DNA from: Streptomyces sp. CC53 | Lineage (GTDB): Bacteria; Actinomycetota; Actinomycetes; Streptomycetales; Streptomycetaceae | Direction: 5' to 3' | DNA: 64,000 bases | Assembly (NCBI RefSeq): GCF_001865245.1 | Contig: NZ_MKXB01000145.1 | Location: 27,217-91,216, forward strand | In this document: piece after piece, positions 1-64,000 of the stretch | Layout: the number at the start of each line of letters is the position of its first letter | Position numbering within the stretch: position 1 is the first letter of the stretch | Position numbers and translations under genes: made by a program | The notes under the pieces: model-generated | The model's database searches: none | What the model was told of the DNA's origin: nothing | What the model saw: only the letters and a program-made list of their open reading frames with translations

Positions 1-93
1 CCGGTCGGTGAGCGGGACCGGCTGCGGCGGCCCGGCGAGCGCGGTCGCGGCGAGCCACGTCGGCGGCGGGCCGAAGGGCGGCGGCACGGTCAT
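1..93 (-). CDS. N-terminal 31 residues of a protein cut by the window edge
   Basis: Only the start is visible: ATG at 93 opens a frame that runs off the window edge. The visible 31 residues are proline-rich (MTVPPPFGPPPTWLAATALA and so on) and match no family I recognise. The ATG overlaps the TGA of the upstream small gene by 4 bp (ATGA), so the two are probably co-transcribed and translationally coupled. Position downstream of a small protein and an XRE regulator is common for Streptomyces accessory pairs, but no function can be given. Confidence 0.6.
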   Translation of the reverse strand, partial: MTVPPPFGPPPTWLAATALAGPPQPVPLTDR

Positions 94-257
94 CGGACGG
101 CCACCTCCCGCACCCGCCGGCACGAGGGACAGGCACACGGCGGGAACGCGGCGCCGACGGGCGGCAGCTCCTCGTCCCCGGGGATCTCGCGCTTCTCGCG
201 GATCACCTGGGTGGTGCCGTCGCGGTGCACGGCATACACCTTGATCGTCATCGACAT
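90..257 (-). CDS. Small conserved-type hypothetical protein, 55 aa
   Basis: The protein begins MSMTIKVYAVHRDGTTQ and ends with a CACPSCRR cysteine cluster that could bind a metal (inference). The start at 257 is chosen over the longer upstream frame because an AGGAG box lies six bases before it; an in-frame second ATG is at 251. It sits between an XRE regulator (upstream, same strand) and an unknown gene whose start it overlaps. The opening resembles the small segment at 38630-38794 in this window, which is also next to an XRE gene. Function unknown. Confidence 0.65.
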   Translation of the reverse strand: MSMTIKVYAVHRDGTTQVIREKREIPGDEELPPVGAAFPPCACPSCRRVREVAVR

Positions 258-409
258 GACAGCTCCTGCGTGGGTCACTCGCCACACGCCCCGGTCCGGG
301 GTAGTGGCCTCCATGCCGCTGAAGCTATGACTCCGCACGGCTCCGCAACAGACACGTTCCGTAGCCTTCGGCGGGCGCCATGCGTCCAAGGAGCTACGGA
401 ACGTGCCCC

Positions 410-1657
410 CTATGCCACGCCGAAGAAGGCCGCCAGCTCACGCTGCTGCCGCGTCAGGCTCCGCCCGGACGACCGCAGCGCCTCCTGGAACACGCTGCCG
501 GCCAACTGCTGGTGCCGGAGCCACTCGGGGGCCTCGTCGTGGATCTGCGCCAGCACGTCGGTGGCCTGTCTCCCCTGCCCCAGCATCGCGTGGGCCTGGG
601 CCACGTCCAGCCGGTGCCGGTGCCAGGTGTTGGACGTCATCGTGACGGTCGACGCGGCGAGCCGGGTCGACAGGCCGAGGACGCGGTCGGGCCTCCGGCC
701 AACGACGTGGTTCTCGACTGCCTGGAGTGCGACGGTGGACCAGTTGAACTTGCCCCACCCGTAGGGGTGCGCGGCCGTGCCGGCGCCGAGGGCCGAGCCC
801 GCGGTACGCGCCAGGCGCAGCATCTCCCGCGCTGCGTCCGGACGGTTGTTCCGCGCGGCCGCGGACGATCCGCGGACGAGCAACCGCCCCCAGACCCCCA
901 GCTCCACACGGGTCGCGCGGGAGATGCGCGGCTCGATGTCGTCGGCGGTGGCGACGGCCAACTGTTCGGTCTCGTCCAGACGCCCCTGCCGGATCAGCGT
1001 CCAGCCCTGCAAGTACACCGCTGACGCCGCCGCGGCGCGGTCGGCCGCGGTGACCGCGTCCGTCACCGCGTCGCGCAGGGCGATGTGGGCGAGGTCGTAG
1101 GCCCGTACCTGCGTGAGGTACCGCCCGGCCATCTGCAGGACGTCCGCCCTGATCCGCAGGGCTTCCGCGCGCTGGGGCCCGCCGTCGAAGTGGTCGACGG
1201 CGGTGCGCGCCGAGCGCACCAGGGCCGGCAGCAGCCCGGCCAGCGCCGCGTAGTCGTCGCCGTAGTACGACGAGGCGAGGGCGGCAGCGGTACGCCGCAG
1301 GCCGCGCAGGTCGGGCTCCGGCTCGACGGTGTTACCGGACACGAACCGCCCGCTCAGGGACATCGGTGGGGCAATGGCCTGGCGGAGCGGCATCAGATCG
1401 AGTTTGTCGCGGTCGTCGCGCCGCGTGGCGTGGGGACCGGAGGGGTCGAAGAGCGCGGACGTCCGCACACCGAGCGCTCGCGCGAGTGCGTGGTAGGTCT
1501 CCAGCCGTGCAGATCCGCCACGCTCGACCTTCTTCACGACGCCGAGGCTGAGCCCAGCGCGCTCGGCCAGCCCTTCCTGCGTCAGGCCCCTGCTGAGCCG
1601 GATGTCCCGGAGTCGGCCTCCGGAGAGGGGCGGTGATGTCTCAGTGCGGCCGGGCAT
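410..1657 (-). CDS. XRE-family helix-turn-helix regulator, 415 aa
   Basis: The N-terminus holds a Cro/C1-type HTH at about residues 14-68 (IRLSRGLTQEGLAERAGLS, then VERGGSARLETYHALARALGV). The remaining roughly 330 residues are alpha-helical and alanine/leucine-rich with TPR-like character, the usual layout of Streptomyces regulators that sense a ligand or peptide through the C-terminus. ATG at 1657 is chosen because a GGAG box lies about seven bases upstream; the longer frame to 1789 has no ribosome site. About 150 bp separate its stop from the small gene at 257. DNA binding is inferred from family; the target is unknown. Confidence 0.85.
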   Translation of the reverse strand: MPGRTETSPPLSGGRLRDIRLSRGLTQEGLAERAGLSLGVVKKVERGGSARLETYHALARALGVRTSALFDPSGPHATRRDDRDKLDLMPLRQAIAPPMSLSGRFVSGNTVEPEPDLRGLRRTAAALASSYYGDDYAALAGLLPALVRSARTAVDHFDGGPQRAEALRIRADVLQMAGRYLTQVRAYDLAHIALRDAVTDAVTAADRAAAASAVYLQGWTLIRQGRLDETEQLAVATADDIEPRISRATRVELGVWGRLLVRGSSAAARNNRPDAAREMLRLARTAGSALGAGTAAHPYGWGKFNWSTVALQAVENHVVGRRPDRVLGLSTRLAASTVTMTSNTWHRHRLDVAQAHAMLGQGRQATDVLAQIHDEAPEWLRHQQLAGSVFQEALRSSGRSLTRQQRELAAFFGVA

Positions 1658-1807
1658 ATGAACTCCGTTCTGACCTAGACCCTCGAAACGGTACTCCCCT
1701 GCCCCGAAAGGAAGATGGCGAGAACACCACCGCCCGCCTTCCCACCACGTGGGGGTGATCAGGCCCCGCCCCTCCGCCTCGGGGAGCACCGCTCCCCCGT
1801 CGAGGCA

Positions 1808-2091
1808 CTAGACCGGCACGCCGATCTCCACCGCCAGCCGCCGGGCGTCCTCACGCACCACCGGAGGCGCCGTCTTCACCAGGTGCGGGAGGGCCGCCCT
1901 GGCGTGCAGGTTGTACTGCATCGTCTCGGGCGACTCCCGCCACGCCTTCTCCAGGAGCGCCACCTGTGCGACGGCCTCGCCCTTCATCCCGTGGGCCCGG
2001 GCCAGGCCGTTGTGCAGGGTCAGCGCGTACGCGTCCACCACACCCGCCCGAAGATCAGCCACGGGTGGCCGTACACGGAAGGCGAGATGGC
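1808..2091 (-). pseudogene. Frameshifted C-terminal remnant of a TPR-type regulator
   Basis: Two adjacent minus-strand frames carry one protein-like segment. The upstream frame reads SPSVYGHPWLIFG and then hits a stop at 2020-2022. The downstream frame picks up at VDAYALTLHNGLARAHG and runs to a stop at 1808, giving a helical tail (LEKAWRESPETMQYNLHARA). The two join near 2045-2050 with a one-base shift. No N-terminal HTH part is visible upstream before the metG start region, so this is a truncated and frameshifted remnant, probably of a helix-turn-helix regulator with a TPR-like C-terminus. Family assignment is inference. Confidence 0.6.
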
Positions 2092-2368
2092 GCCGGAACA
2101 CCGCCTCCTCCGGCCGCGGACCGCGCGCATCGTCCCGCACCCCCCTGCAAGGGACCGGGGTCGCCGCTCGACGACGGTGTGCCCGGACGCGGCCGGGGAC
2201 GGGCCGGGCAACGGCGGCCGGGACCCGCTCGTGCAGCCGGTGCCGCCGTCCGCGGCAGCGGGTCCGCGACTGCAGGGCCGCCGCCGGGGCCGTCCGGGTC
2301 CCGGGACCCGTTCTCACCCCCCGAAACGCGGCAGAGACGGCCCCCGCCCGCCGGATAGGATTTCGCCC

Positions 2369-3979
2369 ATGGCGGCCACTGGATCCGAGAAGCAGGGGAA
2401 AACGACGTACTACGTCTCCACCCCCATCTACTACGTCAACGACGCTCCTCACCTGGGCCACGCCTACACGACCGTCGCAGGCGACGTGCTCACGCGCTGG
2501 CACCGTCAGCGCGGCGAGAAGGTGTGGTACCTCACCGGCACGGACGAGCACGGTCAGAAGATCATGCGCACGGCCGACGCGAACGGGGTCTCCCCGCAGG
2601 AGTGGTGCGACAAGCTCGTGGAGGAGGCGTGGAAGCCCCTCTGGGAGCACCTGGAGATCGGACACGACGACTTCATCCGCACCACCCAGAAGCGGCACAC
2701 GGACCGCGTCCAGGAGTTCGTGCAGGACCTGTACGACAAGGGCGAGATCTACAAGGGCGGCTACGAGGGCCCGTACTGCGTGGGCTGTGAGGAGTACAAG
2801 CTCCCCGGCGACCTGATCGAGGACGAGCAGGGCACGAAGCTCTGCCCGGTCCACAAGAAGCCGGTGGAGATCCTCAAGGAGGAGAACTACTTCTTCAAGC
2901 TCTCCGCGTACGGCCCGAAGCTGCTGGAGTTCTACGAGGCGAACCCGGGCTTCATCCAGCCCGAGTCGGCCCGCAACGAGGTCGTGAACTTCGTCAAGCA
3001 GGGCCTGGAGGACCTCTCCATCTCGCGCTCCACCTTCGACTGGGGCATCCCGATCCCCTGGGACGAGAAGCACGTCATCTACGTGTGGGTGGACGCCCTG
3101 CTGAACTACGCGACGGCCGTCGGCTACGGCGCCGACCAGGCGAAGTTCGACGCGACGTTCCCCGCGGACGTGCACCTGATCGGCAAGGACATCCTCCGCT
3201 TCCACGCGGTGATCTGGCCGGCCATGCTGATGGCGCAGGGCCTGCCCGTGCCGGGGAAGGTCGCCGCGAACGGCTGGCTGATGGTCGGCGGCGAGAAGAT
3301 GTCGAAGTCGAACCTGACCGGCATCAAGCCGCAGGACCTGACCTCGCACTTCGGCGTGGACGCCTACCGCTGGTACTTCCTGCGGGCCATCGCGTTCGGC
3401 CAGGACGGCTCGTTCTCGTGGGAGGACTTCACCGCCCGCTACACCTCGGAGCTGGCCAACGACTACGGCAACCTCGCCTCACGCGTCGCGGCGATGGTCG
3501 GCAAGTACTTCGGCGGCGCCCTGCCGGAGGCCACCGCCGGCGGCGAGGCCGAGCAGGCGATCAAGGACGGCCTGGCCACGGCGGTCGCCGAGGCCGACCG
3601 GAAGATCGGCGAGGAGCTGGACTTCCAGGGCGGCATCCTCGCCGTCTTCGACTTCGTGAAGCAGGTCAACGGCTACATCACGGAGCAGGAGCCGTGGAAG
3701 GTCGCCAAGGACGAGTCGCCCGAGGGGCGCGCCCGCCTGGCGACGATCCTCTACACGGCGGCGGAGTCCCTGCGCGCGGTGGCGGTCCTGCTGAACCCGG
3801 TCATGCCGGACACCTCGCAGAAGCTGTGGGACTCCCTGGGCGCGGAGGCGTCGCTGGGCGCCCTCGCGGACCAGAAGGTGCAGGAGGCCGCCGACTGGGG
3901 CCGCCTCCCGGCCGGTGCGACGGTCACGAAGGGCGCGGTGCTGTTCCCGCGCCTGGAGGAGCCGAAGAAGGACCAGTAG
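2369..3979 (+). CDS. metG: Methionyl-tRNA synthetase, 536 aa
   Basis: Class I aminoacyl-tRNA synthetase that charges tRNA-Met (initiator and elongator) with methionine in the cytoplasm. The HIGH signature is HLGH at about residues 28-31, followed by LTGTDEHGQK. A cysteine-containing insert (CVGCEEYKL, then LCPVHKKP) lies at the connective-peptide position. The KMSKS loop is at about 309-313. There is no C-terminal tRNA-binding (EMAP-like) domain, which fits the short 530-residue form. ATG at 2369 follows a GGATAGGA ribosome site; the upstream in-frame extension is low-complexity and rejected. It is a single gene transcribed toward the convergent MFS gene. Confidence 0.97.
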   Translation: MAATGSEKQGKTTYYVSTPIYYVNDAPHLGHAYTTVAGDVLTRWHRQRGEKVWYLTGTDEHGQKIMRTADANGVSPQEWCDKLVEEAWKPLWEHLEIGHDDFIRTTQKRHTDRVQEFVQDLYDKGEIYKGGYEGPYCVGCEEYKLPGDLIEDEQGTKLCPVHKKPVEILKEENYFFKLSAYGPKLLEFYEANPGFIQPESARNEVVNFVKQGLEDLSISRSTFDWGIPIPWDEKHVIYVWVDALLNYATAVGYGADQAKFDATFPADVHLIGKDILRFHAVIWPAMLMAQGLPVPGKVAANGWLMVGGEKMSKSNLTGIKPQDLTSHFGVDAYRWYFLRAIAFGQDGSFSWEDFTARYTSELANDYGNLASRVAAMVGKYFGGALPEATAGGEAEQAIKDGLATAVAEADRKIGEELDFQGGILAVFDFVKQVNGYITEQEPWKVAKDESPEGRARLATILYTAAESLRAVAVLLNPVMPDTSQKLWDSLGAEASLGALADQKVQEAADWGRLPAGATVTKGAVLFPRLEEPKKDQ

Positions 3980-4111
3980 GAACGGCCCGGCGGGCCCCCG
4001 ATCACCGGCGGGCCCGCCCACCGGCAGCTCGTGGGGCCCCTCCGGCGCGCAGGGCAGCACGCGGGAGGGGTCTTCCCGTGTCCGGGGGCCCGAGAGGAGG
4101 CGCGGCGCCGC

Positions 4112-5542
4112 TTACCGCGGACCGGGTCCACCGGCCGGTGCCGCCGGTTCCGCGCAGGCCGCGGCCGAGGCCGTGCGGGAGGGTTCCGGCACCGCGGGCG
4201 CGGAAGGCGCGGCCACCGCAGATTCCCCGGCAGGCCCCTCCGGGCCCCCCGGCAGGCGGGCCGCGCCCGTTGCGGCGGCAGCCGCCTCCCGCACCCCGCC
4301 GGCCCCCGGCACGGCGGCAGCCGCATCCGGCTCCTCCGGTTCCGCCCGGTAGGTGCGGGCCACCCACGCCCCGCCCGCGGCGAAGAGCACCATGACCGCA
4401 GTGAGGCTCCAGAAGCCGGCGGCCGGCGACACGGTCGCCGACCTGCCGATCACCGGCATCAGCGCCGCCGTCCCCAGGCCGATGGCGAGCAGCCGCAGCG
4501 AGGCCATCTTGGCCTTGTCACCGTCCGACGCCCGCTGCTGGAGCGTGGTCAGCAGCCATGTCAGGCTGTTGAGGTTGGCGAACCCCGCCAGGAAGAAGGC
4601 GAGGAAGTGCACGGCCGCCGTGTCCGACGCGGCCAGGAGCACCGCGGCTGCCGCCTGGCCCAGCAGCCACAGCGGCAGCAGCCGCTGGGCCACGAGCCGA
4701 CGGGTGAAGAACGAGGCGCTGATCATGCCGACGGCGAAGGTGGCCTCCAGCGCGGCGATGTACCCGCCCCGGCCGCCGTACCGGCTGTCCACCAGCGGCA
4801 CGACCAGGGCGCTCAGCGCGTGCGCGAAGACGAAGTCACCCGCGCACAGCAGGATCATCAGGAACACCGACCGGTACCGGCGGTACCGGCCCAGCATGCG
4901 GCGCCACTCGCCGACCGTGCCCGCCACCGCCGTGCCCAGCAGGCGGGCGGACAGCGGCGGGTTGTCCTCGTTCGCGGTGAGCCGGACCCGGGCGACCGCG
5001 CCGGCGCAGGCCACCGACATGACGACGTCCACCAGCAGTGCGTGTTCGGCCGTGCCCCACGTGAGGATCAGCCCCAGCAGCGCCATCCCGGTGAGGGCAC
5101 CGGCCTGGAAGGCCACGCCGATCATGCTGTTGAACCGGGCGATGTGGGCCTCGTCCACGTGGTGGGCGGTGAGTTTGAACAGCGCCGACCGTTCCACGTT
5201 GTCGAAGACCGCGAGGAGGACGGCGACCGCCACCATCGCGGGGACGGCGCTCGTCCCGGGCAGCGTCGCGAGCACCACGATGAGCAGCACGGCGGCGGCG
5301 CGGCCGAGGCCGCACAGGGCGTACACCCACCGGGAGCTGACCGCGTCCACCAGCGGCCCGCACAGCGGCAGCACGCAGAACGCGGCCAGTCCCTGGAGGG
5401 TGAGGATGAGGGCGAACGCGCCGGGGCTCCCCGTGCGGTCGTACAGCAGCTGGCCCATGGCCAGGGTGTGGATGCCGACGCCGACGCTGGACAGGGAGAT
5501 CGCCCCCAGCATGGTGCGGGCCACCGGGTCGCGGCGGAGCAT
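4112..5542 (-). CDS. MFS transporter, probable product exporter, 476 aa
   Basis: Integral membrane protein with about twelve hydrophobic segments over residues 10-405, typical of the DHA/EmrB-like efflux branch of the major facilitator superfamily. Residues from about 410 form a low-complexity Ala/Pro/Gly tail that looks non-essential. The ATG at 5542 shares one base with the stop of the upstream adenylating-enzyme gene (TGATG), so it is the last gene of the biosynthetic operon. That position suggests export of, or self-resistance to, the operon's product (inference). Substrate cannot be read from sequence. Confidence 0.88.
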   Translation of the reverse strand: MLRRDPVARTMLGAISLSSVGVGIHTLAMGQLLYDRTGSPGAFALILTLQGLAAFCVLPLCGPLVDAVSSRWVYALCGLGRAAAVLLIVVLATLPGTSAVPAMVAVAVLLAVFDNVERSALFKLTAHHVDEAHIARFNSMIGVAFQAGALTGMALLGLILTWGTAEHALLVDVVMSVACAGAVARVRLTANEDNPPLSARLLGTAVAGTVGEWRRMLGRYRRYRSVFLMILLCAGDFVFAHALSALVVPLVDSRYGGRGGYIAALEATFAVGMISASFFTRRLVAQRLLPLWLLGQAAAAVLLAASDTAAVHFLAFFLAGFANLNSLTWLLTTLQQRASDGDKAKMASLRLLAIGLGTAALMPVIGRSATVSPAAGFWSLTAVMVLFAAGGAWVARTYRAEPEEPDAAAAVPGAGGVREAAAAATGAARLPGGPEGPAGESAVAAPSAPAVPEPSRTASAAACAEPAAPAGGPGPR

Positions 5543-7497
5543 CAGCAGGCCACCTCCAGCCTGCGGTCGATGACCGTCTTCACCTTGCCGCTGACCGCGT
5601 TGCGCGCCAGGCGGCCCTCGGAGTGGCACTCGACCCGCAGCTCGTACACGTCCAGTGCGGCGTCGAAGTCCTGGAGTGCGCCCAGGACGGGGAACTCCGC
5701 CACGAGCAGCTCCCGCACCTCGGCGGCGTCCAGCGGCACCGGCGACTCGGTGCGGACGGTGAGGATCTCCTTGCTGCCCTCGCTGGACACCTCGATCTGC
5801 AGCTGGGAGACCCGCCGGCCCTCCAGCACGGCCAGGACGTCGCCGTAGAGCACCGTCTCGCCCTTGAAGCGGATCAGCCCGTCGGAACGGCCCAGGTACT
5901 CCAGGACCCGCCCCGCCACTCCGCACGGGCAGGCGTGGTCGAAGATCCGCCCCGTGTCGCCGATCCGGTAGCGGACCAGCGGCCCCTCGAACTTCTGCAC
6001 CGTGGTGACCAGCACCTCCCCCACGGCGCCGTCCGGCAGCGGGGCGCCGTCCTCGTCGACGATCTCCAGGAGGTTGTAGTCGTCGTTGAGGTGGTGCAGC
6101 GTCCCGCCCAGGTGGGCGCACTGGTAGCCGAGCTGGGCACCGTCGTTCGCGGCGAGGATGCTGGACACCACCCGGGCGCCGAGTGCGTCGCGCAGCCAGT
6201 CCCGGTCGGTCCGCGTCATCGGGGTGCCGCCGTAGAGGACCTTCTCGATCCGCAGCCCGGGGCAGCGCTCCTTGGCGTCCCTCAGCAGCGGCAGGATCAG
6301 CGCCGGCATCCCGAGGACCACGTTCGCGCCGAACCGGCCGGTCAGCATCAGCACGTCGTCCACGGTCGCGAACTGCCCGGTCGAGTACGCCTCCACGGGC
6401 ATCCGGGACAGTTCGCTGAACGTCGTGGTGAGGCCGCCGTACATGCCGCCGCCGAACAGCGTGTTGATCACCCGGTCGCCGGGCTCCAGGCCCATCCCGT
6501 ACAGGACGGGGACCGCCTCGCGGACCATGTTGTCCCAGTCGGCCCGGGAGTACACGATGTAGCGCGGGTCGCCGCTGGTCGCGCCGGAGCGCAGCACCTC
6601 GCCCGTGGCCGGGCCGCCGCTGCACAGCCCGCGCCCGGCGGGCGGCGAGTGCGCCTCCAGATCGGCCTTCTCCAGGACGGGCAGGGCGGCGAGGCCGCGC
6701 ACGCCGTCCACCTCGGGCAGGTCCGCGTAGTACGGGTGGCGCCGGGCGCGGGCGGTGAGCAACCGCAGCCGCGCCGCCATCCGCGCGTCCCGCCCGGCGT
6801 CCGAGGCGCGGGCCCGGGCCAGGGTGACACCGGGCAGGTGACGGCGGGTCAGCAGCCGGTGCACCCAGGGCGCCTGGCAGTCCAGGGCGAGTGAGGCGCC
6901 CTCCGGCAGGGCGGGGACGTCCACGGCGACACCGGCGACGGGGGTGCCGGGCGCCGCCACGCGACCCGCGGGCAGCGGAGTGCCCGCGGCGCGCAGTGCG
7001 TCCATGACGGCGGTCCACAGGGCGGGCCGCGCCGAGCGCACGACGACCTCGTTGCCCAGCGCCCAGGCGAGCAGCAGCCCGCGCAGCACCGCCTCGGCGG
7101 CTCCGGCGGCGGCACCGGGGGCGGGCCCGTCGGGTGCGGCCGCGGGATCCGCGCCCCGGCCGGGTCCGGCGCCGGACCCGGCGGCTGCCGCCGCGTGGGC
7201 TCCGGTGCCCGCGCCCGGGGCTTCGCCCTCCCCCTCCCGGTCGTCGAGCACGACGGTGCCCACGGGCCCCGTCTCCATGACGTCGTCGCTGTCGGTCAGC
7301 GGCTGCCACGGGTACTGGCCGACGCCGTCGAGGAGCCGGTCCAGGCCCAGCAGGAGCTGCTCGCCGTCGAAGCGGCTCGGCGGCTCGGCGACACCCGCCC
7401 GGCGCAGGGCGTCGGCCAGCTCGGGGAGCGCGCCCCCGGTGAGGGACCGCTCGACGTGTTCGACGGCCAGCAGCAGGTCGGTGGGGTAGTGCCTCAT
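5542..7497 (-). CDS. LuxE/PaaK-like adenylating enzyme with LuxC-like N-terminal extension, 651 aa
   Basis: Residues from about 240 to the end are an acyl- or aryl-activating enzyme of the phenylacetate-CoA ligase / LuxE / CapK group: a Ser/Thr/Gly-rich ATP loop (RSGATSGDPRYIVYS), YGGTPMT, RYRIGDTGRIF and a C-terminal RFKGETVLYGD lobe. The first roughly 230 residues are unusual. They include LRGLLLAWALGNEVVVRSAR, which resembles the nucleotide-binding part of LuxC-type acyl reductases, but I see no clear catalytic cysteine. They also hold a low-complexity Gly/Ala stretch at about 85-135. The ATG overlaps the upstream stop (ATGA). Likely role: activate a carboxylic acid for the pathway. Acyl-acceptor and any reductase activity are unknown. 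Confidence 0.8.
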   Translation of the reverse strand: MRHYPTDLLLAVEHVERSLTGGALPELADALRRAGVAEPPSRFDGEQLLLGLDRLLDGVGQYPWQPLTDSDDVMETGPVGTVVLDDREGEGEAPGAGTGAHAAAAAGSGAGPGRGADPAAAPDGPAPGAAAGAAEAVLRGLLLAWALGNEVVVRSARPALWTAVMDALRAAGTPLPAGRVAAPGTPVAGVAVDVPALPEGASLALDCQAPWVHRLLTRRHLPGVTLARARASDAGRDARMAARLRLLTARARRHPYYADLPEVDGVRGLAALPVLEKADLEAHSPPAGRGLCSGGPATGEVLRSGATSGDPRYIVYSRADWDNMVREAVPVLYGMGLEPGDRVINTLFGGGMYGGLTTTFSELSRMPVEAYSTGQFATVDDVLMLTGRFGANVVLGMPALILPLLRDAKERCPGLRIEKVLYGGTPMTRTDRDWLRDALGARVVSSILAANDGAQLGYQCAHLGGTLHHLNDDYNLLEIVDEDGAPLPDGAVGEVLVTTVQKFEGPLVRYRIGDTGRIFDHACPCGVAGRVLEYLGRSDGLIRFKGETVLYGDVLAVLEGRRVSQLQIEVSSEGSKEILTVRTESPVPLDAAEVRELLVAEFPVLGALQDFDAALDVYELRVECHSEGRLARNAVSGKVKTVIDRRLEVAC

Positions 7498-8078
7498 GGG
7501 TGTATGTCCTCGGAGTCCTCGGGAAGGGGTGGATCGGGCGGCCAGGGGCCGGGCGCGCCGCTGAGCAGGTCGGCCGTGAACGCGCGCAGGACCGCCTCCG
7601 ACCGCCGGTGCACCATGTGGACGGGTCTGCGGCCCGGCCGCGGGCCGCGGACGAGGGCGGCCTGCCGCCGCAGCACGTACGGGGCGTCCGCCGCGGCGTG
7701 GAAGGCGGCGGGGTCGCGGGCGGCGAGCGCGGCCCACTCCCGCTGCCCCCGGCCGAGGGCGGCGCGCCCCAGCTCCAGCAGGTCCGCGTCGCACGGTCCG
7801 CTGCTCAGCCGCACCAGTCCGATGCCGTCGGCGTCCGTGGTGAGCGCCGCGCACGCCGGCCCGTCGGGCGCGCCGCGCTCCCGCAGCGCCGCCAGCACGG
7901 TCTCCACCGCCCAGTCCTGTTCGGCGCCGCGGCGGGGCAGCAGGAGCGCCGCCGGGTAGACGCAGGAGGTGTCCGGAGGGGAGGCGGCTCGGCCGTGCAC
8001 CCGCCAGATCGCGCACACCCGGTGGGAGCCGCCTGCGCTCACCGTGCTGACGTGCAGCCCCGTGCTGATCGGAACCAT
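7494..8078 (-). CDS. Hypothetical protein in biosynthetic operon, 194 aa
   Basis: I do not recognise this protein. It starts MVPISTGLHVSTVSAGGSH, is Ala/Arg/Pro-rich and soluble-looking, has a conserved-style middle (LTTDADGIGLVRLSSGPCDADLLELG) and ends in a proline/acid-rich tail. It lies 10 bp after the reductase stop and overlaps the start of the adenylating enzyme by 4 bp (ATGA), so it is translated as part of the operon. It could be an accessory subunit of that enzyme, whose N-terminal reductase-like part seems incomplete; this is speculation based only on adjacency. Confidence 0.7.
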   Translation of the reverse strand: MVPISTGLHVSTVSAGGSHRVCAIWRVHGRAASPPDTSCVYPAALLLPRRGAEQDWAVETVLAALRERGAPDGPACAALTTDADGIGLVRLSSGPCDADLLELGRAALGRGQREWAALAARDPAAFHAAADAPYVLRRQAALVRGPRPGRRPVHMVHRRSEAVLRAFTADLLSGAPGPWPPDPPLPEDSEDIHP

Positions 8079-8088
8079 CGCGGTGCCG

Positions 8089-9105
8089 CTAGCCGTGCGG
8101 GTCGAGCCGCACGACGGCCTTGCCGGTGTTGGCGCCGCGCAGCATGCCGAGGAACGCGTCGACGGCGTGGTCGAAGCCCTCGGTCACGCTGAGCCGGTCC
8201 ACCACGCGCCCCGCCCGCAGGTGCGGCACCAGGAAGTCCTCCAGCTCCTGCTGCGCGTCCCCGTGGCGTGCGACGAGGAAGCCCTCCAGGCGGATGCTCT
8301 TCTCCACGAGGTCGAAGAGGTTGCGCGGGGCGGCGGGCGGGGTGGCCGCGTGGTACTGGGCGATGGCGCCGCACCAGGCGATCCGGCCGTGCTCCCGCAT
8401 CGAGGCGATCGCCGCCTCCAGGTGGTCGCCGCCGACGTTGTCGACGTACACGTCGATCCCGTCGGGGGCCGCCTGCCGCAGCTGGTGGGCGAGCGGGGCG
8501 GGGGCACTGCGGTCGAGGGCGGCGTCGAAGCCGAGCTCCTCGGTGAGCAGGCGCGCCTTGGCCGGGGAACCGGCGCTGCCGACGATCCGACCGGCGCCCA
8601 GCAGCCGGGCGAGCTGCCCCACGGCGGTGCCGACGCCGCCGGCAGCCGCCGACACGAACACGGTCTCGCCCGCGCGCAGCCGGGCGATCCGGGTGAGCGC
8701 CACGTAGGCGGTCAGTCCGGTGCCGCCGAGCAGTCCGAGGAACGACTCGGGGGCGATCCCCTCGTACGCGGGCAGCCGCCGGGCCTCCCCCGGGGTCAGG
8801 ACGGTGTGGGTGCGCCAGCCGTCGCGGTGGAAGACGAGGGAGCCGACGGGCAGTCCGGGGCTGAGGGAGTCCGTGACCCGCCCGACGGAGCGTCCTTCGA
8901 GCGGGGCGTGCAGGTCCCAGTCGCCGTCCATGCACTCCCGCATGTACGGGTCCACGGACAGCCACAGGTTCTCCACCAGGGCGGTGCCGGGGGTGAGCGG
9001 CGGCAGGGTGAGCTCCACCTCGGTGAAGTCGTCCGGCACGGGCATGCCGCGGGGGCGCCGGGCCTGCTGCACCACGCGGGCGGGGATCGCGGTGGGGGTG
9101 CTCAC
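8089..9105 (-). CDS. NADP-dependent MDR-family oxidoreductase, 338 aa
   Basis: Zinc-independent medium-chain dehydrogenase/reductase of the leukotriene B4 12-hydroxydehydrogenase / alkenal double-bond reductase type. Markers are LSVDPYMR near residue 50, GGTGLTAYVAL, the nucleotide-binding AAAGGVGTAVGQLA, and DVYVDNVGGDHLEAAI. Such enzymes usually reduce an activated C=C bond with NADPH. GTG at 9105 overlaps the ATP-grasp stop (GTGA), fixing the start; a longer upstream frame is a shadow. Fifth enzyme of the operon; its substrate is presumably an enone or enoyl intermediate (inference). Confidence 0.87.
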   Translation of the reverse strand: MSTPTAIPARVVQQARRPRGMPVPDDFTEVELTLPPLTPGTALVENLWLSVDPYMRECMDGDWDLHAPLEGRSVGRVTDSLSPGLPVGSLVFHRDGWRTHTVLTPGEARRLPAYEGIAPESFLGLLGGTGLTAYVALTRIARLRAGETVFVSAAAGGVGTAVGQLARLLGAGRIVGSAGSPAKARLLTEELGFDAALDRSAPAPLAHQLRQAAPDGIDVYVDNVGGDHLEAAIASMREHGRIAWCGAIAQYHAATPPAAPRNLFDLVEKSIRLEGFLVARHGDAQQELEDFLVPHLRAGRVVDRLSVTEGFDHAVDAFLGMLRGANTGKAVVRLDPHG

Positions 9106-10313
9106 GCGGCCACCCGCCGCTCCGCCGCAGGCTGCGGGCCGGCGTCGACCGTCACGGTGCGGGCGCACTCCTCCAGGAAGCGCCGCAGCTGCCCGGCGTC
9201 GGTGTGGGACGCCTCGATGAACACGGGTACTTCCCACTCCTGGTAGGTGATGTGCACGGGGGCCGCCCGGCCGGGGGCGAGGGTGTGGACACGGTCGGCG
9301 CAGGGGTGGGTGCGCACACTGTCCGGGACGGTGATCGCGGCCGGGGTGCCTTCGGGGAGGTGGTGGCCGGGGAAGGCCAGCCAGCCGTGGTAGCGGCCGC
9401 TGGGGCGGCCCGTCGCGGGCCGGTCGAGGCCGAGCCGGACGGCGATCTCGTGGGACGGCAGGTGCACCCCGGTGTGCTGCTCGTGCAGGGGGACGACGGC
9501 GGCGCCGCCGACCCGGTTGGCGACCTCCAGGAAGACCCGTTCGCCGTCGGCGGTCTCGAAGAACTCCAGGTGCAGGGAGCCCTCCTCGATGCCGAGTGCC
9601 GTGACGACCCGCTGGGCGAAGGCCCGCTGCTCGGGGCTGTGCGGCTCCTGGTGGGAGCCGAGCGGCGTCCCCGCGGCGTACTCGACGGGCTTGTTGACGT
9701 ACCGGCTGACGGCGAGGTCCACCAGGCGGCCGTCCTGGACGAGGCCGTCGGCGTGCAGGATGTCGCCGTCGATGTGCTCCTCCAGCTGGAACGCGCCGGG
9801 GTCGGGCAGCTTCCAGTAGGCGCCGAGGGCGTCCCGGGCCGTCTCGTGGACGGTGACGTCCTCACTGGAGGCGCCCTGGCGCGGTTTGAGGACCGTGCGG
9901 CCGGTCCACGGCAGGGGCCTGCACCGGGACGGTTCGCGGACGAACCGCGGGTGGCGCAGCCCGGAGCCCGCCAGGGCCTCCTTCATGCGCACCTTGTCCC
10001 GCACCAGTTCCACCTGTTCCGGCGCCGGCCCGCCGATGCCGAGGTGGCGGCGTACGGAGCAGGCTTCGGCGATGCCGAACTCGGAGAGGGCGAGCACCTT
10101 CTCGAAGCCGTCGGCGGGTGAGGTGCGGGCGCACACCCCGGCGACGAGGTCCTCGTCCGGGTCGAGGACGAGCCGGGTGCAGCGCAGCCCGTCGGGCAGG
10201 TCGGCCATCCGGTGGGGGTGCCCGACGTAGGTCACGTCGTGCCGCCCGTGGTCGATCGCCCGCTGGTAGTCGATCTTCCGGTACGGCACCTGGTGCATGA
10301 CGAGGATCTTCAT
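9102..10313 (-). CDS. ATP-grasp ligase, 403 aa
   Basis: Carboxylate-amine or carboxylate-thiol ligase of the ATP-grasp superfamily. Visible are the lysine-containing ATP loop RTVLKPRQGASSEDV, the hinge FQLEEHIDGDILHADG and the metal-binding end LHLEFFETADGERVFLEVANRVGGA with the E-x-N-x-R pattern. The overall length and layout match amino-acid or dipeptide ligases of antibiotic pathways rather than D-Ala-D-Ala ligase. ATG at 10313 overlaps the KASIII-like stop (ATGA). It probably forms an amide bond between pathway building blocks (inference). Confidence 0.88.
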   Translation of the reverse strand: MKILVMHQVPYRKIDYQRAIDHGRHDVTYVGHPHRMADLPDGLRCTRLVLDPDEDLVAGVCARTSPADGFEKVLALSEFGIAEACSVRRHLGIGGPAPEQVELVRDKVRMKEALAGSGLRHPRFVREPSRCRPLPWTGRTVLKPRQGASSEDVTVHETARDALGAYWKLPDPGAFQLEEHIDGDILHADGLVQDGRLVDLAVSRYVNKPVEYAAGTPLGSHQEPHSPEQRAFAQRVVTALGIEEGSLHLEFFETADGERVFLEVANRVGGAAVVPLHEQHTGVHLPSHEIAVRLGLDRPATGRPSGRYHGWLAFPGHHLPEGTPAAITVPDSVRTHPCADRVHTLAPGRAAPVHITYQEWEVPVFIEASHTDAGQLRRFLEECARTVTVDAGPQPAAERRVAA

Positions 10314-11269
10314 CCCTGATACTCCAAGGTCGTGATGCCCCAGCTGAAGCCCATGGCGCTGGTGGCGAGCATGATCAGGTCGCCGCGACTCAGCCGGCCT
10401 GCGCGTTCGAGGTCACCGAGCGCGATGAGGGTGTCGGTACCGCCCATGTGGGCCAGGCGGTGGTAGTTGAAGACGCTGCGTGCGGCCGGGATGCCCAGGC
10501 TGTCCAGCAGCCGCAGATGCATGGTCCGATCGCCGTGGTTGATCAGGAAGTGCGCGATGTCCGGGCGCTTCCTGCCGAGGACGGTGAGCGTCTCGTCGAC
10601 CAGGTCGGTGAAGTTCCGTACGTACGCGTCGGCGAGGCCGCTGCGGTGCGCGGCGCGCCGGATGACCACCCGGCCGTGCGCCTGCTCGCCCGCGTAGTAG
10701 TCGGACCAGCTGCCGTCGGTGCGCATGGCGGAGTGGAGGAGGCGGAAACGGCCCGCACCGCCCTCCAGCAGTACCGCCGCAGCCGCATCACCGAAGTTGA
10801 ACAGAGCTTTGGCATCGGGGTCCCCGTAGTCCACCATCCGGCTCAGCCGGTCCCCGACCAGGACCAGCGCGTGGTCGCCGGGGCCGAGCGCGCCCGGCAC
10901 GGTCAGCAGGCGCAGCGCGGTCATCCCGGCGTTGCAGAAGTTCGCCACCTCGAAGCAGTGGGCGCGGTCGACGCCCAGTTCGTGGGCGACCTTCGCGGCC
11001 GGCGACCAGAACGGCCGGTCCCATTCTCCGGAGCCGGCGTAGACGACCTGCCGGATGCGGGAGGTCGCCACGCCGGTCCTGGCGATCACGTCCCGGGCCG
11101 CGTCCCGGGCCAGCTCCCACGCCGACTCGCCGTCGGCGAGCACGGGGAAGCTCTCGCAGTGGGTGATCGAGGCGAGGTCCGCGAGGGCCACACCGGAGGC
11201 CCGGTGCATGGCGTGGATGTCGGCCCTCGCGGAGGGGAGGCGGACGGCGAAGTCGGCTATGCCGCCCAC
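10310..11269 (-). CDS. KASIII-like ketoacyl synthase / acyltransferase, 319 aa
   Basis: Thiolase-fold protein of the FabH group. With the GTG start at 11269 the nucleophile is C112 (EVANFCNAGMTAL) and the base is H245 (LINHGDRTMHL). At the position of the FabH asparagine I read H274 (AHMGGTDTLIAL). Loss of that Asn suggests acyl transfer to an O or N nucleophile rather than decarboxylative condensation, as in the CerJ-type relatives (established family knowledge, applied by inference). The GTG is nested in the last codons of the upstream oxygenase gene with a GGACAGGAC-like site ahead. The longer frame to 11689 is a shadow of that gene. No acyl carrier protein gene is visible in the operon. 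Confidence 0.83.
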   Translation of the reverse strand: MGGIADFAVRLPSARADIHAMHRASGVALADLASITHCESFPVLADGESAWELARDAARDVIARTGVATSRIRQVVYAGSGEWDRPFWSPAAKVAHELGVDRAHCFEVANFCNAGMTALRLLTVPGALGPGDHALVLVGDRLSRMVDYGDPDAKALFNFGDAAAAVLLEGGAGRFRLLHSAMRTDGSWSDYYAGEQAHGRVVIRRAAHRSGLADAYVRNFTDLVDETLTVLGRKRPDIAHFLINHGDRTMHLRLLDSLGIPAARSVFNYHRLAHMGGTDTLIALGDLERAGRLSRGDLIMLATSAMGFSWGITTLEYQG

Positions 11270-12120
11270 TGGGCGTCCTGTCCGCGTTCCTCGATGCTGA
11301 CGCGGTGCACGGTGCGGTCCACGCCCGGCTCGACCGCGGTGGCCGCGTGGTAGGTCGTCGCGGTCTTCCAGACCAGCAGGTCGTTCCTGGTCCAGCGGTG
11401 CGTGTAGACATGGGCGGGGTCCTGGATCAGACCGTCGATCACCGCGAAGAACTCCTCGTTCTCGTTGGCGTCGAAGCCCGTCACCGCCTGCATGTACTCG
11501 GGCGCGCCGTACAGGTACGGGCGGCCGGTGTGCGGGTCGAGCCTGACCAGGGGGTGCTCGGTCGGCGGGTACTCCTGCTCGACGAGGGCCCGGAACTCGG
11601 CGATGGACAGCCCCACGTGCTCCTGCGCGATCCGCTGCCGCTTGCCGACGGTGTGCAGGGCGGTACGGCCGGCGATCCGGTCCTTCCACCGCTGCGGCAG
11701 CCGGTCGTAGACGTCGACGGCGCTGGCGTAGAGGGTGTGTCCGCTGGTGCCGGGCACGTCGACACCGTGCAGCATCGTGTACGGCGCCGGGTCCTTCGTG
11801 TACGAGGAGTCCTGGTGCCAGAAGTTGCCGACCCGGGCGACGCCGACGGGGCGGTTCGCCCGCGTCGCGTTCGAGGAGATCATGATCTCCGGGTGTTCCG
11901 GGTGCCGGTACTTGGCCATCAGGAACGGCACGGGCCGGCCGATCCGGGACGCGAGGGCGATCTGCTGCTGCGGGGTGAGCTCCAGCCCGCGGACGACCAC
12001 GAGCTCGCGCCGGTGGACGCCGTCGAGGAGCTGCCGGAACACCTCCGGGTCCTGGAGGTCCTCGTAGGTCACTCCGGTCATCTCGGAGCCGATGAAGGGG
12101 GTGATGTCCTTGATCTGCAT
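11257..12120 (-). CDS. TauD-family Fe(II)/2-oxoglutarate-dependent dioxygenase, 287 aa
   Basis: Non-haem iron oxygenase of the TauD/TfdA/clavaminate-synthase group. The 2-His-1-carboxylate triad begins with H102-x-D104 (NFWHQDSSY); the distal histidine is in VWKTATTYHAATAV, and the 2-oxoglutarate-binding arginine is in DRTVHRVSIEE. Such enzymes hydroxylate, desaturate, cyclise or fragment small metabolites. ATG at 12120 lies 34 bp after the aminolevulinate-synthase-like stop, and its 3' end overlaps the KASIII-like start by 13 bp. Substrate unknown; its place between the two carbon-chain enzymes suggests tailoring of an amino-ketone or amino acid (inference). Confidence 0.9.
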   Translation of the reverse strand: MQIKDITPFIGSEMTGVTYEDLQDPEVFRQLLDGVHRRELVVVRGLELTPQQQIALASRIGRPVPFLMAKYRHPEHPEIMISSNATRANRPVGVARVGNFWHQDSSYTKDPAPYTMLHGVDVPGTSGHTLYASAVDVYDRLPQRWKDRIAGRTALHTVGKRQRIAQEHVGLSIAEFRALVEQEYPPTEHPLVRLDPHTGRPYLYGAPEYMQAVTGFDANENEEFFAVIDGLIQDPAHVYTHRWTRNDLLVWKTATTYHAATAVEPGVDRTVHRVSIEERGQDAQWAA

Positions 12121-12154
12121 GCGTGGGTCCTTGGCAGGTGGGTACGGGCGGTCG

Positions 12155-13369
12155 TCAGGCGGCGTCGAGGCAGGTCCGCAGGGCGCGGACGAAGCCGTCG
12201 ATCTGCTCCTGGGTGCGGAAGGGCGCGACCGTCACGCGGAACCGCTCGCCGCCCTTGGCGACGGACGGGTAGTTGATGGGCTGGACGTAGATGTCGAACT
12301 CGTCGAGCAGCCGCCGTGAGACGGCCTTGACGCGCTCGCCGCCGGGCACGAGCACGGGCACCAGGTGGCTCTCCGCGTCGATGAAGTCGATTCCGGCGCG
12401 GTGCAGCGCGGTCCGCATGCGGACGGCGTTCGCCTTGAGCCGCAGCCGCATCTCGGCGCCCTGCTCACCCTGGATGACGTCGAGGCTGCGCCGGGTGGCG
12501 TCGAGGCTGGACCGCGGGATGGTGGTGGTGAAGATGAAGCCGGGCGCGTACGACCGCACGTAGTCGAGGGCCGTGTCGGGGCCGGCGACGTAGCCGCCGG
12601 TGGTGCCGACGGCCTTTCCGAAGACCCCTTGCACAAAGGTGGGCCGGTACTCGCCGATCTCCTCGCATATACCGGCGCCGGTGGGCCCGTTGACACCGAT
12701 CGCGTGAGTCTCGTCGAGATACGTCATGGCGTTGTACCGCTCCGCCAGATCACATATCCGGCTGATCGGCGCGACGTCCCCGTCCATCGAGTAGACGGAT
12801 TCGAAGACAATCAGTTTGGGCCGCTCGACCGGGTACTGGGCGAGCAGTTCCTCCAGCGCCGCCACATCGCTGTGCGGGAAGATGTGGCGGCGATTCCCGA
12901 CGGAGCGGATCCCTTCGATGAGGGAGCGGTGGTTCAGGGAATCGGAGAACACCACCGTGTCGGGCTCGGCCGCGAGGAGAGTGGTGAGCGTTTCGAAGTT
13001 CGCGACGTATCCACTGGTGAAGACCAGGGCCCGCGGGCGGCGGTGCCAGGCGGCGAGCCGGGCTTCCAGTTCAACGTGGGCCTCACTGGTCCCCGCGATG
13101 TTGCGGGAGCCGCCGTTGCCGGTGCCGTGCCTCCGCGTCGAGGCGATCTGCGCCTCCATGACCTGCGGGTTCTGGCTCATGCCCAGGTAGTCGTTGGTGC
13201 ACCAGACCTGGATGCGCCGCCCCTGGTGCAGCGCGTACCCCGGTTCCTCCGCGAGGTACGAGCAGGGCGTGAACTCCCGGTAGAGGCCGGAGGCCTTGAG
13301 GTCCGTCAGCTTGCCGGCCAGGCCTTCGAACGGGGCCGGCGGGCGCACGGAAAGCTGTTCGGCGGACAT
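12155..13369 (-). CDS. 5-aminolevulinate synthase-like alpha-oxoamine synthase, 404 aa
   Basis: PLP enzyme of the alpha-oxoamine synthase family that joins an amino acid to an acyl-CoA with loss of CO2. Markers are WCTNDYLGMSQNP, GTGNGGSRNIAGTSEAH, VYSMDGDVAPI, YLDETHAIGVNGPTG, the PLP lysine in VFGKAVGTTGGYVAG, and the terminal IYVQPINYPSVAKG block typical of aminolevulinate synthases rather than biotin-type KAPA synthases. Streptomyces make haem from glutamyl-tRNA, so an ALAS here points to secondary metabolism, as in C5N-unit pathways (established). The ATG at 13369 has AGGAG six bases upstream. First enzyme gene of the operon. Confidence 0.92.
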   Translation of the reverse strand: MSAEQLSVRPPAPFEGLAGKLTDLKASGLYREFTPCSYLAEEPGYALHQGRRIQVWCTNDYLGMSQNPQVMEAQIASTRRHGTGNGGSRNIAGTSEAHVELEARLAAWHRRPRALVFTSGYVANFETLTTLLAAEPDTVVFSDSLNHRSLIEGIRSVGNRRHIFPHSDVAALEELLAQYPVERPKLIVFESVYSMDGDVAPISRICDLAERYNAMTYLDETHAIGVNGPTGAGICEEIGEYRPTFVQGVFGKAVGTTGGYVAGPDTALDYVRSYAPGFIFTTTIPRSSLDATRRSLDVIQGEQGAEMRLRLKANAVRMRTALHRAGIDFIDAESHLVPVLVPGGERVKAVSRRLLDEFDIYVQPINYPSVAKGGERFRVTVAPFRTQEQIDGFVRALRTCLDAA

Positions 13370-13415
13370 GGTTCTCCTGTCACTGGTATTCGGTGCGGCG
13401 GCTCGACGGGGAAGG

Positions 13416-13565
13416 TCAGCCCCACCGCGAGTCGTCCGCCAGGGCGGCGACCGCGGCGCGCTCCGGCCGCCCCTCGGTATCCGCCTGAACGCCCACCGCC
13501 AGAAGTGCGAGGACCGCCGCACCGAGCACGCCGAATACGGAACGAAGGATCTTTGCCTTCAGCAT
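13416..13565 (-). CDS. Small exported peptide, 49 aa, first gene of the biosynthetic operon
   Basis: The peptide has a lysine/arginine N-terminus (MLKAKILRSVFG), a hydrophobic core (VLGAAVLALLAVGVQA) that looks like a Sec signal with cleavage after AVGVQA, and a short polar tail ending DDSRWG. That would release about 24 residues. The start at 13565 follows a run of G and A (GGGGGGAA); twelve more in-frame codons upstream lack a ribosome site. It lies 46 bp before the aminolevulinate-synthase-like gene on the same strand and faces the LuxR-type regulator. Role unknown; a signalling peptide or a vestigial leader are possibilities, neither shown. Confidence 0.6.
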   Translation of the reverse strand: MLKAKILRSVFGVLGAAVLALLAVGVQADTEGRPERAAVAALADDSRWG

Positions 13566-13590
13566 GAAAAAATTCCCCCCAATATCCTGT

Positions 13591-13611
13591 CGGGCCGCCA
13601 CTTCCGGCCCG
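13591..13611 (-). promoter_or_regulatory. Hairpin in the leader of the small-peptide gene
   Basis: CGGGCCG and CGGCCCG form a 7-bp stem with a seven-base loop, 26 bases upstream of the peptide start codon on the minus strand. It is followed by an A/T-rich run toward the ribosome site. It could be a leader attenuator or simply RNA structure protecting the transcript. Confidence 0.35.
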
Positions 13612-13661
13612 TGACCAGAATCATGCGCCCTGGCAGTCGCCTGGAACAGGGAAACCCAGCA

Positions 13662-13673
13662 GCATGATCATGC
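13662..13673. promoter_or_regulatory. 12-bp perfect palindrome between operon and LuxR regulator
   Basis: GCATGATCATGC reads the same on both strands and sits about 28 bp ahead of the LuxR-type start and about 97 bp ahead of the small-peptide start. Placement in a divergent promoter region suggests an operator for the neighbouring regulator. This is inference from symmetry and position. Confidence 0.4.
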
Positions 13674-13700
13674 AAGCGCCAGAACCTGAAGGTCAGACAC

Positions 13701-14687
13701 ATGTGCACGAAAAGTGATGAAAAAGATCAAACCGGACTTCCGTCGGTGTGCGAAGAGGGGTTGTCCTTCTACGCGGAGACCCTGAAGGGTCGCTTCCAGC
13801 CCGAGGAATGCCCGGAATGTCTACTCGCTCTGGGCTTCGTACAACGCGGCGGCGACGGCCAGCTCGTCCCCATCCCACCGGGCCTCGCGGCGAACTCCCT
13901 GCTCGTCCCCATGGAGGAGAGGATCGAGTCCACGCAGCGGGTCCTGGCCCGGGCAAGAGCGGCGGTGCACCAGGTGGAGGAGGTCTACCGATCCGTCGGG
14001 AGCGACTCCGGCGTGCGGGTCATCCGGGGCGCTGCCGCCATCAACGCCACGCTGGAGAGGGTGGTGAACTCCTGCCACGATGAGCTGCTGACGGCGCAGC
14101 CGGGCGGCGGCCGGGCTCAGGAGCTGCTGGAGGAGGCGCTGCCGTCCGACGTGGCCGCGCTCCGCCGCGGCGTACGCCAGCGCACCATCTACCAGCACAC
14201 CGTCCGCACCCACAGCCCCACGCTGTCCTACGTGGAGCAGGTCTCCGCAGCGGGCGCCGAGGTGCGCACCCTGGACGAGGTCTTCGACCGGCTCATCGTC
14301 TGCGACCGCAGGATCGCCTTCGTCCCGGACCCCGCCGAGGAGCGCCGCCAGTTCGCCCTGGCCATCGAACACCCCGGCCTCATCCGCTACCTCGTCGGCA
14401 TCTTCGACCACGCCTGGGAGCGCGCCGTCCCCCTCGACTACGCCCCCAGCGCGCACCGCCCGCCCCTGCTCGCCAACGAGACCCGCCGCGCGGTCCTCCA
14501 GCTCATGGTCAACGGCTACACGGACGAGACGATCGCCGGGCGCCTCGGCATGAGCACCCGGACCGTCGCCACCCATATCCGCAAGGCGTCCGAGCTGCTC
14601 GGCAGCCGCAGCCGCGCCCAGCTCGCCTATCTGATCGCCAAGGCCGGCCTGCTGGACGAGGACGAGCCGGCGGCCGGCGCGCTCTGA
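13701..14687 (+). CDS. LuxR-type HTH regulator, pathway-specific candidate, 328 aa
   Basis: The last 65 residues form a LuxR/FixJ-type HTH (LMVNGYTDETIAGRLGMSTRTVATHIRKA). The first part has a winged-helix/TrmB-like look with a CPECLLALGFVQR segment, and the middle resembles the PLD-like sensory domain seen in Streptomyces LuxR proteins that sit next to peptide or lipid clusters. It lacks a typical phospho-acceptor receiver domain. The ATG at 13701 has GAAGG about ten bases before it. It is divergent from the nine-gene operon, which it probably controls (inference). Confidence 0.88.
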   Translation: MCTKSDEKDQTGLPSVCEEGLSFYAETLKGRFQPEECPECLLALGFVQRGGDGQLVPIPPGLAANSLLVPMEERIESTQRVLARARAAVHQVEEVYRSVGSDSGVRVIRGAAAINATLERVVNSCHDELLTAQPGGGRAQELLEEALPSDVAALRRGVRQRTIYQHTVRTHSPTLSYVEQVSAAGAEVRTLDEVFDRLIVCDRRIAFVPDPAEERRQFALAIEHPGLIRYLVGIFDHAWERAVPLDYAPSAHRPPLLANETRRAVLQLMVNGYTDETIAGRLGMSTRTVATHIRKASELLGSRSRAQLAYLIAKAGLLDEDEPAAGAL

Positions 14688-15013
14688 GCACCCGCGCCAC
14701 GCCGCCCCCCGCCGGGCCCCGGCACCGCACCCGGCACACCGCCACGGCACCCTCCGCCCACCGCGCCTCCGCCCACCACGCCCGGCCCACACGCCCCGCC
14801 CCGGCGGCCCCCGGCACCGCACCCGGCACACCGCCACGGCACCCTCCCCCACCGCGCCACGCACCGCCAGGCCACGACGCCCCGCACCCACCCGGCCAGA
14901 CCGTCGGCGTGCCCACCACGCGGGCTCGGCGCGCCCCGGCCCCCGCCGGGCAGGACACCACCCCCCGGGGTCACCGGGGACGCACCCGGCGGCCCACGGT
15001 CACCGGCCTCCCC
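14688..15013. other. 326-bp intergenic stretch with a 39-bp direct repeat
   Basis: No gene is supported here. A 39-bp segment beginning CCCCGGCACCGCACCCGG occurs at 14717-14755 and again, identical, at 14809-14847. The stretch is extremely C-rich on the plus strand and separates the LuxR regulator from the convergent L,D-transpeptidase gene. ORFs crossing it are composition artefacts. Confidence 0.6.
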
Positions 15014-15823
15014 TCACCGGGCCAGGCTCAGCACGTCGCCCATCACCACCACCGGCCGCGCCGACGGGTCGAGCCACGTCAGCACCTCCTTCATCTGCGG
15101 CTTCTCCAGGGACACACAGCCCTGGGTGGGGCCGTCGTGGTCGACGTGGAGCCAGATGCCTCCGCCGCGCTCCGCGCCCAGGGGGCGGGTCCAGTCCAGG
15201 GGGGACGTGCCCGGCTTGCGGTTGTAGTTGATGGCGACGACATAGTCGAAGGAGCCCGCCAGCGGTTCCCCGAGGGCACCGGTGCCGGTGACCGTGAAGG
15301 CCGGCCCCTGGTCGTAGGGGAGCTTCGTGCCCGGGTTCGGCAGCAGGCCGCCCGCGTCCGTCAGGCCGTACACGCCGACGGGCGAGCGCAGGTCGTCCTG
15401 GACATGGTGGTCGGTCCACCCCTTGGCCGCGTTGTGCGCGGGCCACGGGCCGGACACCGGCTTCCAGCCGTCCCCGGGCCGCCGCTCGTAGAGGGTGACG
15501 GTGGCGTCGCTGGAGTCCCGGTCCTTCCCCCGGACGACGACCGCCTGCGTGGTGGCCGGGTCGAGGGCGGCCCGGGTGCGGGGCCCGAGGCCGGGGATGT
15601 CGGCCGGGGCGGGCGGCGGCAGCAAGGGGAGACCGGCAGCGGCGCGCCCCGCGGGCGGCGGCGTGCCCCCGTGGTCGCCGGGGCCCTTCGCCCCGGCGGC
15701 CGGCGGGTGGCTCCGCGCCCCGTCCGGTGGGCCGCCGTCGGCGCACGCGGTCACCGGCAGGAGCGGGAACAGCACCGCGGCCACCACGGGGAGGCGGCGG
15801 CGCGGGCGGCGGAACGCGGGCAT
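15014..15823 (-). CDS. L,D-transpeptidase-family lipoprotein, 269 aa
   Basis: Cell-surface protein with a twin-arginine-like basic start, a hydrophobic stretch (VVAAVLFPLLPVTAC) ending in a lipobox-type cysteine, and a proline/alanine-rich linker. The C-terminal YkuD-type fold has the catalytic motif LHVDHDGPTQGCVSL (His, then Cys in TQGC; the usual Ser is Thr). Related Streptomyces proteins crosslink or hydrolyse peptidoglycan, but the Thr and the low similarity leave activity uncertain. ATG at 15823 follows GAAAGG about ten bases upstream; an in-frame start 48 bp earlier is less likely. Confidence 0.8.
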   Translation of the reverse strand: MPAFRRPRRRLPVVAAVLFPLLPVTACADGGPPDGARSHPPAAGAKGPGDHGGTPPPAGRAAAGLPLLPPPAPADIPGLGPRTRAALDPATTQAVVVRGKDRDSSDATVTLYERRPGDGWKPVSGPWPAHNAAKGWTDHHVQDDLRSPVGVYGLTDAGGLLPNPGTKLPYDQGPAFTVTGTGALGEPLAGSFDYVVAINYNRKPGTSPLDWTRPLGAERGGGIWLHVDHDGPTQGCVSLEKPQMKEVLTWLDPSARPVVVMGDVLSLAR

Positions 15824-15933
15824 GGGTCGGGCCTTTCGCAGGAGCCGGAGGTGCCGGGGCCGGGGCTTCACCCCCTGTCAACGCCTCCGCGCCCGTGCGG
15901 GGTTGCGGGTGACCGCCCGGTCGACAGAAACGC

Positions 15934-15972
15934 GCGGGCCCCGGGCCGGATTCCTCCGGTCCCGGGGCCCGC
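15934..15972 (-). terminator. Strong terminator downstream of aspS
   Basis: A 12-bp perfect outer stem (GCGGGCCCCGGG with CCCGGGGCCCGC) continues as a 5-bp inner stem (CCGGA/TCCGG) around a TTCC loop, with one bulged base. It lies 29 bp past the aspS stop. No U-run follows, which is normal for actinomycetes. Confidence 0.8.
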
Positions 15973-16000
15973 GCTCAGCGTGTGCGGTGCGCCGTGCGGC

Positions 16001-17773
16001 TCACTTGTCCTTGTCGGCCACCGGCTTGCGCAGCGCGATGTTCAGCTCCCGCAGCCGCGCCTCCTCCAGCTCCGTGGGGGCGCCCATCATCAGGTCCTGC
16101 GCGTTGCCGTTCAGCGGGAACGCGATGGTCTCGCGGATGTTCGGCTCGTCGGCGAGGAGCATGACGATGCGGTCGACGCCGGGGGCGATGCCGCCGTGCG
16201 GCGGGGCGCCGAAGCGGAACGCACGCAGCATGCCCGCGAACTCGCGCTCCACGGTGTCGCGGTCGTAGCCCGCGATCTCGAACGCCTTGATCATGATGTC
16301 CGGCTCGTGGTTCCGGATGGCGCCGGAGGACAGCTCGACGCCGTTGCAGACGATGTCGTACTGCCAGGCGAGGATGTCGAGCGGGTCCTTCTCCTCCAGG
16401 TCCTTCATGCCGCCCTGCGGCATGGAGAAGGGGTTGTGCGAGAAGTCGATCTTGCCGGTCTCCTCGTCCTTCTCGTACATCGGGAAGTCGACGATCCAGC
16501 AGAAGCGGAAGACGTCCTCCTCGAAGTGGCCGGCCCGCTTGGCGGCCTCGACGCGGACCGCGCCCATGATCTTCGCGACCTCGTCGACGTCACCGGCGCC
16601 GAAGAAGACCGCGTGGCCGGGCTTGAGGCCGAGGCGGTCGACGAGCGTCTTGACGTTCTCCTCGGTGAGGAACTTGGCGATGGGCCCGGTGAAGGCCATG
16701 TCGTCGCCGACGCGGATCCAGGCGAGGCCCTTCGCGCCGTGCTCCACGGCGAACTCGCCCAGCGAGTCGAAGAACTTGCGCGGCTGCCCGGCGACGTCCG
16801 GCACCGGCAGGGCGCGCACGTGCTTGCCGGCGAACGCCTTGAACTCGGAGTCGGCGAACACGTCGGTGATGTCGACGAGCTCCAGCTGGGCCCGCAGGTC
16901 CGGCTTGTCAGAGCCGTACTTCAGCATCGCCTCGCGGAACGGGATGCGCGGGAACGGCGAGGTCACGTGGCGGCCGTTGCCGAACTCCTCGAACAGCTCG
17001 GTCATGAGCTTCTCGATCGGCTGGAAGACGTCTTCCTGCGTCACGAAGCTCATCTCGACATCGAGCTGGTAGAACTCGCCGGGCGAGCGGTCCGCGCGGG
17101 CGTCCTCGTCGCGGAAGCAGGGCGCGATCTGGAAGTACCGGTCGAAGCCGGAGACCATCAGCAGCTGCTTGAACTGCTGCGGCGCCTGCGGCAGCGCGTA
17201 GAAGCGGCCGGGGTTCAGCCGGGACGGGACGACGAAGTCGCGGGCACCCTCGGGGGAGGTCGCGGTGAGGATCGGCGTCGCCATCTCGTTGAATCCGAGG
17301 GCGGTCATCTTCTGCCGGATCGCGGCGATCACCGCGGTGCGCAGCATGATGTTGCGGTGCATGCGCTCGCGGCGCAGGTCCAGGAAGCGGTACTCCAGGC
17401 GCCGCTCCTCGTTGACGCCGTCGTCCGTGTTGATCGTGAACGGCAGCGGGCCGGAGGCGCCCAGCACCTCGACCTCGGAGACCTCCACCTCGACCTCGCC
17501 GGTGGGCAGGTCCGGGTTGACGTTCTCGGTGCCGCGCGAGACGACCTTGCCGTCGATCCGGACGACGGATTCCTTGGTCTGCTTGTCGAGCGCCTCGTAC
17601 GCGGCGGTGCCGGGGCGGGCGACGAGCTGCGTGATGCCGTAGTGGTCGCGCAGATCGATGAAGAGGATGCCGCCCAGGTCGCGCCGATTGTGCAGCCAGC
17701 CGCTCAGCCGGACGTCGGTGCCGACGTCAGAGGCGCGGAGCTCGCCGCAGGTGTGGGACCTGTACCGATGCAT
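16001..17773 (-). CDS. aspS: Aspartyl-tRNA synthetase, 590 aa
   Basis: Class IIb aminoacyl-tRNA synthetase. N-terminal OB-fold anticodon-binding domain at about 15-110 ([21 protein letters not shown]). Class II motif 2 is [20 protein letters not shown], and motif 3 is [14 protein letters not shown]. The bacterial GAD insertion domain occupies the middle. Length 590 is normal for the bacterial type. Whether it charges only tRNA-Asp or also tRNA-Asn depends on an amidotransferase not in the window; many actinobacterial AspRS are non-discriminating. ATG at 17773; transcribed alone. Confidence 0.97.
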
Positions 17774-17807
17774 CGTCGTTCATCCAGCCTTCGCTGATCG
17801 GGGGCGC

Positions 17808-17821
17808 GTTTCACGTGAAAC
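17808..17821. promoter_or_regulatory. parS: parS site, ParB-binding 14-bp palindrome
   Basis: GTTTCACGTGAAAC is the exact Streptomyces parS palindrome, 34 bp upstream of the aspS start and between aspS and the SpoIIE-type gene. In Streptomyces these sites cluster around oriC and nucleate ParB for chromosome segregation in aerial hyphae (established). Its presence implies this window is origin-proximal. Confidence 0.93.
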
Positions 17822-17938
17822 AACCCCAGGGTACCGGGCAGCGGGAGATCGGTTTCCGGTATCAGGGAGTCGACTGAGCCGCAGCTCACAGCACCCCCAC
17901 AGTGGCGATTCATCGGTCCATCTTCTTAAAGTGGGGCA

Positions 17939-20098
17939 ATGCGCACCGAGGACGTCCTGGCCGCGGTCCTGACCGGCCTGTGGCGTTGGGACAACGCGAC
18001 CGGCACCGTCACGCTCGACGCGGAGGCCGCCCGGCTGCTGGGGCTGCCCGCGCAGCCGACGGAACTCACCGAGGGCGCGGTCCGCTCCCGCTTCCACCCC
18101 GTCGACTGGAACGAGATCGACGGGATCGTGAACCTGGCCCTCACCGAAGGCACCCTCGCCGAGTCCCGCCTGCGGGTCATGGACGAGAGCGGCCGGGTGG
18201 TGCGAACGGTGCGCACCCGCTGCAAGCCGCTCCTGGACGCGGACGGCTTCCGGCTCGTGGGCACGCTCCAGGAGACCGCGGAGCCGCAGCCCGGCACGGC
18301 GGGGCGGGCCCCGGTGATGGGCGACTGGCGGCGCTCGCGCGAGGCGTTCCTGCTGGACGCGGGCCGGGCCCTGGCGGAGGCCAGGTCGACGGCCGAGGTG
18401 CTGCGGGTGGCGGCGTCGCTGTCGATGCCCGGCTTCTCCCCGGACGGGCTGGCCGTCTTCGGGGTGTCCGGTGACCGGCTGACGATCATCGGGCACCACG
18501 GGCACCACGCCGGCGACGAGGGCCCCTTCGCGGAGATGCCGCTGGACACGGACTATCCGGCGGCGGAGGTCGTGCGCACCGGCCGGGCGATCTACCTGCC
18601 GACGCCGGACGACTACCGGGAGCGGTACCCGGCGACGTGGCCGCTGGCGCAGCGCTTCCGGCGGGAGTCGTGGGCGTTCCTGCCGCTGATCGTGGCGGGC
18701 CGCACGATGGGCGCGTGGATGGCGGCCTTCACGTACCGGGTGGGGTTCACGCCCGACGAGCGGTCGGTGCTGACGACGGTGGCGCGCATGCTGGCGCAGG
18801 CGCTGGCCAGGGCGGGTGTCGCGGAGTCGGAGCGGGAGCTGTCGCTGGGCCTGCAACGGGCGATGATGCCGGTGCTGGGGCCCGCGATCCCCGGTGTCGA
18901 GGTGGCCGCGCGGTACGTGCCGACGGGCGGCGGGCTCCAGGTGGGCGGCGACTGGTACGACATGATCCAGCTGCCGGGCGGCCGGGTCGCGTTCGTCATC
19001 GGCGACGTGCAGGGGCACGACGTGCGGGCGGCGGGCCTGATGGGCCAGCTGCGGATCGCGCTGCGGGCGTACGCGGCGGAGGGGCACCGCCCGGACGCGG
19101 TGCTGTCGCGGGCGTCGCGGTTCCTGTGCGGGATCACGGAGGGCGCGAACGGCGACGGCGGGCCCGGTGGGGACCGCGAGGACGGCGGGGACCGCGAGGA
19201 CGGCGGACCGCGCTTCGCGACCTGCCTGTACCTGGAGGTGGACCCGGCCACGGGCACGGTCGACATCGCGCGGGCGGGCCACCCGGAACCGGCGCTGCGC
19301 ATGGCGGACGGCACGGTCCTGCTCCGGCACACCGACGGCGGGCTGCCGCTCGGCATCGTCCCGGACACGGACTACCCGACGACCCGGCTGGTGCTGGAGG
19401 CCGGCGAGACCCTGATGATCTGCACGGACGGCCTGCTGGAGACCGGCGGGCACGACATGGACACCGGCTGGCTGCGGGTCCGCAAGCTGCTGGAGGAGTA
19501 CGAGCCGGCCTCGGAGTCCCTCGACATACTGGCCGACGCGCTGGTGCACGCGGTGCACGGGCCGGCCTCGCACCACACGACGGGCCCGTTCGCGGACCGC
19601 CGGGAGGACGACATCGCGGTGCTGCTGCTGTCCCGGACTGCGGGACCCGCGTCCCGCGTGTCGGCACCGCGCCGCACGGTGCTGAGCGTGGCGCAGGCGG
19701 AGCCGGAGCGGATCGCGGCGGCCCGGCACCAGCTGCGGGAGCTGCTGCACGACTGGGCGGACGAGGACCAGGTGGACGCGGCCGTCCTGATGGTGTCGGA
19801 GATGGTCACCAACGTCCTGGTGCACACCGACGGGGACGCGCTGCTGGTGGCGGAGGCGACGGGGCTGCACGGGGAGCGGCGGCTGCGCGTGGAGGTCGCG
19901 GACGGCAGCGACGAGCTGCCGCACCGGCGCCGCCCCGGCGAGATGGCGTCCTCGGGCCGCGGCCTCGTCCTGATGGAGATGCTGGCGCACGCGTGGGGCG
20001 TGGACCCGCGGGGCGAGGGCAAGTCCATCTGGTTCGAGCTCTACGAGTCGGGCGCCGGCGCCGGCGGCTTGTCCGTCGAGGTGCCGGATCTTCTGTAG
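17939..20098 (+). CDS. PAS-GAF-SpoIIE phosphatase-HATPase regulator, 719 aa
   Basis: Multi-domain cytoplasmic signalling protein: a PAS-like segment (1-90), a GAF domain (about 125-290), a PP2C/SpoIIE Ser/Thr phosphatase (about 300-560, GGDWYDMIQLPGG and VIGDVQGHDVRAAGLMGQLR) and an RsbW-like HATPase at the end (DAAVLMVSEMVTNVLVH, ASSGRGLVLMEML). Such proteins control partner-switching by dephosphorylating and phosphorylating anti-anti-sigma factors. A short tandem duplication gives GGDREDGGDREDGG near residue 412. Its last 58 bp overlap the convergent permease gene tail to tail. ATG at 17939 follows GTGGGG. Confidence 0.92.
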   Translation: MRTEDVLAAVLTGLWRWDNATGTVTLDAEAARLLGLPAQPTELTEGAVRSRFHPVDWNEIDGIVNLALTEGTLAESRLRVMDESGRVVRTVRTRCKPLLDADGFRLVGTLQETAEPQPGTAGRAPVMGDWRRSREAFLLDAGRALAEARSTAEVLRVAASLSMPGFSPDGLAVFGVSGDRLTIIGHHGHHAGDEGPFAEMPLDTDYPAAEVVRTGRAIYLPTPDDYRERYPATWPLAQRFRRESWAFLPLIVAGRTMGAWMAAFTYRVGFTPDERSVLTTVARMLAQALARAGVAESERELSLGLQRAMMPVLGPAIPGVEVAARYVPTGGGLQVGGDWYDMIQLPGGRVAFVIGDVQGHDVRAAGLMGQLRIALRAYAAEGHRPDAVLSRASRFLCGITEGANGDGGPGGDREDGGDREDGGPRFATCLYLEVDPATGTVDIARAGHPEPALRMADGTVLLRHTDGGLPLGIVPDTDYPTTRLVLEAGETLMICTDGLLETGGHDMDTGWLRVRKLLEEYEPASESLDILADALVHAVHGPASHHTTGPFADRREDDIAVLLLSRTAGPASRVSAPRRTVLSVAQAEPERIAAARHQLRELLHDWADEDQVDAAVLMVSEMVTNVLVHTDGDALLVAEATGLHGERRLRVEVADGSDELPHRRRPGEMASSGRGLVLMEMLAHAWGVDPRGEGKSIWFELYESGAGAGGLSVEVPDLL

Positions 20099-21120
20099 CG
20101 GCTGCGCAGCTCGCCGGCGATGCCGAAGGCGGCCGCGGTGAACGGCACGGCGAGGAGCATGCCGAGGATGCCGGCGACGGACGCGCCCGCGGTGAGGGCG
20201 ACCAGGACGATGGCCGGGTGGATCCGCACGGTGCGGCTCTGGATGACCGGCTGGAGGATGTTGCCCTCCAGCGTCTGCACGGCCAGGACCACGCCCAGGG
20301 TCCACAGCGCGATGGCGAGGCCCCGGTCGGCTAGGGCGACGAGGACGGCGACGGCCCCGGACAAGAAGGCGCCCAGGTACGGGATGTAGGCGCCGACGAA
20401 CACCAGCGCGCCGAGCCCGAAGGCCCCGGGCACCTGGAGGACGAGGAGCCCGACGGTGATGAAGAAGCCGTCGATGAGGGCGACGATCGTCGTGCCGCGC
20501 ATGAAGCCCTCGACGGCCTCGAAGGCGCGGCGGGCCATCGCTTCCAGCGTCTCGGCGCTGTCGCCGGGTGCGAGGTCCCGGAGGGCGGCGAGGACGCGGC
20601 CTGCGTCCCGCAGGAAGAAGAAGAGGAGCAGCATCGCGAGCAGGGCGACGGTCAGCACCTGGCCGAGGAGGCTGATGCCGCTGACGACGCCGGAGGCGGC
20701 GCCGCCGCCGAATCTCCGCAGCAGGTCCCAGCCCTGTGTGATCAGGTCGTCCAGGGTCGTGCCGGGCGCCCCGACCAGCCGGGCCAGGTCGCGCACGGCC
20801 TGGCGCAGCGACTCGATGATCTGGTCGCCGGTGTCGATCAGCGCGGTGACGAGGATGTACCCGGCGCCGCCGAAGACGGCGATCACGGCGGCGCAGGTCA
20901 GCCCTGCGGCGAGGGACCGCTGGACGTGCCAGTCGACGAGCCGCCGGTAGACGGGCCGCAGGAGGGCGGCACCGAGCACGGCGAGCAGGATGGCGGTGAG
21001 GGCGGTCTGGAAGGTGACGCACAGCCAGATGACGACGTAGGCCACGGCCGTCACGAGCAGCACGACGACACACCAGGCGGCGAGGCGCCGCACGGGTTCG
21101 GGCAGCGGTGACAGAGGCAC
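20041..21120 (-). CDS. AI-2E family transporter, 359 aa
   Basis: Polytopic membrane protein of the AI-2 exporter-like (PerM/TqsA) family. It has two N-terminal helices (WCVVVLLVTAVAYVVIWL, LTAILLAVLGAALL), a large extracellular-type loop (DQIIESLRQAVRDLARL) and five C-terminal helices including the family GAYIPYLGAFLSG motif. Substrate is unknown; relatives export signals or Na+. The GTG at 21120 has GGAG nine bases upstream; an in-frame GTG at 21138 is possible but has poor spacing. Convergent 58-bp overlap with the SpoIIE-type gene. Confidence 0.88.
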   Translation of the reverse strand: MPLSPLPEPVRRLAAWCVVVLLVTAVAYVVIWLCVTFQTALTAILLAVLGAALLRPVYRRLVDWHVQRSLAAGLTCAAVIAVFGGAGYILVTALIDTGDQIIESLRQAVRDLARLVGAPGTTLDDLITQGWDLLRRFGGGAASGVVSGISLLGQVLTVALLAMLLLFFFLRDAGRVLAALRDLAPGDSAETLEAMARRAFEAVEGFMRGTTIVALIDGFFITVGLLVLQVPGAFGLGALVFVGAYIPYLGAFLSGAVAVLVALADRGLAIALWTLGVVLAVQTLEGNILQPVIQSRTVRIHPAIVLVALTAGASVAGILGMLLAVPFTAAAFGIAGELRSRYRRSGTSTDKPPAPAPDS

Positions 21121-21245
21121 CCCACCACTCCACCACACCCCTCGGGCGGGCGCCCGCCGGGGGCCCGCCGGGATGACGCGCCGTCAGTCGTGCGGCGCCG
21201 CGGGGACCGCCGCCGAACGAGCAGCGGTCCCCGGGGCTTCGAGGC

Positions 21246-21268
21246 GCGGGCCGCAGGAAGCGGCCCGC
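21246..21268 (-). terminator. Terminator hairpin downstream of the pirin gene
   Basis: Perfect 9-bp stem GCGGGCCGC / GCGGCCCGC with a five-base AGGAA loop, 164 bp past the pirin stop and upstream of the AI-2E gene. It would separate the two same-strand units. Confidence 0.6.
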
Positions 21269-21431
21269 CCGGAGCGGCCCGCCGGGGCCCCGTCCCCCGG
21301 GGCGGGCGAGAGGGGGAGCAGTCGGACGCAAGAGGCTTCACGGCCGTCGGCCCCGTCCGCCGGTGACCGGAGGGCGGGGCCGACCGGGCGGAGCCACCGG
21401 CGAGCCGGGGAACCGTCCCTCGGGCGAGGGC

Positions 21432-22403
21432 CTACAGCCCGCCCTCGGTCATGCCGTGCACGGCGGGGATGGTCCCCAGGCGGCCCGCCTGGAAGTCATC
21501 GAACGCCTGCACGAGCTCCTCCCGGGTGTTCATGACGAACGGCCCGTAGTGCGCCACGGGCTCCCGGATGGGCTCGCCGCCGAGCAGGACGACCTCCAGG
21601 TCCGGCGTGTGCCCGTCCTGCTGTTCGTCGGCGCGGACGGTCAGCGAGCCGCCCGCGCCGAAGACGGCGGTCTGCCCGGATTGGACGGGGCGCCGCTCGG
21701 CGCCGACCGCGCCGCGGCCCGCGAGGACGTACGCGAGCCCGTTGAAGTCCTCGCGCCACGGCAGCGTGACCTCGGCGCCCGGCGCCAGGGTCGCGTGGAC
21801 CATCGTGATCGGCGTGTGCGTGATGCCGGGGCCCTGGTGGCCGTCCAGCTCGCCCGCGATGACGCGCAGCAGGGCGCCGCCGTCGGAGGAGGTGAGCAGC
21901 TGGACCTGGCCGCCGCGGATGTCCTGGTAGCGCGGCGGCATCATCTTGTCCTTGGCCGGCAGGTTCACCCACAGCTGGAGGCCGTGGAAGAGGCCGCCCG
22001 ACACCACGAGGTGCTCCGGCGGAGCCTCGATGTGCAGGAGGCCCGCGCCCGCGGTCATCCACTGGGTGTCGCCGTTGGTGATGGTGCCGCCGCCGCCGTT
22101 GGAGTCCTGGTGGTCGAAGACGCCGTCGATGATGTAGGTGACGGTCTCGAAGCCGCGGTGCGGGTGCCAGGGCGTGCCCTTCGGCTCCCCGGGCTGGTAC
22201 TCCACCTCGCCCATCTGGTCCATCATGATGAACGGGTCAAGGTGGCGGTAGTGGATGCCGGCGAAGGCGCGCCGCACGGGGAAGCCCTCGCCTTCGAGGC
22301 CGGCGGGCGCGGTGGTGACGGCCAGCACCTTGCGGGCCGGCGCGTCGAGGGGCGCGGCGACGCGCGGCAGGGTGAGCGGGTTCTCGACGGTTACGGCAGG
22401 CAT
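21432..22403 (-). CDS. Pirin family protein, 323 aa
   Basis: Bicupin of the pirin family. The N-terminal cupin carries the metal-site motif HPHRGFETVTYIIDGVFDHQDS together with GLLHIEAPPEH. The C-terminal pirin_C domain spans about 190-300 (DGHTPDLEVVLLGGEPIREPVAHYGPFVMNT is split here for length; key parts are GGEPIREPV and HYGPFVMNT). Bacterial pirins act as quercetinases or modulate pyruvate metabolism; which applies is unknown. ATG at 22403 has GGAGG six bases upstream. A MarR-type operator-like sequence lies about 40 bp upstream. Confidence 0.93.
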   Translation of the reverse strand: MPAVTVENPLTLPRVAAPLDAPARKVLAVTTAPAGLEGEGFPVRRAFAGIHYRHLDPFIMMDQMGEVEYQPGEPKGTPWHPHRGFETVTYIIDGVFDHQDSNGGGGTITNGDTQWMTAGAGLLHIEAPPEHLVVSGGLFHGLQLWVNLPAKDKMMPPRYQDIRGGQVQLLTSSDGGALLRVIAGELDGHQGPGITHTPITMVHATLAPGAEVTLPWREDFNGLAYVLAGRGAVGAERRPVQSGQTAVFGAGGSLTVRADEQQDGHTPDLEVVLLGGEPIREPVAHYGPFVMNTREELVQAFDDFQAGRLGTIPAVHGMTEGGL

Positions 22404-22440
22404 GCGGACCTCCAGGGCCGGTAGTGCATGGGTCCAGTTT

Positions 22441-22456
22441 AGTTGAAAGCTGAACT
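22441..22456. promoter_or_regulatory. Possible operator upstream of the pirin gene
   Basis: AGTTGAAAGCTGAACT has inverted AGTT/AACT ends around an imperfect centre and is far more A/T-rich than its surroundings. It begins 38 bp before the pirin start codon. MarR-type repressors bind comparable elements ahead of pirin genes in other bacteria; this link is inference. Confidence 0.35.
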
Positions 22457-22473
22457 TCCTGCCTAGGGGAACG

Positions 22474-22577
22474 CCCTGCCAGCCGCCGCCATTCCCGCCC
22501 TGCCAGCCGCCGCCATTCCCGCCCTGCCAGCCGCCGCCATTCCCGCGCCGGCAGCCGCCGCCATTCCCGCGCCGGCA
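22474..22577. repeat. 24-bp tandem repeat, four copies plus a partial one
   Basis: Three identical 24-bp units (CCCTGCCAGCCGCCGCCATT plus CCCG) at 22474-22497, 22498-22521 and 22522-22545 are followed by a variant unit at 22546-22569 and the start of a fifth. On the minus strand the unit would encode a Gly/Asn/Trp/Gln-rich octapeptide, but the frame has no credible gene around it. Length may vary between strains. Confidence 0.85.
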
Positions 22578-23024
22578 CCGCACCGGGACCCGTGGCCGCA
22601 GACACCGTCGGCGACGCCGCCGGGAAGGGCGCCCGCCGCGAGCCGCACGGGCCGCACCACACCGGTCACCCCGACCGCGGGCGACCGCCACGGGACGGCG
22701 CGGGCTGCCGGGCTACGGGCGCTCCGGACGCAGCCCCGGCCGCACGGGCGGCGAAGGGCTGCCGGAGCCGTACGGGCCGTGCAGTCGGCGACCGGCCACC
22801 CGGAGGCGTACGGGCGCCGCGCATCCGCCGTGGACCGCCGCCCCGGCCGCCCTGGCCGGCGACCGCGCCGGGCCGTGCGGTCCGGAGACACCCCCCGCGT
22901 CCGCGCGGGCCGCGGCCGGGCTCGTGCCCCACCCGGCAGGAACGGCCCGGTGTGCGCGCACCGCGCGCCCGTCGGCGGCCCACCCGGACGAAAACCGGTG
23001 GGCCCGGTGGGAACGGTCCCGCTG
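22578..23024. other. Intergenic stretch without a supported gene
   Basis: About 450 bp of very GC-rich sequence between the tandem repeat and the small membrane-protein gene. Open frames on both strands are Arg/Pro/Gly-rich composition artefacts without ribosome sites. I see no RNA gene or clear hairpin. Confidence 0.5.
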
Positions 23025-23228
23025 TCAGCGGGCCGGCCGCGTGCGGAGCCGCCGCACGTCCCGTACGAGCGCGTACACAGCGCCGAGGAAGACCGAGGCT
23101 CCCCCCACGGGCCAGAGGACCGACGCCCCGGCGCGGTACTCACCGGCGGAGACAACGAGCAGCAGCCCCGCGGCAAGGACGCCGAAGGCCGAGATCCAGG
23201 CGCTGACGCGCTGGGCCAGGTGAGTCAC
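23025..23228 (-). CDS. Small membrane protein, 67 aa
   Basis: Short protein with two hydrophobic helices (ISAFGVLAAGLLLVVSAGE and VGGASVFLGAVYALV) and a basic C-terminus (RDVRRLRTRPAR), suggesting an inner-membrane hairpin with cytoplasmic ends. GTG at 23228 is the only start that gives a sensible N-terminus (VTHLAQRVSAW), but its ribosome site is weak. It follows the SseB gene by 58 bp on the same strand. Function unknown. Confidence 0.6.
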   Translation of the reverse strand: MTHLAQRVSAWISAFGVLAAGLLLVVSAGEYRAGASVLWPVGGASVFLGAVYALVRDVRRLRTRPAR

Positions 23229-23286
23229 CCGGACATCATGCACGGCGGGCCGGGGCCGTGGACGTGAGGCGAAGGAAGCGGCAGTC

Positions 23287-23739
23287 CTAGCCGTACATCC
23301 GGCGCATCGCGAAGTCGACCATCTCCTCCACGGCCTTCGCGTCCACCACGATCCGGTGCTCGCCCTCCATGTCGAGGACGAAGCCGTACCCGGTGGGCAG
23401 CAGGTCGAGCACCTCGGCACCGGTGATCACGAAGTACTTGGACTCCTTGCCCGCGTACCGCCTGAGCTGCTTCAGCGTGGAGAACATCGGGATGACCGGC
23501 TGCTGCGTGTTGTGCAGCGCGAGGAAGCCCGGGTTGTCGCCGCGCGGGCAGTACACCTTGGAGGTGGCGAAGATCTGCTGGAAGTCCTCGGACGAGAGCG
23601 ACCCGGTCGTGAAGGCCCGCACCGCGTCCGCGAGCGACGGCGGCGACGGCTCCGGATACAGCGGCGGCTGCTGGCCGTACCCCTGCTGGTGCGGCGGGGC
23701 GTACTGCTGGGCACCCGGGTTCTGCTCGTAGCCGTACAT
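23287..23739 (-). CDS. SseB-family protein, 150 aa
   Basis: Proline/glutamine/tyrosine-rich N-terminus (YEQNPGAQQYAPPHQQGYGQ) followed by an SseB domain at about 45-145 (VYCPRGDNPGFLALHNTQ, STLKQLRRYAGKESKYFVI, PTGYGFVLDMEGEHRIVVD). In enterobacteria SseB-type domains enhance serine-sensitivity or bind partners; in Streptomyces the role is unknown. No clear ribosome site precedes ATG 23739, so the mRNA may be leaderless. Divergent from the DUF2785 gene. Confidence 0.85.
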   Translation of the reverse strand: MYGYEQNPGAQQYAPPHQQGYGQQPPLYPEPSPPSLADAVRAFTTGSLSSEDFQQIFATSKVYCPRGDNPGFLALHNTQQPVIPMFSTLKQLRRYAGKESKYFVITGAEVLDLLPTGYGFVLDMEGEHRIVVDAKAVEEMVDFAMRRMYG

Positions 23740-23837
23740 GCACGCAAGGGTACTGAGTGCGCCGCCGCCCCCGTGACCGCGCCCGGGAATCCCGAAAAGC
23801 CTTTGCCCGCCGAGCCGTCGGCGCCGAAGCTCCCCGC

Positions 23838-24668
23838 ATGACGACGATCGACGGCGCCCGGGTCGACCCGGCCCGCTGGCAGCGGGTGTACGAGAACGAC
23901 TGCGCCGTACCGGCCGGCGCGGACCTGCCGGCCCTGGTGGACGAACTCGCCGGGGCCCTGCGCGACCCGGCCCCCGAGGTCCGCGACGGCTACCCGTACA
24001 TGGTGCTGCGCACCTGGATCGAGCGGGACGTGGTCGACGGGCCGCTGCGGGTCCGGCTCGGCACCGTGATGGCCGACCGCTTCGAGGACCCCGAGGTCCA
24101 GGCCAGGGCCTTCGCACCGCTCGTCCTCGACATGATCGTCCGCCGGGGCGACCTCGATCCCGCCTGGACCGCCGCCTTCCGCCGCTGGTACCCGGCGGAG
24201 GAGGACCTGCGCGGCCACGACCCCGAGGTGGGCTGACTGCACGCCGTCGCCCACGGGGCGGACCTCCTCGGCGCGCTCGGCCTGCACCCCGAAGTGCCTC
24301 CCGCCGACATGCCGGCCCTCGCGGCGGCCCGCCTCCTGTCCCCCACGGACGAGCTCTTCGCGCAGCAGGAGGACGACCGCCTCGCCCAGGCCGTGGCCCG
24401 CTGCCTGACCCGCCCCGACCTCACCGAGGCGGAGGCCACCGGCTGGCTCGACCCCCTGGGCGCCCACTTCGCCGCGGGCCGGCCGCCCGGTGTGCCCACC
24501 ACCCCCGCGCACACCTCCAACGCCCTGCGCACCCTGCGCATGCTGTACCTCCTGGCCGACCTCGGGGTCCGCCTCCACCGCGGCGGCCCCCGGGTGCCGC
24601 TCCACTACGCGGGGGCCGTCAAGCGCCGGCTGGCGGAGGTGCTGGAGCCCGCCTTCCAGGCGTACTAG
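23838..24668 (+). pseudogene. DUF2785 gene interrupted by one in-frame TGA
   Basis: One reading frame of 277 codons runs from ATG 23838 to TAG 24668 with a single TGA at 24234-24236. The first part ends DLRGHDPEVG and the second resumes LHAVAHGADLLGALG, which together give the DUF2785 core with tryptophan expected at the stop (GW-LHAVAHGAD). A TGG to TGA change explains it. The downstream half has no good restart before ATG 24294. Either the gene is dead, or the base is a consensus error; stop readthrough is a remote option. Family function is unknown. Confidence 0.85.
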
Positions 24669-24989
24669 GACCCCGCGGGCACGCGCACGGCGGTGAGCTG
24701 CCACCTGCCCGCGCACCCCACCGCACCGCCTCCCTGCGGCCGCGCACGCGCCACCCGCGCCCGGCCGGGTCCGGCGGTCCCGTCCCCGCGCGCACGAAGA
24801 CGCCAGGTCCGGCCGGCCGCGCCGTCGCGAAGACCATGCGGGCCCCGCCCCTGCGGGCAGGAGACGGCGGGGCGGGGGGACACAACAGCATCCCTCCGAC
24901 GCACCCGGCACGGGCGGGCCCGGCGGGCGAAGCCCCGGTTGAGCCGTCATCGAGCCGACCCTGCGACCGGGCCGCGCCCTCCCGCCCCG
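24669..24989. other. Intergenic stretch without a supported gene
   Basis: About 320 bp between the DUF2785 remnant and the convergent TetR gene. It is C- and G-rich with no ribosome-site-led frame and no long perfect hairpin that I can find. Confidence 0.5.
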
Positions 24990-25613
24990 TCAGCCTCCGC
25001 AGCCCCGCAGCCGCGCGGCCAGGCCGTCGACGTAACTGCGGTGCACGGCGACCAGGTCGACCCGCTCGGGGTCCAGCAGCCACAGCAGGTGGACGCCCTC
25101 CAGGAACGCGGCCGTCTCCGCGGCCAGCACCTCCGGGTCCAGTCCGGCAGGGACGGAGCCGTCGGCCGCGGCCCGCGCGAACAGGGCGGACAGGTGCGCC
25201 CGCAGGACCCGGCCGCGGTCCCGGAACCACGTGTGCAGCGCCGAGCCCGGCTCCAGGTTCTCCGCGGTGAGCGTGGTGTGCAGGGCGGCCAGGTCCCGTT
25301 CCGTCGCGGCCGTGTGCTCGGCGTCCCGTACGAGCCAGTCAAGGGCCTCGTCCAGGGTCGGTTCCGCGCCCTCGGGCACGGACAGCCGCTCCAGGGCCCG
25401 CCGGTCGGCCTCCTCCAGGACGGCCTGGACGAGGCCGTCCTTGCTGCCGAAGTGGTGGATCACCGCGGACGGCGTGGCCCCGGCCCGCTCGGCGACGGCC
25501 GCCACGCCGGTGCCCCGCACCCCCTGCCGCGCGAACAACTCGATCGCGGCGTCGACCATGGCCCTGCGCCGCTCCACGCCCCGCTTCTGCACCTGCCCCT
25601 TGACCCCGGCCAT
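24990..25613 (-). CDS. TetR/AcrR family regulator, 207 aa
   Basis: N-terminal TetR HTH at about 15-60 (AMVDAAIELFARQGVRGTGV, AVAERAGATPSAVIHHFGSK) and a helical ligand domain to the end (TAENLEPGSALHTWFRDRG). The ATG at 25613 gives a normal length; the longer frame is rejected. It is divergent from an alpha/beta hydrolase gene with 90 bp between starts, the classic arrangement of a repressor with its target. Two perfect palindromes lie in the gap. Confidence 0.92.
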   Translation of the reverse strand: MAGVKGQVQKRGVERRRAMVDAAIELFARQGVRGTGVAAVAERAGATPSAVIHHFGSKDGLVQAVLEEADRRALERLSVPEGAEPTLDEALDWLVRDAEHTAATERDLAALHTTLTAENLEPGSALHTWFRDRGRVLRAHLSALFARAAADGSVPAGLDPEVLAAETAAFLEGVHLLWLLDPERVDLVAVHRSYVDGLAARLRGCGG

Positions 25614-25647
25614 GGGGATCAGGGTGCCCGGCGGGCGCCCCCGCGTC

Positions 25648-25683
25648 CAACCGGTTGCCCGGGACAAAGGAGGTGCGCGCACC
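25648..25683. promoter_or_regulatory. Two perfect palindromes, candidate TetR operators
   Basis: CAACCGGTTG (25648-25657) and GGTGCGCGCACC (25672-25683) both read the same on the two strands and lie between the divergent TetR and hydrolase genes, 20 bp from the hydrolase start. Either or both could be the repressor's binding site. Confidence 0.5.
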
Positions 25684-25703
25684 GCACCGAGCCATTATCT
25701 TGA

Positions 25704-26642
25704 ATGACCATGCAGGAAAATGAACTCGCGCACACCCCGCACCACGAGCGCACGGTGCACACGGACGGCCTGGAGCTGTGGGCGCAGGAGACCGGCGATC
25801 CGGACCACCCGGCAGTGCTGCTCGTCATGGGGGCGCAGGCGCAGGGGATCCAGTGGAACGACGGCTTCGTCAGGCGGCTCGCCGACGGCGGCTTCCGCGT
25901 CATCCGCTACGACCACCGCGACACCGGGCGGTCCTCCACGGTCGACTTCGCCGCCCGGCCGTACACGATCGCCGACCTGGCCTCCGACGCACTCGCCGTC
26001 CTCGACGCCTTCGGCGCGGACCGGGCCCATGTCGTGGGCGCCTCCCTCGGCGGGATCATCGCCCAGCTCCTCGCGGTCACGCACCCCGAGCGCGTACGGA
26101 CCCTGACGAGCCTCTCGTCCCAGCCGCTCGGCACCGACACGGCCGCGGCCGTGCAGCGGGTCATGGCGGGGGAGGCGCCGCTGCCGGGCGAACTCCCGCC
26201 CCCCGCACCGGAACTGCTGGCCGCGCTCGTCTCGGCCCTCCCGCAGCCGGGCAGCGGCGTCGAGGGCTACCTCGCGGCGCGGCTCCCGCTGTGGAAGGTG
26301 CTGCACGGGCCGGCGCTGCCGTTCCCCGAGGAGGCGTACCGGGCGATGGAGCGCCGCGTGTACGAACGGGCCCGCGACCTGGGGGCGGCGGTCAACCACA
26401 CCTTCGCCGGAGCGTCCGGCACGGACCGCTCCACCGCGGACCTGGCGTCGGTGAAGGCGCCCACGCTGGTCCTGCACGGCACTCAGGACCCGATGTTCCC
26501 GCCCGCCCACGCGGAGGCCACCGCCGCCGCGATCCCCGGCGCCCGCCTGGTGCTGGTCGAGGGCATGGGCCACACCCTGCCCCCGGAGCTGGACGACCGC
26601 CTGGCGGACGAGATCCTGCGGCACACGGCATCCCACGGCTGA
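25704..26642 (+). CDS. Alpha/beta hydrolase, 312 aa
   Basis: Alpha/beta-hydrolase fold with oxyanion region VLLVMGAQAQGIQW, YDHRDTGRSS, nucleophile elbow VVGASLGGIIAQ (Ser of G-x-S-x-G), acid LHGTQDPMFPP and histidine GMGHTLPPEL. The pattern is close to RdmC/AknP-type polyketide methylesterases and other small esterases (family resemblance only). Start at ATG 25704 or 25710; the leader is A/T-rich and no ribosome site is seen, so the transcript may be leaderless. Probably controlled by the adjacent TetR protein. Confidence 0.92.
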   Translation: MTMQENELAHTPHHERTVHTDGLELWAQETGDPDHPAVLLVMGAQAQGIQWNDGFVRRLADGGFRVIRYDHRDTGRSSTVDFAARPYTIADLASDALAVLDAFGADRAHVVGASLGGIIAQLLAVTHPERVRTLTSLSSQPLGTDTAAAVQRVMAGEAPLPGELPPPAPELLAALVSALPQPGSGVEGYLAARLPLWKVLHGPALPFPEEAYRAMERRVYERARDLGAAVNHTFAGASGTDRSTADLASVKAPTLVLHGTQDPMFPPAHAEATAAAIPGARLVLVEGMGHTLPPELDDRLADEILRHTASHG

Positions 26643-26763
26643 CGGTCCGTGCCCCGCCCGGCCACCGCCAGCGGTCGGCCACCGCCACGGCCGGGCGGTG
26701 CCGCGCCACGGGAGCACCCCGGGGCGCGCCCTCCCGAGCCGGGCCGGGTCGGGCCGCAGCGGC

Positions 26764-27255
26764 TCAGGCGGGGAGCGCCTCCCGCGCGGGCAGGGCGGCG
26801 ACCACCTCGTCACCCTCGGTGGCGTCCGTCCGCCGGAAGCCGAGCGAGGAGTAGAGCCGGTCGGCGGCGGTGTTGTCCGTCTCGTACGACAGCCGGATCT
26901 CCGCGCAGTCCTCCCGTTCGGCCAGCCACGCCATGAGGGTCCGCACGGCGGCCCGGCCGGTGCCCTTGCCCTGCTCGGTCCCGTCGATCAGCAGCCCGCC
27001 GATCCAGTACGAGCCGTCATCGTCGTCCCGCGCCCACATCACGTGCCCGACGACGGCCTTGTCGGCGCACACCGCAAGCGAGGTCCACACCTGGCCGCGC
27101 ATCGACAGCAGCAGGTAGCGCGCGGCCAGCGCCGGGGCGAACCGCCGCTGGTCGTCCAGCGGCGCCACGTCCGCGACGTCCCGCCAGTTGTCGTCGTCGA
27201 TCCCGTGCAGGGTGATGCTCCGACCGGCGCGGTCCGCGATTCCGTATTCGATCAT
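26764..27255 (-). CDS. GNAT-family N-acetyltransferase, 163 aa
   Basis: GCN5-related acetyltransferase fold: GGLLIDGTEQGKGTGRAAVRTL contains the acetyl-CoA pyrophosphate loop (Q/R-x-x-G-x-G/A), followed by RLSYETDNTAADRLYSSLGF. Such small GNATs acetylate amines on antibiotics, amino acids or protein N-termini; the substrate is unknown. ATG at 27255 overlooks no other same-strand gene within 48 bp, so it may be transcribed with the DUF397 gene upstream. Confidence 0.9.
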   Translation of the reverse strand: MIEYGIADRAGRSITLHGIDDDNWRDVADVAPLDDQRRFAPALAARYLLLSMRGQVWTSLAVCADKAVVGHVMWARDDDDGSYWIGGLLIDGTEQGKGTGRAAVRTLMAWLAEREDCAEIRLSYETDNTAADRLYSSLGFRRTDATEGDEVVAALPAREALPA

Positions 27256-27304
27256 GCGGGGCAGGGTACGGACCGTACGGTCGTTCGGTCGAGTCCTTTC
27301 GCGG

Positions 27305-27664
27305 CTACCGCCGCCCCGCCTTGACGGCCGCGACGAACGGCGCCCAGGCCCACGCGGACACGGTGACCACGGGCCCGTCCGGCACCTTCGAGTCCCGCAC
27401 GGGGACGAGGCCGACGAGGTCGTCGGCGACTTCGAGGCACTCGCCGCCGTTGGTGCTGTGACTGCTCTTGCGCCAGTGCGCGGCGCCGGGGAAGGCTTCG
27501 GCGACTTCTACGCAGTTGCCGCCGGACGTGTTGCTGTAGCTGCTCTTGCGCCAGCGGGCGGCGCCAGGGAAGGCTTCGGCGACTTCCAGGCACTCCCCGC
27601 CGCCGCTGCTGTAGCTGCTGCTACGCCAGTGAGCCCCGCTGAACCAGTCCTGGTCGCTTGCCAT
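27305..27664 (-). CDS. DUF397 protein with three internal repeats, 119 aa
   Basis: Three tandem copies of the DUF397 core (W-R-S/K-S-S-Y-S...GG-x-C-x-E-V-A) at about residues 12-34, 37-60 and 63-85, then one full C-terminal part (VVRDSK-like VPVRDSKVPDGPVVTVSAWAW). Standard DUF397 proteins are about 60-75 residues with one copy, so this is an internal duplication. DNA copies of GGAAGGCTTCGGCGACTTC show the repeats are recent. DUF397 proteins pair with Scr1-type XRE regulators, as here, where the broken regulator overlaps its start by 44 bp. Confidence 0.9.
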   Translation of the reverse strand: MASDQDWFSGAHWRSSSYSSGGGECLEVAEAFPGAARWRKSSYSNTSGGNCVEVAEAFPGAAHWRKSSHSTNGGECLEVADDLVGLVPVRDSKVPDGPVVTVSAWAWAPFVAAVKAGRR

Positions 27665-28503
27665 TTCGGTAGTCCTCAGCCGCTTGCTCGATCAGGGCGA
27701 GGGACGCCTCTGGTGCCAAAGCGGCGGCCCTAAGCCGATCGTATGCCTTGCGGTATCGCTTCACGAGGCCAGGGATCGTCCACGATCTGGCCGTGATAAG
27801 GGCCTTCCGTATAGACCAGGGTCGGTTCGTCGTCGAACTCCAGGAACATGAGCGGCAACTGCAAGAGGGACCGCGTCCCGACGTTCCACGGCAGTACCTG
27901 CGGAACGATGCGCCCCTCCTTGGCCAAGGCCGCAACGTGCTCCAGTTGTACGGCCATCTCCACGGGCGAAAGGAGGGGTTGGAAGATCAACGACTCGTGG
28001 AGAACAGCCCAGTACTCCGGGCGCTCTGGGGAGTCAAAGAGACTGGCCCGCGCGAGACGCGCTTGGAGCTTGGCTTCGGCTGCATCGGGCTGGTCGAACG
28101 GATCGGTGGCCCGGTTGGCGGCCCGACCGTACGCCTCCGTTTGGAGCAGGCCCGGGATGAGGGCGTTGGCCCACACGTCGATGGCTTGCGCCCGCGTCTC
28201 CGCCTCCGCGATCGGCGCGAAGTACGACGCGTGCGCACCCTGCCTCGCCCGCCGCACATCCTCACAGCACAGCTCGAAGTACCCGTCCGTCCCGAGCGTC
28301 CGGTCCACGTGCCGGGCCAGGTCGACCGGCATGCGCCGCTGCCCGCGTTCGATCTCGCTGAGGTAGGACGTCCCGTAGAAGCTGCCTTCCACGAGCTGGG
28401 CCATGGAAAGGCCCGCCTTCTCCCGCTGGAACCTCAACTCCTTGCCGTAGAAGCACGGGACGCTCTGCGACCCGTCGATGTCCTTGCGCTTCCTCTGACC
28501 CAC
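27621..28503 (-). pseudogene. Scr1-type XRE regulator broken by a one-base frameshift
   Basis: N-terminal HTH (LRFQREKAGLSMAQLVEGSF, YLSEIERGQRRMP) and the Scr1 C-terminal domain (RAQAIDVWANALIPGLLQTEAYG, YWAVLHESLIFQPLLSP, VLPWNVG). The frame reaches GQIVDDP and then goes out of register to a stop at 27730. The expected end (LVKRYRKAYDRLRAAALAPE to a stop at 27621) is in the next frame. Removing one G of the run 27772-27774 restores a full-length protein of about 293 residues. GTG at 28503 is preceded by an AGGCGG-type site. The last 40 residues are lost if the shift is real. Confidence 0.85.
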
Positions 28504-28622
28504 AGGTGACCGCCTTCCACACCTCGCGCCGAGGCGCCCAGACCCCTTCCACGCTACGCCGGTTCGGCACCACTGTGTGACCAGTCGTCCGTCACACCGC
28601 GCACAGAAAGGTGACACCGCTC

Positions 28623-28837
28623 ATGCACATGCCGCTGGAGCTCGACAAGGAGGCGCGGGACTGCGTCGACCGGCTCAAGATCGTGCTGGGGTCGCACGGG
28701 ATCACGCTGCCGAGCCTCGGCCGGGACTTCGGGACGCCGCCGCTGGTCATGCTCGGAACTGCAACCTCGCGACGGCCCGCGCCCTGCTGGAGGTGCTCCA
28801 GGTGAGCCCGGGGCGGGCCCCGCCAGCCGCGCGTTAG
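28623..28837 (+). pseudogene. Small conserved-type gene with a one-base frameshift
   Basis: From ATG 28623 the frame reads MHMPLELDKEARDCVDRLKI to about PLVMLG, then becomes nonsense. The adjacent frame continues NCNLATARALLEVLQ to a stop at 28837. Adding one base near 28756-28759 restores about 71 residues. It is divergent from the Scr1-type regulator, a place where such small proteins are often found in Streptomyces. Function unknown. Whether the shift is biological needs reads. Confidence 0.55.
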
Positions 28838-28889
28838 CGGGGGCGTGCGGCCCCCGCCCGTCCGCGGGGGGCCCGCACGCCGCCGCCGG

Positions 28890-29636
28890 TCACACCTCGA
28901 CGGGATAGAGCAGCAGGAGCACGGCCGCCCCCGCCAGGGTCAGCACGCTCAGGCCGAAGAGCAGCATCCGGGCGAGCCGGGAGCGGGCGCGGCCGGCCAG
29001 GGACGAGAAGAACAGCACCAGGGCGAAGAGGACCGCGGTCAGGACGTAGTTGTCGGAGCGCTGGTTCGCCTGCCGGGCCCTCTCCGACAGGCGCTGGGCC
29101 TCGTCCAGGCGCCGCAGCGCGTCCTCCTCGGCGGAGAGCCGGTACTCGGGCATGGCGAAGGGGGTCACCGGGGCCGCGGGGTCGGACAGCGGCCGGGTCC
29201 GCAGCCAGGCGGTCACGGCGGGCTTGAACTCGCTGCGGAAGCGGGTGAAGAGCAGGCCGGAGACGGTGTCCGGGTCCGGCCGGTACGTGCCCTCCGGCCG
29301 CTGCGACGGGTCGGCGAGGATCTCCTCGTTCAGCGCGGTGAGCCACTGCGTGAACATGATCACGTCGATGGTGAGGAACTGGCCCGCCTCCGTGGAGCGG
29401 CGGGTGGACTCGGTGCGCGCCGCCGCGGCGGAGGCGTAGGAGTTCGCCTGCACGCCGCTCCACTTCGCGCTCTGGAAGCCGGCCCACGCCGTGCCGACGG
29501 CGGCCAGCGCGAGCAGCACGGCCAGAGTGAACTCGAACCAGTCGCCGCCCTCCCACCAGGAGGCCGACCCGCGCCCCGCGCCGGCGTCCGGTTCCGGCTC
29601 GGGTTCGGGCTCGGCGGGCTCTCGTCCGGCGCGCAT
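28890..29636 (-). CDS. Membrane protein, 248 aa
   Basis: Acidic, Glu/Pro-rich N-terminus (residues 1-25), a first membrane helix around 38-58 (FTLAVLLALAAVGTAWAGF), a soluble coiled-coil-like region to about 190, and two C-terminal helices (NYVLTAVLFALVLFFSSL, MLLFGLSVLTLAGAAVLLLL). The layout suggests an inner-membrane protein with an external domain. I do not recognise a family. ATG 29636; transcribed alone, divergent from the acyl-CoA dehydrogenase. Confidence 0.8.
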   Translation of the reverse strand: MRAGREPAEPEPEPEPDAGAGRGSASWWEGGDWFEFTLAVLLALAAVGTAWAGFQSAKWSGVQANSYASAAAARTESTRRSTEAGQFLTIDVIMFTQWLTALNEEILADPSQRPEGTYRPDPDTVSGLLFTRFRSEFKPAVTAWLRTRPLSDPAAPVTPFAMPEYRLSAEEDALRRLDEAQRLSERARQANQRSDNYVLTAVLFALVLFFSSLAGRARSRLARMLLFGLSVLTLAGAAVLLLLYPVEV

Positions 29637-29771
29637 GGCGCCACCGTAGGCACAGGGGGGAGGCGCCCGCCGCCGGGGCGCGCCCGATCGGTGGCGCCCG
29701 GGACGACCCGCCCCGCCCGGCTCGTCCGGTTTGAGACAGGTCACAGATTCGGCGCCAGGGGTTGCCCTTAT

Positions 29772-29809
29772 TACCGACGGGTAGCATCATCGTAGCTACT
29801 ACCTGGTAG
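29772..29809. promoter_or_regulatory. Three palindromes upstream of the acyl-CoA dehydrogenase gene
   Basis: TACC-GACG-GGTA (29772-29783), GTAGCTAC (29792-29799) and CTACC-T-GGTAG (29799-29809) lie 46-83 bp before the start codon in an A/T-richer patch. The outer two share the TACC/GGTA half-sites, as expected for a dimeric TetR-type fatty-acid repressor binding twice. The identity of the repressor is inference. Confidence 0.5.
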
Positions 29810-29854
29810 ATGCACGAGGAACCTGCCTCCCGATCCCTTACGGAGCCGTTCGCC

Positions 29855-31684
29855 ATGGGGCACTACAAGTCGAATCTCCGCGACATCGAGTTCAACCTCT
29901 TCGAGGTCCTCGGCCGCGACAAGGTGTACGGCACCGGTCCGTTCGAGGAGATGGACGTCGACACGGCCAAGAGCGTCCTCGACGAGCTGTGCCGTCTCGC
30001 CGAGAACGAGTTCGCCGAGTCCTTCGCCGACGCGGACCGCAACCCGCCGGTCTTCGACCCGGAGACCAACACCGCGCCGGTCCCGGCCTCCTTCAAGAAG
30101 TCCTACAAGGCCTTCATGGACTCCGAGTACTGGCGTCTGGGCCTGCCCGAGGAGATCGGCGGCACCACCTCGCCGCGCTCGCTCATCTGGGCGTACGCGG
30201 AGCTGATCCTCGGCTCCAACCCGGCCGTGTGGATGTACTCCTCCGGCCCCGCCTTCGCGGGCATCCTCTTCGAGGAGGGCAACGAGGCGCAGAAGAAGGT
30301 CGCCGAGATCGCCGTCGAGAAGCGCTGGGGCTCCACCATGGTGCTCACCGAGCCGGACGCCGGCTCGGACGTCGGCGCGGGCCGCACCAAGGCGATCCAG
30401 CAGGAGGACGGCTCCTGGCACATCGAGGGCGTGAAGCGCTTCATCACGTCCGGTGAGCACGACATGGAGGAGAACATCCTCCACTACGTCCTCGCCCGCC
30501 CCGAGGGTGCCGGTCCGGGCACCAAGGGCCTGTCGCTCTTCCTCGTCCCGAAGTACGAGTTCGACTGGGAGACCGGCGAGCTGGGCGCCCGCAACGGCGT
30601 CTACGCCACGAACGTCGAGCACAAGATGGGCCTCAAGGCGTCCAACACGTGCGAGATGACCTTCGGCGACCAGCACCCCGCCAAGGGCTGGCTGATCGGC
30701 GACAAGCACGACGGCATCCGCCAGATGTTCCGCATCATCGAGTTCGCCCGCATGATGGTCGGCACGAAGGCCATCGCCACCCTGTCGACGGGCTACCTCA
30801 ACGCGCTGGAGTACGCCAAGGAGCGCGTCCAGGGCACCGACCTGGCGAACTTCATGGACAAGACCGCGCCGAAGGTCACCATCACGCACCACCCGGACGT
30901 GCGCCGCTCCCTCATGACGCAGAAGGCGTACGCGGAGGGCATGCGCGCCCTCGTGCTGTACACGGCCGCCGTCCAGGACGCGATCCAGGAGAAGGAGGCC
31001 GCGGGCGAGGACGCCAAGGCACTGCACGGCCTGAACGACCTGCTGCTCCCCATCGTCAAGGGCTACGGCTCCGAGAAGTCGTACGAGCAGCTCGCCCAGT
31101 CCCTCCAGACCTTCGGCGGCTCCGGGTACCTCCAGGAGTACCCGATCGAGCAGTACATCCGCGACGCCAAGATCGACACCCTCTACGAGGGCACCACGGC
31201 CATCCAGGGCCAGGACTTCTTCTTCCGGAAGATCGTCCGCGACCAGGGCGCCTCGCTGAACACGCTGGCCGAGGAGATCAAGAAGTTCCTCGCGCTCGGC
31301 GCCGGCGGCGACGAGCTGGCCCCGGCCCGCGACGCGCTCGCCAAGGCGGCCGTCGACCTGGAGGGCATCGTCGGCACGATGCTGACGCACCTCACCGCCA
31401 CCGGCGAGGACGTCAAGAACATCTACAAGGTGGGCCTCAACACCACCCGCCTGCTGATGGCGTCCGGTGACGTCGTCGTCGGCTACCTGCTGCTGCGCGG
31501 TGCCGCCGTCGCCGCCGAGAAGCTGGCCGCGGGCGCACCCGCCAAGGACGTCGCCTTCTACCAGGGCAAGATCGCGGCCGCGAAGTTCTTCGCGGCCAAC
31601 GTCCTGCCCGGCGTCGCCACCGAGCGCCTCATCGCGGAGGGCGTCGACAACTCCCTGATGGAGCTGGACGAGTCCGCGTTCTGA
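29855..31684 (+). CDS. Acyl-CoA dehydrogenase, 609 aa
   Basis: FAD enzyme of fatty-acid beta-oxidation. N-terminal acyl-CoA dehydrogenase region with [19 protein letters not shown] (substrate/FAD site), middle beta-domain, and a C-terminal helical domain with [23 protein letters not shown] (catalytic-loop region) and IYEGTT-like [12 protein letters not shown]. The roughly 600-residue size with an extra C-terminal domain matches the long FadE-type class. ATG 29855 has CGGAG about nine bases upstream; the longer frame from 29810 is rejected. Probably repressed through the palindromes upstream. Confidence 0.93.
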
Positions 31685-31749
31685 CCGGCCGCGTCGGCTG
31701 ACCGGCCGCATCGACTGGTCGGCCGCATCGGCTGAGGTCATGACGGCCC

Positions 31750-31779
31750 GCTGACCGGTCGAGCGGCTCTCCGGTCAGC
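31750..31779 (+). terminator. Hairpin past the acyl-CoA dehydrogenase gene
   Basis: GCTGACCGG pairs with CCGGTCAGC around a 12-base loop, 66 bp past the stop. It sits just before a stronger terminator and may be part of a tandem terminator. Confidence 0.55.
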
Positions 31780-31805
31780 GAGCGGGCAGCTCGGCACAGG
31801 GCATG

Positions 31806-31849
31806 ACGGCCCGCTTCCCCGGAAGGTCCGATCCGGGGAAGCGGGCCGT
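31806..31849. terminator. Bidirectional terminator with an 18-bp perfect stem
   Basis: ACGGCCCGCTTCCCCGGA at 31806-31823 pairs perfectly with 31832-31849 across an eight-base loop. It lies between the convergent acyl-CoA dehydrogenase and DUF6083 genes and can serve both. Confidence 0.9.
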
Positions 31850-31897
31850 TGCCGTGCCCGCCGTCCGCACCGGGACGCGGCCGCCGGTCCTGCCCGG

Positions 31898-31969
31898 CCA
31901 CCCGCCCCGGGCACACGTCGAAGTGGCTCACTCGCCCACCCGCCCCGGGCACACGTCGAAGTGGCTCAC
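31898..31969. repeat. 34-bp direct repeat at the end of the DUF6083 gene
   Basis: The segment beginning CCACCCGCCCCGGGCACACG occurs at 31898-31931 and 31936-31969. The second copy is the 3' coding end of the DUF6083 gene (residues VSHFDVCPG); the first lies just past its stop, so the gene end has been duplicated. Confidence 0.8.
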
Positions 31970-32443
31970 CCGGCACGTGTCCGACGGCATGGCGCGCCGC
32001 AGGTTCACCGCCGTGCCGTCCCCCGCGATGTACCAGCGCTTGCCGTTGGGCACCCCGGCCGCCGGGCGCACGCCCGGCTCCATCGCCACCCACCGGTCAC
32101 CCGTCGTCCGGTGCCAGCGCGCCCGGCCGCCGCACTGCCGGCAGATCATCAGGGAACCGGACCGGGGCGCCGGCACCCGTGCCCTCACCCGCGCCGGGGA
32201 CGCCCCGCCGGAACGCGTCGCGGACGACGCCCGCAGCGCCGCCGCCGTCACCGGCAGCAGGTCCCCCAGCCGCACCGGGTCCCGGTCGTCCGGCGCACCC
32301 GCACCGGTCCTCGCGCACAGCGCGCACATCGGTATCGCGAACACGGCGCTCCACTCCGCACCCGGCGCCTCGCACACCGCGCAGCACAGGGCGGGCGCAG
32401 GTGCGGCCGCCGCGGTCGCCGCCGCACTCGTCATCGTCGTCAC
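31928..32443 (-). CDS. DUF6083 domain protein, 171 aa
   Basis: Cysteine-rich protein with a C-x-x-C ... C-x-x-C pattern in the first third (CCAVCEAP, CALCARTG) and a second (CRQCGGRARWHRTTGDRW) leading into the DUF6083 block (VAMEPGVRP, NGKRWYIAGDGTAVNLR). The two motifs could bind zinc; the family's role is unknown and it is found in Streptomyces. Two ATGs (32443, 32434) are close together. It is convergent to the acyl-CoA dehydrogenase, with a strong terminator between. Confidence 0.8.
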   Translation of the reverse strand: MTTMTSAAATAAAAPAPALCCAVCEAPGAEWSAVFAIPMCALCARTGAGAPDDRDPVRLGDLLPVTAAALRASSATRSGGASPARVRARVPAPRSGSLMICRQCGGRARWHRTTGDRWVAMEPGVRPAAGVPNGKRWYIAGDGTAVNLRRAMPSDTCRVSHFDVCPGRVGE

Positions 32444-32568
32444 CGTGCACCTCCGGACTCGCGTCGATCAACGGTGGGTCGTCACCACCGATACTGACAG
32501 CCACCACTGACAACGCCCGGTTCGCGAACCCCTGCGACCCCGCCGGGGCCCGCCCGTATGGTGTGGGC

Positions 32569-33864
32569 ATGAGCAGTTCACCCGCCCGCTTCGACCGCGG
32601 CCACACCGACGACCTGATGACCTTCCTGGCGGCCTCCCCGTCCCCGTACCACGCCGTCGCGACCGCCGCCGAACGGCTGGAGAAGGCGGGCTTCCGGCAG
32701 GTCGAGGAGACCGCCGAGTGGGACGGGACGACCGGCGGCAAGTACGTGCTGCGGGGCGGCGCCATCGTCGCCTGGTACGTCCCCGAGGGCGCCAAGGCCC
32801 ACACCCCGTTCCGCATCGTCGGCGCCCACACCGACTCGCCGAACCTGCGGGTCAAGCCGCGCCCCGACAGCGGCGGGCACGGCTGGCGCCAGGTCGCCGT
32901 CGAGATCTACGGCGGCCCGCTGCTGAACTCCTGGCTCGACCGCGACCTCGGCCTCGCCGGACGCCTCACCCTGCGCGACGGCACCTCGCGCCTCGTCAAC
33001 GTCGACCGGCCGCTGCTTCGCGTGCCGCAGCTCGCCATCCACCTCGACCGGCAGGTCAACGAGGGCCTGAAGCTGAACCGGCAGCGCCACATGCAGCCGA
33101 TCTGGGGCCTCGGCGACGACGTCCGCGAAGGCGACCTGATGCGGTTCCTCGCCGAGGAGGAGGGCATCGACGCGTCCTCCGTCGTCGGCTGGGACCTCAT
33201 GGTCCACTCCGTCGAACCGCCCGCCTACCTGGGCCGCGACCGGGAACTGCTCGCCGCGCCCCGCCTCGACAACCTGCTGTCCGTGCACGCCTGCACCGCC
33301 GCGCTCGCCGCCGTCGCCACCGCGCGCACCGAGCCGGCGTACATCCCCGTCATGGCCGCGTTCGACCACGAGGAGAACGGCTCCGAGTCCGACACCGGGG
33401 CGCAGGGCCCGATGCTCGGCGGCGTGCTGGAACGTTCCGTGTTCGCCCGCGGCGGCAGCTACGAGGACCGGGCCCGCGCTTTCGCCGGCACGGTGTGCCT
33501 GTCCTCCGACGTGGGCCACGCCGTCCACCCCAACTACTCCGAGCGCCACGACCCCACGCACCACCCGCGCCCCAACGGCGGCCCCATCCTCAAGGTGAAC
33601 GTCAACCAGCGGTACGCCACCGACGGCGGCGGCCAGGCCGTGTTCGCGGCGGCCTGCGAAGCAGCGGGCGTGCCGTGGCAGGCGTTCGTCTCCAACAACG
33701 ACCTGCCGTGCGGCACCACCATCGGCCCGATCACCGCCGCCCGCCACGGCATCCGCACCGTCGATATCGGCGTCGCCTGCCTGTCGATGCACAGCGCCCG
33801 CGAACTGTGCGGCGCGGACGACCCGTACCTGCTCGCGAACGCCCTCGTCGCCTTCCTCAAGTAA
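32569..33864 (+). CDS. M18-family aminopeptidase, 431 aa
   Basis: Cytoplasmic dinuclear-metal aspartyl-type aminopeptidase (ApeB/LAP4-like). Metal ligands are visible in VGAHTDSPNLRVKP, AAFDHEENGSESDTGAQG and SSDVGHAVHPNYSE; the C-terminal histidine is in ACLSMHSARE. It removes N-terminal acidic or neutral residues from peptides. ATG 32569 gives 431 residues, typical of M18; the upstream 240 codons in frame are an artefact. Likely a single transcription unit with the small proteins that follow. Confidence 0.94.
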   Translation: MSSSPARFDRGHTDDLMTFLAASPSPYHAVATAAERLEKAGFRQVEETAEWDGTTGGKYVLRGGAIVAWYVPEGAKAHTPFRIVGAHTDSPNLRVKPRPDSGGHGWRQVAVEIYGGPLLNSWLDRDLGLAGRLTLRDGTSRLVNVDRPLLRVPQLAIHLDRQVNEGLKLNRQRHMQPIWGLGDDVREGDLMRFLAEEEGIDASSVVGWDLMVHSVEPPAYLGRDRELLAAPRLDNLLSVHACTAALAAVATARTEPAYIPVMAAFDHEENGSESDTGAQGPMLGGVLERSVFARGGSYEDRARAFAGTVCLSSDVGHAVHPNYSERHDPTHHPRPNGGPILKVNVNQRYATDGGGQAVFAAACEAAGVPWQAFVSNNDLPCGTTIGPITAARHGIRTVDIGVACLSMHSARELCGADDPYLLANALVAFLK

Positions 33865-33951
33865 CGCGGTCCGCCCAGGCGTTGGATGCGCCTACCCGGG
33901 TACCGGTACGTCCTCGGACTTCCGTGAACACGGATGAAAGGGAGGCGAACG

Positions 33952-34197
33952 ATGGGCCTGGGCGGATGCCTGCTGCTCCTCGCCGGCGGTGCGATCCTCA
34001 CCTTCGCGACCGACTGGGAGGTCAGCGGCTTCAACGTGGACGTGGCGGGACTCATCATGATGGCCGTGGGGCTCATCGGGGTCGCCGCCTACACCAGCAT
34101 CGCCCGGCGCCGCAGGGCGCTGGTGCAACCGATGGCGGCCACCGTCACGGACCCGGCCCACGAGGTCCGCGACGGCACCCGCGACCCGCTCGTCTGA
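33952..34197 (+). CDS. DUF6458-type small membrane protein, 81 aa
   Basis: Two hydrophobic helices (LGGCLLLLAGGAILTFA, VAGLIMMAVGLIGVAAY) separated by TDWEVSGFNVDV, then a basic turn (RRRRAL) and a soluble tail. This matches the small DUF6458-type proteins of actinobacteria with glycine-rich first helix. ATG 33952 has GGGAGG seven bases before it. Function unknown. Confidence 0.85.
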   Translation: MGLGGCLLLLAGGAILTFATDWEVSGFNVDVAGLIMMAVGLIGVAAYTSIARRRRALVQPMAATVTDPAHEVRDGTRDPLV

Positions 34198-34248
34198 CGG
34201 CCGCCACGGGGCATCCGGCCGGCCGTGCCCACAGGCGACACTGACCTC

Positions 34249-34569
34249 ATGACCGTTGACCCGGACGCCCTGCACAGCAGTTGGGACCGCACCCGCAGAC
34301 ACCTGGCGGCGGCGCGAACCCATCTGGCGAGCCTGCCGGGCGTCGACCTCTCGGCGCCCGCCGAGTTCCTGGAGTACAACGAGCTGGGACTCGCCTTCGA
34401 CAGTCTGGTCGATCTCGCAGTGGATCTCGATCTGCCACTCGCCTTCTGGCAGCACATGGACCGAGCGGCCCGTGAGATGCGGCTCTACAGCGATGCGCTG
34501 CACAAGCCGCATCTCACGGCTGCCGACCACTGCCTCCGCCGCCTCGCGGCCGCCTCCGAGCCGGAATGA
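34249..34569 (+). CDS. Hypothetical helical protein, 106 aa
   Basis: Soluble all-helical protein with tryptophans and leucines (SWDRTRRHLAAARTHLASL, DSLVDLAVDLDLPLAFWQHM). No family recognised. ATG 34249 follows ACCTC with a weak ribosome site; it is 51 bp after the DUF6458-type gene in the same direction. Slightly lower GC than its neighbours. Confidence 0.7.
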   Translation: MTVDPDALHSSWDRTRRHLAAARTHLASLPGVDLSAPAEFLEYNELGLAFDSLVDLAVDLDLPLAFWQHMDRAAREMRLYSDALHKPHLTAADHCLRRLAAASEPE

Positions 34570-34696
34570 GGGCAAGGGGCCCCTGTCGAGGGGAAGGCGT
34601 CCGGTATTCGTCAGCCTGACGTGAAGAGGGGGCGAACCCGGCTCCTGTCAGCCGCCGCTCTGCGATGCTGGAGGCCGATCGAGAGGGGCCGCAGCG

Positions 34697-35230
34697 ATGC
34701 AGTGGAAGATCCACGGGGAACGTCCGATCTACGAGAACAGCTGGGTGAACCTGTGGCTCACCGACGTCGAGACGCCGGACGGGAACCGCTGGGAGCACCA
34801 CGTCGTGAAGCTCCGCCACCTGGCAGTGGCCACCGTCATCAACGAGCGGCGTGAGGTCCTGATGATGTGGCGCCACCGCTTCATCACGGACGCGTGGGCA
34901 TGGGAGCTGCCCATGGGCCTGGTCGAGGAGGGGGAGACGCCGGCCGAGGCGGCAGCCCGTGAGGTGTTGGAGGAGACCGGCTGGCGGCCCGGGCCGATCA
35001 CGCCGCTGATCTACGCCGAGCCGGCGAATGGCATCACTGACTCCCAGCACCACATCTTCCGGGCCGACGGGGCGACGTACGAAGGACCGCCGACCGAGAA
35101 GAACGAGTCGGACCGGATCGAGTGGATCCCGCTGACCGACGTGCGGGCCATGATCGACCGGCGCGAGATCGTCAGCAGCGGCTCCCTCGTCGGGTTGCTC
35201 TACCTCCTCATGGACGAGGCGATCCGCTGA
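34697..35230 (+). CDS. NUDIX hydrolase, 177 aa
   Basis: The Nudix box reads GLVEEGETPAEAAAREVLEE followed by TGW, with the consensus G-x5-E-x7-RE-x-x-EE-x-G. The upstream beta-strand HLAVATVINERREVLMMWRH is typical of ADP-ribose or nucleoside-diphosphate-sugar pyrophosphatases. Substrate unknown. ATG 34697 follows GAGGGG at about nine bases. Located 90 bp upstream of the tRNA-Trp on the opposite strand. Confidence 0.92.
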   Translation: MQWKIHGERPIYENSWVNLWLTDVETPDGNRWEHHVVKLRHLAVATVINERREVLMMWRHRFITDAWAWELPMGLVEEGETPAEAAAREVLEETGWRPGPITPLIYAEPANGITDSQHHIFRADGATYEGPPTEKNESDRIEWIPLTDVRAMIDRREIVSSGSLVGLLYLLMDEAIR

Positions 35231-35321
35231 CCTGGCGGGGCAGCACTTCCCGGAGCCCGAGGAAGGCCGGCCCGCCTCGGACCGGCGCCGCCCCGCCGCC
35301 AGGCGCGTAGCTCCAGGCGGG

Positions 35322-35396
35322 CGGGGCCGGCCGGGATCGAACCGGCGTCCTCGCGATTTTGGAGACCGCGCGCGACCACCTCTGCGCTACGGCCCC
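35322..35396 (-). tRNA. trnW: tRNA-Trp (CCA), unusual sequence
   Basis: Folds as a complete tRNA on the minus strand: acceptor GGGGCCG/CGGCCCC, D-stem GCGC/GCGC, anticodon stem GCGGT/ATCGC with loop CTCCAAA (anticodon CCA at 35360-35362), and T-arm GCCGG-TTCGATC-CCGGC. All stems pair perfectly apart from one G-T. Base 26 between the D and anticodon stems seems missing, the variable loop has six bases, and CCA is not encoded. It differs strongly from the usual Streptomyces tRNA-Trp, which begins AGGGGCGTAGCTC (from memory), so it may be a second, divergent copy. Confidence 0.85.
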
Positions 35397-35437
35397 GCCC
35401 TCGCCCGGCATCGTACCGGCGGCCCTCCCGCGGTCGG

Positions 35438-37279
35438 CTAGGCGTCAAGTCCCGCCAGGATGAGGGGAAGACGCGCCGCGCCACCTGCCTCGACCTTCAC
35501 CGGGACGCCCCAGTCCTGCTGGTGCACGTGGCAGGCCGGGTACTCGTTGTCCGGGTCGTCGTCGCAGGACGCCGCCATCGCCGAGACGTGCAGCACGCCC
35601 TCGGTGACCTCCGGGTTCAGCATCAGCTCACGCGACAGGTCCGTGCCCGTGCCCGCTCCCGCGGTGAGCAGCTCCGGGGGCGTCGAGGACACCAGCAGCC
35701 GGGTCGAGGGACCGTACCGCTCGTCGAGCTTCTGTCCGGCCGGGGCGCGGAAGACGACCTCCAGGGACAGCGTGCCGGGCGCGACCGTGGTGGCCTCCCG
35801 CCGGGTGCGGTGCGCGACCGCCTCCACCTTCAGGGCCTCCTCGGGCAGCCGCAGCCGCGTCAGCCGGTGCCGGGCCGACTCCACGACCACGATGTCCTCG
35901 CCGACGAGCACCGCGTCACTCGGCTCCCGCAGGTCCGTGGCGACGGTCGTGACCTCGCCGCTCGCCGGGTCGAAGCGGCGCAGCGCGTGGTTGTACGTGT
36001 CGCACACCGCGACCGAACCGTCCGGCAGGGCGGTGACGCCCAGCGGGTGCTGGAGCAGCGCCTGGTCGGCGGCGCCGTCGCGGTGCCCGAAGTCGAACAG
36101 GCCCGTGCCGACCGCGGTGCGGACGGTGCCGTCCGGGTCGACCCAGCGCAGTGCGCTCGTCTCGGAGTCCGCGACCCACAGGCGGTCCGGGGTGGCGGCG
36201 AGCCCCGACGGCTGCGCGAACCACGCCTCGGCGGCCGGCCCGTCGACCAGGCCCTCGTTGGTGGTGCCCGCGGCGGCCTCCACCGTGCCGGTCTCCGGGT
36301 CGTACGTCCACAGCTGGTGGACGCCCGCCATGGCGATCCACACCTTCCCCTGCCACCAGGCCACGTCCCACGGCGACGAGAGCGCCACCTCGCGCGCCTG
36401 CCCCCGGGTCGGGGAGCCCTGCATCCACTGGGCGCCGGTGCCCGCGACCGTGGCCGTCTCCCCGGTGGCCGGGTCCCAGACCCGCAGCGCGTGGCTGACG
36501 GTGTCCGCGACCACGACCCGGCCGTCCGGCAGGGCGCACAGCCCCTGCGGCTCGCTGAAGCGTGCCTGGTCCGCGGGCCCGTCGGCGAGGCCCCGCTCAC
36601 CGCTGCCGATCCGCCGCACGACGGTCTCGCCGTCCGGCTGGAGCTCCACCAGCTGATGGCGGGTCGTGTCGGAGACCAGAAGATGGCCCGACTCCAGCAC
36701 CAGTGCCTTGCCGGGGAAGCGCAGGTGGGTCGCCACCGGCTCCGGCGGCACGTACGGGCCGTCGCCGCGCCGCAGGGTGCCCTTGGCCTCGTGCTCGGCC
36801 TCCAGCTCCGCGACCAGCTCGGCCAGCGCGTGGGCGTGGCCCTCACCGGCGTGCTGGGCGACGACGTACCCCTCCGGGTCGATCACGACGAGCGTCGGCC
36901 AGGCCCGCACGGCGTACTGCTTCCACGTGGTGAGCTCCGGATCGTCCAGCACGGGGTGCTCGACGCCGTACCGCTCGACCGCGTCGACGACGGCCTGGTG
37001 GTCGGCCTCGTGCACGAACTTCGGCGAGTGGACGCCGACGATGACCACCGTGTCCCGGTGCTTCTCCTCCAGCTCCCGCAGCTCGTCGAGGACGTGCAGG
37101 CAGTTGATGCAGCAGAAGGTCCAGAAATCCAGGATCAGTATGCGGCCTCGGAAGTCGGCGAGCTTCAGGTCCTTCCCGCCGGTGTTGAGCCAGCCGCCCT
37201 TGCCGATCAGCTCGGGAGCGCGGACTCGGGCACGGCGGTGGGCGGGCGCGGGGGTGGGCGCCGGGGCGGCATCGTTCAT
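35438..37279 (-). CDS. Thioredoxin-like / NHL-repeat protein, 613 aa
   Basis: N-terminal thioredoxin-fold (TlpA/AhpC-like) domain at about 20-165 with a C-x-x-C redox motif (FWTFCCINCLHVL, C57 and C60), followed by an NHL-repeat beta-propeller (repeated D-G-x-A-x-x-A-x-F/L and G-L-x-x-x-P/G patterns). No membrane segment or signal is visible. The architecture resembles NHLRC2. Probable role: a redox enzyme or scaffold; exact function unknown. ATG 37279 is inside the 54-bp direct repeat that bounds the inserted element, so the gene's own start region was duplicated. Confidence 0.9.
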   Translation of the reverse strand: MNDAAPAPTPAPAHRRARVRAPELIGKGGWLNTGGKDLKLADFRGRILILDFWTFCCINCLHVLDELRELEEKHRDTVVIVGVHSPKFVHEADHQAVVDAVERYGVEHPVLDDPELTTWKQYAVRAWPTLVVIDPEGYVVAQHAGEGHAHALAELVAELEAEHEAKGTLRRGDGPYVPPEPVATHLRFPGKALVLESGHLLVSDTTRHQLVELQPDGETVVRRIGSGERGLADGPADQARFSEPQGLCALPDGRVVVADTVSHALRVWDPATGETATVAGTGAQWMQGSPTRGQAREVALSSPWDVAWWQGKVWIAMAGVHQLWTYDPETGTVEAAAGTTNEGLVDGPAAEAWFAQPSGLAATPDRLWVADSETSALRWVDPDGTVRTAVGTGLFDFGHRDGAADQALLQHPLGVTALPDGSVAVCDTYNHALRRFDPASGEVTTVATDLREPSDAVLVGEDIVVVESARHRLTRLRLPEEALKVEAVAHRTRREATTVAPGTLSLEVVFRAPAGQKLDERYGPSTRLLVSSTPPELLTAGAGTGTDLSRELMLNPEVTEGVLHVSAMAASCDDDPDNEYPACHVHQQDWGVPVKVEAGGAARLPLILAGLDA

Positions 37280-37295
37280 GGTTCAAGCTTGCCAT
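37242..37295. repeat. Left copy of a 54-bp perfect direct repeat (attL-like)
   Basis: The 54 bp covering the first codons of the NHL gene and its leader (GTTCAAGCTTGCCAT at the right end) recur without mismatch at 40568-40621. Both copies diverge at the same base. Homology continues imperfectly about 90 bp further into the NHL coding sequence. Arrangement fits element-borne gene-start replacement at an attachment site. Confidence 0.9.
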
Positions 37296-37400
37296 TGGCC
37301 CATGAACACCGGATCACGGCCGTGCGACGCCGTTGCCCCAGCGGCTGTCCTGATGAGTGCCTGTCGAGGGCTTTCGTCGGTTCAGACCAGTCCCCCTGCC

Positions 37401-38078
37401 CTAGCCTCCTTGGATGCCCCGGACGAAGAGGGTGCCTGTGCGGCGACTCCCCAGGGGCGGGGCAAGCACGGACGCTGACACGTCCACGAAGCCGTGTTCC
37501 TTGAGAATCAGCGCCCACACATCGGGGTCGTAGTCCCACCGCTTGACGACAGCGGGGTCTTCTTCGGGCCCGCGCGGGATGTATGACGCCTGGCAGCCGT
37601 AGCACCCCTCGACCGGGGGCCGCTGGGAGAAGGCGAAGACACCACCCGGCTTGAGGCTCGCGTGAACGATCGGCAGCAGGAGGCCGGGGGCGGTGAACCA
37701 GGCAGCGCCGAACACGCTGTACACCGCATCGAAGATCGTGAACGTGTCTCCGAGGTAGGTGAGGGCGTCGGCCTGGTGGAGTTCCATCCCGTCCACGTCC
37801 GGCCACCGCTCGCGCGCCTTGTCGAGCTGCTTGGCGGAGAGGTCGATCCCGACGGACTTCATGCCGAGCGTTGCGAGATGAGCGGCGTTCCCTCCAGACC
37901 CGCAGCCGAGGTCGAGTGCACTGTCTCCCGGGTTCAGCTGGAGCACATCGGCCCTGGGGCCGTGGTCCGGGTACTGGGTCCAGTTGAACCACGTGGTCTC
38001 GCCCTCGGCGTTGGTCTTCCGACGCTGGGGCTTGCTCTGCGAGTACGTGTCCCATGCGGTGCTGCGAGCGTCAGTCAC
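37401..38078 (-). CDS. Class I SAM-dependent methyltransferase, 225 aa
   Basis: Rossmann-type methyltransferase with motif I ALDLGCGSGGNAAHLA (about residues 54-69), motif II VGIDLSAKQLDKARERW and a later LKPGGVFAFSQRPP. No conserved target-base or catalytic residues point to DNA; the substrate is unknown. Lower GC than the core genes, in keeping with transfer. ATG 38078. It is the first gene inside the inserted element, reading toward the NHL gene. Confidence 0.85.
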   Translation of the reverse strand: MTDARSTAWDTYSQSKPQRRKTNAEGETTWFNWTQYPDHGPRADVLQLNPGDSALDLGCGSGGNAAHLATLGMKSVGIDLSAKQLDKARERWPDVDGMELHQADALTYLGDTFTIFDAVYSVFGAAWFTAPGLLLPIVHASLKPGGVFAFSQRPPVEGCYGCQASYIPRGPEEDPAVVKRWDYDPDVWALILKEHGFVDVSASVLAPPLGSRRTGTLFVRGIQGG

Positions 38079-38170
38079 TACCTGTCCGTTCTCGTTCGCG
38101 GCGACAGCCGCCCGGCACGATACCGGGCGGCTGAAGCTCTGGTGGGTCGGTCGCTCCGCTTGCGCCGGAG

Positions 38171-38629
38171 CTACTTGGCGACGGGGCTGTCGGAGCAGCC
38201 CGCGTAGCTCTGGGTGCAGTCGGCCGCGCCGTCGATCGGCCAGAACTCCGGGTCCACGTCGAAGCCGGCCGATCGGATCATCTCGGCCGTCCGACGCATC
38301 GCGGCCCGGCCCTCGGCCGGGTTGTGGCCGCTGTTGCGGTCGGGGACGTGATGGATGAACCCGCAGCCGAGCGCGTCGCAGAACTCGGCGTAGTGCTTGG
38401 TGTGGAGCACGAGCGCATGCCAGAAGAGGCCCACGCGGAGGCTGGGCGTGGCCCTCTCCGTGGTGTTCGCGGCGACGGCGAGGAAGGCCGCCACCTGGTT
38501 GACGCCGCGCTCGCCCTGATCGTCGGTCATCTCCGGCCAGGAGTCCTCGCGGACCATGGTGATGAGGTCGGCCCTCAGTTCCGGAGTGATGAGGTCGTAC
38601 ACGGTCTTCGTCGTGTCGGTGATCGCCAC
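38171..38629 (-). CDS. Hypothetical protein of the inserted element, 152 aa
   Basis: Soluble protein with an acidic middle and a short Cys/His pattern (VGLFWHALVLHTKHYAEFC). No family recognised. GTG 38629 is preceded by AGGAAGG at eight bases and is preferred. The frame continues without a stop to ATG 38794, so the protein could instead be 207 residues with the segment at 38630-38794 as its start. Same strand as the methyltransferase, 92 bp away. Confidence 0.65.
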   Translation of the reverse strand: MAITDTTKTVYDLITPELRADLITMVREDSWPEMTDDQGERGVNQVAAFLAVAANTTERATPSLRVGLFWHALVLHTKHYAEFCDALGCGFIHHVPDRNSGHNPAEGRAAMRRTAEMIRSAGFDVDPEFWPIDGAADCTQSYAGCSDSPVAK

Positions 38630-38794
38630 GTCTGTGCCTTCCTGGTCTGTGAGGAGCATCCGGGGCAACCTGCAGGGGGCCAGGCGGCAGAGGACATGGG
38701 GGTCAACGGCTTCTCGGCGCTGCTGCTGGGGGTAGATCACCTCAGAGCCGAACGTCTGGCCGGAATCGCGAGAGACCCGCACGGTCATGGTCAT
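38630..38794 (-). other. Small open frame fused in-frame to the following gene
   Basis: ATG 38794 has GGAAGG six bases upstream and reads MTMTVRVSRDSGQTFGSEV with a CRLAPCRLPRM end, similar in style to the 55-residue protein at 90-257. Such small proteins normally stop near the cysteines; here the frame runs on into the next gene. Either the stop was lost or both are one protein. Confidence 0.45.
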
Positions 38795-38869
38795 GGTTTG
38801 CCTTCCGCTGCCCGGTCCGGTTGGTGAACCGATGTTCCCGCCGCCGGTCGGTCGGGACGACGACGCTTC

Positions 38870-38935
38870 GGGCGTCGCCTGGGCGTCACTCAGTGGGGTG
38901 TCAATGACGCCCCCTAGGGCGTCAAACCGGTGTCA
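38870..38935. promoter_or_regulatory. Cluster of six GGGCGTCA-type boxes
   Basis: Boxes at 38870-38877 (GGGCGTCG), 38881-38888 (GGGCGTCA), 38896-38903 (GGGTGTCA), 38905-38912 inverted (TGACGCCC), 38917-38924 (GGGCGTCA) and 38928-38935 (CGGTGTCA). The inverted pair encloses CCTA and forms a perfect 8-bp palindrome. Spacings of 11-15 bp put several on one DNA face. A TGACGTCA palindrome at 38960-38967 touches the regulator's ATG. Likely operator array for the divergent XRE gene, and possibly autoregulation (inference). Confidence 0.65.
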
Positions 38936-38966
38936 TTGCATGGCTGTTCGGTCTAGCTTTGACGTC

Positions 38967-39746
38967 ATGACGACGACCTCCGTGGTGCCGAATGATGTGC
39001 TGCGGGCCGTGCGTATCGGCCTGCGCTTGAGCCAAGACGACTTCGCCAAGGCGCTCCGCCGGGCAGGTGCGGAACTGGGGGAGCCGAACGAGGCTTCCAA
39101 GCGGCTGGTGCAGCGCTGGGAGTCCGGCACGAGCAAGACGCCTCGGGGTGTTTACGCCAGGGCCTTAGAACGGGTCACTGGTCGTCCGATCGAGGCGCTG
39201 GGGTTCGCCCTGCCGGTGCCGACGGCACGAGTCCAGGCCGACGGGAAGGGAGGACATGACATGGAGACCGCTGCAACCGGTGTCGCATCTGCCGCTGCAG
39301 GCGTGCAGCCCGCCGCGCAGACGGGTGAGGAGACGTTTTCGGGGGTGTGGCTCAGCCGCTACGAGTTCTTCTCTTCGAGCCGGGACGACTCGTACGAGGG
39401 CAAGCACTGCGTAGTGATCGTCCAGCATGGGAACCGGCTGACCGTTCAGAGCCTGCCCGGGGCGAGCAGCAACCCGGACAGCCCGCTCACGATGGACCTG
39501 ACCGTTGATCGCAACGTGGTCACCGGTACGTGGGTCGAGCAGACTGCCGCAGACGGCTACTACAGCGGGGCCCGCTACCACGGGGCCATCCAACTCCTGG
39601 TGGAGCCGACCGGACGGCGCATGGCCGGAAAGTGGGTCGGCTTCGGCAAGGACTTCGACGTGAACACCGGCCCCTGGGAACTGCGGCTGGTGGACCGGTC
39701 CACGAGCAAGGCGACGCTGGAGAGGTACAGCCAGCCGCCGGAATGA
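38967..39746 (+). CDS. XRE-type HTH protein with C-terminal beta domain, 259 aa
   Basis: N-terminal HTH at about 8-75 (LRAVRIGLRLSQDDFAKALR, KRLVQRWESGTS) and a linker rich in Ala/Gly, then a C-terminal beta-strand domain (GVWLSRYEFFSSSRDDSYEG, GNRLTVQSLPG) of a type seen fused to HTH domains in Streptomyces elements; ligand unknown. ATG 38967 overlaps a TGACGTCA palindrome and lacks a ribosome site, so the mRNA may be leaderless. It is divergent from the hypothetical gene across the GGGCGTCA box array. Confidence 0.85.
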   Translation: MTTTSVVPNDVLRAVRIGLRLSQDDFAKALRRAGAELGEPNEASKRLVQRWESGTSKTPRGVYARALERVTGRPIEALGFALPVPTARVQADGKGGHDMETAATGVASAAAGVQPAAQTGEETFSGVWLSRYEFFSSSRDDSYEGKHCVVIVQHGNRLTVQSLPGASSNPDSPLTMDLTVDRNVVTGTWVEQTAADGYYSGARYHGAIQLLVEPTGRRMAGKWVGFGKDFDVNTGPWELRLVDRSTSKATLERYSQPPE

Positions 39747-40271
39747 CGCGTCAGACATGCCAAGAGGCAGCCCCGAGCAAGTGCCCCGTCCCGCGACAGG
39801 GGAACAACGCTGTCGGGCAGGTTCGCGCTGTCTGGGCAACCCCTCAGCCCCTGGCCATTCTCCGATGCACCGTGTCCGGTGGGCGTATCCCGACGGGGTA
39901 CCTGATGAGACGGAGCTCCCACACCCACCGTCCCGATCCGGGGCGACGAGGACGGGGGCTCATGGTGTGCCACCGCCCGCCCGGTGGTTCCGTGGGGCCT
40001 TCGGCGGGCTTCGCAGGGCGTCAACTGTGTCGCTCTCGCGTCTTCGGCGGTCGATATGTGCTGGTCAGAGCCACGATGGGCCCGAAAAACGGCGTCACAC
40101 CCAGCGTGCGTCTTCCGAACTGTGGCCGGCGTCGGGATGGCGACCACCGCGCAACTTCACGCCGGCCCTCGGGCGGCCCCAGTGACGAAGTGACGGAATG
40201 ACGTTTGGTTCCGTTCCGTCCATAGCGACTCAGGACATCTCTTAAGGAGGTAATGGACTTCGATCGTCATT
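39747..40271. other. Intergenic stretch of the inserted element, no intact gene
   Basis: About 525 bp. Frames on both strands exist but none has a ribosome site or a recognisable domain. The GC content is lower than the core. It precedes the recombinase remnant and is probably eroded element DNA. Confidence 0.5.
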
Positions 40272-40388
40272 TCAGATGGTCCGTCCGTTGCGCTCCGCCC
40301 ACGCCCGGCAGTCGGCTTCCTGGCGATCGATCGCGGTCTTGCCCTCCCGGTCCAGTGACAGGCGCGAGTACGGGTCAGCTGCGGTGTG
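40272..40388 (-). pseudogene. Fragment of a serine recombinase (resolvase/integrase N-terminus)
   Basis: A minus-strand frame reads ADPYSRLSLDREGKTAIDRQ then EADCRAWAERNGRTI before a stop at 40272-40274. The Y-x-R-x-S/L pattern followed by RQ-x-x-D-C-R matches the catalytic N-terminus of large serine recombinases used by actinobacterial phages and elements. Only about 38 residues remain and the rest is absent, so it is inactive. It lies 180 bp inside the right end of the 54-bp repeat. Confidence 0.65.
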
Positions 40389-40469
40389 TTGGTGCACGTG
40401 TCCCACGCCAGCGAGGAGTGCTCATGTTGGTTCAGGAAATCCAGAAATTCACGACAACGCCAACGCACT

Positions 40470-40605
40470 TACCTCGTGAGTCCGCGAGCGTCAGACTCCA
40501 CCCACCCGTGTTGAGCCAGCCACCCTTGACGATCAGCTAGGGAGCACGGGCGCGGGCACGCCCGGGCGCGGGCGCGGGGGTGGGCGCCGGGGCGGCATCG
40601 TTCAT
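40470..40605 (-). pseudogene. Decayed copy of the NHL gene start
   Basis: Translating from ATG 40605 gives MNDAAPAPTPAPAPGRARAR, then AP and a TAG where the intact gene at 37279 has GAG, and then LIVKGGWLNTGG before alignment fades. It matches the intact gene's first 45 codons with several changes and has no downstream coding part, so it is a non-functional duplicate. Confidence 0.85.
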
Positions 40606-40621
40606 GGTTCAAGCTTGCCAT
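40568..40621. repeat. Right copy of the 54-bp perfect direct repeat (attR-like)
   Basis: Identical to 37242-37295 over all 54 bases, 3326 bp away in the same orientation. The element between the copies carries the methyltransferase, the hypothetical gene, the XRE protein and the recombinase remnant. Confidence 0.9.
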
Positions 40622-40702
40622 CCGGCTCCGGCGGCAACCTTCCCGCCGTCGGCGGCGACCGTTCCGTGGACCATCCACCCCTCCACGGAACGGAAACGAC
40701 AC

Positions 40703-42350
40703 GTGAGCGAGACACGCGGAAGAGCGCGGCACCGCCGGCGCAGGACGGCCCTCACCGCGGGCCTGCCGCCGGCGCTGGCCGCCGCCGGGGCCCTTGCGTA
40801 CGGCACGGCCTTCGGGGTGTTCGGCGACGACGCGCAGGAGCGGGCGGCGGCCGCCGTCCCGGTGTGGGCGCAGGAGGCGGCCGACGGGTTCGCGAAGGAC
40901 TCCACGTACGTGACGGTGTCCTGGAACCGGATGAGCCACAACAACAAGGCGTTCGGCATCGGCTGAACCCCCAACGTGGTCACCGACATCACGGTCCACC
41001 ACAACTGGATCCGCGAGACCGAGCAGCGCAATCCGTCCACCGACAACGCCGCCCACGCGCACCTCTACAACAACTACCTCCAGGACGAGCCGGGCACCGC
41101 CGTCACGTCGTCCTACGGCAACTACGCGCGCGGCCGCACCCGGATGGTGCTGGAGAACAGCTACTTCCAGGGCATGCGGAACCCCGTCATCAAGGACGCC
41201 ACCGCCTCCCTCGTGCAGCGCGGCAACGTCTTCTCCGGCACCACCGGCCGCAACGAGTCCGGCGGCACCGCGTTCGACCCCCGGGCCTTCTACCCGTACA
41301 CGCTCGACCCGGCCGCCGACGTCCCCGCGCGGGTCAAGGGCGGCGCCGGGCCGCGCTCCTCCCTCGGGACGGCCGGGAGGGCCCCGGCCGCCGCTACCGT
41401 GCTCACCGTCGCGAAGGACGGCAGCGGGCAGTACGCCACCGTGCAGGCCGCCGTGGACGCCGTCCCGGCCGGCAACACGTCCCGCGTGGTCATCCGGGTC
41501 GCCGCCCGGCACGTACCGGGAGACGGTGAGGGTGCCGGCGAACAAACCGCGCGTCACCATCGAGGGCACCGGGGCCGGCCGCAAGGACACCGTCATCGTG
41601 TACGGGAACGCCGCGGGCACGCCGAAGCCGGACGGCTCCGGCACGTACGGCACCAGCGGCAGCGCGACCGTCTCCGTCGAGGCGGACGGCTTCCAGGCAC
41701 GCAACCTGACCGTGTCCAACGACTTCGACGAGGCCCGCAACCAGCACGTCCGCGGCCACCAGGCGGTGGCCCTGCGCACCGCCGCGGACCGGGTGCTGCT
41801 CGACGGCGTCATCGTCAGCGGCGACCAGGACACGCTGCTGCTGGACACCGCGTCCAAGGACCGGCTCGGCCGGGTCTACATGACGAACTCGTACGTCGTC
41901 GGGAACGTCGACTTCATCTTCGGCCGGGCCACCGCGGTGATCGACAAGTCGGTGATCACCCTGAAGAAGCGCTGGGACGGATCGTCCGGCGGCTACGTCA
42001 CGGCGCCCAGCACCCCGGCCGGCCGCAAGGGCCTGCTGATCAGCCGGTCCGTGGTCGACGGCGACGTCGCCGACGGCACCTTCCACCTGGGGCGGCCCTG
42101 GCACGCGGGCGGTGACGCGTCCCTGGACCCGCAGACCACCGTCCGGGACACCCGGCTGAGCGCCGCGGTCAAGGCGAAGCCGTGGACGGACATGAGCGGC
42201 TTCTCCTGGAAGGACGACCGCTTCGCCGAGTACCGGAACACCGGGCCCGGCGCCGGGCCCGCGAGCGGCGACCGGCCGCATCTGACGGACGCGCAGGCCG
42301 CCGGCCAGGAGGTGTCCGACTGGCTCGCGGGCTGGAAGCCCGGTTCCTGA
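40703..42350 (+). pseudogene. Pectate lyase-pectinesterase fusion gene, multiply broken
   Basis: Signal-peptide-like start (RRRTALTAGLPPALAAAGALAY), then the mature pectate lyase start (WAQEAADGFA) is joined directly to a late part of the lyase (STYVTVSWNRMSHNNKAFGIG): an internal deletion near 40895. An in-frame TGA at 40964-40966 replaces a Trp codon (FGIG-stop-TPNVVTDITVHHNW). Lyase sequence continues (TEQRNPSTDNAAHAHLYNNY). Near 41501-41506 one extra base shifts the frame at the start of the pectinesterase domain. The CE8 domain itself is intact (GHQAVALR, SGDQDTLLLD, GNVDFIFGRA, LGRPWH) to TGA 42350. Three lesions make it non-functional. Confidence 0.88.
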
Positions 42351-42569
42351 CCCCCGCCGCCGCACCGGGCAGGCCGGGCAGCCGGAAAGCCGGGCCCGTC
42401 CGCCTTCCGGCCCCGCGCGGCGGACGCGTACGCGCGCGGAGGAGGGGCGCTGCGGTTCTCGGCGCTCGGACGGGGCCACGGCCCGGGTGAGGCGGCAGCC
42501 GCGGGTGCGTGCGGGCGGTCACCCGGCGCGTGGGCCTGCCACGGCCCCGGTCCGGTGCGGCGGCAGCCG

Positions 42570-43367
42570 CTACGCGCGCGCGGGCGGTGGCGTCCCCAGC
42601 ACCCGGTCCTTGAGGGCGGGGAACTGCTCGCGCGTCACCGCCACCTTGCCCGGGTCCAGCTCCACCGTCAGGGTCTCCTCGCCGGGGCCCGCCTCGGCGA
42701 GGACCTCGCCCCAGGGGTCGACGGCGATGCTGTGCCCGGCCTGCTCCACGCCCGCGTGCGTACCGGCCGTCCCGCACGCCAGCACGTACGCCTGGTTCTC
42801 GACGGCGCGCGCCCGCGCGAGCAGCGTCCAGTGCGCCCGGCGCCGCGCCGGCCACCCCGCGGGGACCACGAAGGCCCGCGCGCCGGCGTCGACGAGGCCC
42901 CGGAACAGCTCGGGGAAGCGCAGGTCGTAGCAGGTCGCCACACCGAACGGCAGCAGCGGGTGAGGCACCGTCACCAGGTTCTGACCCGCCGCCATCAGCA
43001 CCGCTTCGCCCTGGTCGAAGCCGAAGCGGTGGATCTTCCGGTAGGAGCTGACCAGCTCACCGTCGGGGCCGAAGACCAGGGACGTGTTGTACAGGGCGCC
43101 GCCGGGGGCGCGTTCCACGATCGACCCGGCGTGCAGCCACAGGCCCGCGTCCTGCGCGGCCTGCGCCATCACCTCGTACGTGGGTCCCCGGAGCGGCTCG
43201 GCCTCCGCGGCGAACGACTCGTACGCGAAAGCGCCCACCGGCCACAGTTCCGGAAGCACCACGAGGTCCGCGCCGCGCTGATCGCGCACGAGGTCCGCGG
43301 CGCGGGCCCGACGGGCCGCTACCGACTCGTCCGGTTTGACCGCGATCTGGAGAAGCGAGGCGCGCAC
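42570..43367 (-). CDS. Carbon-nitrogen hydrolase (nitrilase superfamily), 265 aa
   Basis: Nitrilase-superfamily amidase with the Glu-Lys-Cys triad: E in VVLPELWPVGAF, K in SSYRKIHRFGFDQGE, C in GVATCYDLRFPELFRGL. The layout matches omega-amidase/Nit-type hydrolases of small amides. GTG 43367 gives the expected N-terminus (RASLLQIAVKPDES). Substrate unknown. Divergent from the maleylpyruvate-isomerase-type gene. Confidence 0.9.
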   Translation of the reverse strand: MRASLLQIAVKPDESVAARRARAADLVRDQRGADLVVLPELWPVGAFAYESFAAEAEPLRGPTYEVMAQAAQDAGLWLHAGSIVERAPGGALYNTSLVFGPDGELVSSYRKIHRFGFDQGEAVLMAAGQNLVTVPHPLLPFGVATCYDLRFPELFRGLVDAGARAFVVPAGWPARRRAHWTLLARARAVENQAYVLACGTAGTHAGVEQAGHSIAVDPWGEVLAEAGPGEETLTVELDPGKVAVTREQFPALKDRVLGTPPPARA

Positions 43368-43555
43368 ACTACCACCGTCCTGGCGTTGGAGCCGTCAATA
43401 CGGGCCTACGATCGTCACACGAAAGCACTGCCGAGGTGCCTGCGAGGAGCGTACTGTTCTCTCCCGGGGGCCAGCCCCCGGGCCGCCCCCCGCCAGGCGC
43501 CACAGCGCCAAGTCCGCGTTCCGAGCCGCACGCCGCAAGCCGCACGAGGGGTCCC

Positions 43556-44380
43556 GTGACCGTCCATCCCAGCCTCCAGACTTACGCCGACGCCTGGACC
43601 CACTCCATCGAAGCGATAGCCGAGCTGGTGCAACCGCTCGTGGAGGGGGAGTGGAATCGCGCCACCCCGTGCCCCGGCTGGTCGGTCCGTGACATCGTCT
43701 CCCATGTCATCGGCATGGAGTGCGAAATGCTGGGCGACCCGCGGCCGATTCACTCGCTGCCGCGGGATCTTTACCACGTACGCAGTGACTTCGCCCGCTA
43801 CATGGAGATGCAGGTCGACGTGCGGCGCCACCACACCGCGCCGGAGATGACCTCGGAGTTCGAGTACGTGCTCATCCGCCGGGCCCGCATGCTCCGCAAC
43901 GAGAGCCGCTCCCCCGACACCCTCGTGCGCGCCCCGCTGGGCGCCGAGCAGACCCTCGAAGTGGCCTACCGGATGCGGGCCTTCGACGTGTGGGTGCACG
44001 AGCAGGACCTGCGGGCCGCACTCGGCAGGCCCGGGAACCTCGACTCGCCCGGCGCCCTCGTCGCCCGGGACAACCTGCTGGAGGTGCTGCCCCGGGTCGT
44101 CGCCAAGGACGCGGGCGCGCCCCGGAACTCCGCGGTCGTCTTCGACGTCAACGGCCCCGTGGAGTTCCTGCGGACCGTGCGGGTCGACGGCGAGGGCCGC
44201 GGCACGGTCGACGGGGCGCCGTCCCTGGGCCCCGCGGTGACGTTCGCACTGGACTGGGAGACGTACGTGCGCCTGGCGTGCGGACGGGTCCGCCCGGCGG
44301 CGGTCGCCGACCGGATCAAGGTCGAGGGCGACGAGGAGCTCGCCGCGGCGATCCTCGCCCACTTCGCCGTCACCCCGTGA
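43556..44380 (+). CDS. Maleylpyruvate isomerase/mycothiol-type DinB-like protein, 274 aa
   Basis: N-terminal four-helix DinB-like domain (WTHSIEAIAELVQPL, TPCPGWSVRDIVSHVIGME, with a metal-binding-type His in SHVIG) of the actinobacterial maleylpyruvate-isomerase-N family, then a C-terminal domain (AFDVWVHEQDLRAALGRPGN) as in mycothiol-dependent enzymes. Exact reaction unknown. GTG 43556 has GAGGGG at about five bases upstream and is preferred over the long upstream frame. Confidence 0.85.
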   Translation: MTVHPSLQTYADAWTHSIEAIAELVQPLVEGEWNRATPCPGWSVRDIVSHVIGMECEMLGDPRPIHSLPRDLYHVRSDFARYMEMQVDVRRHHTAPEMTSEFEYVLIRRARMLRNESRSPDTLVRAPLGAEQTLEVAYRMRAFDVWVHEQDLRAALGRPGNLDSPGALVARDNLLEVLPRVVAKDAGAPRNSAVVFDVNGPVEFLRTVRVDGEGRGTVDGAPSLGPAVTFALDWETYVRLACGRVRPAAVADRIKVEGDEELAAAILAHFAVTP

Positions 44381-44497
44381 CGCCGTCCTCTCCCCGTCGG
44401 TCTGACGCCCCGGCACCCCGTGCCAGGGCCCGCGGGCGGACGCGGCCCGGCGGTGGCCCCGGACTGCTGACGGCGCGGCCCGTGCCGCCATCGCCCC

Positions 44498-44534
44498 GTG
44501 ACATCCCGTCACACCTCCCGTGACTTCCCGTCAC
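44498..44534. repeat. Two GTGAC-N5-GTCAC hairpin units
   Basis: GTGACATCCCGTCAC (44498-44512) and GTGACTTCCCGTCAC (44520-44534) form a 22-bp tandem repeat, each a small hairpin. They lie between the ends of the convergent isomerase and MFS genes, with the second touching the MFS stop. Could act as a weak terminator. Confidence 0.55.
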
Positions 44535-45835
44535 GCCGGGACGTGGACCGTCTCCACCCGGCTCTCGACCAGGCGTTCCCGCTCCCGCCGGGCCGTGCGG
44601 CCCCGCAGCCGCAGGATCTGGGCCAGGCCGACCGCCTGGAGGACGAACACCGACGAGAACGCGATCCGGTAGTTCCCGCCGGTGGTGTCCAGCAGCACGC
44701 CGACGGCCAGCAGGATCGCCATGGACGCCGTGAATCCGCCGATGTTGACGATGCCGGACGCGGTGCCCTGGCGCTCCGGCGGGTTCGCGGGGCGGGCGAA
44801 GTCGAAGCCGATCAGGGAGGCGGGCCCGCAGGCGCCGAGGACGACGCACAGCGTCACCAGGAGCCACAGGGGTGCGTGGTCACCGGGGTACGCGACCGCG
44901 GCGGCCCACAGGGCGGCGGTCGCCCCGATGGTGCCGAGCGCCAGGGGTGCGCGGGCGGCGTGGTGGCGGGCGATGATCTGGCCGAAGGCGAGCCCCACCA
45001 CCATGTTCGACAGCACGACCACGGTGAGCAGCTCCCCGGCCCGGCCGCGGCTGAGCCCCTGCGCCTCCACCAGGAACGGCATGCCCCACAGCAGCAGGAA
45101 CACCATGGCGGGGAACTGGGTGGTGAAGTGCACCCACAGGCCGAGCCGGGTGCCCGGTTCCCGCCAGGAGGCGGCGATCTGGCACCGCACGGACGGCGCG
45201 CCCCCTGCCGGCACCGGCGGCGGGGCGTGACCCTCGGGGTGGTCCCGCAGGAAGACCCGGGCGAGGACGAGGACGACGAGGCCCGCGCAGGCGCTGCCCG
45301 CGAAGGCCGCGGTCCAGCCGACGTCGTCGAGCAGCCGCGCCAGCACCAGGGTGGAGACGAGGTTCCCCAGCACTCCGAAGAGGGCCGCCACCTGGGCGAT
45401 CATCGGTCCGCGCCGGGCCGGGAACCAGCGGCCGCCGAGCCGCAGCACGGAGATGAACGTCATCGCGTCGCCGCAGCCCAGCAGGACGCGGGCGGCGAGG
45501 GCCATGCCGTACGAGGGGGAGAGGGCGAAGCCGAGCTGGCCGATGGTGAAGAGGACGGCGCCCAGGGTCAGGACCCTGCGGGTGCCGAGCCGGTCCACCA
45601 TGAGGCCGACGGGTATCTGCATGCCGGCGTAGACGAGCAGCTGCACGATGGAGAAGGCGGAGAGGGCCGACGCGTTGACCTGGAAGCGGTCGGCGGCGTC
45701 GAGGCCCGCGACTCCGAGGGACGTGCGGAAGACGACCGAGACGAAGTAGACGGAGACGCCGACGCCCCACACGAGGACGGCGCGGCGGCCTCCGGGGGGA
45801 TCGGCGGGTGGCGCGGCGGGGCCGTCCTGGGTCAC
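44531..45835 (-). CDS. MFS transporter, 434 aa
   Basis: Twelve-helix MFS permease with the signature between helices 2 and 3 (LMVDRLGTRRVLTLGAVLFTI) and a cytoplasmic loop after helix 6. It resembles the anion:cation or sugar-phosphate/hexuronate type. GTG 45835 overlaps the GntR stop by 4 bp (GTGA), so the two are co-expressed; the regulator may respond to the imported compound (inference). Confidence 0.9.
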   Translation of the reverse strand: MTQDGPAAPPADPPGGRRAVLVWGVGVSVYFVSVVFRTSLGVAGLDAADRFQVNASALSAFSIVQLLVYAGMQIPVGLMVDRLGTRRVLTLGAVLFTIGQLGFALSPSYGMALAARVLLGCGDAMTFISVLRLGGRWFPARRGPMIAQVAALFGVLGNLVSTLVLARLLDDVGWTAAFAGSACAGLVVLVLARVFLRDHPEGHAPPPVPAGGAPSVRCQIAASWREPGTRLGLWVHFTTQFPAMVFLLLWGMPFLVEAQGLSRGRAGELLTVVVLSNMVVGLAFGQIIARHHAARAPLALGTIGATAALWAAAVAYPGDHAPLWLLVTLCVVLGACGPASLIGFDFARPANPPERQGTASGIVNIGGFTASMAILLAVGVLLDTTGGNYRIAFSSVFVLQAVGLAQILRLRGRTARRERERLVESRVETVHVPA

Positions 45836-46479
45836 CGGTCCTCACCCCGGACCAGCACCCTGACCCGGCTGACGTGGCCGTGCACGCAGCGCGCGGCGGC
45901 CTCGGCGTCGCCGGCGCGCAGCGCCTCCAGGATCTGGGCGTGCTCCGCGATGTTCTTGGCGATGCGGTCGGGATGGGCCTCCATGACGGCGACGCCCATC
46001 CGCAGCTGGCGGTCGCGCAGCTGGTCGTACAGCCTGCACAGGATCTGGTTGCCGGCGTGCCGCACGATCTCGGCGTGGAAGCACCGGTCCGTCACGGCGA
46101 CGGCCCGCAGGTCTCCTTCGCGCGCGTGCCGCCGCTGCTCCTCCAGCAGGCCCGCCAGCCGTTCGAGGAGCGGCAGGGGGGCGGGCACGCACCTGCGGAC
46201 GGCGAACTCCTCCACCAGCAGGCGGGTCTCGACGACGTCGGCGATCTCCTGGGCGGAGACGGCGAGGACGAGGGCGCCCTTCTTGGGGTAGAGCTTCAGC
46301 AGCCCCTCCGTCTCCAGCTTCAGCAGGGCTTCCCGGACCGGCGTGCGGGACACGCCCACGGCCTGGGCGAGTGCGCCTTCGGTGAGGAGGGTGCCGCCTT
46401 CGTAGCGGCGGTCGAGGACGGCTTCCTTGACGTGGGCGTAGACGCGCTCTGCGGCGGGCGGTGACGGGGCGGCTGGCAT
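45832..46479 (-). CDS. GntR-family regulator (FadR/FCD subtype), 215 aa
   Basis: Winged HTH at about 12-75 (VYAHVKEAVLDRRYEGGTLL, ALAQAVGVSRTPVREALLKL) and an FCD all-helical ligand domain with metal-site residues (DRCFHAEIVRHAGN, EHAQILEAL). ATG 46479 is preferred; the start lies close to an A/T-rich leader and may be leaderless. Coupled to the downstream MFS gene by a GTGA overlap; it likely represses that operon. Confidence 0.92.
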   Translation of the reverse strand: MPAAPSPPAAERVYAHVKEAVLDRRYEGGTLLTEGALAQAVGVSRTPVREALLKLETEGLLKLYPKKGALVLAVSAQEIADVVETRLLVEEFAVRRCVPAPLPLLERLAGLLEEQRRHAREGDLRAVAVTDRCFHAEIVRHAGNQILCRLYDQLRDRQLRMGVAVMEAHPDRIAKNIAEHAQILEALRAGDAEAAARCVHGHVSRVRVLVRGEDR

Positions 46480-46493
46480 GCGCACAGCATAGA

Positions 46494-46512
46494 TACAAGA
46501 CGGGTACAAGAC
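46494..46512. promoter_or_regulatory. Direct TACAAGAC repeats upstream of the GntR gene
   Basis: TACAAGAC occurs at 46494-46501 and 46505-46512, eleven bases apart, 15-33 bp upstream of the GntR start in an A/T-rich leader. They could be promoter or operator elements of the GntR-MFS unit. Confidence 0.4.
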
Positions 46513-46513
46513 A

Positions 46514-46542
46514 GTGCCCCGTCCGCATCGCGGACGGGGCAC
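46514..46542 (-). terminator. Terminator downstream of the bkd-type operon
   Basis: GTGCCCCGTCCGC pairs perfectly with GCGGACGGGGCAC over 13 bp with a three-base loop, 20 bp past the E2 stop and just upstream of the GntR promoter region. It isolates the two units. Confidence 0.9.
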
Positions 46543-46561
46543 TCGCCGGTGGTGCGTCCCG

Positions 46562-47986
46562 CTACGCCCAGGTGATCAGGCGCTTGGGCTGCTCCAGGAC
46601 CGCGGCCACGTCGGCCAGGACCTTGGAGCCGAGCTCGCCGTCGACCAGGCGGTGGTCGAAGGAGAGCGCCAGGGTGGTGACCTGGCGGGGCTTGACCTTG
46701 CCCTTGTGGACCCACGGCTGGAGCTTGATCGCGCCGACCGCGAGGATCGCGGACTCGCCGGGGTTCAGGATGGGCGTGCCGGTGTCGACGCCGAAGACGC
46801 CGACGTTGGTGATGGTCACCGTGCCGCCCTGCATGGCGGCCGGGGTGGTCTTGCCCTCGCGGGCGGTGGCCACCAGGTCGCCGAGCGCCTCGGCCAGCTC
46901 CGGGAGGGTCTTGGCGTGGGCGTCCTTGATGTTCGGGACGATCAGGCCACGCGGGGTGGCGGCGGCGATCCCCAGGTTCACGTAGTGCTTGCGCACGATC
47001 TCCTGGTTCGCCTCGTCCCACGCCGCGTTGACGTCCGGGTTGCGCCGGATCGCCACGAGCAGGGCCTTCGCGATCAGCAGCAGCGGGTTGACCCGCAGCC
47101 CCGCCATGTCCTTGTCGCCCTTCAGCTCCTCGACGAGCTTCATGGTGCGGGTGACGTCGACGGTGACGAACTCGGTGACGTGCGGCGCGGTGAACGCGGA
47201 CCCCACCATCGCCTGCGCGGTCGCCTTGCGCACGCCCTTGATCGGGACCCGGGTCTCCCGGGCGCCCGCGTCGGCCGCCTCGGCCGGCTCGGCGGCGGCC
47301 GGTGCGGGGGCCTGCGCCGGCACGGCCGCGGGGGCGTGCGCGGGCGGGGCCTGCACGGGTGCGGCGGCGTTGCGGACGTCGTCGCGGGTGATGACGCCGT
47401 CGGGGCCGGTCGGGGTGACCGTGGCCAGGTCGACGCCGAGGTCCTTGGCCATCTTGCGCACCGGCGGCTTGGCCAGCGGACGCCCCTGCGGGACCGGAGC
47501 GGCGGGCGCCGGGGCGTGGCCGTTGAGCTCGCCCTGCACGGCGGCCACCGCGGCGGGCGCCGCCCCGGTGGGAGCGGCCTGCTTGCGCGGGCGGCGCTTG
47601 GTGGACGACGCGGCGACGCCGTAGCCGACCAGGACCGGCTGGCGGCCCTGCGGCTCGGGCTCCTCGGCGGGCTCCTCGGGCGCCGGTGCGGCCGGGGCGG
47701 GGGCCTCGGCGGCGGGGGCCTCGGGCGCGGCGGCGCCGGCGGCCCCGCCGGTCAGGTCGACGGAGATGATGACCTCGCCGACGTCGACGGTCGTGCCCTC
47801 GGGGAAGCGCAGCTCGTGCACCGTCCCGTCGAACGGGATGGGCAGCTCGACCGCCGCCTTCGCGGTCTCCACCTCGCACACGACCTGGCCGTCGGTGACG
47901 GTGTCGCCGGGCTGGACGTACCACTTGAGGATCTCGGCCTCGGTGAGTCCCTCACCGACGTCGGGCATCTTGAACTCGCGGATCAC
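46562..47986 (-). CDS. bkdC: Dihydrolipoyl acyltransferase (E2) of a 2-oxoacid dehydrogenase, 474 aa
   Basis: Cytoplasmic core subunit. N-terminal lipoyl domain (residues 2-80) with the lipoyl-lysine in EVETAKAAVELP, long Ala/Pro linker, peripheral-subunit-binding domain at about 165-200 (PPVRKMAKDLGVDLATVTP), and C-terminal acyltransferase domain ending SFDHRLVDGELGSKVL with the catalytic H-x-x-x-D-G. GTG 47986 with GAAAGGCGAG upstream. It lies 17 bp after E1-beta; the E3 gene is elsewhere. The symbol is by family; pyruvate rather than branched-chain specificity cannot be excluded. Confidence 0.9.
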   Translation of the reverse strand: MIREFKMPDVGEGLTEAEILKWYVQPGDTVTDGQVVCEVETAKAAVELPIPFDGTVHELRFPEGTTVDVGEVIISVDLTGGAAGAAAPEAPAAEAPAPAAPAPEEPAEEPEPQGRQPVLVGYGVAASSTKRRPRKQAAPTGAAPAAVAAVQGELNGHAPAPAAPVPQGRPLAKPPVRKMAKDLGVDLATVTPTGPDGVITRDDVRNAAAPVQAPPAHAPAAVPAQAPAPAAAEPAEAADAGARETRVPIKGVRKATAQAMVGSAFTAPHVTEFVTVDVTRTMKLVEELKGDKDMAGLRVNPLLLIAKALLVAIRRNPDVNAAWDEANQEIVRKHYVNLGIAAATPRGLIVPNIKDAHAKTLPELAEALGDLVATAREGKTTPAAMQGGTVTITNVGVFGVDTGTPILNPGESAILAVGAIKLQPWVHKGKVKPRQVTTLALSFDHRLVDGELGSKVLADVAAVLEQPKRLITWA

Positions 47987-48003
47987 GGTGTTCTCGCCTT
48001 TCC

Positions 48004-48984
48004 TCAGAACGCCAGCGCGCGGTCGACGGCGTCGAGCACCCGGTCGAGACCCGGCAGGTACTCCTCCTCCAGCCGTGCCGGCGGGTACGGGGCGTGGTAG
48101 CCGCCCACCCGCAGCACGGGGGCCTCCAGGTGGTAGAAGCACCGCTCGGTGATGCGGGCGGCGATCTCCGCGCCCGACCCGAAGAACACCGGCGCCTCGT
48201 GCACCACCACGAGCCGGCCCGTCTTCTCCACCGACGCCTGGATCGCGTCGAAGTCGACGGGGGACACCGAGCGCAGGTCCAGGACCTCGACGGACCTGCC
48301 CTCCTCGGCGGCCACCTGGGCGGCCTCCAGGCACACCTTCACCATCGGCCCGTAGGCCGCCAGGGTGAGGTCGGTGCCCTCGCGGGCGGTACGGGCCTGG
48401 TGCAGCTCGCCCGGGATGGCCTCCGGGTCGACCTCGCCCTTGTCCCAGTAGCGCCGCTTCGGCTCGAAGAAGACCACCGGGTCGTCGGACTGGATGGCCT
48501 GCTGGAGCATCCAGTAGGCGTCGGAGGAGTTCGACGGGGAGACCACCTTGAGGCCCGCGACGTGCGCGAACAGCGCCTCCGGGGACTCGCTGTGGTGCTC
48601 CACCGCGCCGATGCCGCCGCCGTAGGGGATGCGGATGACGATCGGCAGCTTGACCGTGCCCAGGGAGCGGGCGTGCATCTTGGCGAGCTGCGTGACGATC
48701 TGGTCGTACGCCGGGAAGACGAACCCGTCGAACTGGATCTCCACGACCGGCCGGTAGCCGCGCAGGGCCAGGCCGATCGCGGTGCCGACGATGCCGGACT
48801 CGGCCAGCGGGGTGTCGATGACCCGCTCCTCGCCGAAGTCCTTCTGCAGGCCGTCGGTGACGCGGAAGACACCGCCGAGCTTGCCGACGTCCTCGCCCAT
48901 GATCAGGACCTTGGGGTCCGTCTCCAGGGCCTTGCGCAGCGACTCGTTGAGCGCCTTCGCCAGGGGAAGCTTCTGCACCGCCAT
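48004..48984 (-). CDS. bkdB: 2-oxoacid dehydrogenase E1 component, beta subunit, 326 aa
   Basis: Transketolase-like pyrimidine-binding domain (VLIMGEDVGKLGGVFRVTDG, RVIDTPLAESGIVGTAIG, IRIPYGGGIGAVEHHSES) and transketolase C-terminal domain (DLRSVSPVDFDAIQASVEKT). It forms the ThDP-dependent E1 heterotetramer with the alpha subunit and decarboxylates branched-chain 2-oxoacids. ATG 48984 or GTG 48990; the latter overlaps the alpha-subunit stop (GTGA), so translation is coupled. Confidence 0.92.
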   Translation of the reverse strand: MAVQKLPLAKALNESLRKALETDPKVLIMGEDVGKLGGVFRVTDGLQKDFGEERVIDTPLAESGIVGTAIGLALRGYRPVVEIQFDGFVFPAYDQIVTQLAKMHARSLGTVKLPIVIRIPYGGGIGAVEHHSESPEALFAHVAGLKVVSPSNSSDAYWMLQQAIQSDDPVVFFEPKRRYWDKGEVDPEAIPGELHQARTAREGTDLTLAAYGPMVKVCLEAAQVAAEEGRSVEVLDLRSVSPVDFDAIQASVEKTGRLVVVHEAPVFFGSGAEIAARITERCFYHLEAPVLRVGGYHAPYPPARLEEEYLPGLDRVLDAVDRALAF

Positions 48985-48986
48985 GA

Positions 48987-50180
48987 TCACTTGACCTCGC
49001 CATCCGCGAACGACGCCTGGTACGCGGCGAACTGCGCGCGCTCCTCGTCGACGAGCGCGTGCCCGTCGGCGTACACATGCTCGAACATCGCCATGTGATC
49101 GGGGTCCGGCATCGCGCGTACCGCCTCGCGCACGCGCTTGCCGAGCGTCTCGCTCTCCGCCTCGACCTCGTCGAACCAGGCCGCGTCCGCGTGGCCCTGC
49201 GCCTCCAGGTAGCGGCGCAGCCGCAGGATCGGGTCCTTGGCCTCCCAGGCCGCCCGCTCGTCGTCCGTGCGGTAGCGGGTCGGGTCGTCGGACGTGGTGT
49301 GGGCGCCCATCCGGTAGGTGAAGGCCTCGACCAGGGTCGGGCCCTCGCCGTTGCGGGCCCGCTCCAGGGCCCAGCGGGTCACGGCCAGGCAGGCCAGCAC
49401 GTCGTTGCCGTCCACGCGCACGCCGGGGAAGCCGTAGCCCTGGGCGCGCTGGTAGAGCGGGACGCGGGTCTGCTTCTCCGTGGGCTCGCTGATCGCCCAC
49501 TGGTTGTTCTGGCAGAAGAACACCACGGGCGCGTTGTACACCGCGGAGAACGTGAACGACTCCGCCACGTCTCCCTGGCTGGAGGCGCCGTCGCCGAAGT
49601 ACGCGATCACCGCGGAGTCCGCACCGTCCTTGGCCACGCCCATCGCGTAGCCGGTCGCGTGCAGCGTCTGCGAACCGATGACGATCGTGTACAGGTGGAA
49701 ATTGTTGCTGTTCGGGTCCCAGCCGCCGTTGTTCACGCCGCGGAACATGCCGAGCAGGTTCGTCGGGTCGACGCCGCGGCACCAGGCCACGCCGTGCTCG
49801 CGGTACGTCGGGAAGACGTAGTCGTCGTCGCGCAGCGCCCGGCCGGAGCCGATCTGTGCGGCCTCCTGGCCCAGCAGCGAGGCCCACAGGCCCAGCTCGC
49901 CCTGGCGCTGCAGCGCGGTGGCCTCACCGTCGAAACGGCGGGTCATCACCATGTCGCGGTACAGACCGCGCAGCTCCTCCGGGCTGAGGTCGACGTCGTA
50001 GTCCGGGTGCTGGACGCGCTCGCCTTCCGGCGTCAGCAGCTGGACGAGGGGGGGCTCGGAGTTCTGGCCCTGCGGCTTCTTCGCGTGCGCGCGCGAGGCG
50101 CTCCGCTTGGCGCCGGTGCTGCCGGTACTGGCCCCGCTGCTGCGGCGCGGCTTGCGCGCGGCAGTGCCTTCCACGGTCAC
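48987..50180 (-). CDS. bkdA: 2-oxoacid dehydrogenase E1 component, alpha subunit, 397 aa
   Basis: ThDP-binding subunit with the motif GDGASSQGDVAESFTFSAVY followed by NAPVVFFCQNN (GDG...NN). A basic N-terminal extension (residues 1-45, Lys/Arg/Ser-rich) is typical of actinobacterial E1-alpha of the branched-chain type. The complex supplies isobutyryl-, isovaleryl- and 2-methylbutyryl-CoA, starters for branched fatty acids and polyketides in Streptomyces (established). GTG 50180 has GGAGG eight bases upstream. First gene of the operon; the AT-rich palindrome at 50401-50429 lies upstream. Confidence 0.92.
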   Translation of the reverse strand: MTVEGTAARKPRRSSGASTGSTGAKRSASRAHAKKPQGQNSEPPLVQLLTPEGERVQHPDYDVDLSPEELRGLYRDMVMTRRFDGEATALQRQGELGLWASLLGQEAAQIGSGRALRDDDYVFPTYREHGVAWCRGVDPTNLLGMFRGVNNGGWDPNSNNFHLYTIVIGSQTLHATGYAMGVAKDGADSAVIAYFGDGASSQGDVAESFTFSAVYNAPVVFFCQNNQWAISEPTEKQTRVPLYQRAQGYGFPGVRVDGNDVLACLAVTRWALERARNGEGPTLVEAFTYRMGAHTTSDDPTRYRTDDERAAWEAKDPILRLRRYLEAQGHADAAWFDEVEAESETLGKRVREAVRAMPDPDHMAMFEHVYADGHALVDEERAQFAAYQASFADGEVK

Positions 50181-50605
50181 GTGCGTGCTCCTCCGTCTGT
50201 CCGGTCCCCGGGGTCCGCCGGGCGACTGGGGTCCCCCTGGCTGCGGTGAGCTGGGGGGAGCGGCTCTCCGCCTGACTCCGTACGCGTGCACGGGGTGGGT
50301 GCCCTCGGCCGGTGGCAGGCGTGACAGGTGTCCCGGCGAGCACCCTGTCATAGGCACGTTACCCAGTGGGTCGCATTCCTGCGAAACCCCACTTGACCTG
50401 CGATTTTGCTTGGATTTCCAAGTAAATCGGGAAAGCGGGGAACAATCACTGGTCAGAGCCCTGCAGGCCGCCGGAACAGCGGCACGGTATCCCGTGGACC
50501 CCGGCCACGGGAAGAGTTCGTCTGCCGGACCGTACCGCCGGCGGGTGCTGTCCGCCTGATGAACGGCGCAGCGGAGTGATCTCATCGTGATCTAACATCT
50601 GTCGG
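50181..50605. other. Divergent promoter region of the bkd-type operon and phosphotransferase gene
   Basis: No gene is supported in these 425 bp. It contains ACCCAGTGGGT (50361-50371, palindrome), TTGACC at 50393-50398 as a possible -35 element for the rightward gene, and the AT-rich inverted repeat described separately. The segment 50330-50480 is the most A/T-rich part of the neighbourhood. Confidence 0.6.
50401..50429. promoter_or_regulatory. Nested inverted repeat, candidate operator
   Basis: CGATTT (50401-50406) and AAATCG (50424-50429) enclose CTTGG-ATTT-CCAAG (50409-50422), giving a nearly perfect 29-bp dyad rich in A and T. It is 221 bp upstream of the E1-alpha start. Lrp/AsnC-type regulators (BkdR in other bacteria) bind A/T-rich dyads of this sort; assignment is inference. 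Confidence 0.5.
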
Positions 50606-51697
50606 GTGCCGCGCTCATCTGTCGCATCTGCGCCTCTCGCTCCTCTCCTCGCCTTACCCCCCGCCGCCCGGCGCCCCGCCCCGCTCGGCGCCGCTGCGCC
50701 CGTCCCTCCTGTGAACGCGCTGGTGCGCCGGTACGTGCCCCGCGCCGAGGCGGTGTCCTGCGAGCCGCTCACCCAGGGGCTGCTGAACCGCGGCTACCGC
50801 CTCACCACCACCCGCGGCACCTTCTTCCTCAAACAGCACGTCGACGCCCCCACCTCGGACCGGGCGACGATCACCCGCCAGCACCGCGCCACCGAGCGGC
50901 TGCACGCCCTCGGCGTCCCCGTCGCCCCGCCGCTCCCGGCCGTCGACGGCCGCACGGTCGCGGTGGTCGGCGGCCACTGCTACGCCCTCCACCCGTGGGT
51001 GGAGGGCCGCCACAGGGACGGCGCCCAGCTCACCAGGGGCGGGTCCCGCCGCCTGGGCGCCCTGCTCGGCCTCGTCCACACCTGCCTGGAGCGGGTCATG
51101 GGGGGCGCGCCCGCGGAGCCGCACGGCAGCGCCGACCCCGAGGACACCCACCGGGCGATCGAGGAGCTGCTGGCCCTGGTCAGGGCCCGGCACCAGCGGG
51201 ACCCCTTCGACGAGCTGGCCGAGCAGCGGCTGCTGGAGCGGCGGCGGCTGCTGGCCGAGCACGCCCACCGGCGGCCCGGCCCGGCCGCGCCCGGGTCGGG
51301 CGGCTGGGTGCACGGCGACTTCCACCCGCTGAACCTGCTGTACCGGGGGGCCGAGCCGGCCGCGATCGTCGACTGGGACCGGCTCGGGGTGCAGCCCCGC
51401 GCCGAGGAGGCGGTGCGGGCCGCGCTGATCTTCTACGTGCAGCCGACCGGACGCCTCGACCTGCCGAAGGTGCGGGCCTACGCCCGCGCGTACCGCCGGT
51501 CCGCCGGGGCCGGCGCGGCGGAGCTCGCCGCGGCCGTCCACAGGGTGTGGTGGGAGCGGCTCAACGACTTCTGGATACTGCGCTGGCGCTACGAACTGCG
51601 CGACAGCAGGGCCGACCCGCAGTTCCCCGCGGCGTCGGCCCTGACGGTGTGGTGGACCCGGGAGTACGAAGCGGTACGGGACGCCTTCGCCGGGTGA
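50606..51697 (+). CDS. Phosphotransferase (aminoglycoside-phosphotransferase/choline-kinase fold), 363 aa
   Basis: APH-fold kinase with the catalytic loop VHGDFHPLNLLY and the metal-binding VDWDRLGV. The nucleotide lysine is in TFFLKQHVDA. Substrate is a small molecule (homoserine, choline or antibiotic); it cannot be read. GTG 50606 opens a Pro/Ala-rich N-terminus and may be too early; an internal start near 50711 (VNALVRRYVP) would also give a complete fold. Divergent from the bkd-type operon. Confidence 0.85.
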   Translation: MPRSSVASAPLAPLLALPPAARRPAPLGAAAPVPPVNALVRRYVPRAEAVSCEPLTQGLLNRGYRLTTTRGTFFLKQHVDAPTSDRATITRQHRATERLHALGVPVAPPLPAVDGRTVAVVGGHCYALHPWVEGRHRDGAQLTRGGSRRLGALLGLVHTCLERVMGGAPAEPHGSADPEDTHRAIEELLALVRARHQRDPFDELAEQRLLERRRLLAEHAHRRPGPAAPGSGGWVHGDFHPLNLLYRGAEPAAIVDWDRLGVQPRAEEAVRAALIFYVQPTGRLDLPKVRAYARAYRRSAGAGAAELAAAVHRVWWERLNDFWILRWRYELRDSRADPQFPAASALTVWWTREYEAVRDAFAG

Positions 51698-51927
51698 ACC
51701 CGCGGACCGCCGCGGTCCCGCGGCCCCCGGGCCCATGAAGCCGTGCGGCCCCGCACCCGCGCTCGCACCTCTGGGCCCCTGGGCTCCTGTGGTCCGACCC
51801 CCGTACCCGCGTCAAGCGCGTGCGCCTGCGCGCACCCGTAGCGCCGGGGGCCCCGCGGAGCCCGTGCCCCTTCACGTCGCTGCCGCACCGGCGGCCTCGG
51901 GCCTTGGGCCCCGGCCCTGACGGAACG

Positions 51928-53736
51928 TCAGCCCCCGGTGGTCGTCCCCGTGCTGGTGCTGCCGCCGCCCGCGGCCGTCCCGCCCTGCTGGCCGCCACCG
52001 GAGGTCGTGGAAGCCCCGCCGTCGGTGGTGCCCCCGCCGTCGGTCGAACCGGTCGTGCCGCCGTCGCCGCTGCCCTCGTTGGTGCCGCCCTCGCTGTTAC
52101 TGCCGTCGGTGGTGCCCTCGGTGGTGCCCCCGTCGTCGGTCCCCCCGTCGGTGGTGCCGTCCGTCGTGCCGCCGTCGTCGGTCCCGCCGTCGGCCGTGCC
52201 GGTGTCGCCCGAGGCGCTCGTCGACGGGCTGGGCTGCCGGCTGTACGTCGGGTACTTCGGGCGCTGCGGCTGCGGCTCCCAGCCGGTGCCGCCGCCCGTG
52301 GAGGTGTCCGTGTCCTGCTCGCCCTCCTCGCTCTGCGAGGGCGACGGGGTGGGGCTGGGCTCGGTCGAGGACGAGGACGACGACGGACTCACGACCGGCT
52401 TCGAGGGCGTCTCGGCCGACGTCTCGGCCACCTTCAGCGCGTACACGACACCCGCCATGATCGCGACCAGTGCGAACCCGACGAACAGCAGCACCTTGCC
52501 GCGGCCGCCGCGGCTGCGCCCGTCGTAGTCGTATCCGACGGCGTACGCCCCGTCGTCCGGGTTGGCGGGCGGCAGGATCGGGCCCTGCGAGGTGTCCGCG
52601 TACTGCGGGTGGCCGCCCGGGCCGTGGTGCGGGGCGAGGCCGCCGCCCGGCCCCATGCCGTGCTGCGGGCCCATGCCGGGGACGACGGGGGCGCCCATGA
52701 CGGACGTCGCGGCCATGCCGCCGTCCGGGGTGTGCCCGCCGTCATAGGTCCCCACCGGGCCGGTGTTCCACACGCCGGTGTGGCCGCCCTGCTCCTGGAG
52801 CATGCGCAGCCCGTACTGGATCAGGCCCCGCATCTCCTCGGCGCTCTGGAAGCGGTCGTCCGGGTCCTTGGCGAGCGCCCGCATCGCGAGCCCGTCGAGC
52901 TCCGGCGGCGCCCCCGCCGACACCTCCGAGGGCGGCACCGGCGTGTCCTGCACGTGCTGGTACACCACGGACAGCGGCGTCTCGCCGACGAACGGCGGCC
53001 GCTGCGCCAGCAGTTCGTACAGCAGGCACCCCGTCGCGTAGAGGTCGGAGCGGTGGTCGACGGCCTTGCCGAGCGCCTGCTCCGGGGAGAGGTACTGCGG
53101 CGTGCCCATGACCATGCCGGTCTGTGTCATCGTCGTCGACGCCCCGTGCAGGGCGCGGGCGATGCCGAAGTCCATCACCTTGACGGCGCCGCTGTTCGTG
53201 ATGATCACGTTCGCGGGCTTGATGTCGCGGTGCACGATGCCGTGCTGGTGGGAGTAGGCGAGCGCCTCCAGCACGCCGGACACGATGATGAGCGCCTGCT
53301 CGGGCGGCGGCGCCTCGGCGCTCATCAGCAGGTCACGGATGGTGCGGCCCTCGACCAGCTCCATGACGATGTAGGGCACGGACCGGTCGCCCACGACGTC
53401 CTCGCCGGAGTCGTACACGGCGACGATCGCATGGTGGTTGAGGCCCGCGACGGACTGCGCCTCGCGGGTGAAGCGGGCCTTGGACACGGGGTCCTCGGCG
53501 AGGTCGGGGCGCAGCAGCTTCACGGCGACGGTGCGGCCGAGCCGCACGTCCTCGGCGGCGAACACCTCCGCCATGCCGCCACGGCCCAGACGGTGGGTCA
53601 GCCGGTAGCGGCCGTCCCCGACGAGGCCGCCGACGCCGAACTCGGCACCTTCGCCGCCTGCCGCGTGGCCGGCCGGGCGCGCCGACGCTCCGTCATCCGA
53701 CACTCCGCCGCCACCTGCTTCGGATCCGGGTGCCAT
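51928..53736 (-). CDS. Membrane Ser/Thr protein kinase, 602 aa
   Basis: Hanks-type kinase domain at about 40-300 (GRGGMAEVFAAEDV, VAVKLL with K73, IVHRDIKPANVII, VMDFGIARALHG, MGTPQYLSPEQ), a Gly/Pro/His-rich juxtamembrane region, one membrane helix at about 414-434 (VLLFVGFALVAIMAGVVY) and an extracellular low-complexity tail with many TDGGTDDGG-type repeats and Ser/Pro. It likely senses an envelope signal and phosphorylates cytoplasmic partners. No PASTA repeats. ATG 53736 or 53751. Divergent from the PASTA-like kinase. Confidence 0.92.
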   Translation of the reverse strand: MAPGSEAGGGGVSDDGASARPAGHAAGGEGAEFGVGGLVGDGRYRLTHRLGRGGMAEVFAAEDVRLGRTVAVKLLRPDLAEDPVSKARFTREAQSVAGLNHHAIVAVYDSGEDVVGDRSVPYIVMELVEGRTIRDLLMSAEAPPPEQALIIVSGVLEALAYSHQHGIVHRDIKPANVIITNSGAVKVMDFGIARALHGASTTMTQTGMVMGTPQYLSPEQALGKAVDHRSDLYATGCLLYELLAQRPPFVGETPLSVVYQHVQDTPVPPSEVSAGAPPELDGLAMRALAKDPDDRFQSAEEMRGLIQYGLRMLQEQGGHTGVWNTGPVGTYDGGHTPDGGMAATSVMGAPVVPGMGPQHGMGPGGGLAPHHGPGGHPQYADTSQGPILPPANPDDGAYAVGYDYDGRSRGGRGKVLLFVGFALVAIMAGVVYALKVAETSAETPSKPVVSPSSSSSSTEPSPTPSPSQSEEGEQDTDTSTGGGTGWEPQPQRPKYPTYSRQPSPSTSASGDTGTADGGTDDGGTTDGTTDGGTDDGGTTEGTTDGSNSEGGTNEGSGDGGTTGSTDGGGTTDGGASTTSGGGQQGGTAAGGGSTSTGTTTGG

Positions 53737-54058
53737 GGTCCTCGCCGTCATTTCCGTCCGCTGTCCGCGCGCTGTGCCCGCGGGCGGTGTGCCGCCGTCT
53801 CTCAAGGGGTACTTCGCCCCGTCACGCTACAGCCTCCGCGCGTCGCCCCGGTCCCGGACGGACCGGCCGTTCCAGCGGCGAGCCGTACACCTGTGCAAAT
53901 CGAGTGCCGTGTGATTCCGGCCGCATAACGCTTCCGAGAAGCTTCTTGCGCGTACGGTCACGGAACGGGCGGGCGGCTTGACGTGTCGGTGGCCTGGGGC
54001 AGACTTGGCCGCGTACATGAGGATCACCGCGGCCATGCGCGCGTAGGGGGAAGCACAG
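53737..54058. other. Promoter region between divergent kinase genes
   Basis: About 320 bp with no gene. A perfect AGAAGCTTCT palindrome lies at 53937-53946 in an A/T-richer patch that probably holds one or both promoters. Confidence 0.5.
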
Positions 54059-55720
54059 ATGAGCCAGGACGGCGCCCGGGGCCGCTACGCGGGCGGTTCG
54101 GTCGCGAACGGCCGGTACCAGCTGCGGGACCTGCTGGGCGAGGGCGGCATGGCGTCGGTGTACCTCGCGTACGACAGCGCGCTCGACCGCCAGGTCGCCA
54201 TCAAGACGCTGCACACCGAGCTGGGCCGCGAGCAGTCCTTCCGCGAACGCTTCCGGCGCGAGGCGCAGGCCGTGGCGAAGCTCCAGCACACGAACATCGT
54301 GTCGGTCTTCGACACCGGCGAGGACACCGTGGCCTTCGCCGATCCGGCGCAGGGCGACGGCGGCGTCATGCCGTACATCGTCATGGAGTACGTGGAGGGC
54401 CGGCCCCTCGGCTCCGTGCTCGCGGCGGACGTCCAGGCGCAGGGCGCGATGCCGGCCGACAGGGCCCTGAAGGTGACGGCCGACGTGCTGGCCGCGCTGG
54501 AGACCAGCCACGAGATGGGCCTGGTGCACCGCGACATCAAGCCGGGCAACGTGATGGTCACCAAGCGCGGCGTCGTCAAGGTCATGGACTTCGGCATCGC
54601 CCGGGCCATGCAGTCGGGCGTCACGTCGATGACGCAGACCGGCATGGTCGTCGGCACGCCGCAGTACCTCTCCCCCGAGCAGGCGCTGGGCCGCGGTGTG
54701 GACGCCCGCTCGGACCTGTACTCGGTCGGCATCATGCTGTTCCAGCTGCTGACCGGGCGCCTCCCCTTCGACGCGGACTCTCCGCTGGCCATCGCCTACG
54801 CCCACGTGCAGGAGGAGCCGCCGGTCCCGTCGACCATCAACCGGGCGGTGACCCCCGCCATGGACGCGCTCGTCGCGCGGGCCCTGAAGAAGAACCCGAA
54901 CGAGCGCTTCCCCGACGCGGCCGCCATGCGCGACGAGTGCCTGCGGGTGCTGTCGGCGGGGCAGACCGGCGCGCCGGTCATCGTGCAGGGCGCCCCCACG
55001 AACAGCGGGGCCGGCGTGGGCTCCGCGGTGTTCCCCCCGGTCGACTACTCCGGCACCCCCGCGCCGGGCCCGCACGGGTCCGTCCAGACGCCGTACCAGC
55101 CGCCGCAGCACGTCACCCCGGCCCCCGGCTCGTACGGACCGCCCACCCCGGCGCCGACGCCCGCCCCGGCGGCGTACGGCTACCCGCACCAGCAGGCCCC
55201 CGGCCCGTACCCCACCCCGGCCCCGACCCCGCCCCCGACCGCCTACACCGGCGGCGGCAGCAGCGGCTCGGGCGGCCGGCGGAACCTGCCGGTCGTCGTG
55301 GGCGCCATCGTGGTCGCCCTGATCGCCGTCGGCGGCGTGATCACGGTCCTCAACCTCAAGGACGACGACACCGGGAGCACCGGTGCCGCGGGTGCGACCC
55401 CGTCAGCGGATGCCGGAGAGCGCGAGTACACGGGCCCTGACCTCGGCAAGACGATCGACTCCAAGGAGTGCACGGACCCCAAGGAGGCGAGCGGCGACCC
55501 GTCCAAGATCGAGCTGCCCGACTTCCGGTACAAGCACATCACCTCGGTGAAGCAGTGCATCCAGGCGGCCGGCTGGAAGATCACCCGGCAGATCCCCCAG
55601 GACGAGGCCGTGTACGGCGAGGGCGCCGTCATGGACCAGTACCCGAAGCAGCGCGAAGAGGTCGACCCGTCGGACGTCGAGTTCACCCTCACCGTGTCCA
55701 CCGGCTACGGCGCCCAGTAA
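54059..55720 (+). CDS. Membrane Ser/Thr protein kinase with C-terminal PASTA-like domain, 553 aa
   Basis: Kinase domain at about 18-300 (LGEGGMASVYLAYD, VAIKTLHTE, LVHRDIKPGNVMVTK, VMDFGIARAMQS), a Pro/Ala/Tyr-rich linker, one membrane helix at about 409-433 (NLPVVVGAIVVALIAVGGVI), and an extracellular domain of about 110 residues (LPDFRYKHITSVKQCIQAAG, VMDQYPKQREEVDPSDV) that fits one divergent PASTA unit. PASTA kinases bind cell-wall fragments. ATG 54059 follows GGGGGAAG. Confidence 0.93.
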   Translation: MSQDGARGRYAGGSVANGRYQLRDLLGEGGMASVYLAYDSALDRQVAIKTLHTELGREQSFRERFRREAQAVAKLQHTNIVSVFDTGEDTVAFADPAQGDGGVMPYIVMEYVEGRPLGSVLAADVQAQGAMPADRALKVTADVLAALETSHEMGLVHRDIKPGNVMVTKRGVVKVMDFGIARAMQSGVTSMTQTGMVVGTPQYLSPEQALGRGVDARSDLYSVGIMLFQLLTGRLPFDADSPLAIAYAHVQEEPPVPSTINRAVTPAMDALVARALKKNPNERFPDAAAMRDECLRVLSAGQTGAPVIVQGAPTNSGAGVGSAVFPPVDYSGTPAPGPHGSVQTPYQPPQHVTPAPGSYGPPTPAPTPAPAAYGYPHQQAPGPYPTPAPTPPPTAYTGGGSSGSGGRRNLPVVVGAIVVALIAVGGVITVLNLKDDDTGSTGAAGATPSADAGEREYTGPDLGKTIDSKECTDPKEASGDPSKIELPDFRYKHITSVKQCIQAAGWKITRQIPQDEAVYGEGAVMDQYPKQREEVDPSDVEFTLTVSTGYGAQ

Positions 55721-55822
55721 CCCCGGACGGCGCGACCGCGGGAACGGCGAGATGCCGGAGTGCGAGTGCTGTGTGACGCTGAGCCCAACGACACGGCACC
55801 TCGTCACGGGAGGGGGTCCCTC

Positions 55823-56650
55823 GTGACTCCACCGCTCATCCCCCCTCCGGACGAGGTACGCGCGCGTGGCGCCGTGCCGAGCCGGGCCGCGGCCCCGTGC
55901 GGCGACGGTGCGGACGGTCCACGCGCGGGTGGCGCCCGGCCCGCCCGCAGGCGCCGGGCCACCGGGGCGGCCGCGGGGCTGGCCGCCGTCCTGTTCGGCG
56001 GTGGGCTGGCCGGAGTGCCGGCGGCCTCCGCGGCGCCCTCCGCGTCCACGGAGGCGTACACCGACCGGAACAGGTCGACGACGGCGCCCGGCACCCCGAT
56101 CGCGACCGGCCCGAGCCCCGGCCCCAGCGGAGGACCACCGGAGCCCGAGGCGTCCCCCACGGAGAGCGCCTCGCCGGGGGCCTCCGCGTCCGAGGACCCG
56201 CCGGAGGCGTCGCCGCCCGCCTCCACGGCACCGGCCCGGCCCGGCCCCTCCCTGCTGCCGTCGATGGCGGGGCGCCCGGAGGGTGTGGGGCGGCCCCGCC
56301 CGGGGCGGTTCCCGTTCCCGTTCTCCCCCCTGCCGAGCCCGTCCGCGTCCGACTCCGCCACCGCATCCACCTCTGCCTCGCCGGCGGCCTCGCCCTCCCC
56401 GCGCGACAGGACGGCGACAGCGACCGCCGCGCACTCGCGGCGGGGACCGGCGTGGGAGGCCGTCCCGAAGGCGGGGTCCCCCGGGGTCGTCCTCCCCTGG
56501 TCGACCACTTCCCCGGAGCCCCGCCACCAGGGATCACTGGCCACCGGGACCACCGTCGACCGGCGGGTCCCCGTCCTGACCCTGGGGCTCGGCCTCGCCT
56601 TCATGGGTGCCGGCATCGGGTTCCTCGGACTGCGCCTGCGCCGCGGCTGA
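55823..56650 (+). CDS. Exported Ser/Pro-rich protein with C-terminal membrane anchor, 275 aa
   Basis: A basic N-terminus (RPARRRRATGAAAGLAAVLF) leads into a signal-like hydrophobic stretch ending PAASAAPSAS, then a Ser/Pro/Ala-rich low-complexity region (about 80-220), and a C-terminal hydrophobic helix with a positive end (LTLGLGLAFMGAGIGFLGLR LRRG). No LPxTG motif. This is an anchored surface or secreted protein of unknown role. GTG 55823 has GGAGGGGG upstream. It follows the PASTA-like kinase in the same direction. Confidence 0.75.
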   Translation: MTPPLIPPPDEVRARGAVPSRAAAPCGDGADGPRAGGARPARRRRATGAAAGLAAVLFGGGLAGVPAASAAPSASTEAYTDRNRSTTAPGTPIATGPSPGPSGGPPEPEASPTESASPGASASEDPPEASPPASTAPARPGPSLLPSMAGRPEGVGRPRPGRFPFPFSPLPSPSASDSATASTSASPAASPSPRDRTATATAAHSRRGPAWEAVPKAGSPGVVLPWSTTSPEPRHQGSLATGTTVDRRVPVLTLGLGLAFMGAGIGFLGLRLRRG

Positions 56651-56725
56651 GCACCTCCACCGACCTGCGGGTCATCCTTGAGGGGGAGGCACGCGGTCCC
56701 TCTGCAGTCGGTTGCCGACGACGGC

Positions 56726-56750
56726 ATACCCGGTATACATACTGAGTATG
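56726..56750. promoter_or_regulatory. Two dyads at the PadR start, candidate operators
   Basis: ATACC-C-GGTAT (56726-56736) and CATAC-TGA-GTATG (56738-56750) abut in an A/T-rich patch. The second includes the ATG. Fits autoregulation by the PadR protein. Confidence 0.45.
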
Positions 56751-57422
56751 TCGATCCGCCACGGGCTCCTGGCCCTCCTCGAACGCGGCCCGCGCTACGG
56801 CTCCCGACTCCGTACGGAGTTCGAGGCCCGCACAGGCTCCACCTGGCCGCTCAACGTCGGCCAGGTCTACACGACGCTCAACCGACTGGAGCGCGACGGC
56901 CTGGTCACCCAGGAGGGCGAGGACGCGGCGGGGCACGCCCTGTACGTCATCACCGACTCCGGGCGCGAGGAACTGCGCACCTGGTACGAGCGGCCCGTCG
57001 ACCGGACCAGCCCCGCGCGCGACGAACTCGCCATCAAGCTGGCGATGGCGGTCGGTGCCCCCGGCGTCGACATCCGCGCGGTCATCCAGGCCCAGCGGCA
57101 CCACACCGTGAAGGCCATGCAGGACTACACCCGCCTCAAGGCCCGCGCGCTCGGTGCCCTGGAGGGCGCGGGCGCCGCCGTCTCCTCCCGGGACCGCGAC
57201 GACGTCGCCTGGCTGCTGGTGCTGGAGCAGCTGATCTTCCAGACCGAGGCCGAGGCGCGTTGGCTCGACCATTGCGAGGCCCGCCTCGTCCGGCTCGCGG
57301 CCGCGGTCTCCGCCACGGGGGAGGAGCCCACCCCGGCCCCGGCGCCCGACGCGGGCCCGGACGCTGCGGGGCAGGCACGGGCCGCCTCCCGGCAGGCGCC
57401 GGCCGCTTCGGGGCGGGCGTAG
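56748..57422 (+). CDS. PadR-family regulator, 224 aa
   Basis: Winged HTH of the PadR type (LLALLERGPRYGSRLRTEF, NVGQVYTTLNRLERDGLV) and a C-terminal helical dimerisation domain, ending in an Ala/Pro-rich tail. ATG 56748 lies inside a dyad; no ribosome site, so the mRNA is probably leaderless. It precedes an ABC transporter operon by 618 bp, which it may control. Confidence 0.9.
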   Translation: MSIRHGLLALLERGPRYGSRLRTEFEARTGSTWPLNVGQVYTTLNRLERDGLVTQEGEDAAGHALYVITDSGREELRTWYERPVDRTSPARDELAIKLAMAVGAPGVDIRAVIQAQRHHTVKAMQDYTRLKARALGALEGAGAAVSSRDRDDVAWLLVLEQLIFQTEAEARWLDHCEARLVRLAAAVSATGEEPTPAPAPDAGPDAAGQARAASRQAPAASGRA

Positions 57423-58040
57423 GGCGCGTCCCCGCACGTGGCGGCGGGTGCAGGGGCCGGCCCCCGAGGACGGGGACGATCCGTCGTCGACCGTCCGAGT
57501 ACCGGACCCGGCCGCGGCGCACGGCGGGCGGTGCCGGCGGCTGCCGGGCGGCTCCGATACCGCCCCGCCGGGCGCCCGCGCCCCGGCGCACGGGTCGGCG
57601 GGCCGTACCCGGCCGGGCCAACGGGCCGGGTCAGGCCGGCGGAGGCTGCCCTTCCTTCCGGTCGTCCCGGTCCGGACCGGGACGACCGGAAGGCGACGGC
57701 GACCGTCTACGGGACGGCACCCGCGGCCGACCACGGAAGGCACCACCCCGCTCGGGCCGCGCCGGACCGTGCCGGGATCGGGCCGGCCGAGTGGTCCGGG
57801 CTCGCACCGGCGGTCCCTCGCCGGGGGTGGGCGGCAGTGCCTCCGCCCGGGGACGACCCTGCCTCACGGGGCGGCGTTCCCTCCGTCCCTCACCCCACCG
57901 GCCCGCACCGACCCACCCACCACACCCATCCCTACCACCGGCCCGCCACCCCGCCCGTGGGCCCGACCACGCACACCGACACCGCTCCGTACCCGGCGCC
58001 GTCCGCGTACGCCAAGGGGGATCCTTCCTTGTCACCATCC
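57423..58040. other. 618-bp intergenic stretch with a 40-bp palindrome
   Basis: Between the PadR gene and the ABC operon. The open frame running through it into the ABC gene (from 57438) is Arg/Pro/Thr-rich with no ribosome site and is treated as an artefact. The strong feature is the perfect palindrome at 57654-57693. Confidence 0.55.
57654..57693. terminator. Perfect 40-bp palindrome, probable terminator
   Basis: CCTTCCGGTCGTCCCGGTCC (57654-57673) is followed immediately by its exact complement (57674-57693) with no spacer. As RNA it would make a very long stem; as DNA it could be a cruciform or a protein site. It lies 231 bp past the PadR stop. Confidence 0.7.
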
Positions 58041-58832
58041 ATGCCACTCACGTCACAGCCGCCTCACCGGCCCGTCCTGCGGCTGAGCAAGCTGACCCGC
58101 GTCCACGGCAGCGGCGCCACGGAGGTCCACGCTCTGCGCGGGATCGACCTCGACGTCTTCCCCGGCGAACTGGTCGCCGTCATGGGCCCCTCCGGCTCCG
58201 GGAAGTCCACGCTGCTCACCCTCGCGGGCGGGCTGGACACCCCCACCTCCGGGGAAGTCATCGTCGAGGGCACCGACATCAGCTCCGCCGACCGGAGCAC
58301 GATCGCCGCGATGCGCCGCGGGAGCATCGGCTACGTCTTCCAGGACTACAACCTCATACCGGCGCTCACCGCCGCGGAGAACGTCGCCCTCCCCCGCGAA
58401 CTGGACGGGACCCCCGCCCGCCGGGCCCGCACCGAGGCGCTCGCCGCCCTGGAGGAGATGAACCTCGGCCACCTCGCCGACCGCTTCCCCGACGAGATGT
58501 CCGGCGGCCAGCAGCAGCGGGTCGCCATCGCCCGCGCCCTCGTCGGCGATCGGCGGCTCGTCCTCGCCGACGAACCGACCGGCGCCCTCGACTCCGAGAC
58601 CGGTGAGTCCGTTCTCGCGCTGCTGCGCACCCGGTGCGACGCCGGCGCCGCCGCGGTCCTCGTCACGCACGAGCCGCGGTTCGCCGCCTGGGCGGACCGC
58701 GTGGTGTTCCTGCGGGACGGCTCGGTCGTCGACCAGACCGTACGCAGCGACGCCGAGTCCCTGCTCGCGGCCCCCACCGGCCCCCAGGGCGGCCCCCTGG
58801 GGGCGGCCGGTCAGGCGGGCGGCCCGCAGTGA
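58041..58832 (+). CDS. ABC transporter ATP-binding protein (MacB/LolD type), 263 aa
   Basis: ATPase with Walker A GPSGSGKSTLL (about 49-59), Q-loop FQDYNLIP, signature MSGGQQQRVAIARAL, Walker B LVLADEPTGALDS and H-loop VTHEPRF. It pairs with the FtsX-like permease immediately downstream (GTGA overlap). Type VII mechanotransmission transporters of this family act on lipids, peptides or cell-wall enzymes. ATG 58041 is chosen; TTG 58029 with AAGGGGG upstream is an alternative. Confidence 0.93.
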   Translation: MPLTSQPPHRPVLRLSKLTRVHGSGATEVHALRGIDLDVFPGELVAVMGPSGSGKSTLLTLAGGLDTPTSGEVIVEGTDISSADRSTIAAMRRGSIGYVFQDYNLIPALTAAENVALPRELDGTPARRARTEALAALEEMNLGHLADRFPDEMSGGQQQRVAIARALVGDRRLVLADEPTGALDSETGESVLALLRTRCDAGAAAVLVTHEPRFAAWADRVVFLRDGSVVDQTVRSDAESLLAAPTGPQGGPLGAAGQAGGPQ

Positions 58833-61693
58833 CGAACTGGTTCCACTCCTGGCGTGCCGCAGTGCGGATCGCCCGCCGCGACGCCTGGCGCTTCAAGGGG
58901 CGCAGCTTCCTCGTCCTGGCCATGATCGCGCTGCCGATCCTGGGCGTCAGCGCCGCCGACCTGACACTGCGCAGCGCGGAGCTTTCCCCGCAGGAGAAGG
59001 CCACCCGTCTCCTCGGCGCCGCCGACGCCCGCCTGATCGACGCCGAGACCGGCGGTGCGGCCGTCTTCCAGAGCCCTGACGGCAGGGTGTCCACCCCGGC
59101 GAAGGAACCGGCGGTCGGACAGCCGTACCCGGACGGGTCGACGGACGTCGCCAAGGCGTTCCCGGCGGGGTCTCGGGTGCTGGCCGACGCCAACGGCTTC
59201 GCCAAGCTGAGCACCGCCCACGGCCTGCTCGGCACCGACGTCCGCGAGATCAAGGCGTCCGACCCGCTCGTCCGCGGCATGATGCCGCTGCTGGAGGGGC
59301 GCTTCCCCGAGCGGGACGACGAGGTCGCGGTCACGGGCGGCTTCCTGCGGGACAGCGGCCTGGCGGTGGGCTCGCGGCTCACCGCCCGCGGACTCGACCG
59401 CTCGTACGAGATCGTCGGGGTGTACGAGCTCCCCGACGAACTCGACGCCTTGCAGGTCACCGTCCTTCCCGGCGCGCTGCTGGGTCCGCTCGGCAAGGCC
59501 CTCGAAGCCGACGGCCGCTCCGCGGCAGGGCCCTCCGTCAGCTACCTGCTCGCCCTCGGCGACGGGGCACACGGCGAGGGTTTCACGTGGAACATGGTCC
59601 AGGAGGCGAACGCCAAGGGCGTGAGGGTCGTGTCCCGCACGGTCCTGATCGACCCGCCCGACCGCGCCGAGGTTCCGCTGTTCCAGCAGGAGGACTCGGG
59701 CTGGTACGACGACTCTCCCGGCGCGGAGCGGCTCGCCCTCATGGCCGCCGCGACCGTCGCGGGTCTCGCCATGCTGGAGATCTGCCTGCTGGCCGGCCCC
59801 GCGTTCGCCGTCGGTGCGCGCCGCTCCCGCCGCCAGCTCGGCCTGGTGGGCGCCAACGGCGGCGACCGCCGCCACATCCGCTCCATCGCCCTGGCCGGCG
59901 GTCTGGTCGTCGGCGTCGCCGCGGCCGTCGTCGGCACCGTCCTGGGCGTGGTCCTCACCTTCGCCCTCCAGCCGTGGCTGGAGGAGACCATCGGACAACG
60001 CTTCGGGGTCTTCGACATCCGGCCGCTGGAACTGCTCGGCATCGCCCTGCTCGCCGTGCTCACCGGCCTGCTGGCCGCCATCGTGCCGGCGGTCACCGCG
60101 TCCCGCGAGACCGTGCTGGCCTCGCTCACGGGACGCCGCGGAGTCCGTAGGAGCAGCCGCGTGCTGCCCGTCGTCGGACTGGTCGCCACCCTGCTCGGCG
60201 CTACCGTCGCACTGTACGGGTCGGTGTTCAGCGACCAGTTCGCCGTCGTGGTCGGCGGCAGCGCCCTGGCGGAGCTGGGCGTCGTCGCCATGACGCCCAT
60301 GCTGGTCGGGCTGTTCGGCCGCATCGGCCGCTGGCTGCCGCTGTCGCCCCGGCTGGCCCTGCGCGACGCCGTCCGCAACCGGGGGCGCACGGCTCCCGCG
60401 GTGGCCGCGGTCCTGGCGGCCGTCGCCGGCACCGTCGCCGTGGCCACGTACGCGAGCAGCAGCGACGCGCAGGACCGTGCCGAGTACCAGGCGCGGCTGC
60501 CGCACGGCGCGGTCGCCGCGCTGGTGACGGTGGACGGCGGCCGGGACGTCCCGGCGATCCGCGACGCCGTGCAGAAGAACCTGCCGGTCGACGTCCGGGC
60601 CGACGTGTCCCGTGTGACCGTCGGCAAGCCGACCTGCAACCCGTGGGGCGGCGAGCCGGGCTGCGGCAGGCTGGAGGTGGTCATCCCCGAGGCCAACGAG
60701 TGCCCGCTGTGGAACAGCCCGGACCCCGAGGCGGCGTTCTCGCCGGAGGAGCGCCGCGGCTTCGCCCAGGACTGGCGCTGCGCCTCCCGCGGCTACGGCT
60801 TCGTCCCCACGGAGAACGGCTTCCTGATCGGCGACGAGAAGCTGCTGGCGGTGCTCGGCGTCGACGACCCGGCCGCCGCCCGGGCCCTGGCCGCCGGTGA
60901 GGTCGTCTCCTTCTGGAAGGCGCAGATCGGTGGGGACGGCACGATCGCGCTGCGGATCGTCACCGACACCGAGAAGGCCGACCGCGCCGCCGAGCAGGGC
61001 AAGGAGCCCGAGGGCGCGGTGCGGTCCCTCCAGGCCTACCAGCTCGCGGACGACGTCGAGTCCTACGGCGTCAACGCGGTCATGAGCCCCGCCACCGCCA
61101 AGGCGGCCGGTCTGGCCACGGTGCCCCTCGGCTCGTACTACTCGACACACCAGCCGCCGAGCTCCGAGCAGAAGCAGAAGCTCGACGCCGCCGTGGCCCA
61201 CTCCGGCATCGACGCCGACCTGCACGTCGAATCGGGCTATGTCAGCGAGTACGGCATCGTGCTGCTGGCGCTGACCGTCTTCGCCGGTCTGATCACCCTC
61301 GGCGCGGCCGGTATCGCCACGGGCCTCGCCCAGGCCGACGCGGAGGCCGACCTGCGGACGCTGGCCGCCGTGGGGGCACCGAACCGCGTGCGCCGCACCC
61401 TCAGCGGGTTCCAGTGCGGGGTGGTGGCCGCGATGGGCGTGCTGCTCGGATCGGCCGCCGGGGTGCTGCCCGCGATCGGGCTGCGGCTCACCGAGCGGCG
61501 CCAGGCGCTGGACTGGTACGAGGAGCAGCTCGCCGCCGGCGGTGTGGGCCTCGGCACCGTACCCAGCGTGCCCATTGTCGTCCCCTGGCCCACTCTGGGC
61601 GCGCTGCTCGTCGCCGTTCCGCTCGGCGCGGCGGTGCTGGCCGCCCTGCTCACCCGGTCGCGTGGCGCCGTGGCCCGCCGCGCGGAGGCCTGA
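58829..61693 (+). CDS. FtsX-like permease, ABC transporter, 954 aa
   Basis: Large permease with two FtsX domains: N-terminal helix (FLVLAMIALPILGVSAADL), extracellular domain to about 300, three-helix core (LMAAATVAGLAMLEICLLAG, GGLVVGVAAAVVGTVLG, LLGIALLAVLTGLLAAIVP), then a second periplasmic domain (600-800) and a final set of three helices. GTG 58829 overlaps the ATPase stop. A parS-like site (59580-59593) lies within the coding sequence. Confidence 0.92.
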   Translation: MTNWFHSWRAAVRIARRDAWRFKGRSFLVLAMIALPILGVSAADLTLRSAELSPQEKATRLLGAADARLIDAETGGAAVFQSPDGRVSTPAKEPAVGQPYPDGSTDVAKAFPAGSRVLADANGFAKLSTAHGLLGTDVREIKASDPLVRGMMPLLEGRFPERDDEVAVTGGFLRDSGLAVGSRLTARGLDRSYEIVGVYELPDELDALQVTVLPGALLGPLGKALEADGRSAAGPSVSYLLALGDGAHGEGFTWNMVQEANAKGVRVVSRTVLIDPPDRAEVPLFQQEDSGWYDDSPGAERLALMAAATVAGLAMLEICLLAGPAFAVGARRSRRQLGLVGANGGDRRHIRSIALAGGLVVGVAAAVVGTVLGVVLTFALQPWLEETIGQRFGVFDIRPLELLGIALLAVLTGLLAAIVPAVTASRETVLASLTGRRGVRRSSRVLPVVGLVATLLGATVALYGSVFSDQFAVVVGGSALAELGVVAMTPMLVGLFGRIGRWLPLSPRLALRDAVRNRGRTAPAVAAVLAAVAGTVAVATYASSSDAQDRAEYQARLPHGAVAALVTVDGGRDVPAIRDAVQKNLPVDVRADVSRVTVGKPTCNPWGGEPGCGRLEVVIPEANECPLWNSPDPEAAFSPEERRGFAQDWRCASRGYGFVPTENGFLIGDEKLLAVLGVDDPAAARALAAGEVVSFWKAQIGGDGTIALRIVTDTEKADRAAEQGKEPEGAVRSLQAYQLADDVESYGVNAVMSPATAKAAGLATVPLGSYYSTHQPPSSEQKQKLDAAVAHSGIDADLHVESGYVSEYGIVLLALTVFAGLITLGAAGIATGLAQADAEADLRTLAAVGAPNRVRRTLSGFQCGVVAAMGVLLGSAAGVLPAIGLRLTERRQALDWYEEQLAAGGVGLGTVPSVPIVVPWPTLGALLVAVPLGAAVLAALLTRSRGAVARRAEA
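59580..59593. promoter_or_regulatory. Near-parS sequence, one mismatch
   Basis: GTTTCACGTGGAAC matches the parS consensus at 13 of 14 positions; the mismatch is one A to G in the right half. It is inside the permease gene. Degenerate parS sites occur in Streptomyces, so binding is possible but not certain. Confidence 0.5.
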
Positions 61694-61809
61694 GCGGTCC
61701 GGGCCGGTGAGCGGCACGCAGCTCTGACGTGACCGGGCGCGTGCCGCGAGGCGGGCGACCGCGGGGCCTGCCCCGGCGGCCGGAGCCGGCAGGCGGGCAC
61801 GTGACCGCG

Positions 61810-61854
61810 GTGTGCCCCTGCGCGAGGGTGGATCACCCCCGTGCGGGGGCACAC
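61810..61854 (+). terminator. Hairpin between the ABC operon and bpa
   Basis: GTGTGCCCCTGC pairs with GCGGGGGCACAC (one mismatch) with an inner GGTG/CACC pair. It lies 117 bp past the permease stop and 36 bp ahead of bpa, so it can end the ABC transcript or act in the bpa leader. Confidence 0.6.
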
Positions 61855-61889
61855 CGTGGGGTGACGCATCTGTACGAGAGAATGGCGGC

Positions 61890-62432
61890 ATGGAGATGCC
61901 GAGGAATGAACGGTCGCAGGACAGCCCGCACGTCCTCATCGTCGGACAGGACGGTATGGCGCTCGCCGGTGGGCATGACGACGAGGTGCGCGAGGTCCCG
62001 GTCACGGACATGGTCGAGCAGCCTGCGAAGGTCATGCGGATCGGCAGCATGATCAAGCAACTGCTGGAGGAGGTGCGGGCGGCACCTCTCGACGAGGCCA
62101 GCCGCGTCCGGCTCAAGGAGATCCACCACAGCTCGGTGAAGGAGCTGGAGGAGGGCCTGGCGCCGGAGCTCGTCGAGGAACTGGAGCGGCTCTCCCTGCC
62201 GTTCACGGACGACGGCGTGCCGTCGGACGCGGAACTGCGCATCGCGCAGGCTCAGTTGGTCGGCTGGCTTGAGGGCCTCTTCCACGGTATCCAGACCGCG
62301 CTGTTCGCCCAGCAGATGGCGGCTCGCGCCCAGCTGGAGCAGATGCGCCGGGCGCTCCCGGCGGGTGCGGGCGGCAGCGACGACGACCAGCAGGGGCCCA
62401 ACGCCACCCGTACGGGCGGCCCGTACCTGTGA
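61890..62432 (+). CDS. bpa: Bacterial proteasome activator Bpa, 180 aa
   Basis: ATP-independent ring activator of the actinobacterial 20S proteasome. Helical core (KVMRIGSMIKQLLEEVRAAP, RVRLKEIHHSSVKELEEGLA, LRIAQAQLVGWLEGLFHGIQ) and a C-terminal GGPYL that fits the hydrophobic-Tyr-X docking tail of proteasome activators (GQYL in Mycobacterium, from memory). Length is close to the family norm. ATG 61890 is chosen. It opens the gate for unfolded proteins without ATPase. Confidence 0.9.
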   Translation: MEMPRNERSQDSPHVLIVGQDGMALAGGHDDEVREVPVTDMVEQPAKVMRIGSMIKQLLEEVRAAPLDEASRVRLKEIHHSSVKELEEGLAPELVEELERLSLPFTDDGVPSDAELRIAQAQLVGWLEGLFHGIQTALFAQQMAARAQLEQMRRALPAGAGGSDDDQQGPNATRTGGPYL

Positions 62433-62906
62433 CGTGAGGCCGCGGGGAGCGCGGGTGGAGGCGGCCGGCCGCAGGGGTGACGTGTGTTCAGGCGCATGAG
62501 CGGTACGGCACACGGTCTTGATCCCGTACCGGCTTCCCGGCCGCCCGGCGAGGGACGGCCGGCCGGGCGGCACGCCCTGCGGGCCCGACACCGGCGAAGG
62601 CTCCGCGCGAAGGCCCGCCCGGCTCGGGCGCTGGACCCGCACGGTGGGCCGGCCCCGCGTGGGTGCTGAAACCGTCCGCGCATGACCCCAGGTGGCCGCT
62701 CGGCGCACGCGCGGGCGCCGGTGCGCGCTGCCGGCGTGCGGAGGCCGGACGCCGGCGATGGCCCGGCGCGTGCTGCGCTCAGGCGCGTGCGGCGGGCTGA
62801 CGCAGGCTCAAGCACGTGGGCGTGCGGGCCTATTCGTGACCCGCGCTCGCACGTACCCGCCCCCTGCGGTCCCGCGGCGGTCACGGACCCGCACGACAGC
62901 AAGAAC
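62433..62906. other. Intergenic stretch without a supported gene
   Basis: About 470 bp between bpa and the quinone reductase terminator. Frames are Arg/Ala/Pro-rich and have no ribosome site. No hairpin apart from the terminator at 62907. Confidence 0.5.
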
Positions 62907-62937
62907 GGCCCGGCACCCTCCCGAGGGATGCCGGGCC
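62907..62937 (-). terminator. Terminator of the quinone reductase gene
   Basis: GGCCCGGCA and TGCCGGGCC form a 9-bp stem extended by CCCTC/GAGGG with one bulge. It begins 14 bp past the stop at 62951. Confidence 0.85.
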
Positions 62938-62950
62938 TCCGTGTCTCCCG

Positions 62951-63940
62951 TCAGCTCGCTGAGGGGCCGGTCAGCAGGACCTTGCCGACGTGCGTGCTGT
63001 CTTCCAGCACCCGGTGGGCCTCCGCCGCCGCCGTCATGGGCAGGACCCGGTCCACCACGGGACGCACCGCGCCCGCCGCCACCAGCGGCCAGACGTGCTC
63101 CCGGACGGCCGCGACGATGGCGGCCTTCTCCGTGAGGGGCCGGCCGCGCAGCGAGGTCGCCGTGACGGCGGCCCGCTTGGCGAGCAGCGCGCCGAGGTTC
63201 AATTCGGCCTTCCTGCCGCCCTGGAGGCCGATGACGGCCAGCCGTCCGTTGACAGCCAGCGCCTCCACGTTCCGCTCCAGATACTTGGCGCCGATGATGT
63301 CCAGGATGACGTCCGCCCCGGCACCGCCCGTCGCCTTGCGCACCTCCTGCACGAAGTCCTGCTCCCGGTAGTCGATGAGCACGTCCGCACCGAGTTCGGC
63401 GCACCGCGCCAGCTTGTCCGGGCTTCCGGCGGTCACCGCGACGCGCGCTCCCACCGCCTTGCCGAGCTGGATGGCCATGGTCCCGATGCCGCTCGCCCCT
63501 CCGTGCACCAGCAGCGTCTCGCCGGGCCGCAGATGCGCCACCATGAAGACGTTCGACCAGACGGTCGCGGCGACCTCCGGCAGTGCCGCCGCCGTCACGA
63601 CGTCCACGCCCTTCGGTACGGGCAGCAGCTGCCCGGCGGGGACGGCCACCTTCTCGGCGTACCCGCCGCCCGCCAGCAGGGCGCACACCTCGTCGCCGAC
63701 GGCCCAGCCGGTGGCGCCGGGACCCACGGCCGCCACACGCCCCGAGCACTCAAGCCCCGGGTACACGGGCGCGCCCGGCGGTGGCGGGTAGAAGCCCTGG
63801 CGCTGCAGCAGGTCGGCGCGGTTGACGACGGTGGCCGCCACGTCGACGAGGACCTCGCCCTCGCCGGGCACGGGATCGGGCACCTCGGCCCAGACGAGCG
63901 CGTCGGGGCCACCGGGTTCCGGAATCGTGATCGCATGCAT
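62951..63940 (-). CDS. NAD(P)H quinone oxidoreductase (PIG3-type MDR), 329 aa
   Basis: Zinc-independent MDR enzyme of the TP53I3/PIG3 quinone-oxidoreductase group: NRADLLQRQGFYPPPPGAP, VYPGLECSGRV, nucleotide loop LLVHGGASGIGTMAIQLGKA, and LDIIGAKYLERNVEALA. It uses NADPH to reduce quinones or related electrophiles. ATG 63940; no gene can be supported in the 60 bases beyond it. Confidence 0.94.
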   Translation of the reverse strand: MHAITIPEPGGPDALVWAEVPDPVPGEGEVLVDVAATVVNRADLLQRQGFYPPPPGAPVYPGLECSGRVAAVGPGATGWAVGDEVCALLAGGGYAEKVAVPAGQLLPVPKGVDVVTAAALPEVAATVWSNVFMVAHLRPGETLLVHGGASGIGTMAIQLGKAVGARVAVTAGSPDKLARCAELGADVLIDYREQDFVQEVRKATGGAGADVILDIIGAKYLERNVEALAVNGRLAVIGLQGGRKAELNLGALLAKRAAVTATSLRGRPLTEKAAIVAAVREHVWPLVAAGAVRPVVDRVLPMTAAAEAHRVLEDSTHVGKVLLTGPSAS

Positions 63941-64000
63941 GGCGCGAGGCTACTCGGAAGGCGCCGACGCGTTCGATCCGTTGACGGCACGCACGATGGT

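Follow-up and report, generated by a model that had tools for sequence, protein, structure and literature searches.

A peptide-led operon without PKS or NRPS genes in Streptomyces sp. CC53 and a candidate family of peptide-regulator pairs

The window, that is, the whole stretch of 64,000 nucleotides analyzed here, belongs to contig 145 in a Streptomyces-type genome of 7.0 Mb and carries nine genes on the minus strand (13565 to 4112) with nearly no gaps between them (table 1). A LuxR-type regulator gene lies opposite on the plus strand. The preliminary description of a tight operon led by an exported peptide and faced by such a regulator was accurate in genes and coordinates. The peptide and ALAS-like genes are separated by 46 bp and the ALAS-like and TauD genes by 34 bp, the TauD and KASIII-like, KASIII-like and ATP-grasp, and 194-aa and PaaK-type genes overlap, and the ATP-grasp and MDR genes share 1 bp. 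The enzyme names given earlier were recovered with Pfam and NCBIfam, apart from a “LuxE-like” enzyme which is a PaaK-family ligase (fold Z ~21). As had also been stated, the operon contains no PKS or NRPS core.

Table 1. Genes and features of the operon and its facing regulator (window positions).
Feature	Position	Strand	Evidence or remark
LuxR-type regulator	13701-14687	+	Pfam GerE 35.8 bits
Operator-like site TTGCATGATCATGCTGC, including palindrome GCATGATCATGC	13659-13675	-	Upstream of peptide gene
49-aa exported peptide, C-terminus DSRWG	13416-13565	-	Signal-like N-terminus
ALAS-like alpha-oxoamine synthase (PLP)	12155-13369	-	TIGR01821 438.6 bits
TauD-type Fe(II)/2-oxoglutarate oxygenase	11257-12120	-	Pfam TauD 181.8 bits
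KASIII-like acyltransferase	10310-11269	-	Pfam ACP_syn_III and its C-terminal domain
ATP-grasp ligase, remote relative of L-amino acid ligases	9102-10313	-	PDB 4wd3 E 6e-10
MDR (medium-chain) reductase, curcumin / leukotriene-B4 enone reductase family	8089-9102	-	NCBIfam
194-aa protein resembling the C-terminal half of ATP-grasp ligases in degenerate form	7494-8078	-	NF005543 E 4.4e-5
PaaK-family adenylate-forming ligase, ~220-residue N-terminal extension	5542-7497	-	NCBIfam PaaK-type matches
MFS exporter	4112-5542	-	Pfam MFS_1 73.4 bits

The interval between aspS and metG (window 3979-16001) measures 12.0 kb compared with 0.9-1.6 kb in three relatives, which bears out the earlier view that the cluster is an insertion beside metG. 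In three further relatives the interval is 9-14 kb long and filled with unrelated genes, and this variation indicates that the cluster is a block that is easily gained or lost within a variable interval. Two close relatives (L014 and L036) carry the cluster at the equivalent position beside aspS.

With the KASIII-like protein as query, 24 loci were identified in 84,980 scanned genomes. The preliminary description had proposed a search of the gene set against genomes; the order ALAS-TauD-KAS-ATP-grasp was found to be kept in 19 named genomes among the 24 loci, with hosts that belong to Streptomyces, Kitasatospora, Streptosporangium, Streptacidiphilus, and the proteobacterium Lysobacter. A Saccharothrix locus (L035) contains ALAS-TauD-KAS only, together with a methyltransferase. 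Of 392 genomes of the taxonomic order, 13 have a KAS match; the core is present in six of the 13, including the window's. The genes form a dedicated cluster that is common to about 20 mostly soil bacteria, and an order shared by so many genomes excludes a chance assembly. The label “uncharacterised” given to the operon holds in that no characterised cluster matching the gene set was found in the searchable, open-access literature, where absence is weak evidence. The set is found in about 20 species, however, and cannot be called unique. Some operons contain additional genes: a circularly permuted second ATP-grasp ligase (L021, L025, and L027) or an aminotransferase (L015, L018, and L020). Peptidase genes are present in the operons of three relatives and absent from the window; L028 and L034 each have a tricorn-type S41 peptidase gene directly joined to the operon, and in Lysobacter (L026) the joined gene encodes an X-Pro dipeptidyl-peptidase. 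The host of L018, S. olivoreticuli ATCC 31159, is a bestatin producer; bestatin found no support as the product, the gene set being common to many other species. In S. morookaense and S. abikoensis (L022 12691-20078, L029 13478-20862) the cluster contains an extra oligopeptide-binding protein and adjoins typA and an opp operon. With typA adjacent, these opp genes may be mere chromosomal neighbours and are not counted as proof of import.

The ALAS-like protein exceeds the curated cut-off of TIGR01821 (438.6 vs 338.55 bits). Its family forms a clade of its own (support 100/100) on a long branch, separate from a further 28 Streptomyces homologues of ALAS; these have the markers of the cyclizing C5N ALAS (cALAS) and were assigned to cALAS by these residues. 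The glutamyl-tRNA reductase gene hemA is present elsewhere in the window's genome, in line with the earlier statement that no ALAS is needed for haem; hemA and the differing residues described below rule out a haem-pathway ALAS. The PLP lysine K248 is kept in the family, as are R21, N85, and I86, the succinyl-CoA contacts of the R. capsulatus ALAS. The glycine-restricting Thr83 of the haem-type ALAS is absent, with Ser at this position in all 20 members. Two other markers, I149 and T365, are retained here but altered in cALAS, and the position mapped to D231T of asukamycin is T in 19 out of 20 members (own mapping, in which the numbering differs). Thr83 directs the amino-acid specificity of ALAS, and T83S is crucial for cyclisation in the asukamycin ALAS (PMC4525017). 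Judging from this residue, the ALAS-like enzyme would use a wider range of amino acids. The serine means that glycine, which had been proposed for labelled feeding, is not implied as the substrate, and that glycine feeding alone could miss it.

The remaining enzymes were examined for conserved residues and known relatives. The iron and 2-oxoglutarate residues of the TauD protein (H102, D104, H258, and R269) are invariant (alignment, n = 14). Its closest solved relatives are ScoE-type oxygenases (E ~1e-32 to 1e-34) and it scores 140.5 bits against the ScoE model NF049937, under the cut-off of 400; this score and the fact that the partner genes were not seen rule out an isonitrile (ScoE) pathway. 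A profile search with the TauD family at 1e-40, a threshold that is too strict, returned zero matches. In the KASIII-like family, Cys112 is kept in 24 out of 24 members, the His position of the triad is His or Gln, and the Asn position (His274) is His in 24 out of 24. The Cys-His-Asn triad of KASIII (FabH) is thereby lost (alignment, n = 24), in agreement with the change noted before. With the altered triad, malonyl decarboxylation is unlikely; the expected reaction would be an acyl transfer or a different type of condensation. At three loci (L030, L032, and L033) members of the KASIII-like family are part of a different cluster, read from sequence, with FkbH-like, ACP, acyl-CoA dehydrogenase, AMP-ligase, LLM oxidoreductase-like, and MFS genes. 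The ATP-grasp ligase retains its acidic and Asn ligands (E250, E263, N266, and R267 invariant, n = 13). The MDR reductase scores 252 bits against NF058644 and 216 bits against TIGR02825, both under the equivalog cut-offs. The 194-aa protein, kept in nine loci, weakly matches positions 204-335 of the NF005543 profile (E 4.4e-5); the catalytic part of an ATP-grasp enzyme is unrecognisable in it, and its profile gave zero matches to PDB sequences. The model of the PaaK-type ligase, the only adenylating enzyme of the conserved set, matches PaaK-type ligases over residues 223-625 (Z 21.8), and the phosphate loop SGATxGxPR and the C-terminal Lys638 are conserved (n = 16). Overall, the retained residues make all of the cluster enzymes appear able to work.

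The peptide and the regulator, merely listed in the preliminary description, are both present and proved to be the most unusual part of the locus. A DSxW[GD] C-terminus (DSxWD once, otherwise DSxWG) was found in 11 out of 11 relatives with a close regulator, where the peptide gene lies before the ALAS gene, and in 0 out of 8 testable cluster relatives without one. Every locus with a close regulator keeps the operator-like site ahead of the peptide gene, in diverged form in L019; L018, where the regulator gene now sits at the opposite end, has the site as well. It corresponds to a conserved intergenic stretch, TTGCNNNNTCATGNT, of which the window copy contains the palindrome GCATGATCATGC; among 146 loci this pattern is restricted to these sites and their duplicates. 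A second operator-like site in the window (62044-62060) lies within an unrelated coding gene and was taken as chance. About eight cluster relatives have neither the close regulator nor the peptide, several of them having a SARP-type regulator, and keep the enzymes, indicating that peptide control is dispensable for the chemistry.

The AlphaFold model of the regulator (pLDDT 82) matches TrmBL2 and PLD-like domains with Z 14-17 and LuxR DNA-binding domains with Z 11. The TrmBL2 match (Z 16) extends over residues 12-246 with a large hinge rmsd, and the Pfam TrmB score is 16.4 bits only. In this model, the regulator looks like a LuxR HTH fused to a body of the TrmB type, made up of winged helix, coiled coil, and phospholipase D-like domain, and it is a candidate peptide sensor and activator. 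Paralogues are present in 55 out of 61 Streptomyces genomes, the window's included, frequently as tandem arrays. One tandem array (G412:C8:119567-125539) holds six copies of TrmB/LuxR-type regulators.

A divergent small ORF whose product has a hydrophobic N-terminus and contains a [D/E]xxW motif lies beside 34 of 57 regulator loci, which include the window's and some overlapping neighbours, compared with 0 of 171 control regions scanned identically (16 out of 30 vs 0 out of 90 controls in one set, 18 out of 27 vs 0 out of 81 in the other). Each precursor carries 1-12 near-identical copies of the motif, the repeats including DTGWT (six copies), DIGWS-type (six), EPSWE (four), DSGWG (nine), and EPSWG (twelve). 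Two further pairs were identified in the window's genome, one with four copies of DPxWD (G000:C151, L087, 1085-2445) and one with DVGWN (G000:C204, L101, 690-2289). The motif classes change 5 times on the regulator tree compared with 16.3 times on shuffling, which fits cognate pairs, although co-inheritance of neighbours alone would give the same agreement. The precursor peptides have no family match in Pfam and NCBIfam (two weak Pfam matches are far under the cut-off), and nothing relevant to the motif or to Streptomyces peptide pheromones was found in open-access papers. Several multi-copy peptide genes are followed by a conserved ORF of ~93 aa that is Rieske-like (weak match, glycine betaine monooxygenase subunit; L076 2946-3227, L079 757-1038, L080 2963-3217, and L087 771-1052). 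DSxWG-type pairs elsewhere precede differing biosynthetic-looking operons, as read from sequence: leuA-like/thioesterase/P450/NRPS (L141), acetolactate synthase-like (L143), and carbamoyltransferase-like with ATP-grasp (L144).

The 49-aa peptide is probably a signal and not part of the product. After export it would be trimmed to a short Trp peptide of the DSRWG type and re-imported by an oligopeptide importer, the PLD-like domain of the regulator would bind it, and the regulator would then switch the operon on from the palindrome. With the peptide gene leading the operon, a positive feedback tied to cell density is proposed. Alternatively, the small ORF could be an attenuator leader, or a RiPP precursor modified by the operon enzymes, and the lone Trp near the C-terminus of a peptide encoded by the first gene of an operon would suit either role; multi-copy cores, moreover, are found in some RiPPs. 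This explanation is considered unlikely given the signal-like N-terminus, the paralogous precursors with up to 12 copies of the motif, the downstream genes that differ by locus (L141 and L144) and offer no common modifying enzyme, and the retention of the enzymes in cluster relatives without the peptide. In a wider reading, the DSxWG peptide and its TrmB/LuxR-type partner would be part of an undescribed, genus-wide class of Streptomyces peptide pheromone systems, in which exported propeptides carry 1-12 [D/E]xxW cores, every propeptide has a dedicated sensor of phospholipase D fold, and some pairs gate specialised-metabolite operons. This wider reading is tentative, and its chances are put slightly below even.

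For the product, substrates are argued from residues and each step is therefore a prediction. The ALAS-like enzyme would condense a small amino acid with a succinyl-type CoA thioester, releasing CO2, to give a 5-amino-4-oxo acid that the TauD enzyme would oxidise. The KASIII-like protein would contribute an acyl transfer, or a condensation by a route other than malonyl decarboxylation, the ATP-grasp and PaaK-type ligases would activate carboxylates and form an amide, the MDR enzyme would reduce an enone, and the MFS protein would export a small amino-ketone pseudopeptide. The amino-ketone and amide-bond chemistry that the preliminary description had anticipated is supported as likely. Self-resistance is commonly achieved by extra copies of the target enzyme, and the peptidase genes in the operons of three relatives predict on this basis that the product is a peptidase inhibitor. 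A different outcome would be a product with a cyclised C5N-type unit, an aminocyclopentenone built from succinyl-CoA and glycine. In this route the T83S ALAS would form 5-aminolevulinate, the PaaK-type ligase would activate it, the KASIII-like protein or the ALAS would close the ring, and the ATP-grasp enzyme would make the amide in place of the manumycin-type amide synthetase. The cyclisation-crucial T83S marker (PMC4525017) is indeed invariant in the family, T stands at the position mapped to D231T in 19 out of 20 members (with the caveat on numbering given above), and the operon supplies an enone reductase as well as an amide-forming ligase. The position of the family outside the C5N-like clade on a long stem, the unchanged I149 and T365, the single adenylating enzyme where an AMS/ALL pair would be expected, and the absence of a polyketide acid for attachment make such a ring improbable. 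An alaremycin-like mimic of 5-aminolevulinate, made from serine and succinyl-CoA and poisoning porphobilinogen synthase, with amino-acid ligation serving as carrier or masking, would supply a vinyl ketone suited to the enone reductase and would account for the export gene, but no GNAT N-acetyltransferase was found among the cluster proteins with Pfam and several additional enzymes would be left unexplained, so that this product is regarded as very doubtful. The best guess is that an amino-ketone pseudopeptide is more likely than either. Taken as a whole, the reading of the locus as a peptide-controlled specialised-metabolite operon making an amino-ketone pseudopeptide, likely a peptidase inhibitor, is given an even chance of being right.

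The locus represents a conserved enzyme set, free of PKS and NRPS genes, that usual genome mining would miss, and it brings together an altered KASIII and carbon-carbon bond-forming enzymes of a new ALAS-like clade in about 20 culturable, testable strains. Extracellular oligopeptide signalling has been suspected in Streptomyces development for decades and, to our knowledge, no peptide has been sequenced. If the peptide is a signal, Streptomyces would own a large pheromone family with readable and synthesisable short Trp-containing sequences, and direct tests of cell-cell signalling and of how silent clusters are awakened would become possible in the genus.

Among known pathways, ketomemicin biosynthesis combines an ALAS-type condensation with ATP-grasp ligation, without PKS or NRPS, to a pseudopeptide (PMC11943689). 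The ktm cluster has an aldolase, a dehydratase, and an amidinotransferase, none of which is among the cluster proteins here; the cluster instead has the TauD, KASIII-like, PaaK-type ligase, and enone reductase proteins. The dynaplanin (dyn) pathway uses a stand-alone enzyme of the ALAS superfamily to make an amino-ketone pseudopeptide, was likewise overlooked by usual genome mining, and has a GNAT in place of the ATP-grasp enzyme (PMC9239090); it has two essential genes, including the GNAT acyltransferase, and its proposed substrates are arginine and phenylacetyl-CoA. The C5N or manumycin-type clusters share a T83S enzyme of the ALAS family within an actinomycete specialised-metabolite cluster, whereas the enzyme here falls into a separate clade with the other marker residues unchanged and the AMS/ALL pair and PKS are absent. 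The ScoE-type isonitrile-forming oxygenase is the nearest solved relative of the TauD protein, without the other genes of its pathway alongside. The cluster is a new variant among the NRPS-independent amino-ketone clusters. The peptide-regulator pairs resemble, on paper, RRNPP and other Gram-positive pheromone systems, in which a small exported precursor also lies beside a cytoplasmic regulator. In contrast to RRNPP, the predicted fold of the sensor is TrmB/phospholipase D-like with a LuxR domain and not a TPR repeat, and the precursors carry the [D/E]xxW motif in up to 12 copies; the family may constitute a new class of signalling system.
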